From Haloarchaeobius sp. HME9146 (GTDB lineage: Archaea; Halobacteriota; Halobacteria; Halobacteriales; Natrialbaceae), in NCBI RefSeq assembly GCF_025399835.1, contig NZ_JAODVR010000001.1, forward strand, positions 3,038,001 through 3,102,000: a stretch of DNA of 64,000 nt, written 5' to 3'. Of the stretch, positions 1 through 64,000 are shown piece after piece. Under the pieces are notes generated by a model. The model made no database searches. It saw nothing but the letters and a program-made list of their open reading frames with translations, and was not told the origin of the DNA. The translations under genes and the position numbers were made by a program. How positions within the stretch are numbered: position 1 is the stretch's first letter; each line of letters starts with the position of its first letter.

Positions 1-188
1 TACCATGACTTCGCTCTCCAGACACATCATCGTTTCTCACAACACCTGTTACAATAAAAGACATATTGGGGTGCTGTTTACTAAGTTTTAGATAGGGTGG
101 GCCCGTGATTTAGGCCGATGCCAACTGCGAGCCGACGCGAGAGACGGTCAAGAGTGTGGGACCTGACAACGGAACTGGGTGTGTGTCG

Positions 189-992
189 ATGAGTTCCATA
201 ACCATCGAGGTCGACGACCCGGAGAAGGCGTACGAGAGCGTCCTCGAACTGTTCGAGGCCGCACCCGTGGACTTCTCGCAGGTCACCTCCGTCAGGCTGG
301 AGATCGAGTACGACACCGAGGAGGGCTCCGACGACTCGGACAGTCAGCCGACCGAGACCGACGAGACCGGCACGACGGACGACGAGCCGGAATCGGGTCC
401 CTCCATCACCGACGCCGAGGGCAAGTCCCTGTCGAGTACGTTCGACCCCGCGCCACAGGACGCCGCCGACCCTAACACCGACGGGTTCGACGAGATCACG
501 TTCGGCGAGGACCCGAACGACCAGGGCGACGACGACCCGTTCGCCGAGTCCTCCGAACCCGACGACTCCATCTTCGAGGCCGACGAGGCGACCGAGACCC
601 CCGACCAGCCCACGGACGACTCCATCTTCGCGGCCTCGACCGACGACACCCCCGAGCAGTCCGCGACGGTGACCGACCCGGACGGTCTGAACGGCGTGAC
701 CTTCGACGACCCGGCCCCGGCCGACTCCACCCGAGGCGAGACCGACACCGCACACGCAGCATCGCAGTCGACAGAGGACGACGACCAGCCGACACCCTCG
801 CCGCGCACCTACAACAAGGTGATGCGACTCCTCCAGAACCGCGACTTCCCCATCGAACGCTCCCAGATAGAGACGGTCGCCGCCGGTGCCTACGACGTCG
901 ACCCCGACGAGTGCCGCACCATCGTCGACGCAGCCATCGAGAAAGGTCTCGTCGCAGAGCAGGGCTCGAAACTCGTCGACCCCACCGAGTGA
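189..992 (+). CDS. acidic linker-rich protein of unknown function
   Basis: I do not recognise this 267-residue protein. A short ordered start (about residues 1-45) is followed by roughly 150 residues rich in Asp, Glu, Ser, Thr and Pro, and then by an ordered C-terminal segment of about 65 residues from PRTYNKV onward, whose helix pattern and GLVAE turn suggest a small winged-helix-like fold. The linker carries repeated short acidic-aromatic peptides (EITFGED, DDPFAES, DDSIFEA, DDSIFAA, GVTFDDP). I chose ATG 189 over an in-frame GTG at 156 because the ordered region starts there. The strong G/C third-position bias supports coding. Function is unknown; a binding scaffold is only a guess. Confidence 0.8.
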   Translation: MSSITIEVDDPEKAYESVLELFEAAPVDFSQVTSVRLEIEYDTEEGSDDSDSQPTETDETGTTDDEPESGPSITDAEGKSLSSTFDPAPQDAADPNTDGFDEITFGEDPNDQGDDDPFAESSEPDDSIFEADEATETPDQPTDDSIFAASTDDTPEQSATVTDPDGLNGVTFDDPAPADSTRGETDTAHAASQSTEDDDQPTPSPRTYNKVMRLLQNRDFPIERSQIETVAAGAYDVDPDECRTIVDAAIEKGLVAEQGSKLVDPTE

Positions 993-1095
993 GACGGCGT
1001 CTCTCGGCTCCTCGCACGCGATAGCTCGTACGCTTTTCCGAAACCGACGACGAGGCCAGTCGCTCGAACTCCCTCGTGACTTCGTCATGAAGTAG

Positions 1096-1116
1096 TGGCC
1101 GGGGCGGGCTCCGAAC
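1096..1116 (-). repeat. second copy of the tRNA-Met 3' end
   Basis: These 21 bp are identical to the last 21 nt of the tRNA-Met gene (1314-1334), in the same orientation. The copy begins exactly at the GTTC of the T loop and ends at the discriminator A. The two copies are 218 bp apart. The pattern resembles an attachment site left by a tRNA-targeting integrase, but no integrase is present between them. Confidence 0.8.
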
Positions 1117-1313
1117 ATCGGTCACTCCACTCGCTACGCTCGCTTCGCTCCCTTTCGCCGGCTCACATTCGTTCGCCGGCGATTCAATCAGAGACGAGCT
1201 CTGACAGCCTCCCGCTCACTGCGTTCGCGGGAGCCGTAAACGGGTTCGTCACGTCTACCGGCACATTTCTGCCGGCGTCGTCACTCACTATCGTTCGTTC
1301 CTCGCAGCAGAAA
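1117..1313. other. hairpin-rich non-coding segment between tRNA 3'-end copies
   Basis: No credible gene is visible here. The segment holds short perfect hairpins (CTCCCG/CGGGAG at 1209-1233 and CCGGCA/TGCCGG at 1258-1275), and near 1130-1155 a CGCTACGCTCGCTTCGCTC stretch whose complement resembles the sequence following the tRNA-Val gene. Confidence 0.6.
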
Positions 1314-1469
1314 TGGCCGGGGCGGGCTCCGAACCCGCGATCTCCGCATGACCCAGGTCCGAGACTTGGCGGGTCCCGTGGGGGCATGCATGAGCCTTCC
1401 CAGGCAGTTACCGCACCGAATCTCTAAACCCTATGAGTGCGGCGCTATGTCCAGCTAAGCCACCCGGCC
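1314..1469 (-). tRNA. tRNA-Met(CAT), elongator type, intron-containing
   Basis: On the minus strand the acceptor GGCCGGG pairs with CCCGGCC before a discriminator A. The T arm is GCGGG/CCCGC with loop TTCGGAG, and the anticodon stem is CCGCA/TGCGG around CTCATA. An intron of about 82 nt (1350-1431) interrupts the anticodon loop after position 37, where archaeal bulge-helix-bulge introns usually lie. Elongator tRNA-Met is one of the two haloarchaeal tRNAs known to carry introns. A TTTAA element near 1497-1501 sits about 28 bp upstream and is a plausible TATA box. CCA is not encoded. Confidence 0.93.
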
Positions 1470-1572
1470 TCACTCATCGCTTGTCCAGTGTGAAACTTAA
1501 ACCTTCTCAACTGTCCCCGCCCTGTCTGGGAGTCTCACCCTGTGCCGTCGGTCGTTCGACCAGCCCCACGGA

Positions 1573-1578
1573 TTTATA
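1573..1578 (+). promoter_or_regulatory. TATA-like box for the gene at 1603
   Basis: TTTATA lies about 27 bp upstream of ATG 1603. This spacing fits a leaderless haloarchaeal transcript and favours that ATG over the GTG at 1597. Confidence 0.6.
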
Positions 1579-1602
1579 CCGTGGGGTAGTAAAGCAGTGA
1601 GC

Positions 1603-3090
1603 ATGGACGTTCCGGGCATCGTAGAGTCGACACTCGCAGGCGAAGACGTCGCGGCCGAAGTCTCCCTGGGTGGGGAGAACGTGCTCTACGTCACGCCGAC
1701 TCGGACCCTCATCTACCAGTCCGAGGGCTTTCTGAGCGACGAATCCGTCGACGAGTACCCACACGAAGCAGAACGATTGACCGTCAAAGAAGGCCGGCGA
1801 AAGACACGCATCACGCTGGAGTACTCCCTCGACGGCGAGAGGGATTTCACCGTTCCGGCCAACGTCTCCGAGTCGGTCGTCCACCCCGTCCTCGCAGGTG
1901 TGCTCAACGCCAGCGGGGTGACGAACCCAGGCGAGACGGTGACGCAGACGTTCCGGTTCTCGGAGCTCACCGTCGTCATCACCTCCGAGCGCCTCGTCAA
2001 ACACGTCGGTGGCGCGGTCTGGGACGAGGACTACGAGGAGTACCACTTCGCGGACGTGACCGGCCTCAGCTTCGAGGACGGCAGCGTCGCGACCCAGGTC
2101 GTCCTCGAGGTGGACGGCCGGCCAGAGCGCATCAAGATCGCCAACGACCGCGCCGCCGAGGTGAAGGAGTACCTCCAGCAGTCACTCTTTGCATACTACG
2201 ACGTGCGCTCGCTGGACGCGCTCAACGACGCGGTCCGCCCGGAGGAGGTCGACGAGGACGAACGCCCCTCGCCCATCGACTTCGGCGAAGGTGTCGACCC
2301 GCTCGACGCCGGGAACACGGTCCAGCCGGACGAGGTCGACGTTCCCGCAGAGCCGCCTGCGGAGTCGGCAGAGGAACTGCTCGAGGAGACCCAGCACGCG
2401 CAGGCACAGGACACCACACCGGAGCCACAGGCGCAGCAAGAGCACGCCCAGCAGTCACCGCCGAGCGGGCAGACTGCCGAGACCGGGCAACAGGACGCCC
2501 AGCAGGCGGACCCACTCGCCGGTGGGGCCAACACGTCGACCGACGCTGGATCTGAGCAGTACGACCAGTCGTCAGCACCGCGGTCCCAGCAGCAGGACAC
2601 CCAGCCGCCGCGACAGGAGCAGCGACCGTCGCAGCAACAGCAACACGACACGCAGCCCGCCCAGGAGACGCACACGCAAGAGACACGCACGCAAGAAACG
2701 CGGGACAAGCAGCCGGCCGGGCAGCGACGAACCGGTCAGGAGCAAGCCCAAAGTCAGGATGCACCCGCGGCGTCCGACCAGGAGCCACGGGCCGACGCCC
2801 GCGCCGACACCGAGTCGGCCGCGACGAGCCAGACCGAACCTGTCTCTGAACCAGTGACCGACGAAGCGACCGCCGAGCCCGAGTCCGAACCGGCCGACGC
2901 TGGCGCGGACGACGACGCAACCCCGTTCGAAGCGGCGGGCTTCCAGCCCGCGACGGCCGACGGGACCGACGACGCCGTGCTGGAGCGACTCGACACGCTC
3001 GAACAGCAGGTCGAGAAGCAGAACGAGTTACTCGAGCGACAGGGTGTACTCATCCAGCAGTTGATCGACGAACTCAGTCGCAGCCGGTGA
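1603..3090 (+). CDS. Gln-rich linker protein with C-terminal coiled coil
   Basis: This 495-residue protein has an ordered N-terminal region of about 200 residues made of two similar beta-rich halves (VLYVTPTRTLIYQSEG and LTVVITSERLVKHVGG look like equivalent strands), which suggests a duplicated PH-like domain. About 230 residues of Gln-, Pro-, Thr- and acid-rich linker follow. The last 40 residues form a heptad-patterned coiled coil (VLERLDTLEQQVEKQNELL). The architecture resembles haloarchaeal DUF7115-type proteins, but I cannot assign a function. A bridge between a membrane or protein surface and an oligomer is conceivable. Confidence 0.85.
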   Translation: MDVPGIVESTLAGEDVAAEVSLGGENVLYVTPTRTLIYQSEGFLSDESVDEYPHEAERLTVKEGRRKTRITLEYSLDGERDFTVPANVSESVVHPVLAGVLNASGVTNPGETVTQTFRFSELTVVITSERLVKHVGGAVWDEDYEEYHFADVTGLSFEDGSVATQVVLEVDGRPERIKIANDRAAEVKEYLQQSLFAYYDVRSLDALNDAVRPEEVDEDERPSPIDFGEGVDPLDAGNTVQPDEVDVPAEPPAESAEELLEETQHAQAQDTTPEPQAQQEHAQQSPPSGQTAETGQQDAQQADPLAGGANTSTDAGSEQYDQSSAPRSQQQDTQPPRQEQRPSQQQQHDTQPAQETHTQETRTQETRDKQPAGQRRTGQEQAQSQDAPAASDQEPRADARADTESAATSQTEPVSEPVTDEATAEPESEPADAGADDDATPFEAAGFQPATADGTDDAVLERLDTLEQQVEKQNELLERQGVLIQQLIDELSRSR

Positions 3091-3108
3091 CGTCGCGCCC
3101 AGCCCTCT

Positions 3109-3471
3109 TCACTCGCGCCCGGTGACCTTCCGGACACAGGACGACCCGAACGGTCCCAGTTCTCCCGCCTCGAGTTGGATGAAGTGACCCGTCGAGATAC
3201 CGGTCCCACAGCGGCGGCAGTCGAAGTCCCCCTCCCGGGTGACCACGTCGCTGGTCTGGCTGACGAAGCCACTGCCCGCCGTCTGGACGACGCCGTCCTC
3301 GCGCTCGATGACGCCGCGCATCACGGCGGTGTCGAGTATCTCTCGGACCGCCGCCGGGTCACGGGTGACGACCTCGATACGGTCCATCGCGTCCGCCAGC
3401 GACAGCTCCGGGTCCTCGAGCTTCGAGAGGAGTTCCACGCCGAGTTCGATACGGTCGTCCTGTCCGTCCAT
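3109..3471 (-). CDS. small MarR-like protein with C-terminal zinc motif
   Basis: The 120-residue product starts with a helical winged-helix-like region of about 70 residues (ELLSKLEDPELSLADAMDRI and VREILDTAVMRGVIERED). It ends in a compact Cys/His module (CRRCGTGISTGHFIQ, then a Cys in SSCVRKV) that could bind one zinc. It resembles the DUF5830/MarR-like haloarchaeal family, so a transcriptional role is plausible but unproven. GCTTAATC at 3498-3505 on the minus strand lies about 27 bp before the ATG, which suggests a leaderless transcript. The promoter region is shared with the divergent membrane-protein gene at 3569. Confidence 0.8.
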   Translation of the reverse strand: MDGQDDRIELGVELLSKLEDPELSLADAMDRIEVVTRDPAAVREILDTAVMRGVIEREDGVVQTAGSGFVSQTSDVVTREGDFDCRRCGTGISTGHFIQLEAGELGPFGSSCVRKVTGRE

Positions 3472-3568
3472 CGCTCAAGCCTCCTCCGGCCAGTCGATTA
3501 AGCCTTGCGCGGTCGGTCGTCCCTCGGCACCGAAAAGCGGTTATCGTCTCGCCAGCGAGGTGTGGACG

Positions 3569-4246
3569 ATGCGAGCCGACCTGACACCGCGTTCCCTCGT
3601 CGGGGGTGCCCTCCTCGTCCTCGTGGTGGTCGCGAGCCTGCTCACCTCGCCAGACGCGGTGCTCGTCCACGTCGAGGGACTCGCCGCGGACCCACTGTGG
3701 TTCGGGCTGGCGCTCGTCGCCCTCTACTCCTTGCGACCCTTGGTCGCGTGGCCGACCACGCTCGTCGCGGTCGTCGTCGGCTACGGCTACGGCGTCGCAC
3801 TGGGCGTCCCCATCGGGCTCGCGGGTGCCGTGTTCACGTCGATGCCGCCCTTCTTCGCCGCGAAGTGGGTCGACGACGGTGGCTCTCTCCCCGTGCTCGA
3901 CCAGCTCTCGGCAGTCGGTCGGTTCCGGTCGTCCGCAGAACGCTACTTCGACACCGCAGGTGGGTTCCGTGGGGTCACCGCGGCGCGTCTGGCCCCTATC
4001 CCGGCCGATGCGGTCACCTGTACGGCCTCGGTCAGTGGTGTCTCACTTCGAACGTTCGTCGCGGGCACGCTCGTCGGCGAACTCCCGTGGACCGTCGCGG
4101 CCGTGGTCGTCGGGAGTTCCGCGAACACGCTCACGACGCACGGGCTGGGCGCGCTCGGGCTCCCGCTCGCGGTCGCGATGGTCGTCTCGGCGACGGTCCT
4201 CCTGGCCGGCCCGGCGTACGAGACGTTCGCTCACTCGTCGGAGTAG
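3569..4246 (+). CDS. TVP38/TMEM64 family membrane protein
   Basis: This 225-residue integral membrane protein has about six hydrophobic segments and the features of the TVP38/DedA-like (SNARE-associated) superfamily: a GYGYGVALGVPIGLAGA glycine-rich re-entrant-like segment, a central loop with RFRSSAERYF, and RLAPIPADAVTCTA, which matches the family R-x-x-P-x-P region. Related proteins are thought to act as lipid scramblases or in membrane homeostasis. The start is ATG 3569, with a GGTTATCG element about 27 bp upstream. Its last 16 bases overlap the 3' end of the convergent HalX gene. Confidence 0.88.
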   Translation: MRADLTPRSLVGGALLVLVVVASLLTSPDAVLVHVEGLAADPLWFGLALVALYSLRPLVAWPTTLVAVVVGYGYGVALGVPIGLAGAVFTSMPPFFAAKWVDDGGSLPVLDQLSAVGRFRSSAERYFDTAGGFRGVTAARLAPIPADAVTCTASVSGVSLRTFVAGTLVGELPWTVAAVVVGSSANTLTTHGLGALGLPLAVAMVVSATVLLAGPAYETFAHSSE

Positions 4247-4782
4247 AGTTCGGACAGCTTCTCCTCGGCCGCTTCGGCCTCGGCGGCGAGTTCGTCACCG
4301 ATGTCTTTCAGCTGGTCTTCGAGTTGCTGGTACTCGTCGGTGTTCGAGAGGTCGTCGAAGTCGAGTTCGTCGTCGAGCGTCTCCATCTTGTTCGTTATCT
4401 CCTCGTGCTTGCGGCGGTCACCGTCGAACCGGTTCTTGACCCGCAGGGACTCGATGAGGCGCGTGAGCTGGCTCTGGGAGACGGGCTTCGTGAGGTAGTC
4501 GTGGATGTCCATCTCGATGATGTCGAGGCCGGGGTCGACCGCGGTCACCATGACGACCCAGCAGTCGTAGCCGTCGGCTCTGATGCGTTCGAGGACCTCG
4601 TCGCCCGAGAGGTCGGGCATGTGCCGGTCGAGTAGGACGATGTCGACCGAGTGGTCGATGCGTTCTATCGCGGACCGGCCGTCGTAGGCGGTCCGTGTCT
4701 CGTACTCGTCGCCGACCCAGGTCGCGTAGAGGTCGGCGAGGCTCTGCTCGTCGTCGACTACGAGTATCGTCGGTTCCTGCAT
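4231..4782 (-). CDS. response regulator with HalX domain
   Basis: This 183-residue cytoplasmic signalling protein has a receiver domain in residues 1-115, with the acidic pair D10/D11, phosphoacceptor D52 in LLDRHMPDLSG, T80 and K99 in DYLTKP. A HalX helical domain follows (about 115-170) and ends in an acidic coil. HalX proteins are a haloarchaeal response-regulator type without a classical DNA-binding output domain, so they probably act through protein partners such as histidine kinases. No kinase gene is adjacent. The 3' end overlaps the convergent TVP38 gene by 16 bp. Confidence 0.93.
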   Translation of the reverse strand: MQEPTILVVDDEQSLADLYATWVGDEYETRTAYDGRSAIERIDHSVDIVLLDRHMPDLSGDEVLERIRADGYDCWVVMVTAVDPGLDIIEMDIHDYLTKPVSQSQLTRLIESLRVKNRFDGDRRKHEEITNKMETLDDELDFDDLSNTDEYQQLEDQLKDIGDELAAEAEAAEEKLSELYSDE

Positions 4783-4863
4783 GAGTGACCAGGGTACTTC
4801 CCCAACCCACGGGTGGGGTCGTCCTATGGCTTTCGGCCACCTGGCCGGAACGCTGATATGTGG

Positions 4864-5028
4864 TCAGTTGAACGGGTCGGAGCAGTCGTAGACGACGCCG
4901 TGCTGTTCACAGACGTACTTGCAGTGGCGCTTGTAGAGCGGTTCCCCGCACATCGGACACGGTCGTCCCCCGTGGTCGACCGCGGTCTCGCTCTCGGCAG
5001 CGCTCGATTCGTCGCCCTCGCTGGCCAT
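4864..5028 (-). CDS. 54-residue zinc-finger protein
   Basis: A short frame opens at ATG 5028 and encodes an acidic N-terminus (MASEGDESSAAESETAVDHG) followed by a Cys/His-rich core: CPMCG, then HCKYVCEQHG, then YDCSD. The core can supply four to six ligands for zinc and resembles the very small zinc-finger proteins that are abundant and functionally important in haloarchaea. The G/C third-position bias is consistent with coding. It is divergent from the small membrane-protein gene at 5103 and is separated from it by 74 bp. The molecular function is unknown. Confidence 0.8.
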   Translation of the reverse strand: MASEGDESSAAESETAVDHGGRPCPMCGEPLYKRHCKYVCEQHGVVYDCSDPFN

Positions 5029-5070
5029 ACCTGGCCTTGCGTGTCGACCCTCCTAACGGTGTCGAGCGAG

Positions 5071-5078
5071 AATATATC
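5071..5078 (+). promoter_or_regulatory. TATA-like box for the gene at 5103
   Basis: AATATATC is centred about 28 bp upstream of ATG 5103 in an otherwise GC-rich stretch. It fits a leaderless transcript. Confidence 0.6.
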
Positions 5079-5102
5079 ACGGTGGCCGACGTGTTCCGGC
5101 GT

Positions 5103-5378
5103 ATGCACGGCGACCGATACCCTTCCGACCTCGACGACCGAACCACCGCCATCCTCCGGCGGAGCAACCAGCGAGCCTACAACGCGCTTCGGCTCGTGTT
5201 GCTCGGGCTGCTCGTCGGCCGACTCGTCCGCGACCGCGAACTCGACCGCGGACTGCTCGGCGCGCTCCTCGCGAGCACCGTCATCGACGCGCTCTACCAG
5301 CTGTACTACCAGGTCGGTGGCTACGAGCACGACCGCACGGAGCTGTCCACGGACGCGGTCGAGGTCACGGTCGAGTAG
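5103..5378 (+). CDS. small membrane protein, unknown function
   Basis: The 91-residue product has a charged N-terminus (about 25 residues) and two hydrophobic stretches (ALRLVLLGLLVGRLV and LLGALLASTVIDALYQLYY) joined by a charged turn, so it is probably a two-helix membrane protein. The tail of about 20 residues is acidic. I do not recognise a family. The start is ATG 5103, supported by the TATA-like element 28 bp upstream. Its stop codon abuts the stop of the convergent phosphatase gene with no intervening base. Confidence 0.75.
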   Translation: MHGDRYPSDLDDRTTAILRRSNQRAYNALRLVLLGLLVGRLVRDRELDRGLLGALLASTVIDALYQLYYQVGGYEHDRTELSTDAVEVTVE

Positions 5379-5849
5379 TCAGCGGTCGGCCGCGAGGAAC
5401 ACCACGGCCAGTTCGTGCAACGCCGGATGTGGCATCGCGACCGGACGGGCCTGCTGGACGAGTCCGAGCGCCTCACGGAACCGTCGCCCCTCTTTTGCCG
5501 CGAGCATCGTCGCCAGGACCGCACTGCTTCGAGAGACACCCGCCCTGCAGTGGACCAGCAGTGAGCCCTGGCGGTGGGACAGTTCTCGGGCGGTCTCGAC
5601 CGCGTCACGGAACGCACGCCACTCGTTCCCCCGCCCGTCCCGGAGCGGCCGGTGATGCGTCGTCGAGGGGTGTGAATCGGCCGTCAGCGAGAGGACGAAC
5701 GCGAACGCCCGGTCGTGGGCCTCGTGGTCTGCGGCGGCCGCGTTCCCGAGGTACAACTCGCGCTCGCCGAGCCGGCGGATGACGGGGAACGGTTCGACGT
5801 AGCCCTTCGGTCTGACGAGAACCTCTGAATCGCCCCAGCTGTCGCTCAT
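5379..5849 (-). CDS. dual-specificity-type protein phosphatase
   Basis: The 156-residue protein carries the protein tyrosine/dual-specificity phosphatase signature HCRAGVSRS, with nucleophile C101 and phosphate-binding R107. An upstream acidic loop (LRDGRGNEW, D71) is positioned as a candidate general acid. The length and the LYLGNAAAA start are typical of small archaeal DSPs. It probably dephosphorylates proteins or small phosphorylated compounds in the cytoplasm. It is transcribed towards nrdJ in the same direction but lies 53 bp downstream of the nrdJ stop, so partial read-through is possible. No kinase partner is nearby. Confidence 0.9.
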   Translation of the reverse strand: MSDSWGDSEVLVRPKGYVEPFPVIRRLGERELYLGNAAAADHEAHDRAFAFVLSLTADSHPSTTHHRPLRDGRGNEWRAFRDAVETARELSHRQGSLLVHCRAGVSRSSAVLATMLAAKEGRRFREALGLVQQARPVAMPHPALHELAVVFLAADR

Positions 5850-5902
5850 AGGGCGGCGAGAGAGAAGAGAGGGAGAGAGTCAGCGACCGTCAGTCGGCCT
5901 GT

Positions 5903-8900
5903 TCAGCACTCCGACCAGCCACAGGACTCGCAGGTCTTGCAGCCTTCGGAGTAGTACAGCGAGAGCGAGCCACAGTCGGGGCACTCGGGGCTCTCACCGG
6001 CCGCGATGAGGTCGTCCACCGCGTCGGAGGTGTGACCCGCATCGCTACCCGGCGTCTCTGCAGTCGTGGAGCCGCCGTCGGGCTCGTGGGACTGGGCCTT
6101 GCGCTGCTGCTCGGCCGCGGTCTCGTCGAGCGTCTTCTGCTGCGGGTAGGTGCGGTCGATCTCGTCGTCGAGGTAGCGCCGGAGGGCGGTCCCGAAGGCG
6201 TCCGGGATGGAGTTGATCTGTTCGCCCTTGTCCCAGGCGACCTTCGGCGAGCGGATGCCCTGGAGCTTGTCGACGACCTCGTTCGGGTCGACACCGGAGC
6301 GCAGCGCGATGGAGATGGTCTTCGCGAGCGCGTCGGTGAAGGAGTTCGTGAAGCCACCGGAGTGGCCGGTGTTCGCGAACAGCTCGAACGGTTCGGCCGT
6401 CTGCGGGTCCTCGTTGATGGTGACGTAGAGCTTGCCGTAGCCGGTGTCGATGCGCTGGGTGACACCGTGGAGCTGGTCCGGGCGCTCCTTCTTCTTGGCG
6501 TAGGAGCGCTCGCCACCGCCGACGATGTCTGCGACGTCGGCTTCGAGCTTCGCGCGGACGTCCTCGCTGTCGAGGAAGCCCTCGATGCCGCCGAAGGCCG
6601 CCTCTATCTGGTCGATGATGACCTCGGCCGCCTCGGCCTCGTCGGCGAAGTCGGCGTTGTCCGCGCGGGTCGTGAGGACCTGCTTCGAGCGGGTCCCGTC
6701 GCGGTAGACGGTGACGCCCTTGCCGCCGTTCTCGTAGATGTAGCGGTACACCTCGTCCATGTCCTCCATCGACGCGGAGTTCGGGAAGTTACAGGTCTTC
6801 GAGATGGCGGAGTCGACGCCCTCCTGGCAGGCACACTGGACGGCAGCGTGTTGCTTGCCGGTGAGGTCCTGCGTGACGACGAACAGTTCACCGATGGCGT
6901 TCGGGACGGTGTCGAGCCCTTCGACGCCGTCGAACTCGTTGGCTGCCATCTGCTCCTGTGCCTCTGCCTTGACGGCGTCGACGTCGATGTCGTTGGCCTC
7001 CAGGGTGCGCAGGAAGTAGTCGTCGAACTCGACGAGCATCTCGTCGCCCTGCACGTCGTCGGAGACGTTCTTGTAGTAGGCGACGTTGTAGATGGGCTCA
7101 CAGCCACCCGTGGTGTTGCCGACCATCGAGGTCGTCCCGGTCGGGGCGATGGTGGTCGTGTTGTGGTTGCGGATGGTGAAGCCGTCGGCCCACTCCTCGG
7201 GGTCGAGCCCGGTGTGGTGCTCGAACCAGTCGGGGTACTGCGTCGGGTTGGCGTACTTCGAGTCGTCCCAGTCGTTGAACGCGCCACGTTCCTCGGCGAG
7301 TTCGTGGGAGGTCCACTTCGACTCGTGGTTGATGTGGCGCATGAGCTGGCGGGCGACCTCGTTGCCCTCCTCGGAGCCGTACTTGATACCGAGCTGGATG
7401 TAGAGCTGGGCGAGGCCCATGACGCCGAGGCCGATCTTGCGCATGTCCCGGACCTTCTCCTCGATCTTCTTGACCGGGAAGTCCGACATCGTGACGACGT
7501 TCTCGAGGAAGCGCGTCCCGCGGTCGATGCGGTAGTCGAACTCCTCGAAGTCGATGGCCTCCTCGAGGAAGGCGGAGACGGCCTCTTCGTGAGAGTCGTA
7601 CTCGTCGGCGTGCTCGGCGGACCAGACGCGCCAGTCGGGTGCGTCGAGGTCGGCCAGCGTGGAGAGGTTGATGTGGCCCAGGTTACAGGCCTCGTACTCT
7701 TCGAGGGGCTGCTCGCCGCAGGGGTTCGTGGCGAGGATGCGGTGGTCGGGGTGCTCCTCCACGTCGAAGGAGTGCTGCTTGTTCACGCGCTCGAGGTAGA
7801 TGACGCCCGGTTCACCGTTCTCGTGGGCACCCTCGACGATGTCCTCCCAGATGACCTCGGCGGGCATCGACAGGACCTCGCCGACCTCGACGTACTCGCC
7901 GAGGCCGAACATCTCGTAGAGTTCCTTGGTCTCGGGCGTCGCGACGTGGGGTTCCTCGGTGCGCGGGTTGGTGAAGGTGAACTCCTCGTCGTTCTGGAGC
8001 GCCTCCATGAAGTCGTCCGTGACACCGACGGAGATGTTGAAGTTCGAGAGGTGACCTTCGACGGCGTTGCGGAGGTGCTTTGGCACCTTGCCTTCGTCGT
8101 CGATGAGTTCGCGGGCCTCTTCGAGGGCGTCAGCGAAGGAGGTGTGGGTGTAGTCGTCCGGGTCGTTCAGGCGGAGGGTCTGGGCGAGGGAGACGTCCTT
8201 GTTCTTCGCGTGGATGAACTGGATGACGTCGGGGTGCGAGATGCGCATGACGCCCATCTGTGCACCGCGCCGGGCCCCACCCTGCGCGATGGTCTCGCAC
8301 ATCTGGTCGAAGGTGCGCATGAACGTGATGGGGCCGGAGGCGATGCCACCCGTGCTGCCCACCGCGTCACCGTAGGGGCGGAGTCGCCAGAAGGCGTACC
8401 CCATGCCACCGCCGGACTGGAACACCTGGGCGGCCTCCTTGGCCGTCTGGTGGATGTCGTCGATGTCGTCGTCGGGCGAGTCGACGAAACAGGCCGAGAG
8501 CTGCTGGAGCTCGTCGCCGGCGTTCATCAGGGTCGGCGAGTTCGGCATGAAGTCGAGGTTCGACATCATGTCCTGGAACTCCTGGGAGACGGACTCGACG
8601 TGCTCGCGGATGTCCGCGGGCAGTTCGGGCACGACGGTGTCGTACGCGAACTTGTTCACGTTGTAGACGCTGAGTTCCGTTTCGGCGTCGTCAGCGAGCG
8701 AGGTCCCCATCCCGAAGACCTCCTCCGCGAGCTCGTCGCGGCGCGGGTGGTCCGGTTTGAGCTGGTCGGGCGTGACGGTGATGCTCACGTCCTGTTTCTC
8801 GGCCTCGTACACCGCCTCGGCGAGTGCGATGTTCTTGCCGACGCGCACGAAGAGGTCCTCCTGGGACTCGACGAGTTCGCCGTCGGCGTCCTTGCGGAGG

Positions 8901-9019
8901 TAGCGCGCGGGCAGAATGTTGTTGTACGCGTTGCTCGTGAGGCGGTCGGCGAGCGTCTCCCCGTCGGTCCGCTTGATGGGCAGCTGCAGGTCGTCGGCGG
9001 ACAGCTGGTGTTCGCTCAT
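5903..9019 (-). CDS. nrdJ: adenosylcobalamin-dependent ribonucleoside-diphosphate reductase (class II)
   Basis: This 1038-residue enzyme reduces ribonucleotides to deoxyribonucleotides using an adenosylcobalamin-derived thiyl radical. The active site is readable: N432-P-C434-G-E436 corresponds to the Asn/radical Cys/Glu loop of class II enzymes, C445 eleven residues later and C177 in LSACFVDS form the expected redox pair, and PTGTTSMVGN matches a conserved substrate loop. The C-terminus carries a Cys-rich zinc-ribbon/reductant tail (CPDCG, CKTCESCGWSEC). The start is ATG 9019, which overlaps the stop of a 24-codon leader ORF by four bases. No class I subunits are in the window. Confidence 0.97.
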   Translation of the reverse strand: MSEHQLSADDLQLPIKRTDGETLADRLTSNAYNNILPARYLRKDADGELVESQEDLFVRVGKNIALAEAVYEAEKQDVSITVTPDQLKPDHPRRDELAEEVFGMGTSLADDAETELSVYNVNKFAYDTVVPELPADIREHVESVSQEFQDMMSNLDFMPNSPTLMNAGDELQQLSACFVDSPDDDIDDIHQTAKEAAQVFQSGGGMGYAFWRLRPYGDAVGSTGGIASGPITFMRTFDQMCETIAQGGARRGAQMGVMRISHPDVIQFIHAKNKDVSLAQTLRLNDPDDYTHTSFADALEEARELIDDEGKVPKHLRNAVEGHLSNFNISVGVTDDFMEALQNDEEFTFTNPRTEEPHVATPETKELYEMFGLGEYVEVGEVLSMPAEVIWEDIVEGAHENGEPGVIYLERVNKQHSFDVEEHPDHRILATNPCGEQPLEEYEACNLGHINLSTLADLDAPDWRVWSAEHADEYDSHEEAVSAFLEEAIDFEEFDYRIDRGTRFLENVVTMSDFPVKKIEEKVRDMRKIGLGVMGLAQLYIQLGIKYGSEEGNEVARQLMRHINHESKWTSHELAEERGAFNDWDDSKYANPTQYPDWFEHHTGLDPEEWADGFTIRNHNTTTIAPTGTTSMVGNTTGGCEPIYNVAYYKNVSDDVQGDEMLVEFDDYFLRTLEANDIDVDAVKAEAQEQMAANEFDGVEGLDTVPNAIGELFVVTQDLTGKQHAAVQCACQEGVDSAISKTCNFPNSASMEDMDEVYRYIYENGGKGVTVYRDGTRSKQVLTTRADNADFADEAEAAEVIIDQIEAAFGGIEGFLDSEDVRAKLEADVADIVGGGERSYAKKKERPDQLHGVTQRIDTGYGKLYVTINEDPQTAEPFELFANTGHSGGFTNSFTDALAKTISIALRSGVDPNEVVDKLQGIRSPKVAWDKGEQINSIPDAFGTALRRYLDDEIDRTYPQQKTLDETAAEQQRKAQSHEPDGGSTTAETPGSDAGHTSDAVDDLIAAGESPECPDCGSLSLYYSEGCKTCESCGWSEC

Positions 9020-9090
9020 GCGGTCCCCTCCTCGCCCGCAGCAGGCTGCTGGCGGGCGATTTCGTCGTCGAAGCGTCGTGTCGATGTCAT
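9016..9090 (-). CDS. 24-residue leader ORF overlapping nrdJ
   Basis: A short frame from ATG 9090 encodes MTSTRRFDDEIARQQPAAGE followed by EGTA, and its TGA overlaps the nrdJ ATG as ATGA. A TATA-like TTTATG lies near 9125-9132 on the minus strand, far enough upstream that the transcript would include this frame. The arrangement suggests translational coupling or a regulatory upstream ORF. There is no homology evidence, and the frame is too short to judge by composition alone. Confidence 0.45.
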   Translation of the reverse strand: MTSTRRFDDEIARQQPAAGEEGTA

Positions 9091-9375
9091 CGGTAGTAGC
9101 GGAGTTTTGTTACTCTATGGTCCTTCATAAATGGACGGGTTACGGATTTCTTGGACTAATTCAACCGTACTTGTGTTACAGCATTGCCACTTTTCGAATG
9201 TATCACGTACCCGTGATGTAGCGGCACAGTCGGCAGGATGTCCTAATGGTTCGGTCGTTATAACCTCACTCAAACCAGAGTGAAAGTGTAAATTCGAGAA
9301 CCGCATCCGGAAGCGACTCCCGTCCCAATCAGTTTCGCCCACAGGCTTATGCCCCCATCGTGCGCCGTGTACTGC
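9091..9375. promoter_or_regulatory. divergent intergenic region upstream of nrdJ
   Basis: This stretch holds promoters for nrdJ (minus) and the small membrane-protein gene (plus, CTTATG near 9345). A perfect 6-bp inverted repeat, ATCACG/CGTGAT, lies at 9202-9217, and a CACTC/GAGTG hairpin lies at 9267-9282. I see no structure that I can identify as a cobalamin riboswitch and no further gene. Confidence 0.5.
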
Positions 9376-9630
9376 ATGTTGGAACTTCCAGGACTGGTCC
9401 CGATGCAACTTGGTGTAGAGACCATCGGGGGGATCGTCCTCCTCATCATCGCGCTCGTGGTCGTCTACAAGGTCATCAACCTCGCGTTCAGCATCGCGAT
9501 CAAGGTGCTCGTCATCGCCATCGCCGCTCTCGTCGTCCTGTGGGGACTCTCGCTCGTCGGCTTCAACCCGCTCGGGCTCCCCTTCCCGGGGTCGATCGCG
9601 GTCCCGGCGGAGACGGTCCTGCTCGGATAG
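9376..9630 (+). CDS. small two-helix membrane protein
   Basis: The 84-residue product begins MLELPGLVPMQLG and is mostly hydrophobic, with two adjacent membrane segments (GGIVLLIIALVVVYKVINLA and IKVLVIAIAALVVLWGLSLV) and a Pro-rich end (NPLGLPFPGS). I chose ATG 9376 because CTTATG lies about 28 bp upstream; an in-frame ATG at 9349 would fall inside that promoter. I do not recognise a family, and a membrane-structural role is the most that can be inferred. It converges with trpG, with only 9 bp between the stops. Confidence 0.75.
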   Translation: MLELPGLVPMQLGVETIGGIVLLIIALVVVYKVINLAFSIAIKVLVIAIAALVVLWGLSLVGFNPLGLPFPGSIAVPAETVLLG

Positions 9631-9639
9631 CAAAGGCGG

Positions 9640-10281
9640 TTACAGGTTTTCGAGGAAGTTGTCGATGATGTCGTGCCCACACGCCGTGAGCACCGACTCC
9701 GGGTGGAACTGCACGCACTCGATGGGGTACTCGCGGTGGCGCACGCCCATGACGAGCGGTTCGGCCCCGCCGTCGGTCGCCGCGGTGTCGACGCTGGCCG
9801 CGCCGACCGCGTGGTCCGCCGTGGCCGAAACCTCGAAGCAGTCGGGCACTTTCGTCGCGACGAGCGAGTGGTACCGGCCCGCCGAGAAGCCCTGTTCTAT
9901 GCCAGTGAACACGCCGCGCCCGTCGTGGTCGATGGGCCAGGCCTTGCCGTGAACCGGCTCGGGTGCCCGACCGATCTCCCCGCCGTAGGCGTACACCGCG
10001 GCTTCGAGGCCGAGGCAGACCCCCAGCGTCGGAATCTCGGTACTGAGTTCGCGGAACACGTCGAGGGTGACGCCCACGTCGCGCGGGTTCGCCGGATGGC
10101 CCGGGCCGGGCGAGACCACGATGGCGTCGGGCTCGAAGTCGCGAATCTCGTCCAGGCTCGCCGTGTTGCGCACGACCTTCGTCTCGGGGTCGTGGCCGCT
10201 CTCGATGAGCGACGATTCGACGTACTCGACCAGGTTGTAGGTGAACGAGTCGAAGTTGTCGACGAACAGGATGCGGGTCAT
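9640..10281 (-). CDS. trpG: anthranilate synthase component II (glutamine amidotransferase)
   Basis: The 213-residue class I glutamine amidotransferase releases ammonia for TrpE. The nucleophile Cys is in TLGVCLGLEAA, and the His-Glu pair is in CVQFHPESVL. The RAPEPVHGKAWPI segment is characteristic of TrpG/PabA proteins. The motif after the nucleophile reads CLGLE rather than the common CLGHQ. It is the last gene of the trp operon, and its ATG overlaps the trpE stop as ATGA, consistent with stoichiometric production of the two subunits. Confidence 0.95.
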   Translation of the reverse strand: MTRILFVDNFDSFTYNLVEYVESSLIESGHDPETKVVRNTASLDEIRDFEPDAIVVSPGPGHPANPRDVGVTLDVFRELSTEIPTLGVCLGLEAAVYAYGGEIGRAPEPVHGKAWPIDHDGRGVFTGIEQGFSAGRYHSLVATKVPDCFEVSATADHAVGAASVDTAATDGGAEPLVMGVRHREYPIECVQFHPESVLTACGHDIIDNFLENL

Positions 10282-11951
10282 CGCGACACCTCCTGGGAGA
10301 CCTGCACCTCGACCTGCCGGAGGGCTTCGAGCACCCCGTCCATCTTCTTCTCGGTCTCCTCGTACTCGCTGGTCGGGTCGCTGTCGGCCACGATGCCGGC
10401 ACCGGCCCGGACCGTCACACGGTCCTTACCGCCCGAAATCGCGCCCTTCTCGACCGTCGCGGTCCGGATGACGATGGCGAAGTCGGCGTCGCCGGTCCAC
10501 GAGTAGTAGCCGACGCCGCCGCCGTAGAGGCCGCGCGGTTCGTCTTCGAGGTCGTCGATTATCTCCATGGCGCGGATCTTCGGTGCGCCGGTGAGCGTCC
10601 CGGCCGGGAAGGCGGCGCGGGTCGCGTCGAAGGCGTCGTACTCCGCGGCCATCGTGCCGGTGACCGTGGACTCGATGTGCTGGACGTGGCTGTACTTGAG
10701 GACGTTCATGAACTCCTCGACGCGGACACTGCCGGGTTCGGAGACCCGGCGAACGTCGTTGCGCGCGAGGTCGACCAGCATGGTGTGTTCGGCGCGCTCC
10801 TTCTCGTCGGCGAGCATCTCGCCGGCGAGCCGACGGTCCTCGACGGGGCTGTCCCCGCGTGGGCACGTGCCCGCGATGGGGTTCGAGACGACGCGCTGGC
10901 CGCTCACGGAGACCAGAGTCTCCGGGCTGGCCCCGACGACGTGGAAGTCGCCGTGCTGGAGCAGGTACATGTACGGTGAGGGATTGACCTCGCGCAGGGC
11001 CGCGTAGAGCCCCATCGGGTCGCAGTCGCCGACGAGGTCGCGGGTCCGCGAGATGACGCCCTGGTAGATGTCGCCGTCGAGGACGTGTTCTTTCGTCCGG
11101 GCGACCGCGTCCTCGTAGTCCGCCTGCGAGCCCGCAGTGGCCGACTCGCGGACGAAGCCGCCGGGCTCGGGGTCGGCCGCGTCGGTGAGAAGCTCCTCGA
11201 CTCGGGCAGCCTCGCCGACGAGGACGTCGTACACGGCACCGGCGTCTTCGCCGTCGCGGATGACCGGCGTGAACACGAGCGACAGCTCGTCGGCGTGGTG
11301 GTCGAAGACGAGGGTCTTCGTGGCCAGCACGAATTCGGCATCGGGGAACCGTGAGTCGGGTCGGTCGACGCCGACCTCGTCGAGGAACAGGTCGTACACC
11401 GCGTCGTAGCAGAGGAACCCGACGAGCCCGCCGTCGAGATGCTGGCGGCCCGTCTCGGGGAAGCCGACGGGGGTGGCGTCGGGCATCGCCGACCGGAGCG
11501 TATCGAGGGTGTCACCCTCGACCGGGTCGACCAGTCCGGCATAGCGGTCGTCACAGAGCTCGACGCTGGCACCCTCGGGGCCGACCGTCACGACCGCGGC
11601 GGGGTCGTAGCCGACGAAGGAGTACCGGGCGTGGCGGTCCGCGTCGGTCCCGGCGCTGAAGGCACCGGCCGGGTCGCTGGAGGCCGTCTTCTCCGCGCTC
11701 TCGAGCAGGAATGCGTGGTCGGACTCCGTCGCACCGGAGAGCGCGGCGTACGCCCCCAGCGGGGTCGTCGTGTCGTCGAGGTCGAGCGTGGCCTCGACGC
11801 GGACCACTGCGGGATTGTCGGGGGCGGTCGCGTCCGCGACGAGCTGGACGAACGTCTCGCGGTCGGGGGCGAGCGTCGGTGCAGCGTTCGGCTGTTCGGG
11901 GGTCGACTGTTCGGCGTTCGACTGTTCCTCGTCCGGCTGTTCGTCGCTCAT
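10278..11951 (-). CDS. trpE: anthranilate synthase component I
   Basis: The 557-residue TrpE converts chorismate and ammonia to anthranilate. The C-terminal chorismate-binding region contains the family signatures NPIAGTCPRGDSP, LVDLARNDVRRV, SHVQHIESTV and FPAGTLTGAPKIRAME, and ends with GGVGYYSWTGDADFAIVIRT. The first 30 residues form a Gln/Glu-rich, probably disordered extension. The frame stays open much further upstream, but ATG 11951 is preferred because it overlaps the trpF stop as ATGA. Feedback binding of tryptophan is usual in the family, but I cannot confirm it here. Confidence 0.95.
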   Translation of the reverse strand: MSDEQPDEEQSNAEQSTPEQPNAAPTLAPDRETFVQLVADATAPDNPAVVRVEATLDLDDTTTPLGAYAALSGATESDHAFLLESAEKTASSDPAGAFSAGTDADRHARYSFVGYDPAAVVTVGPEGASVELCDDRYAGLVDPVEGDTLDTLRSAMPDATPVGFPETGRQHLDGGLVGFLCYDAVYDLFLDEVGVDRPDSRFPDAEFVLATKTLVFDHHADELSLVFTPVIRDGEDAGAVYDVLVGEAARVEELLTDAADPEPGGFVRESATAGSQADYEDAVARTKEHVLDGDIYQGVISRTRDLVGDCDPMGLYAALREVNPSPYMYLLQHGDFHVVGASPETLVSVSGQRVVSNPIAGTCPRGDSPVEDRRLAGEMLADEKERAEHTMLVDLARNDVRRVSEPGSVRVEEFMNVLKYSHVQHIESTVTGTMAAEYDAFDATRAAFPAGTLTGAPKIRAMEIIDDLEDEPRGLYGGGVGYYSWTGDADFAIVIRTATVEKGAISGGKDRVTVRAGAGIVADSDPTSEYEETEKKMDGVLEALRQVEVQVSQEVSR

Positions 11952-12598
11952 GCCTGGAGCGACCTCCGGCGCTCGGTCGCGGCGACGACGAACCGCCGAA
12001 TCGCGTCGTGGTCCTTGACCCCGCCGCTCGATTCGACGCCGGAGGCCACGTCGACCGCGAACGGTTCGACGGTCACGACGGCCTCGGCGACGTTCTCCGG
12101 CGTGAGCCCCCCGGCGAGGATGACGGGCACATCGATGTCGGCGAGCGCCTCGCGGGTCTGCTCCCAGTCGTGGGTCCGGCCCGTCCCACCTGCGCCCTCC
12201 TCGTCTACCGAATCGACCAGCACCGCGTCGGCCACGTCGGCGTACCGGCGAGCATCGGCGGGGTTCGCCGCGTCGACGTGCTTGATGACCGGCACGTCGA
12301 GGTTCGACTGGAGGTAGGCCACGTCGCCCGGTGTGAGGTCGCTGTGGACCTGGAGCGCGTCGGGGCCGAGTTCGCGGACGAGTTCGATGGCCTCGCCCGG
12401 CGTCTCGGGCATCGTCACGACCACGGTCGTCACGAAGGGTGGAACCCGGTCGATGAGTTCGGCGGCGCGCTCGACCGTGACCTCCCGCGGGGTGTCGACG
12501 GGCACGTCCACGACGAAGCCGAGCGCGTCGGCTCCGGCCGCGACGGCCGCGTCGACGTCCTCCTCGCGGGTCAGCCCGCAGATCTTCACGCGCGTCAT
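11948..12598 (-). CDS. trpF: phosphoribosylanthranilate isomerase
   Basis: The 216-residue TIM-barrel enzyme isomerises N-(5-phosphoribosyl)anthranilate. The N-terminal VKICGLTREEDVDAA carries the catalytic Cys, and a later conserved Asp in LVDSVDEEGAGGTG (acid/base pair with the Cys) precedes ILAGGLTPENV and DVASGVESSGGVKD, the phosphate-binding loops. Length is normal for the family. Both ends overlap neighbouring trp genes by four bases. trpC, trpB and trpA are not in this window, so the pathway is split, as is common in haloarchaea. Confidence 0.95.
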   Translation of the reverse strand: MTRVKICGLTREEDVDAAVAAGADALGFVVDVPVDTPREVTVERAAELIDRVPPFVTTVVVTMPETPGEAIELVRELGPDALQVHSDLTPGDVAYLQSNLDVPVIKHVDAANPADARRYADVADAVLVDSVDEEGAGGTGRTHDWEQTREALADIDVPVILAGGLTPENVAEAVVTVEPFAVDVASGVESSGGVKDHDAIRRFVVAATERRRSLQA

Positions 12599-13599
12599 TT
12601 CGCGAGTACCGAGCTGAGGTCGTCGAGCTTCGCGGCGGCCGCGCCGGAGTCGATGGCCTCGCGAGCTTTCTCGACGCCTGCCTGCAGGCTGTCGGCCCCA
12701 CCGGCGATGTAGATGGCCGCGCCCGCGTTCGCGAGGATGATGTCGCGCTTCGGGCCGGTGACCTCGCCCCGGAGGATGCCGGTCATGTCCGCGGCGTTCT
12801 CCTCGGGGGTGCCACCAGCCACGTCCTCGACGGGGGCGCGCTCCAGCCCGAGGTCCTCGGGCGTGAGCGTATACTCCTCGATTTCGTCGCCGTCGACCTC
12901 CGCGACGACCGTCTCGCCGTGAATGCAGATCTCGTCCATGCCGGAGCCGTGGACGACGAGTGCTCTCTCGACGTTCATGCGTGCGAGTGCGCGAGCGAGC
13001 ACGGGAACGAGTTCGGGGTCGTACACCCCGACGACCTGCGCGTCGGCCCCGGCCGGGTTGGTCAGCGGGCCGAGCACGTTGAACAGCGTCCGCATCCCGA
13101 GTTCCTTGCGCGGGCCGATGACGGCCTTCATCGCGGGGTGGAACACCGTCGCGAGCATGAAGCCGATGCCGTCCTGTTCGATGCGGTCCTGGACCGCCGG
13201 CGGTTCCGCGTCGACCTGCACCCCGGCGACCTCCAGCACGTCGGCACTCCCCGAAGAAGAAGAGACGGAGTAGTTGCCGTGCTTGGCGACCGCGATGCCA
13301 GCCCCTGCCGCGACCATCGCGCTCGTGGTCGAGACGTTGATGGTGTCGTAGTCGTCGCCACCCGTCCCACAGGTGTCGACCATGGGTTTCCGGTTCGGTT
13401 CGATGGTCCGGGCTGCGTCGCGCATCCCCTGTGCGAACCCGGCTATCTCGGCCTCCGTCTCGCCCTTCGCCCGGAGGGCCGCGAGCAGGGCACCGATCTG
13501 TGCCTCGGTTGCCTCCTCGAAGATCATTCGTGCCGCCTCTCTCGCCTCGTCCTGTGTGAGGTCACCGCCGTCGGTGACACGCTCGATATAGTCCTGCAT
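12595..13599 (-). CDS. trpD: anthranilate phosphoribosyltransferase
   Basis: The 334-residue TrpD transfers phosphoribose from PRPP to anthranilate. Signatures are VDTCGTGGDDYDTINVST (PRPP/Mg binding), VAKHGNYSVSSSSGSADVLE and HPAMKAVIGPRKELGMRT. It is the first gene of trpDFEG. I chose ATG 13599 because the upstream sequence is AT-rich promoter DNA with a TGTAC inverted repeat at 13629-13650. The frame is open further upstream, but that stretch crosses the promoter and lacks coding character. Confidence 0.95.
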   Translation of the reverse strand: MQDYIERVTDGGDLTQDEAREAARMIFEEATEAQIGALLAALRAKGETEAEIAGFAQGMRDAARTIEPNRKPMVDTCGTGGDDYDTINVSTTSAMVAAGAGIAVAKHGNYSVSSSSGSADVLEVAGVQVDAEPPAVQDRIEQDGIGFMLATVFHPAMKAVIGPRKELGMRTLFNVLGPLTNPAGADAQVVGVYDPELVPVLARALARMNVERALVVHGSGMDEICIHGETVVAEVDGDEIEEYTLTPEDLGLERAPVEDVAGGTPEENAADMTGILRGEVTGPKRDIILANAGAAIYIAGGADSLQAGVEKAREAIDSGAAAAKLDDLSSVLAK

Positions 13600-13628
13600 T
13601 GTGAACACCAATGTATTGTTCCGTCTTA

Positions 13629-13650
13629 CGATGTACAAATTCGTACATCG
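13629..13650. promoter_or_regulatory. TGTAC inverted repeat at the trp promoter (candidate TRP-box operator)
   Basis: The 22-bp site has perfect 8-bp arms CGATGTAC and GTACATCG around AAATTC, 30 bp upstream of trpD. A TATA-like CTTAAG at 13652-13657 places the likely transcription start on or next to it. In Methanothermobacter the repressor TrpY binds TRP boxes with consensus TGTACA. The same core here suggests tryptophan-responsive repression, which is an inference. Confidence 0.55.
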
Positions 13651-13852
13651 ACTTAAGATTGTCGTCGGTGCTGGGGAATTTCGTGTGAAATAGTAGCACG
13701 GATTGGAGTGGGGGCGATCCGCCCCGACGCTGCCCCGGAATCGTGGTCCCGGTCCCCGTGGTTGGAATCGCCACACCGCTGTCGATTCGAAACCCTTTTT
13801 TATACCACCGGCCAACGAGGGAATGCAGGCAGAGGAAGACCGGAACGCCACC

Positions 13853-13927
13853 GGGTTGGTGGTCTAGTCTGGTTATGACACCTCCTTGACATGGAGGAGG
13901 CCGGCAGTTCAAATCTGCCCCAACCCA
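13853..13927 (+). tRNA. tRNA-Val(GAC)
   Basis: The cloverleaf is complete: acceptor GGGTTGG/CCAACCC with discriminator A, anticodon stem CCTCC/GGAGG around TTGACAT, and T arm GGCAG/CTGCC with loop TTCAAAT. The anticodon GAC reads Val codons GTC/GTT. There is no intron, and CCA is not encoded. TTTTTTATA at 13796-13804 could drive it with a short 5' leader. Confidence 0.95.
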
Positions 13928-14083
13928 CTTCTTCGGAACACAACACCTTCGAGCGAAGCGTAGCGAGCGAGAAGGTCGTGTTCCGAGAATGAGTAACGGA
14001 AAGATTTGAACCAGCGAGCATCGCGAAGCGATGCGAGTGAGGTTCAACATCTGCCCCAACCCGCTTCTTCGGAACACAGCACC
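13907..14083 (+). repeat. direct repeat duplicating the tRNA-Val 3' end
   Basis: Copy 1 (13907-13947) covers the tRNA T loop through its 3' end plus about 20 bp downstream. Copy 2 (14042-14083) repeats it with only a few differences (an inserted C after GTTCAA, CCCG for CCCA, AGCACC for AACACC). The 94 bp between them hold a long imperfect hairpin (13935-13950 with 13971-13984) and GAGCGAAGCG-type repeats. I see no gene. It resembles the scar of a tRNA-integrating element or a local duplication. Confidence 0.75.
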
Positions 14084-14195
14084 GACGAGTGATCCGTGAG
14101 CATCTGCCACACCGAATCGGTCAGCAGCATCCAAGAAACCGGCTCGTGTGCTGGTCAGGGAGCGACGCTATCACGGTTCGGACCCCACCTAGCAC

Positions 14196-14405
14196 ATGGC
14201 ACTCAGCGCCCGAAACCGAATCCACGGCACCGTCAGATCAGTCGAGACCTCAGGCCTGATGGCCGAGGTCGTCGTGGAGACACCGGACGGCCAGTCCGTC
14301 ACGGCCATCATCACCAGCGGGTCGGTCGACCGGCTAGGCATCGCAGAGGGTGACGAGGTCGACGCCGTGGTGAAGGCGACCGAAGTGATGATAGAGAAGG
14401 CGTAG
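14196..14405 (+). CDS. TOBE (Mop) domain protein, molybdate-binding type
   Basis: The 69-residue protein is a single TOBE/Mop domain: MALSARNRIHGTVRSVETSG starts the first strand pair, followed by AEVVVETPDGQSVTAIITSG, with SVDRLGIAEGDEVDAVVKAT as the characteristic end. Isolated Mop domains (molbindins) oligomerise and store or buffer molybdate or tungstate in the cytoplasm. No molybdate transporter or cofactor gene is nearby, so the oxyanion role comes from the family only. A DUF1059 gene follows 63 bp downstream in the same orientation. Confidence 0.9.
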   Translation: MALSARNRIHGTVRSVETSGLMAEVVVETPDGQSVTAIITSGSVDRLGIAEGDEVDAVVKATEVMIEKA

Positions 14406-14468
14406 GACCGCCGACCGACCACGACTCCACACGTTCTTTACCGTCCAGCCGCGACGCAGAGGCAACCA

Positions 14469-14639
14469 ATGGCCAAGCGACTCGAATGCATCATCCCCGG
14501 CTGTGACGCCACGATAGACGGACTGACCGAGGAGCAGGTGCTCGCGCAGGTCGAGACCCACATCGCGCGGGACCATCCGGACCTCGAACTCGACGCACAG
14601 GCGACCGACTCGATGCGCTCGAACATCCAGGATATCTGA
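14469..14639 (+). CDS. DUF1059 small protein
   Basis: The 56-residue product starts MAKRLECIIPGCDATIDG and continues EEQVLAQVETHIARDHPDLE. It matches the DUF1059 pattern: two N-terminal Cys (C7 and C12) and a later His pair (HIARDH) that together could form a CCHH zinc site in a beta-beta-alpha arrangement. The family is widespread in haloarchaea and actinobacteria without an established function. The TOBE gene upstream and the Tat-signal gene 66 bp downstream run in the same direction, but each gap is large enough for its own promoter. Confidence 0.85.
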   Translation: MAKRLECIIPGCDATIDGLTEEQVLAQVETHIARDHPDLELDAQATDSMRSNIQDI

Positions 14640-14705
14640 GCGGCTCGACTACCAGGGACCACCCGCAGCACAAGACATTTTCCGCAGACTGTCGGAGATT
14701 TGCCT

Positions 14706-15185
14706 ATGTTCGACACCGACCAGCTCACCAGACGGCGGGCCATCGCGCTCGGAGCCGGAGCGCTCGCGGTCGGCGGGTTCGCCTGGCAGTCGTACGACCG
14801 TGGGGTCCGCATCGGCGACCTCGTCCTCCACAACCGGGACGACCGACCCCACACCCTCTCGGTCCGCCTCGAACGCGGGGGGTCGATATTACACGATGGG
14901 ACACACCAGCTCGGTGTCGACGACGGGACCCCGAGGACGAAGCTGGTCCAGACCGACTGGGACGTTCGACTGGCACCACACACGTTCACCTGGCAGGTCG
15001 ACGACGGGCTCACCGAGTCGTTCACGTACGATGGCAGCGGGGAGAGCGAGCAGTGCCTCTCGACCGAACTCGTGGTCGAAGAGACGACCGACGGTGACCC
15101 CCCGAACGTCCTGCTGTCGAGCAATCCGGCGTCGAAACTTGAGGGACAGGACTGCCAGGGAGCGACGAAGGAAGCGACGGAGTAA
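14706..15185 (+). CDS. Tat-exported protein of unknown function
   Basis: The 159-residue product starts with a twin-arginine signal (TRRRAIALGAGALAVGGFAW), followed by a beta-rich segment (VRIGDLVLHNRDDRPHTLSV, HTFTWQVDDG) that suggests a small immunoglobulin-like or cupredoxin-like secreted domain; there is no His/Cys metal set. Two Cys residues (EQCLSTE and GQDCQGA) might form a disulfide. No lipobox Cys follows the signal, so it is either secreted or anchored by the uncleaved helix. The start is ATG 14706; a TTG six bases upstream is less likely. Confidence 0.8.
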   Translation: MFDTDQLTRRRAIALGAGALAVGGFAWQSYDRGVRIGDLVLHNRDDRPHTLSVRLERGGSILHDGTHQLGVDDGTPRTKLVQTDWDVRLAPHTFTWQVDDGLTESFTYDGSGESEQCLSTELVVEETTDGDPPNVLLSSNPASKLEGQDCQGATKEATE

Positions 15186-15223
15186 GGCCGACGACACCGC
15201 GGCCCGAGGAAAGACCACTCACG

Positions 15224-15748
15224 TCACGGCGTGTTCGGGTCGTCGTCGAACTGTCCTTCCAGCGCGGTCTCGCCGCCGAGCAGTCCGCTGAGCCGGCGGG
15301 TCAACACGTCGAACACGACGACGATGGGGAGCAGCGCCAGTTCGACCAGATACAGCGGGCGGGCGACTCGGCGTGCCCAGTTTCGGGCGTTCCCGAGGCC
15401 GTAGGACTTCGGGACGATCTCCCCGAACACCAGGACGACCGAACTCGCGACCAGCGTGGCGACCGTGACGGCGGCACCCGCCGAAACCGTCTCGACCAGC
15501 GCGACGGTGATGACGCTGGAGATGGCCATGTTCACGATGTTGTTCCCGACGAGGAGCGTCACCAGCAGGCGATGGGGGTCCTCGCGGAGTTCCGTGAGGC
15601 GGACCGCGTTCCGGTCGCCGCTGGCAGCCTCGGCCTCGATGGCGTCGGCCGGGACGGAGAAGATGGCGGTCTCGCTGCTGGAGAAGAAGGCGCTCAACCC
15701 GAGGAGGACGACGACGGCGGCAGCGCTGACCCACAGGATGGTTTCCAT
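15224..15748 (-). CDS. DUF21/CNNM transmembrane-domain protein without CBS domains
   Basis: The 174-residue protein consists of the DUF21 (CNNM) membrane domain alone, with about four hydrophobic segments. Family marks are FFSSSETAIFSVP, LVTLLVGNNIVNMAISSVIT and VLVFGEIVPKSYGLGNA. Full-length CorC/CNNM proteins continue into paired CBS domains and a CorC-HlyC domain and are implicated in Mg2+ or Na+ transport. Here the frame stops after a short acidic tail, so regulation through nucleotide-binding CBS domains is absent. I chose METILWV at 15748; upstream Met codons add a non-membrane Arg-rich stretch. Confidence 0.85.
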   Translation of the reverse strand: METILWVSAAAVVVLLGLSAFFSSSETAIFSVPADAIEAEAASGDRNAVRLTELREDPHRLLVTLLVGNNIVNMAISSVITVALVETVSAGAAVTVATLVASSVVLVFGEIVPKSYGLGNARNWARRVARPLYLVELALLPIVVVFDVLTRRLSGLLGGETALEGQFDDDPNTP

Positions 15749-16077
15749 GGTCTGGGGCTCACGCGCGAGCGTGAAGAAAGTCCGTATCGGCATCCGTCTC
15801 CGTGCGCCTCGAATTATCGGGACGCCTCGAACGGGCGGGGATAGTCGCAGTCGCACCGACGATGGATAGTGGCGACGAGCAGGTCACTCGCGCCGATGGC
15901 AGTGGAAACCGCACCCGCCCCGCACAGCACTGCACCCACACCCTCCCCAGCCGACTCCCTCCGCTTCGTTTCACTTCGCTCCAGTCGTCCCTCGCGCGAC
16001 GTCGACGACGCCCTCGCTACCGCTCGGACCGTCGTCAGCGCGCGCCACAGCAGAAAATCAGCCTCAGTCGAACCTGC
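15749..16077. other. intergenic region without a recognisable gene
   Basis: The 329 bp upstream of the DUF21 gene hold a GATAATTCG element near 15811 on the minus strand that may be its promoter. A CGCTTCGTTTCACTTCGCTCC stretch near 15961-15981 resembles the repeats around the tRNA genes. I see no coding frame with convincing composition. Confidence 0.5.
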
Positions 16078-16614
16078 TCAGTTCAGGATCTCGACGCCGT
16101 CCTCGGTGACTTCCACGTCGATGAGGCTCTTGACGGGGTAGTCCATCTCGACGCTCTCGGACTCCATCCGCCGGATGACCGTCACCACGTCGGCGACGTT
16201 CGCGCCCACGTCGTCCAGGGCTTCGGTGATGGCGGCGATGGAGACGCCGGTGTTCGTCAGGTCGTCGAGCACGAGCACGTCGTCGCCCGGACTCACGTCG
16301 TTGAGGTAGTAGTCCTCGCCGTCGAGGTCGAACGGGACCTCGTCGTCGAAGCCGTACTCGCGGTTCCGGATGACGACGAGCGGGATGTCCGCGACCAGCG
16401 AGACGGCGGTCGCGACGTGCACGCCCATGGTCACGGGCGTGACGATGACGTCCACGTCGGCCAGGTCGGCCACGCGGCAGATGCCGTTGACGACCTCGCG
16501 CATGAGGTGGGGGTCGAGTGTCGGGATGCCGTTGCTGATGGGGTGGACGAGGTAGTGGTAGCCGTCGTCCTCGATGAGGGGAGCCTCGTGAACCGAGCGT
16601 CGAAGCGCGTCCAT
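16078..16614 (-). CDS. HGPRTase-like phosphoribosyltransferase
   Basis: The 178-residue protein is a type I phosphoribosyltransferase of the archaeal hypoxanthine/guanine or adenine PRT-like group. The PRPP loop is VLVLDDLTNTGVSIAAI, where two adjacent Asp precede TNTG, and a second phosphate-binding segment is VTPVTMGVHVATAVSL. Haloarchaea carry several such proteins, and some act in purine salvage or as regulators rather than enzymes, so the substrate is not certain. It is the last gene of a same-strand group with the RecA-like and lycopene-cyclase-domain genes, 40 bp after the former. Confidence 0.85.
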   Translation of the reverse strand: MDALRRSVHEAPLIEDDGYHYLVHPISNGIPTLDPHLMREVVNGICRVADLADVDVIVTPVTMGVHVATAVSLVADIPLVVIRNREYGFDDEVPFDLDGEDYYLNDVSPGDDVLVLDDLTNTGVSIAAITEALDDVGANVADVVTVIRRMESESVEMDYPVKSLIDVEVTEDGVEILN

Positions 16615-16654
16615 ACGTGGTCTCTGACCGACCGACGCGAAAAGGGGCCCGGTT

Positions 16655-17272
16655 TCAGGCGATGTCCCGACTGGTGTCGACCCGCACCTCGTCGGTGAGC
16701 TGGAGCTTCACGGGTTCGCGGAAGGCCCGGCCGCCGCGGAACTTGGTGACGGCGAGGCGGTTCTCGATGGCGTAGGTGGTCACCCGGAGGTCGAGGTTCC
16801 AGACGAGGTCGGCGAACGCGAGGGTGGTCGCGCGCTGGGGTGTCGCGTCGTTGCTCCCGGTGCAGTTGAAGACGCCGATGCTGTTGGCGTCGACCAGCCG
16901 GCGAGAGAGGGCGTTGAGCATCGAGACGTACTCGCGGCGGCCGGCGAACTCCAGCGGGTCGGGCTGGTCCACCACGACGACGGCGTTCTCGGGGACGTGC
17001 GGAAGCGCGTTGGTGAGGTCCTCGGGGGTCGGGTTCGGGCCCAGGAACACGACCTGGGTGTTCCCGGCGGCGTCGCCGAGCGTCCGCTGGACCGCCTCCT
17101 TCGACCGGGTCGTCGAGAGGTAGAGTGTCTGGTGACGCTCGATGAGCTGCTGGACGAGTAGCTCCGCCTGGCTCTCTGCCGGCGCGAGCAGGACCAGCAG
17201 GCTGCCGGCCGGAATACCACCCTCGTGGAGCCGGTCGAGGGACTCCATCCCCGTCGTGAACCGTCGTGTCAT
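16655..17272 (-). CDS. RecA/RAD55-superfamily protein with a degenerate P-loop
   Basis: The 205-residue protein has the KaiC/RAD55-like start TTGMESLDRLHEGGIPAGSL and a Walker B-like strand (NAVVVVDQPD). Where the Walker A loop should be it reads LLAPAESQAELLVQQL, lacking the GxxxxGKT pattern. Nucleotide hydrolysis is therefore unlikely, and a regulatory or scaffolding role is possible. It resembles proteins annotated in haloarchaea as HTR-like. The gene lies 4 bp downstream of the lycopene-cyclase-domain gene, which implies co-transcription. No DNA-repair partner is adjacent on this strand. Confidence 0.75.
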   Translation of the reverse strand: MTRRFTTGMESLDRLHEGGIPAGSLLVLLAPAESQAELLVQQLIERHQTLYLSTTRSKEAVQRTLGDAAGNTQVVFLGPNPTPEDLTNALPHVPENAVVVVDQPDPLEFAGRREYVSMLNALSRRLVDANSIGVFNCTGSNDATPQRATTLAFADLVWNLDLRVTTYAIENRLAVTKFRGGRAFREPVKLQLTDEVRVDTSRDIA

Positions 17273-17276
17273 AGCT

Positions 17277-17657
17277 CTATAATTCGCGGTCTGGGGGGTT
17301 ACCCTTTGCGCTCGCGTCGGTATTAGTACCGGTCCCGTCCGATGAGACCGGTCGCTCGGGACCTCCGTGCAGCAGTTCGTGGACGCCGATGACGAGCGAG
17401 GGAACCACGACGATGAAGATGTGCTCCTCGATGGGGATGCCGAGGAGCTCGACGCCGGTCCGCATCGGGATGGCGAACACGCCGACCTCGAGGGTGTACC
17501 AGTCCCAGACGTACGCGACCGGGTAGAGCGCGAGGACGGTCTTGCCGGCCCGGCGGAGGGCGTCGGCTCGCCAGAGCAAGAGGAACGCGGCGGTCCCGAA
17601 GACGACCTCGGTCGCGAGGTAGGTCCAGGGACCGAGTACCGTGATGTCCGGCAGCAC
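17277..17657 (-). CDS. single lycopene-cyclase-domain membrane protein
   Basis: The 126-residue product holds one lycopene cyclase domain: LGPWTYLATEVVFGTAAFLL, YPVAYVWDWYTLEVGVFAIP and LLGIPIEEHIFIVVVPS, including the conserved P-x-E-E motif. Haloarchaeal CrtY/CarR-type cyclases are roughly twice this size, with two such domains. A lone domain might work as a homodimer or heterodimer, or may have another membrane function. I prefer GTG 17657, about 29 bp after a GATTTTGC element; TTG 17684 would add nine residues. No other carotenoid gene is in the window. Confidence 0.78.
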   Translation of the reverse strand: MLPDITVLGPWTYLATEVVFGTAAFLLLWRADALRRAGKTVLALYPVAYVWDWYTLEVGVFAIPMRTGVELLGIPIEEHIFIVVVPSLVIGVHELLHGGPERPVSSDGTGTNTDASAKGNPPDREL

Positions 17658-17749
17658 GTGCAGGGGTTGGTGTGGGTGACGCAAAATCCTACTGGGCTGA
17701 GATTGGCGGTATCTTGAAGACCGATGCGGGAGAACTCCTACGTTGTACT

Positions 17750-18907
17750 ATGGATATTTCTGATATCGCGACTACGGAGTTCATCGAAGTCGATGTCGGC
17801 GAGCGCCTCGGGAAGGTTCGCTCGGTGTTCGAGAACGAGAACCCGAAAGGGATCATCGTGACCCGGGACGGCGAGTACGAGGGTGTGCTCTCCGAGCGCG
17901 TGCTGCTCCAGTCGCACGTCGAGGACGACGCCAAGGTCAAGGCCCTGGTGAAGCCCAGCCGGAACGCGCCGGCACCGAAGGTCGACCGGCACGAGGACGT
18001 CCGGGAGACGGCACGCGTCCTCGTCGAGGGCGGGGTGAAGGTCGCTCCCGTGTTCGAGGGAGACAACCTGTGGGGCATCGTCACGGCCGACGATATCCTC
18101 GACGCGGTGTTGCACAACCTCGACGCGCTCACCGTCGAGCAGATCTACTCCGACGACCCCGTCACCCTCGGTGAGCAGGACAGCCTCGGGAAGGTCATCA
18201 ACCTGCTCCGCGAACACGGCATCTCGCGGCTGCCCGTCGTCAACGAGGGCGGCTACCTCTCGGGCGTCGTGACCCGACACGACATCGCAGACGTGGTCAT
18301 CCGCGACATGAACAAGGCGACCACGGGCGAGCGCGCGGGCGACACCGACCGCGTCCTCGACATGCCCGTCTACGACATCATGACCAGCCCGGTCATGACG
18401 ACCACCGTCGACGCCTCCGTCGAGGAGGCCGTCTCGACCATGCTGGAGAACGACCTCGGCGGGCTCGTCGTGGTGAACGACGACGACGACCGACTCGTCA
18501 CCGGTGTCGTCACCAAGACCGACGTGCTCCGTGCCCTGACGTTCACCGAGGAGGAGCACATGGACGTCCAGATCACCAACATCAACCTGCTCGACACGCT
18601 CTCCCGCGAGGAAATCCGCCAGTCGCTGGAGGAGGTCGTCGACAAGTACCAGAAGATGGACGTGCTCCACGTCCACGTCCGCTTCCAGGAGCACAAGGAG
18701 AAGCTCCGCGGGACGCCCCTCATCTACAGCCAGATCCGTGTCCGGACGACCAACGGTCAGGTCGCCGGCTCCGGTGAGGGCTACGGTGCCGAGTCCGCCT
18801 TCCGCGTCGCACTCGACAAGCTCGAGCGCAACGTCCTGGAGATGAAGAACTACCGTTCGGACGAGCAGTACCGTGGCCAGCTGCTCCGCAAGCTCGACGA
18901 GCTGTAA
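17750..18907 (+). CDS. four-CBS protein fused to an HPF/RaiA-like ribosome hibernation domain
   Basis: The 385-residue protein has four CBS motifs (about 10-55, 75-120, 130-185 and 208-265), which usually bind adenosyl nucleotides in pairs. The C-terminal domain (about 270-365) begins MDVQITNINLLDTLSREEIR and contains VLHVHVRFQEHKEKL and PLIYSQIRVRTTNG, matching the beta-alpha-beta-beta pattern of bacterial HPF/RaiA ribosome-associated proteins. The combination suggests ribosome inactivation or protection gated by energy charge. The start is ATG 17750, divergent from the lycopene-cyclase-domain gene and convergent with radB. Confidence 0.88.
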   Translation: MDISDIATTEFIEVDVGERLGKVRSVFENENPKGIIVTRDGEYEGVLSERVLLQSHVEDDAKVKALVKPSRNAPAPKVDRHEDVRETARVLVEGGVKVAPVFEGDNLWGIVTADDILDAVLHNLDALTVEQIYSDDPVTLGEQDSLGKVINLLREHGISRLPVVNEGGYLSGVVTRHDIADVVIRDMNKATTGERAGDTDRVLDMPVYDIMTSPVMTTTVDASVEEAVSTMLENDLGGLVVVNDDDDRLVTGVVTKTDVLRALTFTEEEHMDVQITNINLLDTLSREEIRQSLEEVVDKYQKMDVLHVHVRFQEHKEKLRGTPLIYSQIRVRTTNGQVAGSGEGYGAESAFRVALDKLERNVLEMKNYRSDEQYRGQLLRKLDEL

Positions 18908-18969
18908 GCGGAGGACGACCACCCCACGGGACACCGGGACCCTCCCCGGCGGTCCGGTTCGACCCGTCC

Positions 18970-19668
18970 TCAGACGTCAGCTGCAGCGATACCGGAATCC
19001 GTTATCTTGAACTGAATCGACTCACCGGCGGGTTTCGCTCGATGCTTCTCCAGCGTCGCGCGCCGGTTCCCGCCCCGGAACCGGTCGATGCGGACGACAC
19101 TTCCCATCCAGTGTTCCAGCGTGTTGCCCCCGAGCGCCCGCGTCCGGTCGCTGTCGATGTCGGAGAACACCTGGTTCGTGAGCAACACCGCGAACTCGTG
19201 TTTGCGGGCGAGCGAGAGCAGGTGGGTGACCTGTCTGCCGACCTTTCGCAGGGCCTCGCCACCCTTCGAGTCCTCGCCGCGTTCGAGCCGGTAGAAGCCG
19301 GTCGCGGAGTCGACGACGACGAGGTCGGCCCGGTCGGCGAACCCGTCAACGTCGCGGACCGCCTCCTCCTGTTCCTGGAAGTCGAGCGCCTCCTCGACGA
19401 TGATGCGGCCGGTGATGTCCTCGACGGACTCCGCCGAGCGCGAGGCCCGCGCGTTCGCGATCTGTTCGAAGCGGTCGAGCGACAGCCCTTCCGTGTCGAT
19501 GTAGACGACGGTCCCCCCACGGGCGGCGGTCTCGACGGCGGAGACGAGCGCCACGTTGGTCTTGCCGGCGGCCGGCGGCCCGTACACCTGCGTGACGGTG
19601 CCTCGCTCGAACCCGCCCCCGAGGAGGTCGTCGAGGTCCGCACACCCCGTCTCGATGTTCCCTTGCAC
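18970..19668 (-). CDS. radB: DNA repair and recombination protein RadB
   Basis: The 232-residue RecA-family protein lacks the N-terminal helix-hairpin-helix domain of RadA, which together with its size identifies RadB, a euryarchaeal RadA paralogue that assists homologous recombination. Walker A is GPPAAGKT (residues 30-37), Walker B is LVVVDSAT (D120), and the C-terminal loop reads LLTNQVFSDIDSD. The frame is open upstream, but GTG 19668 is favoured because a TTTTTTATC box sits 27 bp before it and the length matches the family. It is divergent from the RuvC-like gene, with an 88-bp shared promoter. Confidence 0.94.
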   Translation of the reverse strand: MQGNIETGCADLDDLLGGGFERGTVTQVYGPPAAGKTNVALVSAVETAARGGTVVYIDTEGLSLDRFEQIANARASRSAESVEDITGRIIVEEALDFQEQEEAVRDVDGFADRADLVVVDSATGFYRLERGEDSKGGEALRKVGRQVTHLLSLARKHEFAVLLTNQVFSDIDSDRTRALGGNTLEHWMGSVVRIDRFRGGNRRATLEKHRAKPAGESIQFKITDSGIAAADV

Positions 19669-19756
19669 GTTCCCCCGTGGGTCGGACCCGGATAAAAAAT
19701 CTCGGAAAGGCCGGGCACAGATTGACTTTAAGCCGGTCGGCTCGAAAGGACAGGGA
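19669..19756. promoter_or_regulatory. bidirectional promoter between radB and the RuvC-like gene
   Basis: Two TATA-like boxes are visible: TTTTTTATC on the minus strand (about 19690-19698, 27 bp before radB GTG) and CTTTAAG on the plus strand (about 19726-19732, 27 bp before GTG 19757). Both transcripts would be leaderless. The two genes could share regulation. Confidence 0.65.
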
Positions 19757-20518
19757 GTGATAGTCGTCGCCACCGCCGACTTCGAGGTCTACCACGGCGT
19801 CGTCAACGAACTACGCGACCGTGGTGTGACGTTCACGACCATCGAGCCCGATGACGAGTTGCCCGAGCAGACAGCCGTCGTCATCACGGGCGAGGACGAG
19901 GAGGTCGAGGGACCGCGCGTGGTCCACGCCGACCCGGACGACCCGCGGCGCGCGGTCGACGCCGCGCTGACCCATCTCCGTGGAGAGGGTGGCCAGACCA
20001 TCGTCGGGGTGGACCCCGGTCGCCGCCCCGGCATCGCGGTGCTCGCCGGTGACACGGTCGTCGCGGCGTTCCAGGTGCCGGCCGACGACGCGGTCGCCGT
20101 CATCGAGCGCGAGGTCGCGGACGCGGTCGACCCCATCGTCCGCGTCGGTGACGGGGCGCGCCTCGAAGGGGCCAGCATCGTGAACGCGCTCGACGACGTG
20201 CGGGTCGAGCTCGTCGACGAGACGGGGACGACGCCGTACCTCGGGACCGGCGCGCGCGGGATGGGCGACGTGCTCGCGGCGGCGAACATCGCCCGCATCG
20301 AGGGCGAGGTCATCGAGAACCGCGACATCGAGCCGACGGCCGGGGAGTTACAGGTCATCAAGAACCGCTCGCGCGAACAGTCCGGCGAGAACCGGGCCAT
20401 CGACGAGGACCTGGCCCGGCGGGTCGCCGCCGGCGAGTTGAGCATCGAGGAGGCACTGGCGCTGCATCGTGGTGAGGACCCCGCGCTCACCGGGGACGAT
20501 TCGGACGACGAGGAGTAG
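19757..20518 (+). CDS. RuvC/RNase H-fold-like protein divergent from radB
   Basis: The 253-residue protein has a small N-terminal region (about 1-75) and then TIVGVDPGRRPGIAVL, which closely resembles the first strand and catalytic Asp loop of RuvC and related RNase H-fold nucleases (D86), followed by VVAAFQVPADDAVAVIEREV, typical of the next strand and helix. A conserved basic/acidic C-terminal part (DIEPTAGELQVIKNRSREQS) follows. Later acidic catalytic residues are not obvious to me, so nuclease activity is unproven. GTG 19757 is supported by the TATA box 27 bp upstream. Pairing with radB suggests a recombination role. Confidence 0.75.
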   Translation: MIVVATADFEVYHGVVNELRDRGVTFTTIEPDDELPEQTAVVITGEDEEVEGPRVVHADPDDPRRAVDAALTHLRGEGGQTIVGVDPGRRPGIAVLAGDTVVAAFQVPADDAVAVIEREVADAVDPIVRVGDGARLEGASIVNALDDVRVELVDETGTTPYLGTGARGMGDVLAAANIARIEGEVIENRDIEPTAGELQVIKNRSREQSGENRAIDEDLARRVAAGELSIEEALALHRGEDPALTGDDSDDEE

Positions 20519-20574
20519 CCGGACGATACAGCAGCTCCGTTACGAGAGTGGTTCAGAAAGAAGCGAGGCCGCGG

Positions 20575-20598
20575 CGAGACGTGTCTCCAGGCGTCTCG
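20575..20598. terminator. hairpin between convergent genes
   Basis: Perfect 7-bp arms CGAGACG and CGTCTCG enclose a 10-nt loop. The hairpin lies between the stops of the RuvC-like gene and the zinc-ribbon gene. No T-run follows, so its terminator role is inferred from position. Confidence 0.4.
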
Positions 20599-20604
20599 TG
20601 CGGG

Positions 20605-20895
20605 TTATCTGGCGGCCCAGTCGCAGTCGGTACAGGCCGGGACGCCCTGGACGTTGACGAGTGAGCCATCACAGTTCGGACAGGCCATCGTGATCGCGAC
20701 GCCGCCGTCCGCGACGACCGTCTTCTTCTCCGGTTCGGTTTCGCCGCTCTCCTCGGTCGCGTCGTTCTCGTCCGTCACGGGCTCAGAATGCCGCCACATC
20801 CCGAACGTGAACGGATGGTCCTGGTAGATCGATTCACGCGTTTCTTCGTCCTCGCTGACACTCTCCTCCCCAGGGGCTGTGTTGGTGGCAGTCAT
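20605..20895 (-). CDS. small zinc-ribbon protein
   Basis: The 96-residue product has a long acidic, probably disordered N-terminus (about 65 residues) and a C-terminal zinc ribbon with two CxxC pairs, CPNCDGS and CTDCDWAAR. A segment before the linker (YQDHPFTFGMWRH) looks like a short linear interaction motif. Such proteins are common in haloarchaea and usually of unknown role; the ribbon may bind nucleic acid or protein. The start is ATG 20895, with AT-rich sequence (TTATATGATATG on the minus strand) about 35 bp upstream. Confidence 0.8.
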   Translation of the reverse strand: MTATNTAPGEESVSEDEETRESIYQDHPFTFGMWRHSEPVTDENDATEESGETEPEKKTVVADGGVAITMACPNCDGSLVNVQGVPACTDCDWAAR

Positions 20896-21263
20896 CGTCG
20901 GTCGCTACTGGAAAATTCGGACGCATATCATATAAGGCTAGGTGCGGATGTGTATCGTGGACTAAGGTATCTTAATACAATATAAGGCAGAGTGCCGTTC
21001 TGCACGCGACCTACGAGTGACTTAGTATCTCTGGGTTTCTACATACGCACGTTGGATGAACACACGAACTGAACCGCCGGGAGGACGTCGTCATCGGCAT
21101 CAGGCGTCACTGTCAGGCCGGTAGGCCTTTGTATGTCTCAGAACCAACTTTAAGTGTTAACACACGACATGGGACTGACGGCGAATCGACCGCGGACCCC
21201 CGGGACCAAAAACCCTATCGGCACGCGAGACGCATTTCAGACCATCCCCGTAGCCCAACAATC
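20896..21263. promoter_or_regulatory. AT-rich divergent promoter region upstream of cdc48
   Basis: The 368 bp contain the 9-bp sequence ATATAAGGC twice (20930-20938 and 20980-20988, 50 bp apart) and CTTTAAG near 21148. These suggest several TATA elements and a long leader or multiple starts for the CDC48 gene. I see no convincing gene or structured RNA. Confidence 0.45.
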
Positions 21264-23489
21264 ATGAACGAAGTTCAACTAGAGGTCGCCAAGGCGTACC
21301 CGAACGATTCGGGACGCGGTATCGCCAGGCTCGACCCGGATACGCTGTTGCATCTGAAGCTCAGCCCGGGCGATATCATCGAAATCGAAGGTGCAGATAC
21401 GACCGCCGCGAAGGTGTGGCGCGCAGACCGACAGGACTGGAACACAGACACCGTCCGCATCGACGGGTTCACCCGCCAGAACGCCGACGTGGGCATCGGC
21501 GAGCGGGTGACCATCAGAAAAGCAGAGGCCACCAAGGCGGACACGCTCGTCCTCGCACCCCCCGAGGAGGCGTCGGTCCAGTTCGGCTCCGACGCCGCCG
21601 GCATGGTGAAACGACAGATCCTGAAGCGCCCAGTCGTCGAACGCGACATCGTCCCGGTCATGTCGAGCACGAACCACCCGTTCATGCGCTCGCCGGGACA
21701 GGCCATCCCCCTCATCGCGGTCGAGACCGAGCCCGACGGCGTCGTCCTCATCACAGAGGACACCGAGGTCGAGCTCCGTGAGGAGCCCATCTCCGGCTTC
21801 GAGAAGACCGGCGGTGGCATAACCTACGAAGACATCGGTGGCCTCCAGGGCGAGATCCAGCGGGTGCGCGAGATGGTCGAGCTCCCGATGAAGCACCCGC
21901 AGATATTCAAGAAGCTCGGCATCGAGCCCCCGCAGGGTGTCCTCCTGCACGGCCCACCGGGCACGGGTAAGACCTTGCTGGCGAAGGCGGTCGCCAACGA
22001 GACCTCTGCGAGTTTCTTCTCTATCGCTGGGCCGGAGATCATCTCGAAGTACTACGGTGAGTCCGAACAACAGCTCCGCGAGATATTCGAGGACGCTGCC
22101 GAGGAGTCACCGGCTATCATCTTCATCGACGAGCTCGACTCCATCGCGCCCAAGCGCGAGGACGTGACCGGCGAGGTCGAACGCCGTGTCGTCGCCCAGC
22201 TCCTGACGATGATGGACGGGCTCGAAGCCCGCGGCCAGGTCATCGTCATCGCGGCGACCAACCGCGTGGACTCGGTCGACCCGGCACTGCGCCGCCCCGG
22301 TCGCTTCGACCGCGAGATCGAGATCGGCGTGCCCGACGAGGAGGGCCGCGAGGAGATACTGCAGATCCACACCCGCGGCATGCCGCTGTCGGACGACGTG
22401 AGCCTGGACCACCTCGCACACGAGACCCACGGCTTCGTCGGTGCCGACATCGAGAGCCTCACGAAGGAGGCCGCGATGAAGGCGCTTCGCCGGTACCTCC
22501 CCGAGATAGACCTCGACGAGGAGGACATCCCGCCGAGCCTCATCGACCGGATGATCGTCAAGCGCACGGACTTCAGCGGCGCGCTCAACGAGGTCGAACC
22601 GAGCGCGATGCGCGAGGTGCTCGTCGAGCTCCCGAAGATATCCTGGGACGACGTCGGTGGCCTGGAGACGGCCAAGCAGAACATCCAGGAGTCCATCGAG
22701 TGGCCGCTGAACAACCCCGAGAAGTTCGAGCGGATGGGTATCGACCCGCCGGCCGGCGTGTTGCTCTACGGCCCGCCGGGCACCGGGAAGACGCTGATGG
22801 CGAAAGCCGTCGCCAACGAGACGAACGCGAACTTCATCTCGGTGCGTGGCCCGCAGCTGCTCTCGAAGTGGGTCGGTGAGTCCGAGAAGGCCATCCGGCA
22901 GACGTTCCGGAAGGCCCGCCAGGTGGCCCCGACGGTCATCTTCTTCGACGAGCTCGACTCGCTCGCCCCGAGCCGGGGTGGCGAGATGGGTTCGAACGTC
23001 TCCGAACGGGTCGTCAACCAGCTCCTGACCGAGCTCGACGGCCTCGAGGAGATGGGCGAAGTGATGGTCATCGGCGCGACCAACCGGCCAGACATGATCG
23101 ACCCGGCGCTCATCCGCTCGGGTCGGTTCGACCGGCTCGTCATGATCGGCCAGCCCGACGTCGAGGGTCGCGAGCAGATCCTCCACATCCACACGGAGAA
23201 CATCCCGATGGCCCCGGACGTGAGCCTGCGCGAACTCGCAGAGCTCACCGACGGCTACGTCGGGTCCGACCTGGAGTCCATCGCGCGTGAGGCCGCCATC
23301 GAGGCCCTGCGCGAGGACGAGGACTGCGAGGTCGTCGAGATGCGCCACTTCCGCAAGGCGATGGAGTCGGTCCGGCCGACCATCACCGAGGACATCCTCG
23401 ACTACTACGAGCAGATGAAAGAGGACTTCAAGGGCGGGACGGCCGACGTGGGCCACGACCGCCAGAGCAGTCGTATCGGCTTCCAGTAA
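21264..23489 (+). CDS. CDC48/VCP-like AAA ATPase
   Basis: The 741-residue protein is an archaeal CDC48 (VAT-type) hexameric unfoldase. An N-terminal double-psi barrel and second N subdomain occupy about 1-185. AAA domain D1 has Walker A GPPGTGKT at 230-237 and Walker [11 protein letters not shown]2 has Walker A at 503-510 and VIFFDELDS. Each has arginine-finger segments ([18 protein letters not shown]). It unfolds substrates, probably for the proteasome. The C-terminus lacks an obvious HbYX motif. I chose ATG 21264 because [19 protein letters not shown] is the usual family start. Confidence 0.96.
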
Positions 23490-23582
23490 GCGGGTCGCTG
23501 CGGGCGTCCTCCCGCATCGTCGCCACATCGTCCGGCGAACGCTTTTAAGTCTATGCGGGTTACACCTCCACTCGAATAGCGA

Positions 23583-25256
23583 ATGCCGTCGGACCCCCCT
23601 GCAGGCCCACCAGCGCCCGAGCCCGCGAGCACGCGGAGCGACGGCACCTACCGCCCACTCCGGGACCCGCAGGTCATCCTCCTGATACTCATCGTCCTGG
23701 GCACGTTCGCGGTGATGGCCGGCGGGCTCGGAACCGGGCCGCCGTTCGGCGACGACGACGAGTCGAGCGGCCCGGTGTTCCCGGTCTTCGATTACGACGG
23801 GGAGGACCGACCGGAAGCGGAGACGCTCACGCTGGCGGCGAACCGGACCGTCGTCGACCCCGCGGGCGCTGTGAAGTTCACCGTGACCGCGTCGAACAAG
23901 CCGGTCGCGAACGTCTCGCTGCGGGTCGACGGCCGGAGCGCCGAGACCGACCAGAACGGCACGTCCGTCCTCACCTTCGACAGCCCAGGCTCCTACGAGG
24001 TGGTGCTGGTCCCGACGAACACCGACAACACCAGCACCGAGAGCGTCACCGTCAGGGTGCGCCGATACGAGGTCGACCTGGCGGCGTCGGTCCCCACCTC
24101 GGATCCGGTCACCGGACAGAACGTGACCGTCGCGGTGACCCGTGCCGACACGGGCGCGGCCGTCGCCGGCACGGTCGTCGCGGGTGGCCGGACGGTGAAG
24201 ACCGGCGACGACGGCCGGGCGAACGTGACGTTCTCGACCGCCGGCACCCACACCGTAACGGTCCGGGCCCCACAGACCGAGACCGAGCGCTTCACCGACG
24301 CAGAGACGACCGTCGTCGTCGACCGACGGGTCGTCGGGCTGAACCTCGTGCTCGGCACGACCGAGACGCGGGTCGACGACCCCGTCCAGGCAACCGTGAC
24401 CCGGGCGGACACGGGTGCCCCGGTGAACGCGACGGTCACCGTCGGGAATTCGACGACCACGACCGGGGCCGACGGCCAGACCAACCTCTCCTTCCCGACC
24501 AGTGGCACGTACGCGGTCACGGTCGAGGCACCACAGACCTCCGCCGTCAGGTTCGACTCGGCGACCACCGAGTTGTCGGTCGAACCGAAGCTGGTCGACC
24601 TGCGACTGGCCGTGAACCGGTCGACGGTGCCGGTCGGTGAGCGCGTGACGTTCACGCTCCGCCGAACGGACACCGGCGAGCCCGTCGCGGGGACCGTCGA
24701 CCTGTTCGGGACGCCGTACCGGACCGGCGAGGACGGTCGGCTCCGGGTCGCCTTCCAGCGGGGAGCAGTCGTGACCGCAGTCGGAGACGCAGCCGAGACC
24801 GACACGACGCGGTTCGTCTCGTCGAGCCGGAAGCTCACCGTCCTCGGGCCGGACTGGGCGGTCATCGACCTGCAGGCCCCCGACGCTGTCCAGCGGAACG
24901 AGTCGGTCACGGTCACCGCCACGGTCCGGAACGACGGGACGGCCAGTGCGACCGAAGAGGTCGCGTACCGCATCGGTGACCGGACGCTGGCGACTCGCAC
25001 GGTGTCGGTCGACGCCGGCGAGACGACCGAGGTCCAGTTCACCGTCGACGCGGTCGACCTCCCTGCCGGGAACTACACCCAGGCGGTGTCCATCCGCTGG
25101 GCAACCGCCGGGGCGGACCTGACCGTCACCGCGAACCGGAGCGAGCCCAGCGAGCGCGTGACCGACGACCGCCCGAGGCGCGAGCTCACCGCGGACATGA
25201 CAGCCGGCTCGAACCGGTCGTTAGCTCGCGCCGAACACACGGTTCGCCAGTGGTAA
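23583..25256 (+). CDS. membrane-anchored surface protein with tandem Ig-like repeats
   Basis: The 557-residue protein has a Pro-rich cytoplasmic N-terminus, one membrane helix (about 30-50) and a large exported part. Four consecutive Ig-like units of about 84 residues start near 80, 163, 251 and 337; units 2 and 3 share VTRADTGA, the G-x-DG turn, TSGTY/TAGTH and VTV-APQT. A CARDB-like domain follows (about 425-520; NDGTASATEEVAYRIGD). Many N-x-S/T sites could be glycosylated. The topology is that of a type II-like surface protein, perhaps an adhesin or cell-envelope component. CTTTTAAG near 23542 may be its TATA box. Confidence 0.85.
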   Translation: MPSDPPAGPPAPEPASTRSDGTYRPLRDPQVILLILIVLGTFAVMAGGLGTGPPFGDDDESSGPVFPVFDYDGEDRPEAETLTLAANRTVVDPAGAVKFTVTASNKPVANVSLRVDGRSAETDQNGTSVLTFDSPGSYEVVLVPTNTDNTSTESVTVRVRRYEVDLAASVPTSDPVTGQNVTVAVTRADTGAAVAGTVVAGGRTVKTGDDGRANVTFSTAGTHTVTVRAPQTETERFTDAETTVVVDRRVVGLNLVLGTTETRVDDPVQATVTRADTGAPVNATVTVGNSTTTTGADGQTNLSFPTSGTYAVTVEAPQTSAVRFDSATTELSVEPKLVDLRLAVNRSTVPVGERVTFTLRRTDTGEPVAGTVDLFGTPYRTGEDGRLRVAFQRGAVVTAVGDAAETDTTRFVSSSRKLTVLGPDWAVIDLQAPDAVQRNESVTVTATVRNDGTASATEEVAYRIGDRTLATRTVSVDAGETTEVQFTVDAVDLPAGNYTQAVSIRWATAGADLTVTANRSEPSERVTDDRPRRELTADMTAGSNRSLARAEHTVRQW

Positions 25257-25294
25257 TCCGGATAGGTCAGCTCGGTTTCCTCGGTCGATTTTAC

Positions 25295-25327
25295 CGCCCG
25301 AGCAGTGCCGATAAAACGTCTCGGGCG
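25295..25327 (+). terminator. hairpin after the Ig-repeat gene
   Basis: Perfect 8-bp arms CGCCCGAG and CTCGGGCG enclose a 17-nt loop, about 38 bp after the stop codon. Position suggests a terminator or RNA-stabilising hairpin; no poly-T tract follows. Confidence 0.4.
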
Positions 25328-25442
25328 TGCTGCATCCGTCGTGAAACGATTAGGACACCCGTATATTTCTGTGAAACGTCGAGAAATAAAACAAACGCTC
25401 GTCCGGGTATAAGACCCCTGCTAGCGTAGTACTGTATGTCGC

Positions 25443-25664
25443 ATGGCAAGTTCTCCACTCGAACAGATTTCGAACCGCCCCGCCGACGGGACCGGGTTCC
25501 AGCCCGTCCAGATGTTGAGCTTCTGGGCTGCCGTCTCGCTCCCGTTCGTGAACGTCGCTCTCCTCACCGTCGGTCTCGACACACCGACGAAGACCGCGGC
25601 ATTCCTCTCGCTGTTGCTGTTGAACCTGCTCGCACTGGCGCTGGGTCGGACCTACCAGCCCTGA
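25443..25664 (+). CDS. small two-helix membrane protein
   Basis: The 73-residue product has a polar start (MASSPLEQISNRPADGTGFQ) and two hydrophobic helices (MLSFWAAVSLPFVNVALLTV and AFLSLLLLNLLALALGRT). An ATG at 25436 opens a different, less plausible frame. GGTATAAGA at 25406-25414 is a well-formed TATA box about 30 bp upstream. I do not recognise a family; compact hydrophobic proteins like this are frequent in haloarchaea. Confidence 0.7.
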   Translation: MASSPLEQISNRPADGTGFQPVQMLSFWAAVSLPFVNVALLTVGLDTPTKTAAFLSLLLLNLLALALGRTYQP

Positions 25665-25683
25665 AAACGGACGCCCGCGAGTC

Positions 25684-26616
25684 TTACGATTCTTGCCGTC
25701 CCGTCGTTCTGATGTCTTCGACCTCCGCCGCGAGCGCCCGCCGTTTGACCACGGCGAAGCCGGCGAAGATTATCACGAAGCCGACGACGGTGTAGACGTC
25801 GACGGTATCGCCGAGGACCGCCCACCCCGAGAGCGCCGCGAACACCGGCGCCACGTACGACACCATGTTTATCTCGACCGGGCCGAGCCGGTCGAGCAGG
25901 TCGAAGTAGATGAGGAAGCCGAGGGCGCTGGCGAAGATGGAGAGGTACACCAGCGAGGCGATCGCCCGCGGCGTCCACTGGATGAGCGCGAACGATTCGC
26001 TCGGCATGGCGATGCTCACGGCGTGCATCAACAGCGCACCGAGGAGCATCGACCACGCCTCCATCGCCTCGATGGAGATGTCGCTGTCGATTCTACGGGT
26101 GAGCACGCTCCCCAGCGCGAAGGCGGCCGCAGCCCCGAACACGAGGAGCTTCGAGACCACCGCATCGGAGAGCAATGCGTCCGGGTCGGGGTGGACGAGC
26201 ACCGCGACGCCGACCAGCGCGAGGAACATCCCCAGCCACGTCTCCGGGGTCACCGGTTCGTCGGGGAGCAGCAGGCGAGCGAACGCGGTCGTCAGGACCG
26301 GTGAGAGCGCGACGAGGACGGCGGCGGCCCCACTGCTCACGGGGCCGGTCTCGCCGACGAACAGCAGCGCGTGGTAGGCGGCGATCATGAACACGCCCCC
26401 GATGACGACCTCCAGCCAGCCGGCCCGGGAACGGGGCAGCCAGTCGTCGACGGCGTAGACGGCGTAGCCGAGCATCAGGACACCCGCGATGTCGTACCGG
26501 AGGGCCGCGAACAGGACCGGCGGGATGTCGGCGACCCCCGCCTTGATGGCCATGAACGCGCTCCCCCAGACGGCCGCGAGAACGAGAAAGAGCGAGACGT
26601 TCCGGTATCTGGTCAC
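25684..26616 (-). CDS. EamA-family (DMT superfamily) transporter
   Basis: The 310-residue protein has ten predicted membrane helices arranged as two EamA repeats (first from VLAAVWGSAFMAIKAG, second from FGAAAAFALGSVLTRRI). Residues such as GSAF, PLVSSGAAAVLVALSP-like turns and SYVAPVFAALSGWAVLGD are typical of the family. DMT transporters export amino acids or other metabolites, and the substrate cannot be read from the sequence. The start is GTG 26616, with CTTATCG on the minus strand about 27 bp upstream. It is divergent from the RNase HI gene. Confidence 0.9.
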   Translation of the reverse strand: MTRYRNVSLFLVLAAVWGSAFMAIKAGVADIPPVLFAALRYDIAGVLMLGYAVYAVDDWLPRSRAGWLEVVIGGVFMIAAYHALLFVGETGPVSSGAAAVLVALSPVLTTAFARLLLPDEPVTPETWLGMFLALVGVAVLVHPDPDALLSDAVVSKLLVFGAAAAFALGSVLTRRIDSDISIEAMEAWSMLLGALLMHAVSIAMPSESFALIQWTPRAIASLVYLSIFASALGFLIYFDLLDRLGPVEINMVSYVAPVFAALSGWAVLGDTVDVYTVVGFVIIFAGFAVVKRRALAAEVEDIRTTGRQES

Positions 26617-26747
26617 GGCCGAGACGAGCGGACCGACGATAAGGAAACTTTCTATCCCGGCCCGCGACGCCGGTTTAGGTCGGTTATTTCACGACTTCTG
26701 GCCGCTGTCGCGCACCCTGTTGTTCACTTTCACCCCGGGGCGTACCG

Positions 26748-26755
26748 TTTATATT
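26748..26755 (+). promoter_or_regulatory. TATA-like box for the RNase HI gene
   Basis: GTTTATAT-type sequence lies about 26 bp upstream of ATG 26777 and fits a leaderless transcript. Confidence 0.55.
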
Positions 26756-26776
26756 CATGCTCGTATAATCTCAGGT

Positions 26777-27412
26777 ATGGCCGCTCATGGCCGTCCCGCC
26801 TTGCGGGATCTGTTCGACGAGTCGCCGACGCCGCACATCGCACACCCGCCTACGACTCACCACCGCGATTTCTACGTCGCCACAGACGGTTCCTACCGAG
26901 CCTCTGGTGAGGGCGGACTCGGTGTCGTCATCGAGACCCGAGACGGCACCCGTGTCACACGCGTGTCGACCGGTGACTCGCCCCCGGACAACAACGTCGC
27001 CGAGTACCGCGCACTGCACCTCGGCCTCGACGTGCTCGCCGCTCGTGCGCCCGCGGATGCCCGCGTCGGCATCCTCGTGGACCACAACGACCTCGCGGCG
27101 AACGTCAACAACGCGGTACTCGCTACTCGACACCCGGACTGGCAACCGACCAAACCGTTCGTCGTCCCGCGGGCCAGCGAGAACCACTGGCGCGGCATCC
27201 GCGCCCGTCTCTGTGGCTTCGGCGAGGTGCGCGCCGCGCGCATCCGGTCCGACGACAACCCGGCGCACCCGCTGGCGAACGCGCCGAACCGCTACGCGCA
27301 CGTCAACGACGAACCGGAACGGTGTGTCTTGCCCGAACCGCTCGGTCCGGCCGAGCCGGCAGGACCGCAGTACCCGCCGCCGTCGCGGGCCGACCGCCAC
27401 GCGTCGGACTAG
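26777..27412 (+). CDS. rnhA: ribonuclease HI
   Basis: The 211-residue protein has the RNase H fold with readable catalytic carboxylates: D37 in YVATDGSYR, E76 in NNVAEYRALHLGL, D102 in ILVDHNDLA, and D159 or D160 in IRSDDNPAHPLAN. It would cleave RNA in RNA-DNA hybrids in the cytoplasm. The first 30 residues are an extension, and the basic protrusion of the E. coli enzyme is absent, as in the RNase HI described from Halobacterium. The C-terminal 40 residues are Pro-rich. The start is ATG 26777, supported by a TATA box. Confidence 0.88.
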   Translation: MAAHGRPALRDLFDESPTPHIAHPPTTHHRDFYVATDGSYRASGEGGLGVVIETRDGTRVTRVSTGDSPPDNNVAEYRALHLGLDVLAARAPADARVGILVDHNDLAANVNNAVLATRHPDWQPTKPFVVPRASENHWRGIRARLCGFGEVRAARIRSDDNPAHPLANAPNRYAHVNDEPERCVLPEPLGPAEPAGPQYPPPSRADRHASD

Positions 27413-27493
27413 GCGGTGTCAGTACCGGTATTCGAGGGCGTACCTAGGGACGGCTCTCGCACTCCAGAACGAGTGTTCGACGATTCTTCTGTC

Positions 27494-27961
27494 CTACTCC
27501 ACGAGTCTGCGCCGGTCGACGATCACGACCGTCGTCGCGTCGCGGATGCCGAGGACGACGCGTTCCCCAGCAGCCACCTCGTCCTCGTACACCAGGTCAC
27601 CGTCGATGGAGATGTCGACGAGGTAGTCGGTGTCGGTGTCGAACTGCCCACTCAGGTAGATACGTTCGGCGTAGCTGAGCTCGCGCTCGCGGTTGTAGAT
27701 GGTCGTCAGGTCTTCCAGGCGCGTGAGCCGAACCGAGACGTCGAGCAGGCCCGAGGCCGTCGAGATGACTTCGAGTTCCGGGGCGGGCTTCTCGGGAGCT
27801 GCAGTGGTCGTCGCGGCGGGCTCGGCCGTGGCGGTCGCTTCTGTGGGAGAAGTGATCGGGTCCCGTGTCTCGGGCTCGGCACGGGATTCGCGGAGGGACC
27901 GACCGAGGAAGCCGGTCGCTCCGGCGGCCGCGGTCAGCGTGAGGAACCGGCGACGGTTCAT
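27494..27961 (-). CDS. Tat-signal protein of unknown function
   Basis: The 155-residue product starts with a twin-arginine signal (MNRRRFLTLTAAAGATGFLG), continues with a Thr/Ala/Pro/Glu-rich stretch of about 45 residues and ends in a beta-rich domain of about 85 residues (LEVISTASGLLDVSVRL, YLSGQFDTDTDYLVDISIDG). No lipobox Cys is present. I do not recognise the domain; it may be an exported cell-envelope protein. The start is ATG 27961. The upstream gene on this strand is the DMT transporter's divergent partner side, so it is probably monocistronic. Confidence 0.75.
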   Translation of the reverse strand: MNRRRFLTLTAAAGATGFLGRSLRESRAEPETRDPITSPTEATATAEPAATTTAAPEKPAPELEVISTASGLLDVSVRLTRLEDLTTIYNRERELSYAERIYLSGQFDTDTDYLVDISIDGDLVYEDEVAAGERVVLGIRDATTVVIVDRRRLVE

Positions 27962-28047
27962 ACTCGATGCTAGACGTGGGGCAGTAAAAGGGCACAGAAA
28001 ACACAAACAGTCGTTTGAGATACCGCGCTTTGATATCGAGATGACAG

Positions 28048-28066
28048 GTCCCGGAAAACCCGGGAC
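28048..28066 (-). terminator. hairpin after the malic enzyme gene
   Basis: Perfect 7-bp arms GTCCCGG and CCGGGAC flank a 5-nt loop, 15 bp beyond the stop codon of the malic enzyme gene (minus strand). It is a candidate terminator by position; there is no clear U-tract. Confidence 0.4.
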
Positions 28067-28081
28067 GTGTTCCCCCCGAGA

Positions 28082-30346
<2,265 letters not shown>

Positions 30347-30410
30347 ACTCGGACCCACCACCGCCCCCGACAAAAAGCTAATCGAAAGAACAGTCCGACA
30401 ATCGTCGAAA

Positions 30411-31493
30411 TCAGGGTGACAGCACGGCTGGAATCGAGTACGTCTCGTCGGAACCGACGGCCGAGGCCCGCTGGATGGGCCACCCACCCGTGTCGGTCAG
30501 CCGGTCGACCATCCCGTCGGCCGTGACGAGGGTCGTATCTTCCCGGCGAACACCCGGCAGCGACGGCGTCCACGCGTAGGCCATCGGTCCCTGCAGGAGC
30601 ACGTCGGACTCGGGCGTCGCCAGCCACTCCCGGCGGGAATAGCCCGTCGCCCCTCCCTGCGGATGCGCCTGCCAGCGGTCGGGCGACCCGACCGCGTCGT
30701 AGGCCGACTGGATGGCCGCGAACACGTCACCCACGGTGCCAGCCCCCTCCCCGGTGACCCCCGAAGCGGTCGCCGCGTAGGCCGTCGCCTCGACCCGGGC
30801 CGCAGCCTCGTGGCGTGCTTCGAGCCACTCTGGTGCGTCGAACGCGACCGTCCGGGTGCAGCCCGCGTGGAGGCCGTCGCGCCGCCCCGTGACCGAGACC
30901 ACCACGTAGTCGCCGAGTTCGAGGGCGGTCGGCCTCGGCCGGACGAACCGCTGGGCGCGCGCTGCCCCGCCGACGAAGATGCTCACCGGCTCGATGTCAC
31001 GCGCCGCCAGCGCGATGCGCACCGCGGAGCCGACCTCGTGCTCGGAGTCACCGGACTGGAGTTCCCGACAGACCGCCTCGACCGCGCCCGCCACGTCCTG
31101 TCCGAGCTGGTCGTATCGCTCGATGTCGCCGTCGACGAGTGGCTGTCGGAGCGCGTACGCGTCGACCGTCGCCAGCCCGTCCAGTGCCAGGTCGGCCGCC
31201 GCGTCCTCGCTGGCCCGGGCCACCACCGCCGCTTCGAGAGAGGACTCGTACCACGCGAACGTCTCGACGGCCACGTCGTCGTCGAGCTCCTCGGTCTGGA
31301 GCCGGTCGGCGTCCGGGCCCGCGAGGACGGTGACGCCATCGCCGTCGTAGCATGCCGCCGCGACACCGACCGCGTCGCTGGCGTCGATGCGGGTATCTGC
31401 CCCCGTGAGCCAGGCGACGTTCGCGGGGTCGAGGAACCACAGTTCGTCGTATCCCTGCTCGTCGAGGAAGGCGTCGAGACGGGTCTGTATCAT
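30411..31493 (-). CDS. M24/creatinase-fold protein lacking canonical metal ligands
   Basis: The 360-residue protein has the two-domain plan of Xaa-Pro aminopeptidases: a creatinase N domain (FLDPANVAWLTGADTRIDAS) and a pita-bread domain. Where M24 peptidases have two metal-binding Asp residues, this one reads VVVSVTGRRDGLHAGCTRTV, with Ser and Gly in their places. The downstream His (AHPQGGATGY) remains, but the usual E-x-P and GvriE glutamates are replaced (GPMAYAWTPSLPGVRRED). It is probably not a metallopeptidase and might use the fold for binding or another reaction. The start is ATG 31493, upstream of maeB on the same strand. Confidence 0.8.
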   Translation of the reverse strand: MIQTRLDAFLDEQGYDELWFLDPANVAWLTGADTRIDASDAVGVAAACYDGDGVTVLAGPDADRLQTEELDDDVAVETFAWYESSLEAAVVARASEDAAADLALDGLATVDAYALRQPLVDGDIERYDQLGQDVAGAVEAVCRELQSGDSEHEVGSAVRIALAARDIEPVSIFVGGAARAQRFVRPRPTALELGDYVVVSVTGRRDGLHAGCTRTVAFDAPEWLEARHEAAARVEATAYAATASGVTGEGAGTVGDVFAAIQSAYDAVGSPDRWQAHPQGGATGYSRREWLATPESDVLLQGPMAYAWTPSLPGVRREDTTLVTADGMVDRLTDTGGWPIQRASAVGSDETYSIPAVLSP

Positions 31494-31540
31494 GGCTTGA
31501 CGGCTCTCGTGTCGAGGCTTGAAACCTGCGGACCAGCACG

Positions 31541-31633
31541 GGAACCGGCAGCCCGTTCCCACGTGCTGGGCGCTTCCGCACATCTTCCTGCGGAACCGGC
31601 AGCCCGTTCCCACGTGCTGGGCGCTTCCGCACA
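31541..31633. repeat. two 42-bp direct repeats, 51-bp period
   Basis: Identical 42-bp units at 31541-31582 and 31592-31633 begin GGAACCGGCAGCCCGTTCCC and end CGCTTCCGCACA. A preceding CCAGCACGGGAAC (31533-31545) is an imperfect inverted copy of GTTCCCACGTGCTGG inside the unit, so hairpins can form. They lie in the divergent promoter region between the M24-like and heme A synthase-like genes. Confidence 0.85.
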
Positions 31634-31665
31634 GTTGATATGGCCCGATTCCTGAGACACAGAGT

Positions 31666-32166
31666 ATGCAAGCGCTCAGCAGGCGCGGCGTCCGCATCCT
31701 CGCCGTCGTCACGACCGTTCTGACGGGACTGCTCATCCTGCTCGGGGTTTACACCGCAGCGACAGGGACAGGGCTCACGTGCCAGGGCCGCTGGCCGCTG
31801 TGTGGCGGGCCGGTGTTCGGCCTGCTCCCGCCGAACTACGCCTCGATTCCGGAGTGGACCCACCGGTTCGTCGCGTCCATCACCGGCTTCTTCATCCTCG
31901 GGACGGCCTACGGCGCGTGGAAGGTGTTCGACCAGCGTCGCATCCACATCGCGCTCGCCGTGGCGATCCTCGTCCTGCCGGTCCAGATCCTGCTCGGCCG
32001 CGAGACCGTCGTCACCTACACCGCACTGGTCCAGACGCTGCACCACGCGGCCGCCCTCGTCATCTTCGGCGGCTTCGTCAGTGGGACCGCCTGGATGTTC
32101 GACGGGACCGAGACGCGCCACGAGTCCGCCAGCGCGACCGGCCACGGCGTGAACGCCGACGACTGA
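31666..32166 (+). CDS. compact heme A synthase-like protein (COX15/CtaA family)
   Basis: The 166-residue membrane protein has four helices and the CtaA/COX15 marks: a Cys-containing loop (LTCQGRWPLCGG), the EWTHRFVASITGF motif with Glu and His, and a second His pair in LVQTLHHAAALVIF. Usual heme A synthases have eight helices in two pseudo-repeats. A half-size archaeal variant was described for Aeropyrum pernix, and this protein fits that pattern. It would convert heme O to heme A for terminal oxidases. TTGATAT at 31635-31641 is about 27 bp upstream of ATG 31666. Oxidase genes are not nearby. Confidence 0.82.
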   Translation: MQALSRRGVRILAVVTTVLTGLLILLGVYTAATGTGLTCQGRWPLCGGPVFGLLPPNYASIPEWTHRFVASITGFFILGTAYGAWKVFDQRRIHIALAVAILVLPVQILLGRETVVTYTALVQTLHHAAALVIFGGFVSGTAWMFDGTETRHESASATGHGVNADD

Positions 32167-32250
32167 CGGCGTAGCGGGCCCCTCGCTTCTGTCTGAACCG
32201 CCGACATTTATGCATAAGTTTCTTTTGGCAGTAGTGTGCCACACGGGAAC

Positions 32251-33930
32251 ATGGCACTCGAACAGATAGACGCAGGTGCATGGTCGGTCGTCCCGGCACT
32301 CGTGGCTATCGCGACGGCGTGGTACACGCGTGAAGCCCTCATCGGGTTGTTCCTCGGGGTACTCACCACCGGGAGTATCTACGGTGCGCTGCAGCCAACC
32401 GCCGTGGGTGTCCCGGCCGACATCGCGAACGGGTCGCCCGCGCTCGGGTCGGTACTCGGGACCGTCTTCGGGCTGAAGACCATCCCGACGCTGGTGGCGA
32501 CCGCGCCGCTGTTCGGCAGCGAGTGGTACATCAAGAACGTCCTCATCGCCCTGTTCGCCATCGGTGGCACCATCGGGTTGATGATACGCGCCGGGGCGCT
32601 GCAGGGCGTCCTGCAGGCACTCGCGAAACGGGCCGAGGACGCCGGAGACGCCGAGAAAGCGGCCTTTCTGGCAGGCGTCGCCATCCACATCGACGACTAC
32701 TTCAACTGCCTCGTGGTCGGCTCGATGATGCGCCCGCTGACGGACAAGTACAACGTCTCGCGGGCGAAGCTGGCCTACTACGTCGACAGCGCCGGCTCCC
32801 CCGCAGCCCGCCTCGCGTTCTACTCGACGTGGGGCGTCGCCCTCATCGGCTTCATCGGCGCGGGCCTCACCGCGGCGAAGACCCAGGGGACGCTCCCGCC
32901 GGGCATGAGCGAGATGGTCACCGGCTCCGGCGAGAACGCCAGCGCCGTCACCAGCGAGGTGTGGCCGCTGTTCCTCAACACCCTGTTCACCGGCTTCTAC
33001 TCGTGGATCGCGCTGGTCATCGCAGCGCTGGTCGCCTGGCAGGTCATCCCGAACTTCGGGCCGATGGCCCGCGAGGAGAAGCGCGCCCGTCAGGAGGGCA
33101 AGGTCGTCGGCGAGGACCAGGACCCGATGCTCTCGCGCGAGATGGATGAGTACGAGATGGCCGAGACCGCCGAGCCGCGCTGGCAGAACTTCGCCATCCC
33201 CATCGGTGCGATGATCCTCGTCGCACTCGGCTCGATGTTCTGGACGTCGTCGCCGTTCGTCACCGCCGACCAGTACGACACGCTGTTCAGCATCGGCGGG
33301 TACAGTCTGCTCCTGCCCGCCGGCGGCGAGGTGGGCTTCGCACCCGGTTCGTTCGAACTCGGGCTCGCGGCGACCACGGCCCTCATCCTCTCGTTCGTCC
33401 TCTACCGGCTCCGCGGTGACATCCCCACGAACGACGACGCCACGAACGCGATGGTCCGCGGGTTCAAGGGCATCTTCCTCGCCGCGGCCATCCTCATGAT
33501 GGCCTCGAGCATCCAGAACTCGGTGACGACGCTCGGTATCGCCGCGTTCGTCACGCAGTGGTTCCAGGGCGTCCCGGCGTTCATCGTGCCCCTCATCGTG
33601 TTCCTCGTGACCGCGTTCGTGAGCTTCTCCGACGGCTCCTCGTGGTCGACCTACGGCATCATGTTCCCCATCGCCATCCCGGTCGCACTGACCACCGGCG
33701 CGAACCTCCCCATCGTCATCGGGGCGGTGTTCTCCGGTGGCATCTTCGGCGATCACACCTCCCCCATCTCCGATACGACGGTGCTGGCGTCCTCGACCAG
33801 TGGCTCCGACCACATGGTCCACGTCCGGACGCAGATTCCGTACGCGCTCCTGACGGCTGGCATCACCGCACTGGTGCTCCTGATTGCGGGCTTCGTCGTG
33901 CCCGAAGGCTTCCAGATAATCCCGTACTGA
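32251..33930 (+). CDS. Na+/H+ antiporter, NhaC family
   Basis: The 559-residue transporter has about 12 membrane segments. Family features include HIDDYFNCLVVGSMMRPLTD, a charged segment inside a membrane region, DSAGSPAARLAFYSTWGV and SFSDGSSWSTYGIMFPIAIP with GGIFGDHTSPISDTTVLAS, which define the NhaC/ArcD-like superfamily. It probably exchanges Na+ for H+ or takes up an organic substrate with an ion; the family includes malate-lactate antiporters. A charged loop of about 50 residues separates the halves. TTTATGCATAAG near 32207-32218 is a strong AT-rich promoter element upstream of ATG 32251. Confidence 0.9.
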   Translation: MALEQIDAGAWSVVPALVAIATAWYTREALIGLFLGVLTTGSIYGALQPTAVGVPADIANGSPALGSVLGTVFGLKTIPTLVATAPLFGSEWYIKNVLIALFAIGGTIGLMIRAGALQGVLQALAKRAEDAGDAEKAAFLAGVAIHIDDYFNCLVVGSMMRPLTDKYNVSRAKLAYYVDSAGSPAARLAFYSTWGVALIGFIGAGLTAAKTQGTLPPGMSEMVTGSGENASAVTSEVWPLFLNTLFTGFYSWIALVIAALVAWQVIPNFGPMAREEKRARQEGKVVGEDQDPMLSREMDEYEMAETAEPRWQNFAIPIGAMILVALGSMFWTSSPFVTADQYDTLFSIGGYSLLLPAGGEVGFAPGSFELGLAATTALILSFVLYRLRGDIPTNDDATNAMVRGFKGIFLAAAILMMASSIQNSVTTLGIAAFVTQWFQGVPAFIVPLIVFLVTAFVSFSDGSSWSTYGIMFPIAIPVALTTGANLPIVIGAVFSGGIFGDHTSPISDTTVLASSTSGSDHMVHVRTQIPYALLTAGITALVLLIAGFVVPEGFQIIPY

Positions 33931-33939
33931 CCGGGCCAC

Positions 33940-34100
33940 CAATTTTCGACGGCCTGTTCGAGGGAGACGGGGGCTACGAGTTCAGCGTGGCAGTCGGTGA
34001 GTCGCTGTCCAAGAACTACACGTGGGAGTTACGGACGGAGGAGAACTACCGCTACATCGATCTCCACGAGATCAACATCAAGTACGTTACCTGGCCCTGA
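33940..34100 (+). pseudogene. C-terminal gene remnant
   Basis: About 52 codons ending at TGA 34100 have strong G/C third-position bias and an acidic, protein-like composition (GLFEGDGGYEFSVAVGESLS, YRYIDLHEINIKYVTWP). Upstream the frame runs into the antiporter gene, so no start or N-terminal part exists apart from an internal GTG at 33989. It looks like the tail of a lost haloarchaeal gene. I do not recognise the family. A short real gene from GTG 33989 (37 codons) cannot be excluded. Confidence 0.45.
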
Positions 34101-34274
34101 GAGCCCGTTCAATCCACCGGAGGGGTTTCGCCCCTGGGACGTGGGACTGGCTGTCAATGTCGGCGTCGAGATACTCCCACCGTGACCGAATTATCCAATT
34201 TTCTACGCGCATCCGTGTGTAAACGTAGGATTTCCATCGAACCGTTTATTATGGACGGCACGAACCCGCATGGC
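34101..34274. promoter_or_regulatory. promoter region of the amino-acid ABC transporter
   Basis: An AGGGG-TTTCG-CCCCT hairpin (34121-34135) follows the remnant. TTTATT at 34245-34250 lies about 27 bp before ATG 34275 and is the likely TATA box. Confidence 0.5.
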
Positions 34275-35087
34275 ATGGATAGACGCAATTACCTCAAGAC
34301 GAGCGGTGCAGCAATCGCAGGAATGGGCCTCGCTGGCTGTCTGGGCTCGCTGACCGGTGGCAGCGGCGAGACCATCACCATCGGCTCCGACATCCCGTAC
34401 AAGCCGTTCGAGTACCGTGAGGCAGACGGTGACCTCACCGGGTTCGACGTGGAGATCGCCGAGGCCGTCTTCGGCGACGAGATGGGCCGTGACTACGAGT
34501 TCAAGCAGACGAGCTTCGACGGTATCATCAACTCCCTGAACAACGGGAACTTCCGCGTCATCATGAGCGCGATGACCATCAACGACGAACGCGCACAGGA
34601 GGTCGACTTCTCTGACCCGTACTTCACGGCGTACCAGACCGTCCTCGTCCTCAAGGACGGCAACATCTCCGCGAAGGAGGACCTGAAGGGCAAGAACGTC
34701 GGCGTGCAGAAGGGGACGACCGGCGAGGCCGCAGCAGAACAGCTCAAAGAGGAGTTCGGTGGCGACCTGACCCTCAAGAGCTACGACCAGATTACGGGCG
34801 CGTTCGACGCGCTGACCAACAACCAGGTGTCGGCCGTCATCAACGACAACACGGTCAGCGCCGAATTCGCGAACGAGAACGACGCCGTGGTATTCCTCGA
34901 GGGCGACGGAGCCGCCGTCGAGGCTGGGCAGGAGGCACCGCCGTACCTCACCCTCACCGTCGAGAACTACGGTATCGCGTTCCGGCAGGACGACGACGAC
35001 TTCCGTTCGGAGGTCAACGACGCCATCGCCGCCATCAAGGAGAACGGAACGTACGACGACATCTACAGCAACTACTTCCAGGGCTAA
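34275..35087 (+). CDS. polar amino-acid ABC transporter, substrate-binding lipoprotein
   Basis: The 270-residue protein has a Tat signal with lipobox (DRRNYLKTSGAAIAGMGLAGC, lipidated C22). The mature part is a family 3 solute-binding protein: ITIGSDIPYKPFEYREADGD, LTGFDVEIAEAVFGDE, VIMSAMTINDERAQEVDFSD, and the hinge region KGKNVGVQKGTTGEAA. It would capture a polar amino acid such as glutamine, glutamate or arginine outside the membrane. ATG 34275 is preferred over ATG 34251 because the TATA box is 27 bp upstream. The permease gene follows after 9 bp. Confidence 0.94.
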   Translation: MDRRNYLKTSGAAIAGMGLAGCLGSLTGGSGETITIGSDIPYKPFEYREADGDLTGFDVEIAEAVFGDEMGRDYEFKQTSFDGIINSLNNGNFRVIMSAMTINDERAQEVDFSDPYFTAYQTVLVLKDGNISAKEDLKGKNVGVQKGTTGEAAAEQLKEEFGGDLTLKSYDQITGAFDALTNNQVSAVINDNTVSAEFANENDAVVFLEGDGAAVEAGQEAPPYLTLTVENYGIAFRQDDDDFRSEVNDAIAAIKENGTYDDIYSNYFQG

Positions 35088-35096
35088 TCCGTAGCC

Positions 35097-35987
35097 ATGT
35101 CCAGCGCAACAGCGGAAACGGACGCAGGCAGTGAGGGGACGGCCAGTTCCCTGCTCATGCGGGACCGGCTGGTCCGTCGCGTCGGTGAAGTACTGGCAGC
35201 CACGTTCGTCGTGGTCGTCCTGACGATGGTCGGGTACATCGTGTCCACACAGGTGGACACCGAACTGCTCCAGGTCGTATTCCCGCGGTTCGTCGAAGCG
35301 TTCCTGCTCGTCGTCCAGATCGTCGGGATCTCCAGCGTGCTGTCGGTTTCACTCGGCGTCCTCGTCGGACTCGCGCGCATCTCCACCTCGCCCATCACGG
35401 GGCGAATCGCCAAGGGCTACGTGGAGTTCTTCCGTGGGACGCCGTTGCTGTTCCAGCTGTTCCTCATCTACTTCGGTATCCCGAGCCTCTGGGCAACCGG
35501 CACCTTCCCCATCCAGAACTGGGAGATACCTGCTGCCATCATCGGCCTGACGCTGAACCACGGTGCGTACGTCGGTGAAGCTGTCCGTGGCGGTATCGAA
35601 GCCGTCCCGGAAGGGCAGATGGAGGCCGCGCGCTCGCTCGGGATGTCCCGCGTGATGGCACTCCGGCAGGTCGTCCTCCCGCAGGCGTGGCGCAACGCGC
35701 TCGCTGCCATCGGGAACGACCAGATCATCCTGGTCAAGGACACCTCGCTCCTGACGGTCATCGCCGTCCCCGAGATAATGAGCCTGTTCCGGAACATCAA
35801 CTCCAACCAGCTCGACGCGTGGACGCCGCTGGTCTGGGTGTGCCTGTTCTACCTCGCCATCACGATGTCGATGAGCTACCTCGTCAGCGTGCTCGAAGAG
35901 CGCGCCGACTGGGGCAGTGGTGAGAGCGACTCGAAGACTGCACAGCTCAAGCGGATGTTCATGGGCAGCCGAGGTGACATGTCGTGA
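35097..35987 (+). CDS. polar amino-acid ABC transporter, permease
   Basis: The 296-residue permease has a charged N-terminal extension of about 35 residues and then five to six membrane helices of the HisM/GlnP type. The EAA loop reads EAARSLGMSRVMALRQVVLP, and the entry segment is GYVEFFRGTPLLFQLFLIYF. It would form the dimeric channel for the binding protein encoded 9 bp upstream. The stop overlaps the GTG start of the ATPase gene by four bases, so translation is probably coupled. Confidence 0.94.
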   Translation: MSSATAETDAGSEGTASSLLMRDRLVRRVGEVLAATFVVVVLTMVGYIVSTQVDTELLQVVFPRFVEAFLLVVQIVGISSVLSVSLGVLVGLARISTSPITGRIAKGYVEFFRGTPLLFQLFLIYFGIPSLWATGTFPIQNWEIPAAIIGLTLNHGAYVGEAVRGGIEAVPEGQMEAARSLGMSRVMALRQVVLPQAWRNALAAIGNDQIILVKDTSLLTVIAVPEIMSLFRNINSNQLDAWTPLVWVCLFYLAITMSMSYLVSVLEERADWGSGESDSKTAQLKRMFMGSRGDMS

Positions 35988-36724
35988 GCGACCAGCATTC
36001 CCTCGTCGAGTTCGATGGCGTGAACAAGTACTTCGGCGAGAACCACGTCCTCAAGGACGTCGATCTCGCCGTCGAAGAACGCGAAGTGGTCGTCGTCATC
36101 GGCCCCTCGGGCTCCGGGAAGTCGACGCTGCTTCGCTGTACGAACCGACTCGAAGAGATCCAGTCGGGAGAGATTCGCCTCGACGGCGAACCCATCTCGG
36201 ACCCGGAGGCGGACATCAACCGACTCCGCCAGCGTATCGGGATGGTGTTCCAGAGCTTCAACCTCTTCCCGCACAAGACCGCCATCGAGAACGTCGCCCT
36301 CGCACCCATCGAGGTGAAAGGACAGGACGAAGGCGAGTCGATGGTCCAGGCGGGGGACCTGCTCAAGCAGGTCGGTCTCTCGGGCAAGGACGAGTCCTAC
36401 CCGAACGAACTCTCCGGCGGCCAGCAACAGCGCGTCGCCATCGCCCGGGCACTCGCGATGAACCCGCAGGTGATGCTGTTCGACGAGGTCACGAGCGCAC
36501 TCGACCCCGAACTCGTGGGTGAAGTGCTCGAGGTCATGCGCGACCTCGCCTCGGAGGGCATGACCATGCTCGTGGTCACCCACGAGATGGACTTCGCGAA
36601 GGAGGTCGGTGACCGCATCGTGCTGATGGCCGAGGGTGAGATCGTCGAGGTGACACCTGCAGACGAGTTCTTCGAGGAACCCGAGACGGAGCGCGGACAG
36701 CGGTTCCTCGGTCGGCTGTTATAG
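35984..36724 (+). CDS. polar amino-acid ABC transporter, ATP-binding protein
   Basis: The 246-residue ATPase is of the GlnQ/HisP type. Walker A is GPSGSGKST, the Q loop is MVFQSFNLFPHKTA, the signature is LSGGQQQRVAIARAL, Walker B is VMLFDEVTSALDPE (the common pattern has P for V after DE), and the switch His is in VVTHEMDFAKEV. The gene starts at GTG 35984 and overlaps the permease stop. It completes a three-gene uptake operon; 84 bp separate it from the next gene. Confidence 0.95.
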   Translation: MSDQHSLVEFDGVNKYFGENHVLKDVDLAVEEREVVVVIGPSGSGKSTLLRCTNRLEEIQSGEIRLDGEPISDPEADINRLRQRIGMVFQSFNLFPHKTAIENVALAPIEVKGQDEGESMVQAGDLLKQVGLSGKDESYPNELSGGQQQRVAIARALAMNPQVMLFDEVTSALDPELVGEVLEVMRDLASEGMTMLVVTHEMDFAKEVGDRIVLMAEGEIVEVTPADEFFEEPETERGQRFLGRLL

Positions 36725-36808
36725 CACCTGCAGCCAACACGCCTTCTTTCTCGAACCGCGGTTTCTCCTCGCCGGCACCGCTATCCCCCGTTGCGACCAA
36801 CTGATACC

Positions 36809-37114
36809 ATGGCATCGACTGATAAGACCAGGGGAGGCGGCGTCGCCGATGCGGCCGGACAGCTCTACCGCTGGACGCTCGGTATCGGGCACGAACGGAA
36901 CATCGGCGGGATAGAGCGAACGGTCCGGTACACGCTCGGAATCGTGTTCGTACTGGCGGCACTCGCCGTCCTCGTCGTGCCCGTCCTGTCCGGACTCACG
37001 AACCTCGCACTGGCGGTCGTCCTGTTCGTTTGCGGCGCGTTCTCCATCTACGAGGCGCGGGTGCAGTACTGCCCGCTGAACGACACCCTCGGACGGAGCA
37101 CGTACCGGGAGTGA
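36809..37114 (+). CDS. DUF2892/YgaP-like small membrane protein
   Basis: The 101-residue protein contains a DUF2892-type module: NIGGIERTVRYTLGIVFVLA followed by a second helix (NLALAVVLFVCGAFSIYEA) and the typical end VQYCPLNDTLGRSTY. In bacteria this module is fused to or next to rhodanese domains; the short CPL segment contains the only Cys near the end. No rhodanese is adjacent here. The N-terminal 35 residues are polar. The function is not known; a membrane role in sulfur or stress physiology would be speculation. Confidence 0.88.
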   Translation: MASTDKTRGGGVADAAGQLYRWTLGIGHERNIGGIERTVRYTLGIVFVLAALAVLVVPVLSGLTNLALAVVLFVCGAFSIYEARVQYCPLNDTLGRSTYRE

Positions 37115-37191
37115 CGAGCCAGCGGCTCGCGGGTGCGGAAGCCGGCGAAAACGGAATGTGTTGAAGGGTATCGACGGGATGTCGATTGGGT

Positions 37192-38505
37192 TCAGTCCTT
37201 GACGGCGGCCTCGACGTCGACGAAGCCAGCGCCGTGGTACGGCTTGTCGCCCACGTCACGCGCGGTGCGGCGGAGCACGTTGCGGACCTTGTTGGCGTTG
37301 GAACTGCTCATCTGGCTGGCGACGAGTGCGGCTGCGCCCGCGACGTTCGGGGCGGCCATCGAGGTGCCAGCGACCCAGCTGTAGGTGTGCTGGGCACCGA
37401 GGTAGGACCCATCGTCGCCGAAGACCGGCAGCGAGATGGCGTTGAGGACGAGGTCGTAGTACCAGCCGGGGACGTCGTTGGCGGCTGCCTCGGGGTCGTA
37501 GTTGCCACCGGGTGCGGAGACGTCGATGGCGTTGGTACCGTAGTTCGTGTAGACGGCGGGCGTCTCGGGCGGCTGCTCGAAGCCGTCGTCGCCCCAGCCG
37601 AAGCCGACCGGGCCGGTCGCCGAGATGCTCATCACGTTGGAGGCCTCGTTCGGCAGCGAGATGACGCCACCGTCGTGCTGGAGGTCCGCGGCGTCGTTGC
37701 CGGCGGAGATGACGTAGAGGGTGCCCTGGCGGCGACCGTACGCCATCACGCTGTTGACGACCTTGCCGTAGAACGAGCCGAGTTCCTTGCGGGAGATCGG
37801 GTACGCGCCGATGCTCATGTTGGCGACGTCACAGCCGATGGCCGCGGAGTACACGGCGGCCGCGAGGATGTCGGCGAAGCTCGCCAGTGCGCTGGGCGAG
37901 AAGACCCGGCAGTCGACGATCTCGGTCGCCGGGGCCGTGCCCGCGACGCCTGCTTCGTTCTGGTCGTTCGAGGCGATGATACCTGCGACGTGGGTGCCGT
38001 GGTAGCCGCCAGCGGGCTTTGCAGCACCGTAGCCGTCGCCGGTGAAGTCCTGCGAGAGGTCCGTGTTCACGGCGTGTGCGAGGTCCGGATGGCCGGCGGC
38101 GACGCCTGTGTCGATGACGGCGACGCGGGTACCCTCACCGCGGGAGACCTCGTGGGCCTCGGGCACGTTCTGTGCCTCTTTGCCCCACTGGAGACCGTAG
38201 AGCGGTTCGTCTTCGAGTTCGGCACCGACGTCCTGCTTCATCGTCGGCCTGTCGAGCTGGATCTCGACGTCGGGCGCGTAGTCGAAGCCGGCCGATTCGA
38301 GCGCGGACTCCGGGCCTTCGACGACCGTGAAGTCGACGGGGTCCATGGCGTGGACGACCGAGAGGTCGCTGCCGAGGTCCTCGGCGTTCGCTTTGACGAT
38401 GAATCGGTCCGTCGATTCGGCCGCGGTTACGGTCGAGCCGACCGCGATGCCACCGAGTAGTCCCCCACTGAGCTTGAGAACGTCACGTCTGGTGTGGTCC
38501 ACCAT
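37192..38505 (-). CDS. Tat-exported subtilisin-like serine protease (halolysin type)
   Basis: The 437-residue S8 protease has a Tat signal (HTRRDVLKLSGGLLGGIAVG), an inhibitor-like propeptide (about 30-95) and a catalytic domain with D132 (VIDTGV), H169 (HGTHVAG), oxyanion N270 (SAGND) and S382 (GTSMAAP). It should be an extracellular endopeptidase active in high salt and exported folded. It ends soon after the catalytic domain, so the C-terminal extension of some halolysins is missing. TTAATATT at 38531-38538 is 27 bp upstream of ATG 38505. A perfect inverted repeat lies at 38576-38592. Confidence 0.94.
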   Translation of the reverse strand: MVDHTRRDVLKLSGGLLGGIAVGSTVTAAESTDRFIVKANAEDLGSDLSVVHAMDPVDFTVVEGPESALESAGFDYAPDVEIQLDRPTMKQDVGAELEDEPLYGLQWGKEAQNVPEAHEVSRGEGTRVAVIDTGVAAGHPDLAHAVNTDLSQDFTGDGYGAAKPAGGYHGTHVAGIIASNDQNEAGVAGTAPATEIVDCRVFSPSALASFADILAAAVYSAAIGCDVANMSIGAYPISRKELGSFYGKVVNSVMAYGRRQGTLYVISAGNDAADLQHDGGVISLPNEASNVMSISATGPVGFGWGDDGFEQPPETPAVYTNYGTNAIDVSAPGGNYDPEAAANDVPGWYYDLVLNAISLPVFGDDGSYLGAQHTYSWVAGTSMAAPNVAGAAALVASQMSSSNANKVRNVLRRTARDVGDKPYHGAGFVDVEAAVKD

Positions 38506-38530
38506 GTCATCAACCGAGGGCCAGCATGAC

Positions 38531-38592
38531 TTAATATTTGCTACTTGAGTCTCTAAATTACTGTTGAACATCGATATAATAGCCACTATTAT
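38531..38592. promoter_or_regulatory. subtilase promoter with upstream inverted repeat
   Basis: TTAATATT at 38531-38538 is the likely subtilase TATA box. ATAATAG-CCA-CTATTAT (38576-38592) is a perfect 7-bp inverted repeat about 45 bp further upstream and about 125 bp before bioB. It could be an operator for either gene. Confidence 0.45.
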
Positions 38593-38717
38593 GAAACCCA
38601 AAAAATCGCTGTAGCAGTCCTGACTCGCCATACTTGCATCACAACTACACCCGATGACCGATAGCGACAGCCGACCCGACCCCAAGGATTATCAACTCGT
38701 CAACCGAGCGCTAGGAT

Positions 38718-39833
38718 GTGGTTTACGAGACAGGAAACAGGACGGTCGACGACGCCGTCGAACGGGTGGTCGCGGGCGAGACGCTCGACCGGACGGACGG
38801 GCTCGCGCTCGTCGCCCAGCCGGTCGCTGACCTCGCACCGGCCGCGGACTACGTCCGGTCGGAGTTCGGCGACGACACCGTCGATGCCTGCTCCATCGTG
38901 AACGCGAAAGCCGGCAACTGCGCCGAGGACTGTGGCTTCTGTGCCCAGTCGGTCCACTTCGACACCGGCATCGAGAACTACGGCTTCCTCGGGCCCGAGA
39001 AGGTCCTCGAGGCCGCAAAGCGCGCCGAACGCGACGGCGCGCAGCGATTCGGTATCGTGGTCGCCGAACGCGGTGTCTCGAAGGAGCAGCGCCCCGAGGA
39101 GTGGGCGGAGGTCATCGAGGCCATCCGCCTGGTCCGCGACGAATGCGACCTCGACGTGGACGCCTCGCTCGGCATCCTCACCGAAGAGGAGGCCGCCATC
39201 CTCGCCGACGAGGGCATCGAGCACTACAACCACAACATCGAGACCTCGCCGCGGTACTTCCCGGAGATCGTCGGCACCCACGACTTCGCGGACCGCGTGC
39301 ACACGCTCGAGGTGGCCAAGTCGGCCGGGATGGACCTCTGTGCCGGCGTCATCCTCGGCATGGGCGAGACGCCGACCGACCGGGTCGACGCGGCCATCGC
39401 CCTGCAGGACATCGGCGTCTCCTCGCTCCCGGTCAACATCCTCAACCCGGTCGCCGGCACCGAGTTGGGCGGCACGGACTCGGCCGACATCACCACCGAG
39501 GAGATACTGAAGACCATCGCCGTCTACCGGTTGCTCCACCCGCACGCCCGGGTGCGCCTGACCGGCGGGCGCGAGGTCAACCTCGCGATGGACGAGCAAC
39601 ACCTGCCCTTCGAGGCGGGTGCCGACGGCATCCTCACCGGTGACTACCTCACGACCGAGGGCCAGACACCCGGCGACGACATCCGCGTCATCGAGCGGGC
39701 CGGCCTGGAGCCGAACATGGAGACGAACGAGTTCGACGCGGACGCGGTGAAGTCGGGAGCCAGCGAGGACCCCGACCTCGGCACCGCGGCCGGGTCCGCA
39801 ACGAGCACCGCCAGCCAGACGACCGACGACTGA
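38718..39833 (+). CDS. bioB: biotin synthase
   Basis: The 371-residue radical SAM enzyme inserts sulfur into dethiobiotin. The cluster motif is CAEDCGFCAQS (C68, C72, C75), preceded by VNAKAGN. Later conserved parts are HNIETSPRYFPEIVGTHDFA and LNPVAGTELGG, with R in RLTGGREVNL as an expected ligand of the second cluster. The last 25 residues are a Thr/Ser/Ala-rich tail. The start is GTG 38718, about 27 bp after a GGATTATC element. It heads the biotin gene cluster, and the BioU-like gene starts 21 bp downstream. Confidence 0.95.
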   Translation: MVYETGNRTVDDAVERVVAGETLDRTDGLALVAQPVADLAPAADYVRSEFGDDTVDACSIVNAKAGNCAEDCGFCAQSVHFDTGIENYGFLGPEKVLEAAKRAERDGAQRFGIVVAERGVSKEQRPEEWAEVIEAIRLVRDECDLDVDASLGILTEEEAAILADEGIEHYNHNIETSPRYFPEIVGTHDFADRVHTLEVAKSAGMDLCAGVILGMGETPTDRVDAAIALQDIGVSSLPVNILNPVAGTELGGTDSADITTEEILKTIAVYRLLHPHARVRLTGGREVNLAMDEQHLPFEAGADGILTGDYLTTEGQTPGDDIRVIERAGLEPNMETNEFDADAVKSGASEDPDLGTAAGSATSTASQTTDD

Positions 39834-39854
39834 CCCCGACTTCCCTACCCAGCT

Positions 39855-40919
39855 ATGGACGACATCACCTTCGCCGTACTCGGCACCGGTGGCATCGGCC
39901 GACGAACACTCGACGTGGCACAGCACAAGGAGGGCGTGACCCCGGTCGCGGCCTGCGACCGCAACGGTATCGCGGTCGACCACGACGGCCTCGACGTGGC
40001 GGAACTCCTCGACGCGACCGAGGGGAACATCGCGAGCGCCCCCGGGGACGACGACGACGCGCGCACCGACGGCGGCACGACCGCTGTCAAACAGCACGGG
40101 GAAGACGCCGGCGTCGTCGCCTCCGCACAGGGCGAGCCGACCGAGACACCCATCCAGGACGTCATCGACGAAGCCGTCTCGGAGAACATCGACGCGGTCC
40201 TCATGGCGCTCCCGAACCTCACCCACGACTTCATCCCACAGACGGCCGAACGCTTCGCGGAGGCGGGCTACGAGGGCGTCCTCGTGGACGTGCTCAAGCG
40301 CTCGCGTGTCATCGGCATGCTAGACGAGCGCGAGGAGACCTTCGTCGAGTCGGGCATGACCTTCGTCTGCGGCGCGGGCGCGACCCCCGGCTTCCTGACC
40401 GGTGCGGCCGCACTCGCCGCCCAGTCGTTCGTCGAGGTCGAGGCGGTGGAGATCTGGTGGGGCGTCGGCCTCAAGTCGGGCTACGAGGACAACCGCGGGA
40501 CCGTCCGTGAGGACATCGCCCACCTCGACGGCTACGACATCGGGACCGCCCGGGACATGAGCGAGGCGGAGATCGAGGAGCTCATCGACGAGCACGACGG
40601 CGTCCTGGAGTTCCACGACATGGAGCACGCCGACGACGTGTTGCTCGAACGCGCCGGTATCTGCGACGCCGAGGACGTGACCGTCGGTGGCGTCCTCGAC
40701 GTCCGGCAGGACGAGAAGCCGACGACCACGACCGTCAGCGTCACCGGGACGACCTTCGACGGCGAGACGGGCACGAACACCTTCCAGCTCGACGACTGCA
40801 CGAGCATGGAGGCGAACGTGAACGGGCCTGCACTCGGTTACATGAAAGCCGGCGTCCGGATGAACCGTGACGGTCGCTACGGCGTCTTCGGGCCCGCAGA
40901 GCTCATGCCCGGGTTCTGA
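39855..40919 (+). CDS. bioU: BioU-like NAD(P)-binding oxidoreductase of the biotin cluster
   Basis: The 354-residue protein begins with a Rossmann motif (FAVLGTGGIGRRTLDVAQHK) and has a catalytic-like core (VLMALPNLTHDFIPQTAERF, VDVLKRSRVIGMLDE, CGAGATPGFLTGAAALAAQS). Its place between bioB and bioF, and the absence of bioA, point to BioU, which in cyanobacteria makes DAPA from KAPA using the side chain of one of its own lysines as amino donor in a single turnover. K148 in DVLKRS is the best-placed candidate for that lysine. Residues 60-100 are an acidic insertion. The alternative is another saccharopine dehydrogenase-like oxidoreductase. Confidence 0.78.
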   Translation: MDDITFAVLGTGGIGRRTLDVAQHKEGVTPVAACDRNGIAVDHDGLDVAELLDATEGNIASAPGDDDDARTDGGTTAVKQHGEDAGVVASAQGEPTETPIQDVIDEAVSENIDAVLMALPNLTHDFIPQTAERFAEAGYEGVLVDVLKRSRVIGMLDEREETFVESGMTFVCGAGATPGFLTGAAALAAQSFVEVEAVEIWWGVGLKSGYEDNRGTVREDIAHLDGYDIGTARDMSEAEIEELIDEHDGVLEFHDMEHADDVLLERAGICDAEDVTVGGVLDVRQDEKPTTTTVSVTGTTFDGETGTNTFQLDDCTSMEANVNGPALGYMKAGVRMNRDGRYGVFGPAELMPGF

Positions 40920-41030
40920 GAGGCCCGCGACCCGTCGGGACGCGCCTCAGCCGAGTGGACACTCTCTTCTGCAAGAACCTGTATCGGGATTCCGAACCGT
41001 TCAAGATGCGATGTGCAAACAGTGAACCAG

Positions 41031-42236
41031 ATGAGTAACCGCGGGTTCGACCTGGCAGGACGGGTCGCCGACCGTCGAGACGCCGCGCTCTACCGCGACC
41101 TCGAGCCGGTGGACAGGGTCGCAGAACGGTGCTACTTCGCCCCCGACCCCGGCGCAGCCCTCCCAGTCCTTGACGGGACACAGCACCTCGTGTTCGCGTC
41201 GAACAACTACCTCGGCCTGACACAGCACGACCGCGTCCAGCAGGCCGCCGCCGACGCCGCCGACGTGGTCGGAACCGGTGCCGGCGCGAGCCGGCTCGTG
41301 ACCGGCGATACCCTGGTCCACCGCGACCTGGAGATGCAGCTCTCGGAGGTCAAGGGAACCGAGCGCGCGCTCGCCTTCTCCTCGGGCTACGCCGCCAACG
41401 TGGGCACCATCGCCGCCCTCTCGCCCGACGTGGTGTTCTCCGACGAACTGAACCACGCCAGCATCATCGACGGCTGTCGGCTCGCCGACGCTGATGTCGT
41501 CGTGTACGACCACTGCGATGCCGATTCGCTCCACGAGGAGCTGACCCACCGCGCCGAGACCAGACCGGGCGACGAGTCGTGGCTCGTCCTCACCGACTCC
41601 GTGTTCAGTATGGACGGGACGGTCGCTCCCCTCGCGGACATCTGCGACGCCGCCGAGGAGTTCGATGCGTGGGTGATGGTCGACGAGGCGCACGCGACCG
41701 GCCTGTACGACCACGGCGGCGGCATCGTCCAGCGCGACGGGCTCGAAGACCGCGTCCACGTCCAGATGGGCACGCTCTCGAAGGCGCTTGCGAGCCAGGG
41801 CGGCTACGTCGCCGGGAGCGAGACGCTCGTGGAGTACCTCGTGAACACCGCCCGGTCGTTCGTGTTCTCGACCGGGCTGGCCCCGCCGGCCGCAGCCGCC
41901 GCCAGCGAGGCCCTCCACATCACCCGCCACGGGGAGTGCCGCGACCGGCTCTGGAGCAACGCTGCTCACCTCCGGACCGGGCTGGAGGACCTCGGCTACC
42001 AGGTGTGGGGCGATTCGCAGATACTCCCCGTGGTCGTCGGCGACCGGGCCGACGCGCTTGCGCTCGCCGACGCAGTCCGCGAGGCCGGCGTGGTCGCACC
42101 GGCAATCAGACCACCCACGGTCCCCGAGGGGACGAGCCGCCTCCGCGTCGTCCCGATGGCGACCCACTCGAAGACCGACATCGAGGACTGCATCGAGGCG
42201 TTCCGCGTCGCCGGCGAGGAGGTGGGCCTGCTGTGA
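41031..42236 (+). CDS. bioF: 8-amino-7-oxononanoate synthase
   Basis: The 401-residue PLP enzyme condenses pimeloyl-CoA or pimeloyl-ACP with alanine. Fold type I signatures are NNYLGLTQHDRVQQAA, GTGAGASRLVTGD, DELNHASIIDG, VDEAHATGLYD and the Schiff-base Lys K251 in TLSKALASQGGYVAG. I chose ATG 41031; GTG codons at 41013 and 41022 are alternatives. The 111-bp gap from bioU could hold a promoter. Its stop overlaps the bioD GTG. No bioW, bioC or bioH gene is in the window, so the pimelate source is unknown. Confidence 0.93.
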   Translation: MSNRGFDLAGRVADRRDAALYRDLEPVDRVAERCYFAPDPGAALPVLDGTQHLVFASNNYLGLTQHDRVQQAAADAADVVGTGAGASRLVTGDTLVHRDLEMQLSEVKGTERALAFSSGYAANVGTIAALSPDVVFSDELNHASIIDGCRLADADVVVYDHCDADSLHEELTHRAETRPGDESWLVLTDSVFSMDGTVAPLADICDAAEEFDAWVMVDEAHATGLYDHGGGIVQRDGLEDRVHVQMGTLSKALASQGGYVAGSETLVEYLVNTARSFVFSTGLAPPAAAAASEALHITRHGECRDRLWSNAAHLRTGLEDLGYQVWGDSQILPVVVGDRADALALADAVREAGVVAPAIRPPTVPEGTSRLRVVPMATHSKTDIEDCIEAFRVAGEEVGLL

Positions 42237-42907
42237 GCCGCCGGCTGGCCGTCGTCGGGACCGGCACCGGCGTCGGCAAGACCGTCGTCACCGCTGGGCT
42301 GACCGGCTGGCTCCGCGAGACGGGGCTCGATGCCCGGGCGGTCAAACCCTGCCAGACCGGCTACCCGCCGGACGACGACGCCGGGTTCGTGCAGGCCGCC
42401 TGTGGTGACCCGGCCGCCGCGACCTGTCTCGACCGACTGGAACCGCCGCTCGCGCCCCGCGTGGCGGCCGAACAGGAGGGCGTTGACCTCCAGTATTCGG
42501 ACGTCCGCGACCGGGCGGCAGCCGCCCTCGACGAGCCCGCGGTCGGCATCCTCGAAGGCGTCGGCGGCCTCCGGGTCCCGCTGGCCGGCGAGCACGAGAT
42601 ACTCGACCTCGTGGCCGACCTCGACCCGACCACGGTTCTCGTGGCACGGTCCGGGCTGGGGACGCTCAATCACACCGCGCTCTCGGTCGACGCGCTCCGG
42701 GCACGTGGTGTCGACGTCCACTGCATCGTGCTGAACGAGTACGCGGGTGAGACGGTCGCAGAGCGGACCAACCCCGGAGAACTCGAACGCATGACGGGCC
42801 TGCCGGTGTACACGCTCCCCGAACTCGCGCTCGATTCGCCGGGTGACGCGGTAACTGGGGTCCGGGACAACCTGCCGGACGACGTGTTGCCGGGTATCGA
42901 GAGGTAG
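42233..42907 (+). CDS. bioD: dethiobiotin synthetase
   Basis: The 224-residue ATPase closes the ureido ring of dethiobiotin from DAPA, CO2 and ATP. The P-loop is GTGTGVGKTVVTAGL, with the second conserved segment AVKPCQTGY and the Mg-binding VGILEGVGGLRVPL. The typical later segment is VARSGLGTLNHTALSVDALR. The start is GTG 42233, overlapping the bioF stop by four bases, which indicates coupled translation. It is the last gene of the cluster. Confidence 0.95.
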   Translation: MSRRLAVVGTGTGVGKTVVTAGLTGWLRETGLDARAVKPCQTGYPPDDDAGFVQAACGDPAAATCLDRLEPPLAPRVAAEQEGVDLQYSDVRDRAAAALDEPAVGILEGVGGLRVPLAGEHEILDLVADLDPTTVLVARSGLGTLNHTALSVDALRARGVDVHCIVLNEYAGETVAERTNPGELERMTGLPVYTLPELALDSPGDAVTGVRDNLPDDVLPGIER

Positions 42908-42975
42908 TAGCGGTCCGGTGTCTCGGCAGGAAGAGAACAGGGAGAAGAATCGCGGCTGGTCGGGGTGCCCTCGCT

Positions 42976-44457
42976 CTACGCGACGACCCGGGTCGCGGCC
43001 TGCTGGTCGACGACGACGCGGGTATCCTCGCCGTCGTCGTCCGCCTGCACGCTACCGGCCTGCTTGGAGTCGGTCATCGTGATGGTGACGTGGGAGTTGT
43101 TCCCCGTCGCGGTGGCCTGGGTCACGAAGTTCTCGTGACCGGCCAGGATGACGACCGTCTCGGAGTCGATGTCGACCATACGGTAGTTGTGCTCTTCGTC
43201 CATGGCGTAGACGCCGTTCTGCTCGGTGCCACGGTTGTCGAGCCACTGCTGGTAGATGTCGACGAACTCCTCCTTCTCGGAGGCGTTGTCGAAGCGGACC
43301 GTCCAGCCGTAGCCGTACTTGTAGCTCTCGGCGTAGCTGGTGTTCTGGAACTGCATCAGGCGGTCCGCGCCCCAGCCCTCGGCCCCGGCGGCGGCGAGCT
43401 CACCGGAGACCTCGGCGCGGAGCGACGAGCGCAGGAACAGCTCGCCCTTGGTGGACTTGGAGTACTGGTTCCAGACCGAATCCGACCCCTGCTCGACGGT
43501 GAGGTTCTTCGGGAGGTCCTCGTCGGGCATCTTGTTGTGCATTATCTGCTCCATCGTGACCGCGGGGTTGTCGTAGAGCTTCTCGAACTCGGCGGTGGAG
43601 TTGACGCGGAACTTGGTGTAGCGCTCGCCCATCACGTACGGGCCGAGCGTGTACATCGAGAACGCAGAGGAGTTCGCCCACGACTCGACCGAGCGGGAGG
43701 CGGCCTCCTTGCCCATGTACCGCTCCTGGTACTCGCTCTCGAAGTAGACCGCGCTGCCCTCGATGAGGGAGGTCTCGACGTTCGCGAGGTTCACGCCGTC
43801 ACTGCGGAGGTTCGAGGCGAGGCGATCCTGGCTGCCCTGGTAGAACTGGACGGCGTGCAGGAACTCGTGGGCCGCGGTGACCTCGGCCTCGGAGGCGTTC
43901 TGCGTGCGGCCCGGGGCGGGCGAGCCGTCCTGCTTCGCGATGTAGCGCATGACGACGTTGACCTCGACGCCACCGTCGGGGTTCATCTGCGGCTGGGCGT
44001 AGCCAGCGACGTACACGCTGGGCGTGCCCTCGGGGGCGATGCCCATGACGGCCTGGAACGACTGGTTGCTGAAGCCGAACTGGTCGAAGGTGTACGGCGT
44101 GGTCTGCTCGGGGCTCTTCGACTGGATGGAGGGGCCCTGCGTGACGTTCGAGCCGGTCATCTCCAGGATGTTGCGGTACACCTGGTCGGCGTCGAAGCCG
44201 AGGCAGACGCCGCTCTCCTGGACGATGTCGTCGTCACCCTGGCCGGAGTACTCGCAGGACTCCTTGGCCGGTTCGGACGTGGTCGTCTGCGTCGCGGTCG
44301 GCGTCTGTGTCGCCGTGGTCGTCGTCTGTACGGTCGTAGCGGTGGACGTCGCTGCCTCGGTGTCCTCGATGGTCGTCGAGGTGTCCTGTGTGGCGGTGTT
44401 GCAGCCAGCCACGAGGAGCATGAGGGCCAACGTCAGTGCGAGAAGCGGGCGTTTCAT
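42976..44457 (-). CDS. lipoprotein with HExxH zinc-protease-like motif
   Basis: The 493-residue protein has a Sec-type lipoprotein signal (MKRPLLALTLALMLLVAGC, lipidated C19) and a Thr-rich linker to about residue 65. The outer domain contains AAHEFLHAVQFYQ, an HExxH motif (H197, E198, H201), followed 32 residues later by E233 in SLIEGSAVYFE, the spacing of gluzincin metalloproteases. Several N-x-S/T sites may be glycosylated. It is probably a membrane-anchored, outward-facing zinc peptidase of a family I do not recognise. AAAAATATC near 44505 on the minus strand may be its TATA box. Confidence 0.8.
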   Translation of the reverse strand: MKRPLLALTLALMLLVAGCNTATQDTSTTIEDTEAATSTATTVQTTTTATQTPTATQTTTSEPAKESCEYSGQGDDDIVQESGVCLGFDADQVYRNILEMTGSNVTQGPSIQSKSPEQTTPYTFDQFGFSNQSFQAVMGIAPEGTPSVYVAGYAQPQMNPDGGVEVNVVMRYIAKQDGSPAPGRTQNASEAEVTAAHEFLHAVQFYQGSQDRLASNLRSDGVNLANVETSLIEGSAVYFESEYQERYMGKEAASRSVESWANSSAFSMYTLGPYVMGERYTKFRVNSTAEFEKLYDNPAVTMEQIMHNKMPDEDLPKNLTVEQGSDSVWNQYSKSTKGELFLRSSLRAEVSGELAAAGAEGWGADRLMQFQNTSYAESYKYGYGWTVRFDNASEKEEFVDIYQQWLDNRGTEQNGVYAMDEEHNYRMVDIDSETVVILAGHENFVTQATATGNNSHVTITMTDSKQAGSVQADDDGEDTRVVVDQQAATRVVA

Positions 44458-44551
44458 CGGAAAACTACACGAAAAACAGGAGTCGTGAAACTTGAGCCTT
44501 CCGATATTTTTTCACAGCCAAACAGGTAAGAAGTTTAACCTTGAGAGAAAT

Positions 44552-46060
44552 TCACATCCAGTCGTCGAGTCCGGACTGGCCGTCGTCCGTCTCGGCCTCC
44601 TCATCTGCCGATTCCTCGGCTTGTTCGGTCGTGTCAGCGCTGTCCCCGCCACCGAGGGTCTGCTGGTCGTCGTCCGAGCCGGACTCCTCGCTCTTGCCCC
44701 CGTCGGCTGCCGATTCCGCGGCGGCCCCGCCCCGCGTCGAATCGCTCGCGAAGCCCTCGAACGCGCCACCGGAGTGTTCGACGGCCTCGGTCTCGCGCAG
44801 CTCCTCGGCGTCCGCGACGATGTCCTGGACCTTGTTCGTGCTCTCACCGCTCCCCGTGATGAACGACACCTCGGCGGCGTCGAACTCGTAGACTGCGGCC
44901 ATCTGGACGGTCAGGTCGCGGGGCTTGCAGTGGTGGGTCATCGTCGCCAGGAACGGCATCACGTCCCGGCGGGCCGTCGCGATGCTGAAGCCGCCCTTCT
45001 CGGCGATCTTGCGGGCGATGGCGTCGCGCTTCTTCCGGGTGCCCTTCGACCGTCCGAGCTTCGACCAGTAGCTCGGCGGGCCGTACCGGGTCCAGCCGCC
45101 GTGGTCGTGCTGGCGCGAGGCCGCGACGCCCGCGGCCACGTTGTCGGTGACGTAGCGCCAGAACGAGTAGTCCTGCGTCGAGCGCACCCGGCCGAGCCAG
45201 GTGTCGCCCCGCGCGATGTAGCCGTAGGCGTCGGCGAGTTCGTCGCCCCGGTAGTCCTTCGGCATGTTGTCCTCGACCCAGTTCAGCAGGTCGTCGGGCG
45301 TCTCGTCCACGTCGTAGGCCGCATACAGCGCCTCCTGTGCGCCCTTGTGCTTGATGACGTCGTCGAGGAAGTCGAAGATGCCCTCCGTCTTGTCCCGCTC
45401 GCCCATCACCACGTCGTCGACGGTGAGTCGCTGGCCCTGTTCGGCGAGCGCCTGCAGGTCGTTGACGGCCGAGCGCAGGTCGCCGCTCGTGTTCTCGGCG
45501 ATCTTCTCCAGCGCGTCCTGTTCGTACTCGATATCCTCCTTGCGGCAGAGGTCTCGGAGGACGGGCACGATGGAGCGCTTCGAGACGTCGCGGAACTGGA
45601 TGTCCTTGCAGGCGTTCCGGAGGCTGTTGCTCATGTCGTAGAACTCGTTCGCGATGAGCACGATGGGCTGGTTCGCCTCCTTGACGATGCGGGTCACCTC
45701 GCGCGAGCCGCCGTAGTCGCTGTTCCCGTGGAAGTTGTCGGCCTCGTCCACGATGAGCAGCTGGCGGCCGCCGCTGCCGCCGCCGAGCGTCTGGTTCTGC
45801 GAGGCGCGCCCGGCGAAGCGCTTGATGTCGTCGGCAGTCCGCGAGTCGCTCGCGTTCAGCTCCATCACCGGCCAGCCCATGTCGTTGGCCAGCGCGTGCG
45901 CCGCAGAGGTCTTTCCGACCCCCGGCGAGCCGTGGATGATGGCGGCCTGCCGGTGGTCGTCCCACGTGTCGGCCCACTGCTTGAACTGCTTGCGGGCCTT
46001 GTCGTTCCCCCGGACCTCCGACAGGGTTCTCGGGCGATACTTTTCGGTCCAGTCAGCCAT
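44552..46060 (-). CDS. rfcL: replication factor C large subunit
   Basis: The 502-residue clamp-loader subunit has the N-terminal WTEKYRPRTLSEVRGN box, Walker A HGSPGVGKT (44-51), Walker B LLIVDEADN (D105, E106) and AAA+ sensor motifs. Archaeal RFC places PCNA on primed DNA with small subunits encoded elsewhere. The last 90 residues are an acidic Ser/Asp/Glu tail ending DDGQSGLDDWM, which may contact PCNA or partners. I chose ATG 46060 (MADWTEKYRPRTL) as the conserved start; further upstream is promoter DNA. Confidence 0.95.
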   Translation of the reverse strand: MADWTEKYRPRTLSEVRGNDKARKQFKQWADTWDDHRQAAIIHGSPGVGKTSAAHALANDMGWPVMELNASDSRTADDIKRFAGRASQNQTLGGGSGGRQLLIVDEADNFHGNSDYGGSREVTRIVKEANQPIVLIANEFYDMSNSLRNACKDIQFRDVSKRSIVPVLRDLCRKEDIEYEQDALEKIAENTSGDLRSAVNDLQALAEQGQRLTVDDVVMGERDKTEGIFDFLDDVIKHKGAQEALYAAYDVDETPDDLLNWVEDNMPKDYRGDELADAYGYIARGDTWLGRVRSTQDYSFWRYVTDNVAAGVAASRQHDHGGWTRYGPPSYWSKLGRSKGTRKKRDAIARKIAEKGGFSIATARRDVMPFLATMTHHCKPRDLTVQMAAVYEFDAAEVSFITGSGESTNKVQDIVADAEELRETEAVEHSGGAFEGFASDSTRGGAAAESAADGGKSEESGSDDDQQTLGGGDSADTTEQAEESADEEAETDDGQSGLDDWM

Positions 46061-46137
46061 TGCACGGTGGTTGGTGTGAGCCGCGTTTAGTGGTTGCGGA
46101 GCGGCCATCGCGGCCACGGGAGCCCGAGGCAGTTGTT

Positions 46138-46175
46138 GTTAATAATCGGCCAAGAAGTTAACAAGAGCTATTAAC
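46138..46175. promoter_or_regulatory. GTTAA-rich operator/promoter of the zinc-type ABC operon
   Basis: GTTAATA (46138-46144) and TATTAAC (46169-46175) form a perfect inverted repeat with the palindrome GTTAAC (46157-46162) between them. The TATA-like CTATTAACT overlaps the last arm, about 27 bp before ATG 46197. A metal-responsive repressor binding here would block transcription. The identity of the regulator is unknown. Confidence 0.55.
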
Positions 46176-46196
46176 TAGCGTGTTTTCGTTAGCAAC

Positions 46197-47204
46197 ATGG
46201 AACGAACGACGCGCCGGAGCGTCCTTCTCGGGAGCGCGGCAACGACAGCGGCACTCGCCGGCTGTCTCGGGTCCATCACAACCGGGTCCGAGGGCGGCGA
46301 GGGCGAGACGACGGTCCAGACCTCCTTCTTCGTGGTCTCGGACTTCGCGAGCGCCGTGGCAGGTGACGACCTCGCCGTGAACAACCTGATCCCGTTCGGC
46401 CAGCACGGCCACGGCTGGGAACCGGGCCCCGACGTCCAGCGGAAGGTCCACGGGGCCGACGGGTTCGTTTACGTCGGCGAGGGGTTCCAGCCCTGGGCAG
46501 ACAAACTCGTCCGGAACGTCCGCGACGACGGGGCGGACGTCCACGTCATCGAGGCCTGGGAGGGCATCGACCTGCTGCCGGCCGACGGCGGGCACGAGGA
46601 AGAACACCACGACGAATCGGGTCACGACGACGAGCACCACGAAGAGGAGGAACACGACGACCACGGCGCGGTGGACCCCCACTTCTGGCTCGATTCGGAC
46701 CGGGCGACCCGGGCGGTCCGGACCATCGCCGACGGCCTCGCGAGCGTCGACCCGGACAACGAGGCGGCCTACGCCGAGAACGCGGACGCGTTCACCGACC
46801 GCCTCGCGGCCATGGACGCGACGTTCGAGGAGCGACTGACCGACCGGACGACCGACACCGTCCTCGTCGCGGGCCACAACTCCTTCCAGTACCTCGGGAA
46901 CCGCTACGACTTCCACGTCGAGGCGCTGACCGGGATCGCGCCGGACGCGACTCCCACGCCGAAGGACATCACGCGGGCGCAGGCCGTCATCGACGAGCAC
47001 GACATCGAGTACCTGCTCGCGCCGGTATTCGAGTCCGACCGGGCCGCGACCCAGCTCGTCGCCGAGACCGACGCGACCGAGGTCCTGCCCCTGACGCCGG
47101 TCCCGAGCCTCACCGACGAGTGGCACGAGCGGGGCTGGGGCTACGTCGACGTGATGGAGAACGTGAACTTGCCGTCGCTGGCGACGGCCCTGGGGGCCGA
47201 ATGA
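46197..47204 (+). CDS. znuA: zinc/manganese-type ABC transporter, metal-binding lipoprotein
   Basis: The 335-residue cluster A-I solute-binding protein has a Tat lipoprotein signal (TTRRSVLLGSAATTAALAGC, C23). Metal ligand candidates are His in FGQHGHGWEP, DPHFWLD and VAGHNSFQYL, with an Asp/Glu near the end. A His/Asp/Glu-rich loop (133-156) contains about nine His, the hallmark of ZnuA-type zinc chaperoning loops. Zinc is therefore the most likely substrate, with manganese possible. The promoter has a GTTAA inverted repeat. Its stop overlaps the ATPase ATG by four bases. Confidence 0.92.
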   Translation: MERTTRRSVLLGSAATTAALAGCLGSITTGSEGGEGETTVQTSFFVVSDFASAVAGDDLAVNNLIPFGQHGHGWEPGPDVQRKVHGADGFVYVGEGFQPWADKLVRNVRDDGADVHVIEAWEGIDLLPADGGHEEEHHDESGHDDEHHEEEEHDDHGAVDPHFWLDSDRATRAVRTIADGLASVDPDNEAAYAENADAFTDRLAAMDATFEERLTDRTTDTVLVAGHNSFQYLGNRYDFHVEALTGIAPDATPTPKDITRAQAVIDEHDIEYLLAPVFESDRAATQLVAETDATEVLPLTPVPSLTDEWHERGWGYVDVMENVNLPSLATALGAE

Positions 47205-47947
47205 GCGTCGTCGAGCTCACCGACGTGACCTTCGGGTACGGCGGGCAGCCCGCAGTCGAGGACGTCTCGCTTGCCGTGGAGGCAGGCGACTTCCTCGGGC
47301 TCGTCGGCCCGAACGGGTCGGGGAAGACGACCCTGCTCCGGCTCATGCTCGGGCTGGTCCGCCCCGACAGCGGCGAGGTCCGACTCTTCGACGAGCCCGC
47401 ACGCCGGTTCTCCGATGGGACGAAGGTCGGCTACGTCGCCCAGGAGACCACCGGGACCGCGAGCGGGATGCCCATCACGGTCCACGAGGTCGTCAGGATG
47501 GGCCGGTACCCCCACGTCGGCCTCGGGCGGTTCGGGACCGACGACCGCGAGGCGGTCGCCGAGGCCATGGCGCGCGTCGGCGTCACCGACCTGCAGGACC
47601 GCCGCATCTCGGCGCTCTCGGGCGGGCAGCGCCAGCGGGTGTTCATCGCCCGGGCGCTCGCCGCCGAGGCGGACCTGCTCGCACTCGACGAGCCGACCGT
47701 CGGGGTCGACGCCGAGTCCCGCGAGGAGTTCTACGACCTGCTCCGGGACCTGAACGCCGAGGGGCTCACCATCGTCCTCGTCGAGCACGACATCGGCGTC
47801 GTCACGGCCTACACCTCGACGGTCGCCTGCATCAACCGGAGGCTCTTCTTCCACGGGGACTCGCTCGACTTCTCCGAGAGCGACGCCCTCACCGATGCCT
47901 ACGGAGCGAACCAGCGACTGCTCGACCACCACCATCACCACCACTGA
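47201..47947 (+). CDS. znuC: zinc-type ABC transporter, ATP-binding protein with natural His6 tail
   Basis: The 248-residue ATPase has Walker A GPNGSGKTT, a Q loop in YVAQETTGT, signature LSGGQRQRVFIARAL, Walker B LLALDEPTVGVD and switch His in LVEHDIGVV. The last residues are LLDHHHHHH; six consecutive His codons (mostly CAC, one CAT) immediately precede the stop. The tail might sense or buffer cytoplasmic zinc at the transporter. It overlaps znuA by four bases, and the permease gene starts 3 bp after its stop. Confidence 0.94.
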   Translation: MSVVELTDVTFGYGGQPAVEDVSLAVEAGDFLGLVGPNGSGKTTLLRLMLGLVRPDSGEVRLFDEPARRFSDGTKVGYVAQETTGTASGMPITVHEVVRMGRYPHVGLGRFGTDDREAVAEAMARVGVTDLQDRRISALSGGQRQRVFIARALAAEADLLALDEPTVGVDAESREEFYDLLRDLNAEGLTIVLVEHDIGVVTAYTSTVACINRRLFFHGDSLDFSESDALTDAYGANQRLLDHHHHHH

Positions 47948-47949
47948 CC

Positions 47950-48858
47950 ATGTCCACGCTCACCCTCTCTGTCGCGTCACTCTCCAGCACATCCCCCTTC
48001 CAGCCCACCTTCCTCGGGTTCCTCGCCGAGATGCTCGGCTACCCCTTCATGCAACGCGCGTTCATCGCAGGGGTCTGTATCGCCGTCGTCGCCCCGCTGG
48101 TCGGGTCGTTCCTCATCCACCGCCAGCTGTCGATGATCGGCGACACGCTCGCCCACACCGCCTTCGCCGGGGTCGCCGTCGGCCTGTTCCTCGGCGAGAC
48201 GGTCGGCCTCGGCGTCTCGCCGTACCTCACCGCCCTCGTGGTCGCCGTGCTCGCCGCGTTGCTCGTCCAGCTCCTCTCGGAGCACACCGAGGTGTACAAC
48301 GACGTGTCGATGGCCATCGTCCTCACCGGCGGGTTCGCCCTCGGGACCGTCCTCATCAGCCTCACCAGCGGCGGCATCGCGGTCGGCATCGGTCAGTACC
48401 TCTTCGGGAGCCTGTCGACGCTGACGCGCCCCGCCGTAGAGCGACTGGTGGTCCTCAGCGCGGTCGTCGCGCTCGTGGTCGCGCTCGCGTACCGGCAGCT
48501 GCTCTACGTCACCTTCGACGAGGCGGCGGCCCACACCGCGGGCATGCGCGTCGACTGGTTGAACCGGCTGCTCGTCGTCCTCACCGCACTGGTCGTCGTC
48601 GGCGCGATGCAGATGATGGGCGTCATCCTCGTCGCCGCGTTGCTGGTCGTCCCGGTCGCGACCGCCATGCAGGTCGCCGGGAGCTTCCGGCAGTCCCTCG
48701 TGTTCGCCATCGTCGCCGCCCAGGTCGCGGTGCTCTCGGGGACGACGCTCTCGTACACCTACGGTATCGCCGCCGGCGGCACCATCGTCCTCGTCGCAAT
48801 CGGGGGCTACCTGCTGGCGGCCGCGGTCGGGGGACTCGGACTCGCAGGAGCGCGGTGA
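47950..48858 (+). CDS. znuB: zinc-type ABC transporter, permease
   Basis: The 302-residue permease is of the ABC-3 family, with eight to nine membrane helices. Recognisable stretches are MQRAFIAGVCIAVVAPLVGS, FLIHRQLSMIGDTLAHTAFA (the conserved cytoplasmic coupling/metal region), LFGSLSTLT and GAMQMMGVILVAALLVVPVA. It would form the channel for the metal delivered by ZnuA. It is the third gene of the operon. A separate promoter with TTTACTTA follows before the next gene, so the PQQ-repeat genes are probably transcribed independently. Confidence 0.93.
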   Translation: MSTLTLSVASLSSTSPFQPTFLGFLAEMLGYPFMQRAFIAGVCIAVVAPLVGSFLIHRQLSMIGDTLAHTAFAGVAVGLFLGETVGLGVSPYLTALVVAVLAALLVQLLSEHTEVYNDVSMAIVLTGGFALGTVLISLTSGGIAVGIGQYLFGSLSTLTRPAVERLVVLSAVVALVVALAYRQLLYVTFDEAAAHTAGMRVDWLNRLLVVLTALVVVGAMQMMGVILVAALLVVPVATAMQVAGSFRQSLVFAIVAAQVAVLSGTTLSYTYGIAAGGTIVLVAIGGYLLAAAVGGLGLAGAR

Positions 48859-48921
48859 AGCGGTCCCGGAACGGTGGGTCGGGCCGGACGGTCGTGGTGT
48901 CCGTATCAGTCCCGAAACTAC

Positions 48922-48929
48922 TTTACTTA
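48922..48929 (+). promoter_or_regulatory. TATA-like box for the first PQQ-repeat lipoprotein
   Basis: TTTACTTA lies about 24-28 bp upstream of ATG 48950 and fits a leaderless transcript separate from the zinc transporter operon. Confidence 0.55.
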
Positions 48930-48949
48930 ACAGTTCTTCCCGCAGAATT

Positions 48950-50215
48950 ATGTGGGGCTTTCAAGCGCGTGGACGGGCGGTCGACCGGCGCACAGTCCTG
49001 GCGGGTCTGGGACTGTCGCTCGGGTCGGGCTGTCTCCGTCTCGAGGAGGCGAACGCGACGGGCGAGCCGGGGACCGGAGCGACGGGGACCCGACGGCGCA
49101 CGACGCAGGGGACGCAGACCGCCAGTGCGACTGCCACCGACACCGAAACGGCGACTGCCGAACCGACGGACACGGCCGAACCGACGGACACCGAGACCGA
49201 GACGGAGACGGAGACCGACCCCGGTCCATCGCTCCAGCTGCGGTGGGAAGACCGGCGTCGAACGAAATACGGCGTCGCAGATGACGGACTCCTCATCAAC
49301 GCCTGGGATCACGGGGTGCAGGCGACGGAAGTCTCGTCGGGAGACACCCGCTGGGAACAGCGGTCGCTCGCGCGAATCGGGACGGACTGCGTTCCACTAC
49401 TGACAGACGACTACGTGTTCGCTGCCGGCCGGAACGAAGACGAATCGGGGAATCTCGTCCTGAAGATCGACCGTCGCAGCGGTGCGATTGTGGCCCAGAA
49501 CACCATCGAACGGATAACCCCGTTCATCGGGCAGCCACACCTCGCCGACGGCACCCTCGTCCTCGGTATCGAGACGTACAACGACAACGATACCCTGTAC
49601 ACCCTCGACGCCGATACCCTCGAAGTGACGTGGTCCGGCCAGCCGACCACGGAGCGATTCATCGGTGCGGCCGTCGTCGACGGATTGATCTACACGAACT
49701 TCTTCAACTTCGACGCCCTGTTCTCGTTTCCCGACTTCTCCCTGCTCTGGGAAGACGATGGTGCAGGCCTCGGCAGCCCGCCGGTGGCCCACGACGGGCT
49801 CCTCTATGTGCCGGGGGACTCCTGCGTTCGGTGTCTGGACCCGGCCACCAGGGAGACGCGGTGGAAATCGATGCGGTTCGGGCGGGCGGAGGCGATCCGG
49901 GTCGTCGAGGATACGGTCTTCGTCGGCAGTTCGACCTACGCCACGGCGTTCGACAGGGCGACCGGGGAGCTGCGCTGGCAGACCTCGGTCGGCCAGGACA
50001 CCTCGAATGGGCTTTCGCCCAACCGATTCGCCGTCGAAGCGGACCAGGGTCTCGTCTGGGGGCTCGGGAAGTACAACGTCACTGGCATCGATAGCACGAC
50101 CGGAGAGGTCGTCGGCCGGGGCGAAGTCGGTGAGTGGGCTGACTGGCTCGCGGCCGACGGCGACCGCGTGGTCGCCGGAAACGTCGACGGCAGGAAGTGC
50201 TATCAGGTGCCATGA
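48950..50215 (+). CDS. PQQ-repeat beta-propeller lipoprotein, copy 1
   Basis: The 421-residue protein has a Tat lipoprotein signal (VDRRTVLAGLGLSLGSGC, C28), a Thr/Glu-rich linker to about residue 95, and a beta-propeller of PQQ-like blades (TLYTLDADTLEVTWSGQP, VRCLDPATRETRWKS, TAFDRATGELRWQTSVGQ, VTGIDSTTGEVVGRGEVG). Such propellers on the outer membrane face bind proteins or cofactors; PQQ enzyme residues are not evident, so a scaffold is likelier. It is paralogous to the next gene, 85 bp downstream (shared LEVTWSGQP/LDLVWSGQP and SPPVAHDGLLYVPGD/GPPVAHEGTVYLPAD). Confidence 0.85.
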   Translation: MWGFQARGRAVDRRTVLAGLGLSLGSGCLRLEEANATGEPGTGATGTRRRTTQGTQTASATATDTETATAEPTDTAEPTDTETETETETDPGPSLQLRWEDRRRTKYGVADDGLLINAWDHGVQATEVSSGDTRWEQRSLARIGTDCVPLLTDDYVFAAGRNEDESGNLVLKIDRRSGAIVAQNTIERITPFIGQPHLADGTLVLGIETYNDNDTLYTLDADTLEVTWSGQPTTERFIGAAVVDGLIYTNFFNFDALFSFPDFSLLWEDDGAGLGSPPVAHDGLLYVPGDSCVRCLDPATRETRWKSMRFGRAEAIRVVEDTVFVGSSTYATAFDRATGELRWQTSVGQDTSNGLSPNRFAVEADQGLVWGLGKYNVTGIDSTTGEVVGRGEVGEWADWLAADGDRVVAGNVDGRKCYQVP

Positions 50216-50300
50216 ACGGCCACATCGCACTGGCGCATCCGAGAGACGACCGGCGGAACAGTCGGTATGAAGACACCAGATGGGTGAGAGGAGGTGTGAG

Positions 50301-51491
50301 ATGACGCGACGACGCACCGTCGTCTGTGGCCTCGCGTCGCTTCTCAGCGCCGGCTGCCTCCGGCTCCAAGACACCACCGAGGAGGCCGGGCCGGCCAGGG
50401 AGCCGTCGACGACGGGCGAACCCAGCAGTGTGAAGGCCGAGTCGACGACAAGTGTGAAGACCGAGTCGACGACGACCGACGTGACGCCGAAGGTGAAGGA
50501 GGTGTGGGAAGAGTCCCGGTACGGGCAGGCCGGGGTCGCCGATGGCACCGACCTCGTCACGACCCGGCGCGTCGGCGTCCAGGTGGCCGCCGTGTCCGAC
50601 GGGAGCAGGAAGTGGAACCAATCGGTCCCCGGTGACATCGAAGCTGCCTGTCTCCCGGTCGTGACGGACGAGTTCGTGTACGTCGCTGGCCAGGAGCGAG
50701 GGGCATCGACGAGCACGGTCAAGAAGTTCCGCCGGGACGGTGGTGCGCTGGCAGCCCAGGCCACGGTCGAACACTCCGAGAACTTCCACGGGGAACCGCA
50801 GCTCGTCGACGACCTGCTGGTCGTCGGCGCAGACCCCGGGCACGGTAGTGACCAGGACACGCTGTTCGCGTTCGACGCGGAGACCCTCGACCTCGTCTGG
50901 TCCGGCCAGCCCGTCAACGACCAGTTCGTCGGTGCGGTCGTGGTCGACGACACCCTGTTCGCCGGGTTCCACGGCTACGTCGGCGCGTTCTCGCTCCCCG
51001 ACTTCGAACGCGTGTGGGAGCAGGACCGCAGCGGCGCGACGGGCCCGCCAGTGGCACACGAGGGGACCGTGTACCTGCCGGCAGATACCGAGGTCCAGGC
51101 CATCGACGCGGCCAGCCGCGAGACCAGCTGGCGGACACCGATAAACGAACGGACCAGACACGCCCAGGCCGTCGGCGACACGCTGCTCGTCGGTGGAAGG
51201 TCGAACCTGTACGCGCTCGATACCGGCACGGGGTCTGTTCGCTGGCGGGGGCACATCGCCTCGGCGACGGACGATTCGAGCACCGCCGCCGGCCCGGAAG
51301 GTGTGGCAGTCCAGCCAGCGGCCGGCGTCGTCTGGGGCACCAGTGGTGCGACCGTCACTGGCATCGACATCGAAACCGGAGCCGTCTTCGGGACCATCGA
51401 GTTCCCCGAGCGCGCCCGGTGGGTGACCGCGGTCGGCAAGCGTCTCGCGGCTGGAACCGCCGAGCGAACGGCCGGCTACGTCGTCGAGTGA
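50301..51491 (+). CDS. PQQ-repeat beta-propeller lipoprotein, copy 2
   Basis: The 396-residue paralogue of the preceding protein has a short Tat lipoprotein signal (MTRRRTVVCGLASLLSAGC, C19), a Thr/Ser/Lys linker with a repeated AESTTSVKTESTT peptide, and PQQ-like blades (LFAFDAETLDLVWSGQP, VQAIDAASRETSWRTP, LYALDTGTGSVRWRGH, VTGIDIETGAVFGTIEF). The two genes clearly arose by duplication and diverged in the linker. GGAGGTG at 50290-50296 is a possible ribosome-binding site before ATG 50301. Function and partner are unknown. Confidence 0.85.
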   Translation: MTRRRTVVCGLASLLSAGCLRLQDTTEEAGPAREPSTTGEPSSVKAESTTSVKTESTTTDVTPKVKEVWEESRYGQAGVADGTDLVTTRRVGVQVAAVSDGSRKWNQSVPGDIEAACLPVVTDEFVYVAGQERGASTSTVKKFRRDGGALAAQATVEHSENFHGEPQLVDDLLVVGADPGHGSDQDTLFAFDAETLDLVWSGQPVNDQFVGAVVVDDTLFAGFHGYVGAFSLPDFERVWEQDRSGATGPPVAHEGTVYLPADTEVQAIDAASRETSWRTPINERTRHAQAVGDTLLVGGRSNLYALDTGTGSVRWRGHIASATDDSSTAAGPEGVAVQPAAGVVWGTSGATVTGIDIETGAVFGTIEFPERARWVTAVGKRLAAGTAERTAGYVVE

Positions 51492-51589
51492 GGCCTGTTC
51501 GGGCGCGAGTCGCGACCGAGGACCGCACGGAGGTCACCGGTACCTGCCGGCGGCCAGTCCGTTACTGGGCGTGACGCGATACCTGCCGG

Positions 51590-52216
51590 TCACGCCGTGA
51601 CCCTGACGAGTCTGAGCTCGAAGAACGCGTTGACCGGCACGAGGAGCAACCACGAGAGGATACCGAACGTTGGATTCACGAACGCGAGGAGCGCCGCGAG
51701 CGTGAAGACCGTCGGCGTCGCCAGGAACCGGGCCGCCTGGAGCAGGACGGTGGGCGAGGTGAGCCCCTCCGCGATGAGATGCCTGCGCGCGGCGTGGACC
51801 CACAGGAGCGCGAGGCAGAGGCCCGTCATGGCCTGGACGACCGAGTAGAAGACGACGCCGAACCGGGTCGTCGGATAGGCCGTGAACAGGGCGGTCGCGA
51901 AGGGGAGGAACGCCACGAACAGCAGGAAGACGAGGTTGAGCCACAGCACCTTGCGGTCGTGCCCGGTGACGTAGATGAAGACCCGCCGGTGGAGCACCCA
52001 GTAGAGGCCGATGACCAGGAAGCTGAGCACGTAGCCGAACAGTTCGTGCCCCTGCTCGAACACCAGTTCGGTGAGGGCACGGTCGGTTGCGCCACCGGTG
52101 ACGGTCGGGACGGTGAGGTCCAGTACCAGCAGCGTGATGGCGATGGCGATGACGCCGTCACTCAGGGCGACCAGTCGTGCGGTCTCCTCACTCTCGGACT
52201 CGTACGCCTTCGCCAT
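51590..52216 (-). CDS. TMEM175/DUF1211-family channel-like membrane protein
   Basis: The 208-residue protein has six membrane segments and begins with the family motif RLVALSDGVIAIAITLLVLD (compare R-x-x-x-F-S-D-G-V in TMEM175 proteins, here with Leu for Phe). It then has RRVFIYVTGHDRKVLWLNL and a second, weaker half. TMEM175-type proteins form potassium-selective or proton-conducting channels in lysosomes and bacteria. This prokaryote-sized form would assemble as a tetramer. The start is ATG 52216. The gene is divergent from the flavodoxin-like gene. Confidence 0.85.
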   Translation of the reverse strand: MAKAYESESEETARLVALSDGVIAIAITLLVLDLTVPTVTGGATDRALTELVFEQGHELFGYVLSFLVIGLYWVLHRRVFIYVTGHDRKVLWLNLVFLLFVAFLPFATALFTAYPTTRFGVVFYSVVQAMTGLCLALLWVHAARRHLIAEGLTSPTVLLQAARFLATPTVFTLAALLAFVNPTFGILSWLLLVPVNAFFELRLVRVTA

Positions 52217-52343
52217 ACCTTGGTATAGGCCACGGTCACAGAAAGCGCGCACCCCCACCCGGCCAGCGAGTCGTTCCCACCGGGAGAGAATCTGAGACGA
52301 CTATTCGGTCCGATACGTCGAATCTCTACGTGGTGACAGACAC

Positions 52344-52925
52344 ATGGCCGATTTCCTCGTGTGCTACGGGACCGGTGAAGGACAGACAGCGAAGGTAGCC
52401 GCCGCCATCGAGGCGGACCTCGCGGCACGCGGCCACGAGGTCACGACGGTCGACCTGACCGAGTTGCCGCCCACACTCGACGTGACGGCCTTCGACGCGG
52501 TGCTCGTCGGTGCGTCCATCCACATGGGGACCCACCAGAAGCACGTCGCCGCGTTCGTCCGGGAGAACCGGCGCGAACTCGCGTCGCGCCCGTCCGGGTT
52601 CTTCCAGGTCTGCCTGTCGAGCGCGGTCGAGGACGAGGCCAGACAGCTCGAGGCCGCCCGCTACGTCGAGGAGTTCGTCGAGAAGACGAGCTGGCATCCC
52701 GACCGGGTGGCCAGCTTCGCGGGGGCCATCCGTTACTCCGAGTACGGCCTGCTCAAGCGCGTCATGATGAAGAAGATCGCCAGCGAGGCGACCGGCGACA
52801 CGGACACGTCCCGCGATTACGAGTACACCGACTGGGACGCGGTGGACGAGTTCGCCGTCGGGTTCGCCGAGTTCGTCGAGGGCGAGTCGGCGGCCGGCGA
52901 ACCGGACGCGGCCACCGCGAGGTAG
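52344..52925 (+). CDS. flavodoxin-domain protein, HemG-like
   Basis: The 193-residue protein is a flavodoxin fold resembling protoporphyrinogen oxidase HemG: an FMN phosphate loop YGTGEGQTAKVAAAIEADLA, a conserved VLVGASIHMGTHQKHVAAFV, and FFQVCLSSA with SFAGAIRYSEYGLLKRVMMK. It may oxidise protoporphyrinogen IX or act in another FMN-dependent electron transfer. No other heme genes are adjacent. The start is ATG 52344. The next gene follows 4 bp downstream, so the pair is probably an operon. Confidence 0.88.
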   Translation: MADFLVCYGTGEGQTAKVAAAIEADLAARGHEVTTVDLTELPPTLDVTAFDAVLVGASIHMGTHQKHVAAFVRENRRELASRPSGFFQVCLSSAVEDEARQLEAARYVEEFVEKTSWHPDRVASFAGAIRYSEYGLLKRVMMKKIASEATGDTDTSRDYEYTDWDAVDEFAVGFAEFVEGESAAGEPDAATAR

Positions 52926-52929
52926 CGCG

Positions 52930-53793
52930 ATGGGCACATCCTCTCTCGCGCTGCCACGCCGGCTCCTGGCCGCCTCGCTCGTGACGCTCGTTCTGGCGAC
53001 GCTCGCCGCCGGTGCGGGCCTGCTCGTGCCGTCGCTCTACCGCGATTCGGACCCGCTCCTCCCGCAGCTCTACGGCCAGGACTTCCTGACGCTGACGGTG
53101 GCGGTCCCGGCGCTGGCCGTCGCGCTCCTCCTGGCGGCACGCGGGTCGGTCCGGGGGTACGTCGCCTGGCTCGGCGTCACCGGCTACCTGCTGTACACCT
53201 ACGCCTCCTACGCGGTGATGACGGCGTTCAACCCGCTCTATCTCGTGTACGTTGCACTGTTCGGGCTGGCGCTGTTCACGCTCGCCGCGGGGGTCGCACG
53301 ACTCGACCCCGACGTGGTGCGCCGGCAGGTCGGCGACGGGCCGGTCCGGGCGGCCGTCGCCTACCAGGTCGTCGTGGCGCTGCTGGTCGGCGTGCTCTGG
53401 CTGGCCGACGTGGTACCCGCGAGCATCTCGGGGACCATCCCGGCGGCCATCGAGAACACCGGCCTGGTCACGCCCGTCATCCAGTCGCTCGACCTCGCGG
53501 TGCTCCTGCCCGCGTTCGCGCTGTCGGCGTACTGGCTGTGGCGGGGGCGCGCCTGGGGGTACGCCTTCACTGCCGTCCTGCTCGTGAAGGCGACGACGCT
53601 CGGGCTCGCGGTCCTGGCGATGGTCGCCGTGATGCTCCGGGACGGGCAGCCGGTTTCGGCGCCACAGATAGTCGTCTTCGTCCTCCTGAGTGTGGCTGGG
53701 TTGGCCGTGACCGGCTGGTTCCTCCGTGCCATCGGCCCGGACAGCGACGCGACCCGGACCGCGACGGTCACGGCCGACTCACCCGGCCACTGA
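52930..53793 (+). CDS. polytopic membrane protein of unknown function
   Basis: The 287-residue product has about eight hydrophobic helices (for example LLAASLVTLVLATLAAGAGL, YGQDFLTLTVAVPALAVALL and GYLLYTYASYAVMTAFNPLY) and a short polar tail. A conserved-looking loop, YRDSDPLLPQLYGQD, faces one side. I do not recognise a family with a known activity; it resembles hypothetical membrane proteins seen in bacteria and haloarchaea. It follows the HemG-like gene by 4 bp and precedes the SDR gene by 54 bp. Confidence 0.8.
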   Translation: MGTSSLALPRRLLAASLVTLVLATLAAGAGLLVPSLYRDSDPLLPQLYGQDFLTLTVAVPALAVALLLAARGSVRGYVAWLGVTGYLLYTYASYAVMTAFNPLYLVYVALFGLALFTLAAGVARLDPDVVRRQVGDGPVRAAVAYQVVVALLVGVLWLADVVPASISGTIPAAIENTGLVTPVIQSLDLAVLLPAFALSAYWLWRGRAWGYAFTAVLLVKATTLGLAVLAMVAVMLRDGQPVSAPQIVVFVLLSVAGLAVTGWFLRAIGPDSDATRTATVTADSPGH

Positions 53794-53847
53794 CCCGGAA
53801 TCGAGTTTGCGAGACGACCTTTTCCCCCTCCGTACCGTACACACCCC

Positions 53848-54687
53848 ATGAGAGACCTCTCGGATACCGTCGCGCTCGTGACCGGGGCGAGTCGCGGCGT
53901 CGGTCGAGGCATCGCCGAAGAACTCGGGGCGGCCGGCGCAACGGTGTACGTCACCGGGCGAAGCGTCGCGGAGGACACGACGGAGGACATGCCCGGGACG
54001 GTGACGGAGACGGCCACACTCGTCACCGAGGCCGGTGGCGAGGGCATCGCCGTCGAGTGCGACCACACGGACGATTCGGCGGTCGAGACGCTGTTCGACC
54101 GTATCGAGAGCGACCACGGCGGCCTCGACCTGCTCGTGAACAACGTCTGGGGTGGCTACGAGGGCCACGACGAGACGTTCGGCTACCCGTTCTGGAAGCA
54201 ACCCATCGACCGCTGGGACCGCATGTTCGACGCCGGCGTCCGGGCGCACTTCACGACCAGCCAGCTCGCGGCCCCGCTGATGCGTGCCCAGCAAGACGGC
54301 CTCATCGTCGGTATCTCGGCGGGTGACGGCGAGAAGTTCCGCGGCAGCGTCCCCTACGACGTGGCCAAGACCGCGGTCGACCGCCTGCATCAGGGGATGG
54401 CGTACGAACTCGAACCCGACGGGGTGACCTCACTCGTGGTCTATCCCGGCTTCACCCGGACCGAACGAGTCGTCTCGTCGTTCGATTCGGTCGGCGAGGA
54501 GCTGCCCGAAGGCACCCACTCGCCCGAGTTCGTCGGCCGGGCCGTGGTCGCGCTGGCGGCCGACGAGGACGTGTTCTCGAAGACCGGCGGCATCTTCAAA
54601 GTGGGCGACCTCGCCCGCGAGTACGACTTCACGGACACCGACGGGAGCCAGCCCGAGCCGTACGACCTCCCGACGGACCCGGTCTGA
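53848..54687 (+). CDS. SDR-family oxidoreductase
   Basis: The 279-residue short-chain dehydrogenase has the cofactor loop VTGASRGVGRGIAEEL, a VTGRSV segment that favours NADP(H), the NNVWGG structural motif and the YDVAK catalytic pair (Y-x-x-x-K), with the Ser in GISAGDG in the expected strand. It looks closest to the DHRS1-like group (long loop DETFGYPFWKQPIDRWD). The substrate is unknown. The C-terminal tail is acidic. Spacing suggests its own promoter; AT content before ATG 53848 is low. Confidence 0.9.
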   Translation: MRDLSDTVALVTGASRGVGRGIAEELGAAGATVYVTGRSVAEDTTEDMPGTVTETATLVTEAGGEGIAVECDHTDDSAVETLFDRIESDHGGLDLLVNNVWGGYEGHDETFGYPFWKQPIDRWDRMFDAGVRAHFTTSQLAAPLMRAQQDGLIVGISAGDGEKFRGSVPYDVAKTAVDRLHQGMAYELEPDGVTSLVVYPGFTRTERVVSSFDSVGEELPEGTHSPEFVGRAVVALAADEDVFSKTGGIFKVGDLAREYDFTDTDGSQPEPYDLPTDPV

Positions 54688-54942
54688 GCAGGCAGCGGTG
54701 GCCGGTCGGGCCACGCTGGTGACACGAGCAGGCGTCACCGAGACGAACTGAGACACGACCACCGCGGCCCTCACCGCTTCTCCGGGGGTCCTCTCGAAGT
54801 TCGTCCCTCGGTAGCACGTCACAGGAACCGGCAACGTCGTCGTCCATCTCGGTGACGCGACAGGTATGGCCGGGACGGGGAGGTACAACCCCGCAACCGG
54901 CGTGTATGTGATTACCTAGCGCGGCAACGCGCAGCTCTACTC
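54688..54942. other. intergenic region before the reductase operon
   Basis: The 255 bp hold no convincing gene. ATGTGATTACC near 54905-54915 is about 30 bp before ATG 54943 and may contain the promoter of the nitrite/sulfite reductase operon. No inverted repeat stands out. Confidence 0.4.
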
Positions 54943-56634
54943 ATGAATACGGTCGAACGCTGGAAACAGGAGAAGCACCCGCTCGACGTGCTCGACGACG
55001 TGCGGGAGTACGCCGCCGAAGGCCTCTCGTTCGCGGATATCGAGGAACGGGCCGGCGACGGCGAGTGGGAACGGCTGAAGTGGGCCGGGCTGTACGCCCA
55101 CGGCAACCATCGCGGCTACTTCATGCTGCGGACGAAGGTCCCCGGCGGCCGACTCACACCCGAACAGGCCAGGGTCATCGGCGAGGTCGCCACCGAGTAC
55201 GCGACCGCCCCGCCCGAACACGGTGGGAGCGACCAGAATCCCGTGTGGGGCGACGCCTACCTCGATATCACGACCAGACAGGACGTGCAGATGCACTGGA
55301 TCCGCATCGAGGACCTCCCCGAGATATGGGACCGCTACGACGAGGTCGGCCTGACGACGGTCCAGGGCTGTGGCGACTCCGCCCGGAACGTGCTGGGTTG
55401 TCCCGCGGCCGGACTGGACCACCACGAGTGCTTCGACGCCCAGCCGGTGGTCGACGCAGTCTCTGACTTCTTCACCGGGAATCGCGAGTACGCCAACCTG
55501 CCCCGGAAGTTCAAACTCACCATCACGGGCTGCCGGCACGACTGCGCGCAGTCCCAGATAAACGACCTCGGGCTCGTTCCGGCTCGCAGCGTCGTGGACG
55601 GTGAGGACTTCTACGGCTTTCACGTCCGGGTCGGCGGCGGTCTCTCCGACGGCCCGCGGATGGCCTCGGACCTCGACGTGTTCGTCCGACCCGAGGACGT
55701 AGTCGAGTTCTGTCGCGCCGTCGCCCAGACGTTCAAGGAGTTAGGCGACCGCCACAACCGCGGCGTCTGCCGGATGCGCTACCTCGTCCAGCAACTCGGT
55801 CCCGAGACGTTCGAGCAGGCGGTCCGGGACCGCTGCACGGTCGACCTCCCCGGCAGGGGCACCGACCTGACCGAGGGCTACCGCGGCGACCACGTCGGCG
55901 TCCACACGCAGAAAGACGACTCGCTCAGGTACGTCGGGTTCAACGTCGTCGCGGGCCGTATCGGCGGCGAAGAGTTCGCCGCGGCCGCCCGCGCCGCCCA
56001 GGCGTACGGCACCGAGGACGCGACCGTCAGACTCGCCACCGACCAGAACTTCCTCGTGAGTCACATCCCCGAAGACAGGGTCGACGACCTGCTCGCCGAA
56101 CCGTTTGCGGCGGACTACCAGCCAGACCCCGGCCCGTTCTCTCGCGGCGCGGTCGGCTGCACCGGCAGCGAGTTCTGCAACTACGGCATCATCGAGACCA
56201 AGCTCCGCATCCGCCGGTGGGCGAAGGCACTCGACGAACAGGTCGTCGTCCCGGATGACGTGGACGTGGTCAGGCTGCATCTGTCCGGCTGTTCCGCCTC
56301 CTGTGCCCAGCCCCAGATTGCGGACGTCGGCTTCCGCGGCGAGACCGTCAAGATCGACCGCGGCGGCGAGGGTGACGACATCGTCGAGGGTGTCGACTTC
56401 GGCCTCGGCGGGAGTCTCGGCAGCGACAACGAGTTCCTCGACTGGGTCGAGACCGCGGTGCCTGCGGACGCGGTGGTTCCCGCACTGGAACAGCTCCTGC
56501 AGGCGTTCGTGACCGACCGCGAGGCCGGCGAGCGCTTCTACCAGTGGTGCCGCCGGGTCGGCAACGACCGGCTTCGGCAGGTCATGCAACGGGCCGACGC
56601 GAACGTCTCGGGAGGTGTCGCACATGGCGACTGA
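54943..56634 (+). CDS. siroheme nitrite/sulfite reductase (NirA type)
   Basis: The 563-residue enzyme has the duplicated ferredoxin-like/siroheme architecture of assimilatory nitrite and sulfite reductases. The coupled siroheme-[4Fe-4S] site is C406 and C412 (CTGSEFC) with C450 and C454 (SGCSASCAQPQ). Arg and Lys siroheme-side residues occur in MHWIRIEDLP and KFKLTITGCRHDC. It performs six-electron reduction of nitrite to ammonia or sulfite to sulfide, and which one cannot be decided from sequence. The FrhB-type gene overlaps its end by 11 bp, implying a dedicated electron donor. Confidence 0.92.
   Translation: MNTVERWKQEKHPLDVLDDVREYAAEGLSFADIEERAGDGEWERLKWAGLYAHGNHRGYFMLRTKVPGGRLTPEQARVIGEVATEYATAPPEHGGSDQNPVWGDAYLDITTRQDVQMHWIRIEDLPEIWDRYDEVGLTTVQGCGDSARNVLGCPAAGLDHHECFDAQPVVDAVSDFFTGNREYANLPRKFKLTITGCRHDCAQSQINDLGLVPARSVVDGEDFYGFHVRVGGGLSDGPRMASDLDVFVRPEDVVEFCRAVAQTFKELGDRHNRGVCRMRYLVQQLGPETFEQAVRDRCTVDLPGRGTDLTEGYRGDHVGVHTQKDDSLRYVGFNVVAGRIGGEEFAAAARAAQAYGTEDATVRLATDQNFLVSHIPEDRVDDLLAEPFAADYQPDPGPFSRGAVGCTGSEFCNYGIIETKLRIRRWAKALDEQVVVPDDVDVVRLHLSGCSASCAQPQIADVGFRGETVKIDRGGEGDDIVEGVDFGLGGSLGSDNEFLDWVETAVPADAVVPALEQLLQAFVTDREAGERFYQWCRRVGNDRLRQVMQRADANVSGGVAHGD
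56610..56617 (+). promoter_or_regulatory. Shine-Dalgarno sequence for the FrhB-type gene
   Basis: GGGAGGTG ends 6 bases before ATG 56624, inside the end of the reductase gene. It decides the internal start and indicates leadered, coupled translation, which contrasts with the leaderless genes elsewhere in the window. Confidence 0.7.
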
Positions 56635-58234
56635 GGACGAGGAGCGGGGCGACGCCCCGGAGCAGTACGAGTCCGTGATTCCGGCCGACGTGGCCCCGGA
56701 GTTGACCGAACCGGGTGACGGCAAGCGAGAGCGTGACCCGGCCCCCGTCCCACACGTCCCCGAGACCGACCGGGACGCCGGGAACCCGACAGTCCCGACC
56801 GTTTCGACCAGTTCGTCAGGGGGTGACGCTGGCTGCTCCGGCGACACCTGCACCTGCGGCGACGCTGCCCCCGTCACCGACGGCGGCAGTCGCCCCGTGA
56901 ACGTCGATGCCGACGGGAGCCTCGGCGACCTCTCGTTCACCCGACCTGCCGAGAACACCAGCCAGAACGTCGACGACGGCGACCCCGCCACCCGGGTCCA
57001 GTTGCCGGACGGTGCAAGTCTGGAGACGCCACCCGCCGCCATCAGGAGCGAGATGAACGACATCGAGACGCCGGACGGGAAGACCTGGTTCATGGAGCTC
57101 GACGAGGCCGTCATCGACGAGGGGCGGTGCATCCAGTGTGGCACCTGCGTCGCGGCCTGTCCCTCGGACTCCATCGGCATCGGCGACGACGACCTCCCCG
57201 AACTCGTGAAGATGTGCACCGGCTGCTCGCTGTGCTGGGACTTCTGCCCCCGGGGCGGCCTGCGGTACGAGCGCCAGTGGACGATCACCGGCGGCGAGGA
57301 CAACGTGACGGGGGCGGGCGACCCAATCACCGAGTTCTCCGCCCGCGTCGACGAGGACTGGCGCGAGGGCGCACAGGACGGCGGCGTGGTCACCTCGGTG
57401 CTGAGCCACCTGCTCGCGGCGGGCGAGATAGACGGCGCACTCATCGCGACCGAGAGCGACGACGAGGAGTGGAAGGCCGAACCCTTCCTCGCGACCAGCC
57501 ACGAGGACCTGGTCGCGAATTCGGGGAGCTTCTACAACCAGACGATGGCACTGGGCAGTCTGGATCCCGAGCAGTGGGCCGACCAGCTTCCGGACAAAGA
57601 CCCCGAAGACCTCTCGCTCGCACTGGTCGGGACGCCCTGCGAGATAGAGGGCATCCGCGCCCTGCAGGACTTCGAGTGGGAGTACGGCGCACAGGAGGCC
57701 GGGGTGCGCGCCATCGACTACACCATCGCGCTGATGTGCACGAAGAATTTCAATTACTACTCCCTCATCGGCGAGCAACTGGCGGAGAAACGCGGCATCA
57801 GTCCTGCAGACATCGGGAAACTCGACGTGCTCCACGGGAAACTGCTGGCGTACGACCACGACGGTGACCTGCTCGTCGAGGAGGACGTGAAGAACTTCCA
57901 CGATGCCGCACTCAAGGGCTGTAGCGAGTGCGCCGACTTCACCGGCTACTGCGCCGACCTCACCGTCGGCTCCGTCGGGTCGAGCGACGAGTTCTCCAGC
58001 GTCATCGTCCGGACCGAGCAGGGGCTGAAGGCGTGGGAACTGACCGAACCCGACCTGGTGTCCCACGACCTCGAGGACCGTTCCGCCATCGGAAAGTTAC
58101 AGTCATGGGACAAGAAACAGGCGTTCGAGGCCCTGCAACGCCCCTTCGACCCGGACGCTCCGCGGTTCATCGAGTACACCGAACACGCCGAGTACTACGG
58201 GACGAGCCTAAATCCACACGAGCACGGGCACTGA
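56624..58234 (+). CDS. FrhB/FpoF-type F420-dehydrogenase subunit with two [4Fe-4S] motifs
   Basis: The 536-residue protein has an acidic linker of about 140 residues containing a small Cys cluster (GCSGDTCTCGD), then a 2[4Fe-4S] ferredoxin domain (C169-C172-C175-C179 and C198-C201-C204-C208). A coenzyme F420 hydrogenase/dehydrogenase beta-type domain follows (VTSVLSHLLAAGEIDGALIA, LVGTPCEIEGIRALQ, MCTKNFNYYSLI, CSECADFTGYCADLTVGSVG). The family uses flavin to move electrons between F420H2 and iron-sulfur centres. Overlap with the siroheme reductase suggests F420H2-driven nitrite or sulfite reduction. Confidence 0.88.
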   Translation: MATEDEERGDAPEQYESVIPADVAPELTEPGDGKRERDPAPVPHVPETDRDAGNPTVPTVSTSSSGGDAGCSGDTCTCGDAAPVTDGGSRPVNVDADGSLGDLSFTRPAENTSQNVDDGDPATRVQLPDGASLETPPAAIRSEMNDIETPDGKTWFMELDEAVIDEGRCIQCGTCVAACPSDSIGIGDDDLPELVKMCTGCSLCWDFCPRGGLRYERQWTITGGEDNVTGAGDPITEFSARVDEDWREGAQDGGVVTSVLSHLLAAGEIDGALIATESDDEEWKAEPFLATSHEDLVANSGSFYNQTMALGSLDPEQWADQLPDKDPEDLSLALVGTPCEIEGIRALQDFEWEYGAQEAGVRAIDYTIALMCTKNFNYYSLIGEQLAEKRGISPADIGKLDVLHGKLLAYDHDGDLLVEEDVKNFHDAALKGCSECADFTGYCADLTVGSVGSSDEFSSVIVRTEQGLKAWELTEPDLVSHDLEDRSAIGKLQSWDKKQAFEALQRPFDPDAPRFIEYTEHAEYYGTSLNPHEHGH

Positions 58235-58315
58235 CGCTGGGGGGACCTCGCCGAGGTCTTTCGAGTATCGAGATTCTGACGAACACTTTTCTGCGCTGAC
58301 GTGCTATCATTCCCC

Positions 58316-58771
58316 ATGGAAGACATCCGCTCCGTACAGATGGACGAAGAGATGCGAAACGAGTTCCTCGGACGGGGCGGGACAGGGGTCCTCTCGCTCT
58401 CGTCGGGGAAGGAGCAGGCCCCGTACTCCATCCCCATCTCCTACGGTTTCGACGCCGAGGAGGAGACGTTCTACTTCCGGCTCGCGTTCGGCACCGACAG
58501 CACGAAGGCCGACCTGCTCGAGCGCGACAGCCACGTCTCCTTCGTCACCCACGAACACACCGACGACGGCTGGAAGAGCATCGTCGCGGCCGGCCAGCTC
58601 TCCCCGATAACCGAGGGGACCGTCGGGACGGAGATCCTCGACCGGATGCGCCGCATCCACATCCCGCTGGTCGATACGTTCGACCGCGACCCACAGGAAC
58701 TCACCTTCGAGTTCTTCCGGATGAAACCGTACGAATTCACGGGCAAACGGGAAGCACACACCGAGGACTGA
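58316..58771 (+). CDS. pyridoxamine 5'-phosphate oxidase-family (split-barrel) protein
   Basis: The 151-residue protein has the FMN/F420-binding split beta-barrel pattern common in haloarchaea: GTGVLSLSSGKEQAPYSIPI, YGFDAEEETFYFRLAFGTDS and SHVSFVTHEHTDDGWKSIVA. The wider family includes pyridoxamine oxidases, heme-degrading enzymes and F420H2-dependent reductases, so the cofactor is open. The start is ATG 58316; an in-frame upstream GTG exists. It lies 81 bp after the FrhB-type gene on the same strand, which makes an F420 connection worth testing. Confidence 0.85.
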   Translation: MEDIRSVQMDEEMRNEFLGRGGTGVLSLSSGKEQAPYSIPISYGFDAEEETFYFRLAFGTDSTKADLLERDSHVSFVTHEHTDDGWKSIVAAGQLSPITEGTVGTEILDRMRRIHIPLVDTFDRDPQELTFEFFRMKPYEFTGKREAHTED

Positions 58772-58812
58772 GCGGGCGAACAGGATTTAATCTCCTCCCA
58801 ATCCTAGAAAAA

Positions 58813-58820
58813 TTAATATA
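58813..58820 (+). promoter_or_regulatory. TATA-like box for the first GNAT gene
   Basis: TTAATATA is centred about 27 bp upstream of GTG 58843, in an AT-rich gap of 71 bp. It supports the GTG as a leaderless start. Confidence 0.55.
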
Positions 58821-58842
58821 CACTTACTCTGTTTTATATCTC

Positions 58843-59496
58843 GTGTTTCCCGACGAGATAAACACGCCGCGCCTGCAGTTGACGCCAGTCCGACCCGAAT
58901 CGGTCGACGTCGCCACCCTCCACGAACGGCTGTTCGACGCCAGCCGGCCGACGGTCGAGACCGAACTCCGATGGCTCCCCTGGGAGCCACATCACACGCT
59001 GAAGGAGACGTACGACTACATCCACGACTGCGGGCACCAGTGGGACGAGCGGGAACGCGCGACCTACTGCATCCGGCTGGGTGACGGGTTCGACGACGCC
59101 GGAGCCAGCATCGGCATCACCTACCTCGACTGCTTCTGGCCGCGCCGGACCGCGGAGATGGTGATGTGGACCCGGAAGGACCACTGGAACCAGGGGTTCA
59201 TGACCGAGTACGGGAAGGCGATTCACGACCTCGGCTTCTGTGACCTCGGGTTCGACCTGATGATCGCGGACGCCATCGACGGGAACGACCACGCCTACAA
59301 CATCTTCGAGCACATGACCGAGGCGTTCGACGGCCAGTACGATGGCCTGTTGCGAAACTGGCTCCCCGACGGTCAGACGGTCCACGACGTCCACCGGTTC
59401 AGTATCACCCGACAGCAGTACCGGGCCGCGATGGGCTACGTGGACGAGGCGGCGGTCGAGACGGAGCCGGAGACGCACCCGGCCACCCTGGACTGA
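58843..59496 (+). CDS. GNAT acetyltransferase, RimJ/RimL-like (outlying paralogue)
   Basis: The 217-residue protein starts FPDEINTPRLQLTPVRPESV, a typical RimJ/RimL beginning, and has MVMWTRKDHWNQGFMTEYGK where the family acetyl-CoA loop lies, although the usual R/Q-x-x-G-x-G/A is degenerate (WNQGFM). It shares HRFSITRQQY with the three tandem GNATs downstream (HRYTITREQY and variants). It probably acetylates an amino group on a small molecule or protein; the substrate is unknown. GTG 58843 is supported by the TATA box. Confidence 0.85.
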   Translation: MFPDEINTPRLQLTPVRPESVDVATLHERLFDASRPTVETELRWLPWEPHHTLKETYDYIHDCGHQWDERERATYCIRLGDGFDDAGASIGITYLDCFWPRRTAEMVMWTRKDHWNQGFMTEYGKAIHDLGFCDLGFDLMIADAIDGNDHAYNIFEHMTEAFDGQYDGLLRNWLPDGQTVHDVHRFSITRQQYRAAMGYVDEAAVETEPETHPATLD

Positions 59497-59588
59497 CCGG
59501 CGCGACGCACGGAGCCACCGGTCAGGTCGTGCCACAGGCGCGCGTGCTCGGACGGAGCCATTAAGCATCGGCACGCGGAATCGCCGGT

Positions 59589-61046
59589 ATGCCAATCGAC
59601 ACCGGCTGGGACCTCCCGGCGACGACCGCCGTGTCGTTCGACCCGCCGGCCGCAGCCATCGGCGTGAGCGACGCCGACGCGTTTCGTGACGCCTATGCAG
59701 TCTTCTTCCGGCGCGAGCTCGCGACCAACCTCGAGCGCGACCTCGACAACGACGCGCTCCACCGCATCGCGAACCGACTCAAGACGCTCTCGTGGCGGCC
59801 CGCGTTCGCGCAGTACGACCACCCGAACAGCGCCGACGAGCTGACCGACCTCACCCGTCTCGTGCAGGCGTACGCCAGGGCGGGAGCCGACCTTCGCCCG
59901 TCGGCACGACCGGACTACTGGGCGCACGACGACACCCGCGACTGGGTCGAGGAGACCGTCACCGACTGCGAACACTGCGAACAGCGCGAGCTGTCCGTCG
60001 TGACCGGCGAGGCTCTCGCCTACCACGTCTGCGAGGGACACCACCGCGAGGCCATGCAGCGATTCGTCGAGGCCACCCGCACCACGGCAGAGCCGCCCCA
60101 TCCCGACGAACCGTTCGACCTCGCGGAGCGACTCGACGCCGAGGAGTTACCCACAGATGCGGCGCAACGACTCGCCGAGATCGGGGCGTACGACCCGCAC
60201 GCCGTCCGACCGGTCACCGAGAGCCTGCTCCGGGCGTTCGAGTCCCAGCGTGGGGCCGTCGTGGTCTCCCGCGAGTTCCTCCACCCGGTGACGACCACGC
60301 TGACCCACCTCGGCACCATCGACGGGCAGGTCCGCGAGCGATTCGTCGCCTCCCTCGCGGACGACGACGCACCGATTCGACAGGCGAGCGCCGCCGCGGT
60401 CGCCTCCCTCGCCTGGGAGCGCCCGGACGCGCTGCTGGCGGTCGACGACAGCGTGGTCGTGCCCCGTCTCGTCGCCATGCTCGACGAGGACGACCCCGAT
60501 TCGCGGGCGCTCGCGCTCTCGGCCCTGCGCGAGTTCGCCCGGTCCCACGCCCACGTCGTCGAACCGTACACCAGCCGCGTGGCGGCTGTGCTGGACTCCG
60601 ATGCCGGCCCCGCGGTCCGGTTCCTCGCGGGTATCACCCTCGCGAACCTGACGCTGGGCTCCCCCGTCCTGGGTGCGCGCCGGGCCGACCGCTTCGAGAG
60701 CCTGGCCTGCGGGACGGGTGCTGGCGTCCTGGCCGGCCTCGTCGGCCTCTACTACCTCGACGCCGCGGGCTACGACGTGCAGGCATCGCTCCAGGCAGCA
60801 GCCGAGGCCGCGGAGGGAACCCCAGAACCGGTTCCCGACCCACTGGCCGACCCGGCCGCCGTCGTCCGGTGGTACGCCGACCCGACGCGGCACGACCGCC
60901 GAACCGTCCGCGAGGCGGTGTACGCGCTGGGCCACCTCGGCGGCCCGGGCGAACTGGACTACCTCGACTGGGTGGACGCCTGCGCCCGCGACGACGCGCT
61001 CCGGACCGCCTGCGAGACCGCGCGGGATCGGCTGTTCGTGACGTAG
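59589..61046 (+). CDS. HEAT-like helical repeat protein with Cys/His module
   Basis: The 485-residue cytoplasmic protein begins with about 115 residues of helices, then a candidate zinc site (CEHCEQREL with YHVCEGHH), and then ARM/HEAT-like helical pairs (VRERFVASLADDDAPIRQAS, AVASLAWERPDALLAV, ALALSALREFARSHAHVVEP, VREAVYALGHLGGPGELDYL). Such solenoids bind proteins or nucleic acids. I do not recognise the specific family. A perfect hairpin (61047-61063) directly follows its stop. It sits between the first GNAT gene and the GNAT tandem array. Confidence 0.82.
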   Translation: MPIDTGWDLPATTAVSFDPPAAAIGVSDADAFRDAYAVFFRRELATNLERDLDNDALHRIANRLKTLSWRPAFAQYDHPNSADELTDLTRLVQAYARAGADLRPSARPDYWAHDDTRDWVEETVTDCEHCEQRELSVVTGEALAYHVCEGHHREAMQRFVEATRTTAEPPHPDEPFDLAERLDAEELPTDAAQRLAEIGAYDPHAVRPVTESLLRAFESQRGAVVVSREFLHPVTTTLTHLGTIDGQVRERFVASLADDDAPIRQASAAAVASLAWERPDALLAVDDSVVVPRLVAMLDEDDPDSRALALSALREFARSHAHVVEPYTSRVAAVLDSDAGPAVRFLAGITLANLTLGSPVLGARRADRFESLACGTGAGVLAGLVGLYYLDAAGYDVQASLQAAAEAAEGTPEPVPDPLADPAAVVRWYADPTRHDRRTVREAVYALGHLGGPGELDYLDWVDACARDDALRTACETARDRLFVT

Positions 61047-61137
61047 CGTGGCTGGAAGCCACGACAAAAAGCGTGGCTGGCGGCCGCCCAAACCGTGGGC
61101 GAGCCATGACCTGTCACACCCCGAGAACGCTTTTTGT
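61047..61137. repeat. nested inverted repeats after the HEAT-like gene
   Basis: CGTGGCT-GGA-AGCCACG (61047-61063) is a perfect hairpin abutting the stop codon. ACAAAAAGCG (61064-61073) and CGCTTTTTGT (61128-61137) form a perfect 10-bp inverted repeat with 54 bp between. The distal arm overlaps the expected TATA position of the GNAT gene at 61161. A terminator, a small RNA or an operator are all possible. Confidence 0.6.
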
Positions 61138-61160
61138 ACTCCCACGAGAACCCGCCAGGC

Positions 61161-61784
61161 ATGCACCTGTTCCCCACCGCGTTCGAGACCGAACGCCTCC
61201 GCTACGAGCGCCTCGACCAGTCCGTCGACGTGTTCGAGCTGTACGACGTGATGAGCCAGCCGGGGTTCGGCGACACCGTCGAGCACATCTCGAAGTCTCA
61301 GCACCACACGCCGAAGGACACCTTCGACTACCTCGGCGAGAGCGCGGAGAAGTGGGAGGAGGCCGACCGGGCGAACTGGGCGATGTTCCCGAAAGACGGC
61401 GAGGAGGGCACGGGGGAGTTCGCCGGCGTCGCCTCGCTCATCCCGCTGTGGGACCGCCGGACTGCCCGCCTGGGCGTCTGGCTCCGCGAGGAGTTCTGGG
61501 GCCGTGGCTACTCCGGCGAGCGCGCCGACGCCCTGGTCAACCTCGCGTTCGACCGCTTCGACCTCGACCTCGTCGCGGCCGCCCACACCGACGAGAACGA
61601 CGCCTCGAAGCGCGCCATCGAGAAGTACGTGGAACGCTGGGGCGGCCAGTACGACGGCATCCTCCGGAACTGGGTCGTCCTCGACGACGAGCCGCGTGAC
61701 CTGCATCGGTACACCATCACCCGCGAGCAGTACGACGCGGCCGATGTCGCGGTCGAGGTGACGGTCCACGAGGGCGGGGAATAG
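61161..61784 (+). CDS. GNAT acetyltransferase, tandem copy 1
   Basis: The 207-residue RimJ/RimL-type acetyltransferase has LFPTAFETERLRYERLDQSV at the start, the acetyl-CoA loop FWGRGYSGERADALVNLAFD and the C-terminal HRYTITREQYDAADV. It is followed 2 bp later by a paralogue of exactly the same length, and the loop region (61494-61532) is almost identical in DNA to those of copies 2 and 3. The substrate is unknown. I chose ATG 61161; a CTTTTTGT element lies about 27 bp upstream. Confidence 0.88.
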   Translation: MHLFPTAFETERLRYERLDQSVDVFELYDVMSQPGFGDTVEHISKSQHHTPKDTFDYLGESAEKWEEADRANWAMFPKDGEEGTGEFAGVASLIPLWDRRTARLGVWLREEFWGRGYSGERADALVNLAFDRFDLDLVAAAHTDENDASKRAIEKYVERWGGQYDGILRNWVVLDDEPRDLHRYTITREQYDAADVAVEVTVHEGGE

Positions 61785-61786
61785 CG

Positions 61787-62410
61787 ATGGCCGACCTGTT
61801 CCCTGACAGCTTCGAGACCGACCGCCTGCGCTTCGAGCGCGTCGGGCTCGACACCGTCGACACCCTCGACGTCTACCCCTACTACTCCACCGAGGAGGGT
61901 ATCGAGCAGGCGACGCAGTACATGACCTGGGAGCCCCACCAGACGCCGAAGGAGACGTGGGAGTTCGTCCGGGCGATGGGTGACCGTGCCGATGCGGGCG
62001 ACGGGAAACTGTACGCCCTGTACCCGAAGGCCGGCCAGAACGGGGCGGGCGAGTTCGCCGGTACTGCGGGCCTCCACCCCGACTGGGACCGCCGGAGCGT
62101 CACCTTCGGGATGTGGCTCCGCAAGCCCTTCTGGGGCCGGGGCTACTCCGGCGAGCGCGCCGACGCCTTCGTCACGCTCGCGTTCGACCGCCTCGACCTC
62201 GACCTCGTCGCCGCGACGGTCCTCGACGAGAACGAGCAGTCGAAACGAGCCATCGAGAAGTACGTGGGCAGGTGGGGTGGCCAGCACGACGGCTACTTCC
62301 GCAACCTGCAGACCCACGGCGACGACCCCGCGAGCGTCCACCGCTACAGCATCACCCGCGAGCAGTACGAGGAATCGGACGTGGACGTTGCGCTGACCAT
62401 CCAGGACTGA
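61787..62410 (+). CDS. GNAT acetyltransferase, tandem copy 2
   Basis: The 207-residue paralogue begins LFPDSFETDRLRFERVGLDT and has FWGRGYSGERADAFVTLAFD at the acetyl-CoA site and HRYSITREQYEESDVDV near the end. It lies 2 bp after copy 1 and 2 bp before copy 3, so the three are almost certainly one transcript. The middle part (YYSTEEGIEQATQYMTWEPH) diverges from its neighbours, which suggests different acceptor substrates. ATG 61787. Confidence 0.88.
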   Translation: MADLFPDSFETDRLRFERVGLDTVDTLDVYPYYSTEEGIEQATQYMTWEPHQTPKETWEFVRAMGDRADAGDGKLYALYPKAGQNGAGEFAGTAGLHPDWDRRSVTFGMWLRKPFWGRGYSGERADAFVTLAFDRLDLDLVAATVLDENEQSKRAIEKYVGRWGGQHDGYFRNLQTHGDDPASVHRYSITREQYEESDVDVALTIQD

Positions 62411-62412
62411 CC

Positions 62413-63036
62413 ATGACCGACCTCTTCCCCGACCGAATCGAGACCGAGCGCCTGACCCTGGTCCACGAGTCGCCCGACTCGACGGACGTGTTCGAACGAT
62501 ACGAGCCGATGAACACCGAGAACGCGAGTCCCGACGCGTTCGAGCACATCCCCATCGAGCCCTTCGACCACCCCCAGGAGGCCCGCGAGTTCCTCGCCTC
62601 GCGGAACGACCGCTGGGCCAGCGGGAACGCCGGGACCTACGTCGTCCGTCCGAAACCGGGCGAAGACGGTGCCGGGGAGCCAGCCGGCGAGGCCGAGCTG
62701 TTCGCCCTCTGGGACCGCCGGACCGCGTACTTCACCTTCGGCCTGCGCAAGCCCTTCTGGGGTCGTGGCTACTCCGGCGAACGCGCCGACGCCTTCGTCG
62801 TCCTGACCTTCGAGCGCCTCGACCTCGAGATGGTGTCGGTGTCCCACACGGTCGCGAACGAGCAGTCGAAGCGAGCCATCGGGAAGTACATCGACCGCTG
62901 GAACGGCCAGCGCGACGCCGTACTCCGGAACGGGCACGTCATCGACGGCGAGCCACACGACGTGGTCCAGTACAGCATCACCCGCGAGGATTACGAGGCG
63001 AGTGACGTCGACCCTGACGTGCGATTTTTCGGGTGA
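62413..63036 (+). CDS. GNAT acetyltransferase, tandem copy 3
   Basis: The 207-residue paralogue begins LFPDRIETERLTLVHESPDS and has FWGRGYSGERADAFVVLTFE at the acetyl-CoA site and VQYSITREDYEASDVDPD at the end. The acceptor-side segment (NTENASPDAFEHIPIEPFDH) differs from copies 1 and 2. It is the last gene of the array; 115 bp of gene-free DNA separate it from the convergent sod gene. ATG 62413. Confidence 0.88.
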   Translation: MTDLFPDRIETERLTLVHESPDSTDVFERYEPMNTENASPDAFEHIPIEPFDHPQEAREFLASRNDRWASGNAGTYVVRPKPGEDGAGEPAGEAELFALWDRRTAYFTFGLRKPFWGRGYSGERADAFVVLTFERLDLEMVSVSHTVANEQSKRAIGKYIDRWNGQRDAVLRNGHVIDGEPHDVVQYSITREDYEASDVDPDVRFFG

Positions 63037-63151
63037 GAACAGGGGATGACTGCCCGCCGGGACGACCGCGTGTGATGCCCACGGCGTCGATTCGGCGGGT
63101 TGGCGGCTGGAAATCGAGAGATGCGATAGCGGGCCGAAGCGTGGTCGGACC

Positions 63152-63754
63152 TTATTCGAAGGCGGCGACGGCGTCCTCGTACCGGCTGCTCGGCTCGCGC
63201 CAGTCGACGACCTCGAAGAAGGCATCCACGAAGTCGCCGCGGGCCGGGCCGTAGTCGTGGTAGTACGAGTGCTCCCAGACGTCGAGCGCGAGGATGGGCT
63301 GGGCACCCCACAGCGCGCCCTGGTCGTGCTTGTCCACGACGACGTTTCGGAGCTGGTTGCTGAACGAGTCGTAGACGAGCAGCGCCCAGCCACCGGCGTT
63401 CCCGGCGGCGGCACGGAACTCGCCCTCCCAGGCGTCGTACGAGCCGAAATCGGCCTCGATTCGGTCACGGAGGTCGCCGTCGGGCTCGTCGCCACCCTCG
63501 GGGCTCATGCTCTGCCAGAACAGGTCGTGGAGGACGTGTCCGGAACCGTTGTGGGTGACACTGCGGATTGCACCCGGGGAGTCACCGAACTCACCGGCCT
63601 CGCGGTTCGCGGCGAGCGTGTCCTCGGCCGCGTTCCAGCCGTTCACGTAGCCCTGATGGTGGGTGTCGTGGTGCCACGTCAGCACCTGTTCGGAGATGTG
63701 CGGTTCGAGTGCGTCGTAGTCGTACGGGAGTGGCGGCAGTTCGTAGTCGGTCAT
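63152..63754 (-). CDS. sod: superoxide dismutase (Mn/Fe family)
   Basis: The 200-residue enzyme dismutates superoxide. Metal ligands are H28 (LTWHHDTHHQGYV), H76 (GHVLHDLFW), D158 and H162 (LDVWEHSYYHDYG). Length and motifs are typical of haloarchaeal SodA-like proteins, which generally use manganese; the metal cannot be fixed from these residues alone. The start is ATG 63754. GGTTAACAGG on the minus strand about 27 bp upstream may be the promoter. Confidence 0.96.
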   Translation of the reverse strand: MTDYELPPLPYDYDALEPHISEQVLTWHHDTHHQGYVNGWNAAEDTLAANREAGEFGDSPGAIRSVTHNGSGHVLHDLFWQSMSPEGGDEPDGDLRDRIEADFGSYDAWEGEFRAAAGNAGGWALLVYDSFSNQLRNVVVDKHDQGALWGAQPILALDVWEHSYYHDYGPARGDFVDAFFEVVDWREPSSRYEDAVAAFE

Positions 63755-63981
63755 GGTACGTTCGGATGCAGGCCCCGGACCCTGTTAACCGTAATCTGAA
63801 GCGTATTCCAGTAGTGAGAGTGACAGGTCGGGGGCCGTCGAACCTAGTGGTTTCGGTTCGCCCCCACTTCAACGACGACCCTACGTATCTTATCTTGTTT
63901 GTGATAAATGTAATCGATACTTACAACAAAGTCGCGGTTTACACAATGTCTTTACCGGATGCGCCGGAAGCCGGAACTATC
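63755..63981. promoter_or_regulatory. divergent promoter region at the window end
   Basis: The 227 bp lie between sod and a gene starting at 63982. The right part is AT-rich (TATCTTATCTTGTTTGTGATA near 63885-63905). TCTTTACC near 63950 is about 28 bp before ATG 63982. I see no further gene or structured RNA. Confidence 0.4.
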
Positions 63982-64000
63982 ATGTCGACCGACAATAGTC
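63982..64000 (+). CDS. start of a gene running out of the window
   Basis: ATG 63982 opens a frame reading MSTDNS up to the window end. A TATA-like element at the right spacing upstream supports a real start, but six codons allow no identification. Confidence 0.4.

Follow-up and report, generated by a model that had tools for sequence, protein, structure and literature searches.

Described relatives of the gene pair considered here include F420-dependent siroheme reductases in which both functions reside in one polypeptide. Fsr group I of methanogens (PDB 7np8, 7npa) combines ferredoxin and FrhB domains, including a third cluster with the motif PC-Xn-C-Xn-C-X2-C, with a single-repeat, Dsr-like siroheme half that carries an inserted ferredoxin domain. 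FsrII (FNiR) of ANME-2c is also fused and Dsr-like, and with F420H2 it is specific for nitrite (PMC9295563). A haloarchaeal pair of separate proteins has been predicted as aFsr, a putative F420H2-dependent assimilatory sulfite reductase (Susanti & Mukhopadhyay 2012, PMC3448663); in that prediction aFsr-alpha is of the assimilatory sulfite reductase type and aFsr-beta, the F420H2 dehydrogenase subunit, is a homologue of Fsr-N, and several haloarchaea are among the sequences in the tree legends of that paper. The same group still termed aFsr putative in 2022 (PMC9295563), and we found no experimental report on it in the literature searched.

We examined a pair of overlapping genes from Haloarchaeobius sp. 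HME9146 within a 64,000-nucleotide stretch of DNA, hereafter the window; all coordinates are window positions and all features lie on the forward (+) strand. The pair has the same subunits as aFsr (an aSir-type alpha and an Fsr-N-type beta) and comes from the same taxon group, with no essential difference, and it is a further member of the predicted aFsr family, not a system new in kind. A preliminary description of this DNA had proposed a two-protein, F420H2-driven counterpart of Fsr; the core of that idea is well supported by our analysis of the sequences, but it had already been published as aFsr in 2012. What we add to the 2012 prediction is the active-site class of the reductase, gene-order statistics, a linkage to cofC and cofG, and a sister system of rhodanese type.

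The upstream gene (54943..56634) encodes aFsr-alpha, a NirA-type four-domain siroheme/[4Fe-4S] reductase of 563 amino acids. It is of the assimilatory, two-repeat type, with NIR_SIR (3e-53) and NIR_SIR_ferr (1e-31) Pfam domains each present twice and a full-length fold match to NirA/NiR, while the Pfam scan returned no Fer4 match in this protein. The siroheme partner of aFsr is a separate two-repeat NirA that lacks the ferredoxin domain found in Fsr group I. The AF2 model has a pTM of 0.88 and its top PDB fold match is NirA of Mycobacterium tuberculosis (1zj8), a ferredoxin-type sulfite reductase which, unlike alpha, has no FrhB partner; the nearest PDB sequence matches to the whole chain are plant nitrite reductases. 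The region C406-X5-C412 ... C450-X3-C454 (56158..56304) is kept in every family member covered, and we assign it as the ligand region of the siroheme-[4Fe-4S] centre because it fits the motif CX5CXnCX3C described for aSir and Fsr (PMC10229431).

The downstream gene (56624..58234, 536 amino acids from its ATG) encodes aFsr-beta, a predicted FrhB-type F420H2 dehydrogenase subunit with Pfam matches to FrhB_FdhB_C (1.5e-31), FrhB_FdhB_N (2e-20) and Fer4_21 (6e-10). Like Fsr-N, its homologue, it consists of an FrhB part preceded by two ferredoxin-type [4Fe-4S] motifs, C169/172/175/179 and C198/201/204/208 (57110..57256, with Fer4 matches). The FrhB N- and C-terminal domains, which form the putative flavin/F420 module, were located by Pfam at 57338..58039 and include the motif P-C339-X32-C372-X60-C433-X2-C436; its parallel with PCX40CX54CX2C, the cluster 1 motif of Fsr (PMC10229431), is the basis for assigning it to a third [4Fe-4S] site. 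All twelve cluster cysteines of the three sites are invariant among 42 sequences. A feature that sets beta apart from Fsr group I is a long acidic N-terminal extension (residues 1-152, 56624..57079), which contains a C-x4-C-x-C motif (Cys71/76/78; present in 69 of 81 sequences) and a conserved block at about residues 88-152 that is missing in short FrhB proteins. Model confidence is low over this extension; the block is a candidate segment for docking on alpha.

Pfam domains and reading frames agree with the preliminary description in placing a NirA-type reductase in an 11-bp overlap with a two-[4Fe-4S], FrhB-type protein: the overlap, from the ATG of beta to the TGA of alpha, occupies 56624..56634, and the two ORFs are in different frames, in contrast to the one chain of Fsr group I. 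The Shine-Dalgarno sequence of beta had been placed inside the overlap, which is incorrect: GGAGGTG (56611..56617) lies just before it, within the last codons of alpha and 6 nt 5' of the beta ATG. In order to determine how far this arrangement is conserved, as had also been suggested, we scanned species genomes and obtained 80 beta loci, which all belong to haloarchaea and span no fewer than 35 named genera. Alpha lies directly upstream of beta on the same strand at 79 of the 80 loci in named haloarchaeal genomes, and the adjacency is therefore more than chance. The overlap measures 11 bp at 33 loci, 8 bp at 24 and 35 or 38 bp at 16, which together make up 73 of the 79 loci; start codons were set by rule, and the 35/38-bp class may be mis-started. 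A Shine-Dalgarno-like motif precedes the start of beta at 36 of the 74 overlapping loci, versus 6% in shuffled leaders.

This arrangement bears directly on the possibility that alpha uses free ferredoxin and that beta is an independent F420 enzyme, merely co-expressed with it. NirA homologues elsewhere, as well as Nir2 and NasD of the same genome, have no FrhB partner, which speaks for such independence. However, the adjacency of alpha and beta is near-absolute and comes with an overlap, and the FrhB-coupled alphas form a clade of their own with private residues (T64, K/R65, A/V147 and D/N200, found only in the FrhB-coupled alpha classes). We consider independence of the two proteins very improbable.

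The FrhB family as a whole, comprising aFsr and the rhodanese sister described below, occurs in 126 of the 391 sampled species of the class (about a third). No genome sampled from the genus of the window carries it, and its distribution is therefore patchy; the genome of Haloferax volcanii likewise yielded no match to the family. Two copies of aFsr are located on plasmids. Clustering of the flanking proteins at 34 loci recovered, beyond cofC and cofG, mainly housekeeping neighbors (SRP54-type GTPase, prefoldin, eIF6). The PPOX gene immediately downstream in the window had been suggested as a further F420 protein and was considered as a part of aFsr, but no homologue is present near any of the 80 loci and its weak matches are to Pyridox_ox_2 and NimABCDEF; we rejected this candidate.

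Homologues of cofC and cofG, two genes of F420 biosynthesis, are encoded directly upstream of alpha at eight of the 80 loci, in Halobacteriaceae and Haloferacaceae (two Halarchaeum, two Halegenticoccus, Halobonum, Halogranum, Salinigranum and one MAG), with 204-682 bp between the end of cofG and the start of alpha. At the one locus scanned, both proteins score over the NCBIfam equivalog cut-offs. About 0.14 such loci would be expected by chance; the eight share ancestry and are not eight independent events, and two independent events alone would have P ~0.008. The link is limited to these eight loci and a few lineages. The genome of Haloarchaeobius sp. HME9146 encodes CofD and CofE, together with the NADPH:F420 oxidoreductase npdG at a location other than that of aFsr.

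The FrhB fold also occurs in plant HCAR, which takes electrons from ferredoxin. Beta could accordingly be an FrhB-fold adaptor that does without F420 and passes electrons from ferredoxin or another carrier to alpha, a reading compatible with the fold match to HCAR (5dqr, 2.5e-14) and with the full ferredoxin domain of beta. In sequence, however, F420-dependent enzymes match beta far better (3e-54) than HCAR does (3e-5). Its nearest solved relatives are a component of F420-reducing CO dehydrogenase (8riu_B, 3e-54) and Fsr (7np8, 1e-53), together with further F420-dependent proteins (Fsr 7npa and 9tn7, the F420-reducing formylmethanofuran dehydrogenase complex 8rja, and FrhB). Long conserved stretches are common to beta, Fsr and FrhB; AF2 predicted the structure of beta with low confidence (mean pLDDT 57). 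The cofC-cofG linkage and the F420 genes of the genome also speak against an adaptor of this kind, which we regard as improbable. F420H2 is the donor that we infer for beta.

The preliminary description left the substrate as nitrite or sulfite; active-site residues, clade and genome context narrow this choice and point to sulfite. Haloarchaeobius sp. HME9146 has three NirA-type genes, namely alpha of the window, NasD and an uncoupled Nir2. NasD shares the four-domain NIR_SIR fold with alpha, as does plant ferredoxin-nitrite reductase, but it adjoins NasA (along with an MFS transporter and MobA) and is without an FrhB partner; Nir2 (L008) is, like alpha, a NirA of the sulfite type. Residue classes were derived from the paralogues of 20 further genomes and number four: Tyr51/Cys143/Ala147/Lys191 in aFsr-alpha, Tyr/Cys/Val/Lys in the rhodanese type, Tyr/Cys/Trp/Lys in Nir2, and Phe/Gly/Met/Asn in NasD. 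The aFsr-alpha residues, aligned within codons 51-192 (55093..55518), are identical in all 78 sequences that cover them among the 79 aFsr loci and the window. Plant nitrite reductases have Phe, Gly and Asn at the aligned positions; Asn226 of the tobacco enzyme aligns with Lys191 of alpha, and PDB entry 3vlx is by its description the N226K mutant. Cys and Lys are found at the aligned active-site positions of M. tuberculosis NirA, which the title of Schnell 2005 (cited in PMC11237513) presents as a sulfite reductase containing a bond between Cys and Tyr. For Cys161/Tyr69 and Asn226, the residue identities were taken from alignment, the titles of PDB entries and general knowledge, and Tyr51 of alpha would be the crosslink partner.

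The phylogenetic tree separates the FrhB-coupled alphas from NasD and uncoupled Nir2 with support of 100/100. In three of the sampled genomes aFsr-alpha is the sole siroheme reductase. With regard to genome context, no NasA is encoded near aFsr at any of the 80 loci, and on this ground we rejected a linkage of aFsr to nitrate assimilation. Residue class, FrhB-coupled clade and genome context together favor sulfite over a NasA-linked nitrite role.

The competing reading is that aFsr is an F420H2-dependent nitrite reductase like FsrII of ANME, acting in nitrogen assimilation or nitrite detoxification. Its appeal is that alpha belongs to the NirA family and has plant nitrite reductases as its closest whole-chain PDB sequences, that FsrII with F420H2 reduces nitrite and not sulfite (PMC9295563), and that Fsr reduces nitrite too (PMC10229431). 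The nitrite-versus-sulfite preference of FsrII has been attributed to its electron-delivery module rather than to the pocket (PMC9295563), and active-site residues alone therefore do not fix the substrate of aFsr. Nevertheless, every alpha that covers the positions is of the sulfite type where NasD has Phe/Gly/Asn, the NasA of this genome sits with NasD and not with alpha, and alpha scores 392.7 bits, below the 594-bit NCBIfam equivalog cut-off for ferredoxin-nitrite reductase (PRK09566). Nitrite appears the less likely main substrate, and we judge the nitrite reductase reading as a whole to be unlikely.

Sulfur species other than sulfite also have to be considered. A sister system consists, at the four loci examined, of FrhB proteins of ~420 amino acids preceded by a rhodanese-NirA fusion of ~800-930 amino acids. 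Haloarchaeal rhodanese-NirA fusions were noted in a 2024 survey (PMC11237513), beyond which we found no literature joining such fusions to F420. It is conceivable, and we offer it tentatively, that F420H2 drives a whole family of sulfur reductases in haloarchaea, one type of which would couple this fusion to a short FrhB protein and perhaps reduce protein-bound or sulfane sulfur. The existence of the rhodanese sister could also mean that aFsr itself acts on thiosulfate, trithionate or sulfane sulfur, or that it serves mainly to detoxify sulfite rather than to assimilate it. The genome agrees with this to the extent that it has no PF01747 ATP sulfurylase, that CysD-like proteins under the cut-off are its only candidates for sulfate activation, and that it holds another sulfite-type NirA. 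On the other hand, thiosulfate is not accepted by MtFsr (PMC10229431) or by FsrII (PMC9295563), and aFsr-alpha itself carries no rhodanese domain. We think a different sulfur substrate or a chiefly detoxifying role for aFsr rather improbable.

Both subunits, their cluster ligands, family membership, gene order and overlap, the sulfite-type residues and the F420 genes can be read from the DNA and protein sequences, and the anatomy of the pair is well supported; the function assigned to it is putative. It seems probable that the two genes encode an aFsr complex in which F420H2 drives the reduction of sulfite to sulfide at a siroheme centre. Beta would bind FAD and oxidize F420H2, passing the electrons to FAD. 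From there they would move to the [4Fe-4S] cluster of the FrhB domain, then through the two ferredoxin clusters to alpha, where the siroheme-[4Fe-4S] centre would carry out the six-electron reduction, with nitrite as a probable side substrate. The lack of a PF01747 ATP sulfurylase in this genome and the presence of Nir2 as another sulfite-type NirA count against this reading. We infer that the subunits form a complex, with docking through the N-terminal extension of beta, and that sulfite is the physiological substrate. Overlapping translation may keep the amounts of alpha and beta matched, and npdG, encoded elsewhere in the genome, would regenerate F420H2.

A 2021 review (PMC8305020) calls the importance of F420 in halophilic archaea enigmatic and states that its authors knew of reports on a single F420-dependent reaction from these organisms. 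The aFsr pair provides a concrete, testable candidate role for haloarchaeal F420. If the reading proposed here is true, aFsr is an unfused, NirA-based analogue of Fsr, built from a different siroheme reductase. Should the broader family of haloarchaeal sulfur reductases also prove real, F420 would have a major role beyond the methanogens, and the cofC-cofG-aFsr gene order would be explained.

Among the 80 loci encoding the FrhB-type beta subunit of the predicted two-subunit F420H2-linked sulfite reductase (aFsr), only one (L112) carries beta without an adjacent NirA-type alpha gene, and that assembly also encodes a complete alpha-beta pair (L102). Halorubrum laminariae has two apparently near-identical aFsr copies (L113 and L114), about 41 kb apart on the same contig. 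In eight loci (L044, L045, L059, L060, L068, L082, L115 and L116), aFsr is directly preceded, on its own strand, by homologs of the F420-biosynthesis genes cofC and cofG; at L045 and L115, at least, these genes have cetZ as a neighbor.

The window's beta subunit has a C-x4-C-x-C motif (residues 71-78, window 56834-56860) in its acidic N-terminal extension. A Cys-rich motif is present in 69 of 81 family members, and it is a possible additional metal site.

Elsewhere in the window, downstream of the PPOX-fold gene that follows aFsr, a near-tandem series (58843-63036) comprises four or more genes for related GNAT-like acetyltransferases. Two similar adjoining secreted-type proteins (48950-51491) look like tandem duplicates made of beta-propeller repeats.

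FrhB-type proteins were also found with other neighbors. At L129, a short beta-like protein (6804-8087, minus strand), 68% identical to the aFsr-beta core, is encoded next to genes for an FAD_binding_2 flavoprotein and an SDR (8462-9886 and 10113-10931, both minus strand) rather than a NirA; this protein is possibly an F420 module with a different partner. At four other loci, a rhodanese-NirA fusion with a reading frame of about 800-930 amino acids is followed directly by a short FrhB-type protein gene (L127, 3954-7626; L128, 6964-11010, minus strand; L130, 3931-7597; L131, 7558-11451, minus strand). This pair is a putative second siroheme system, F420-linked and related to aFsr.
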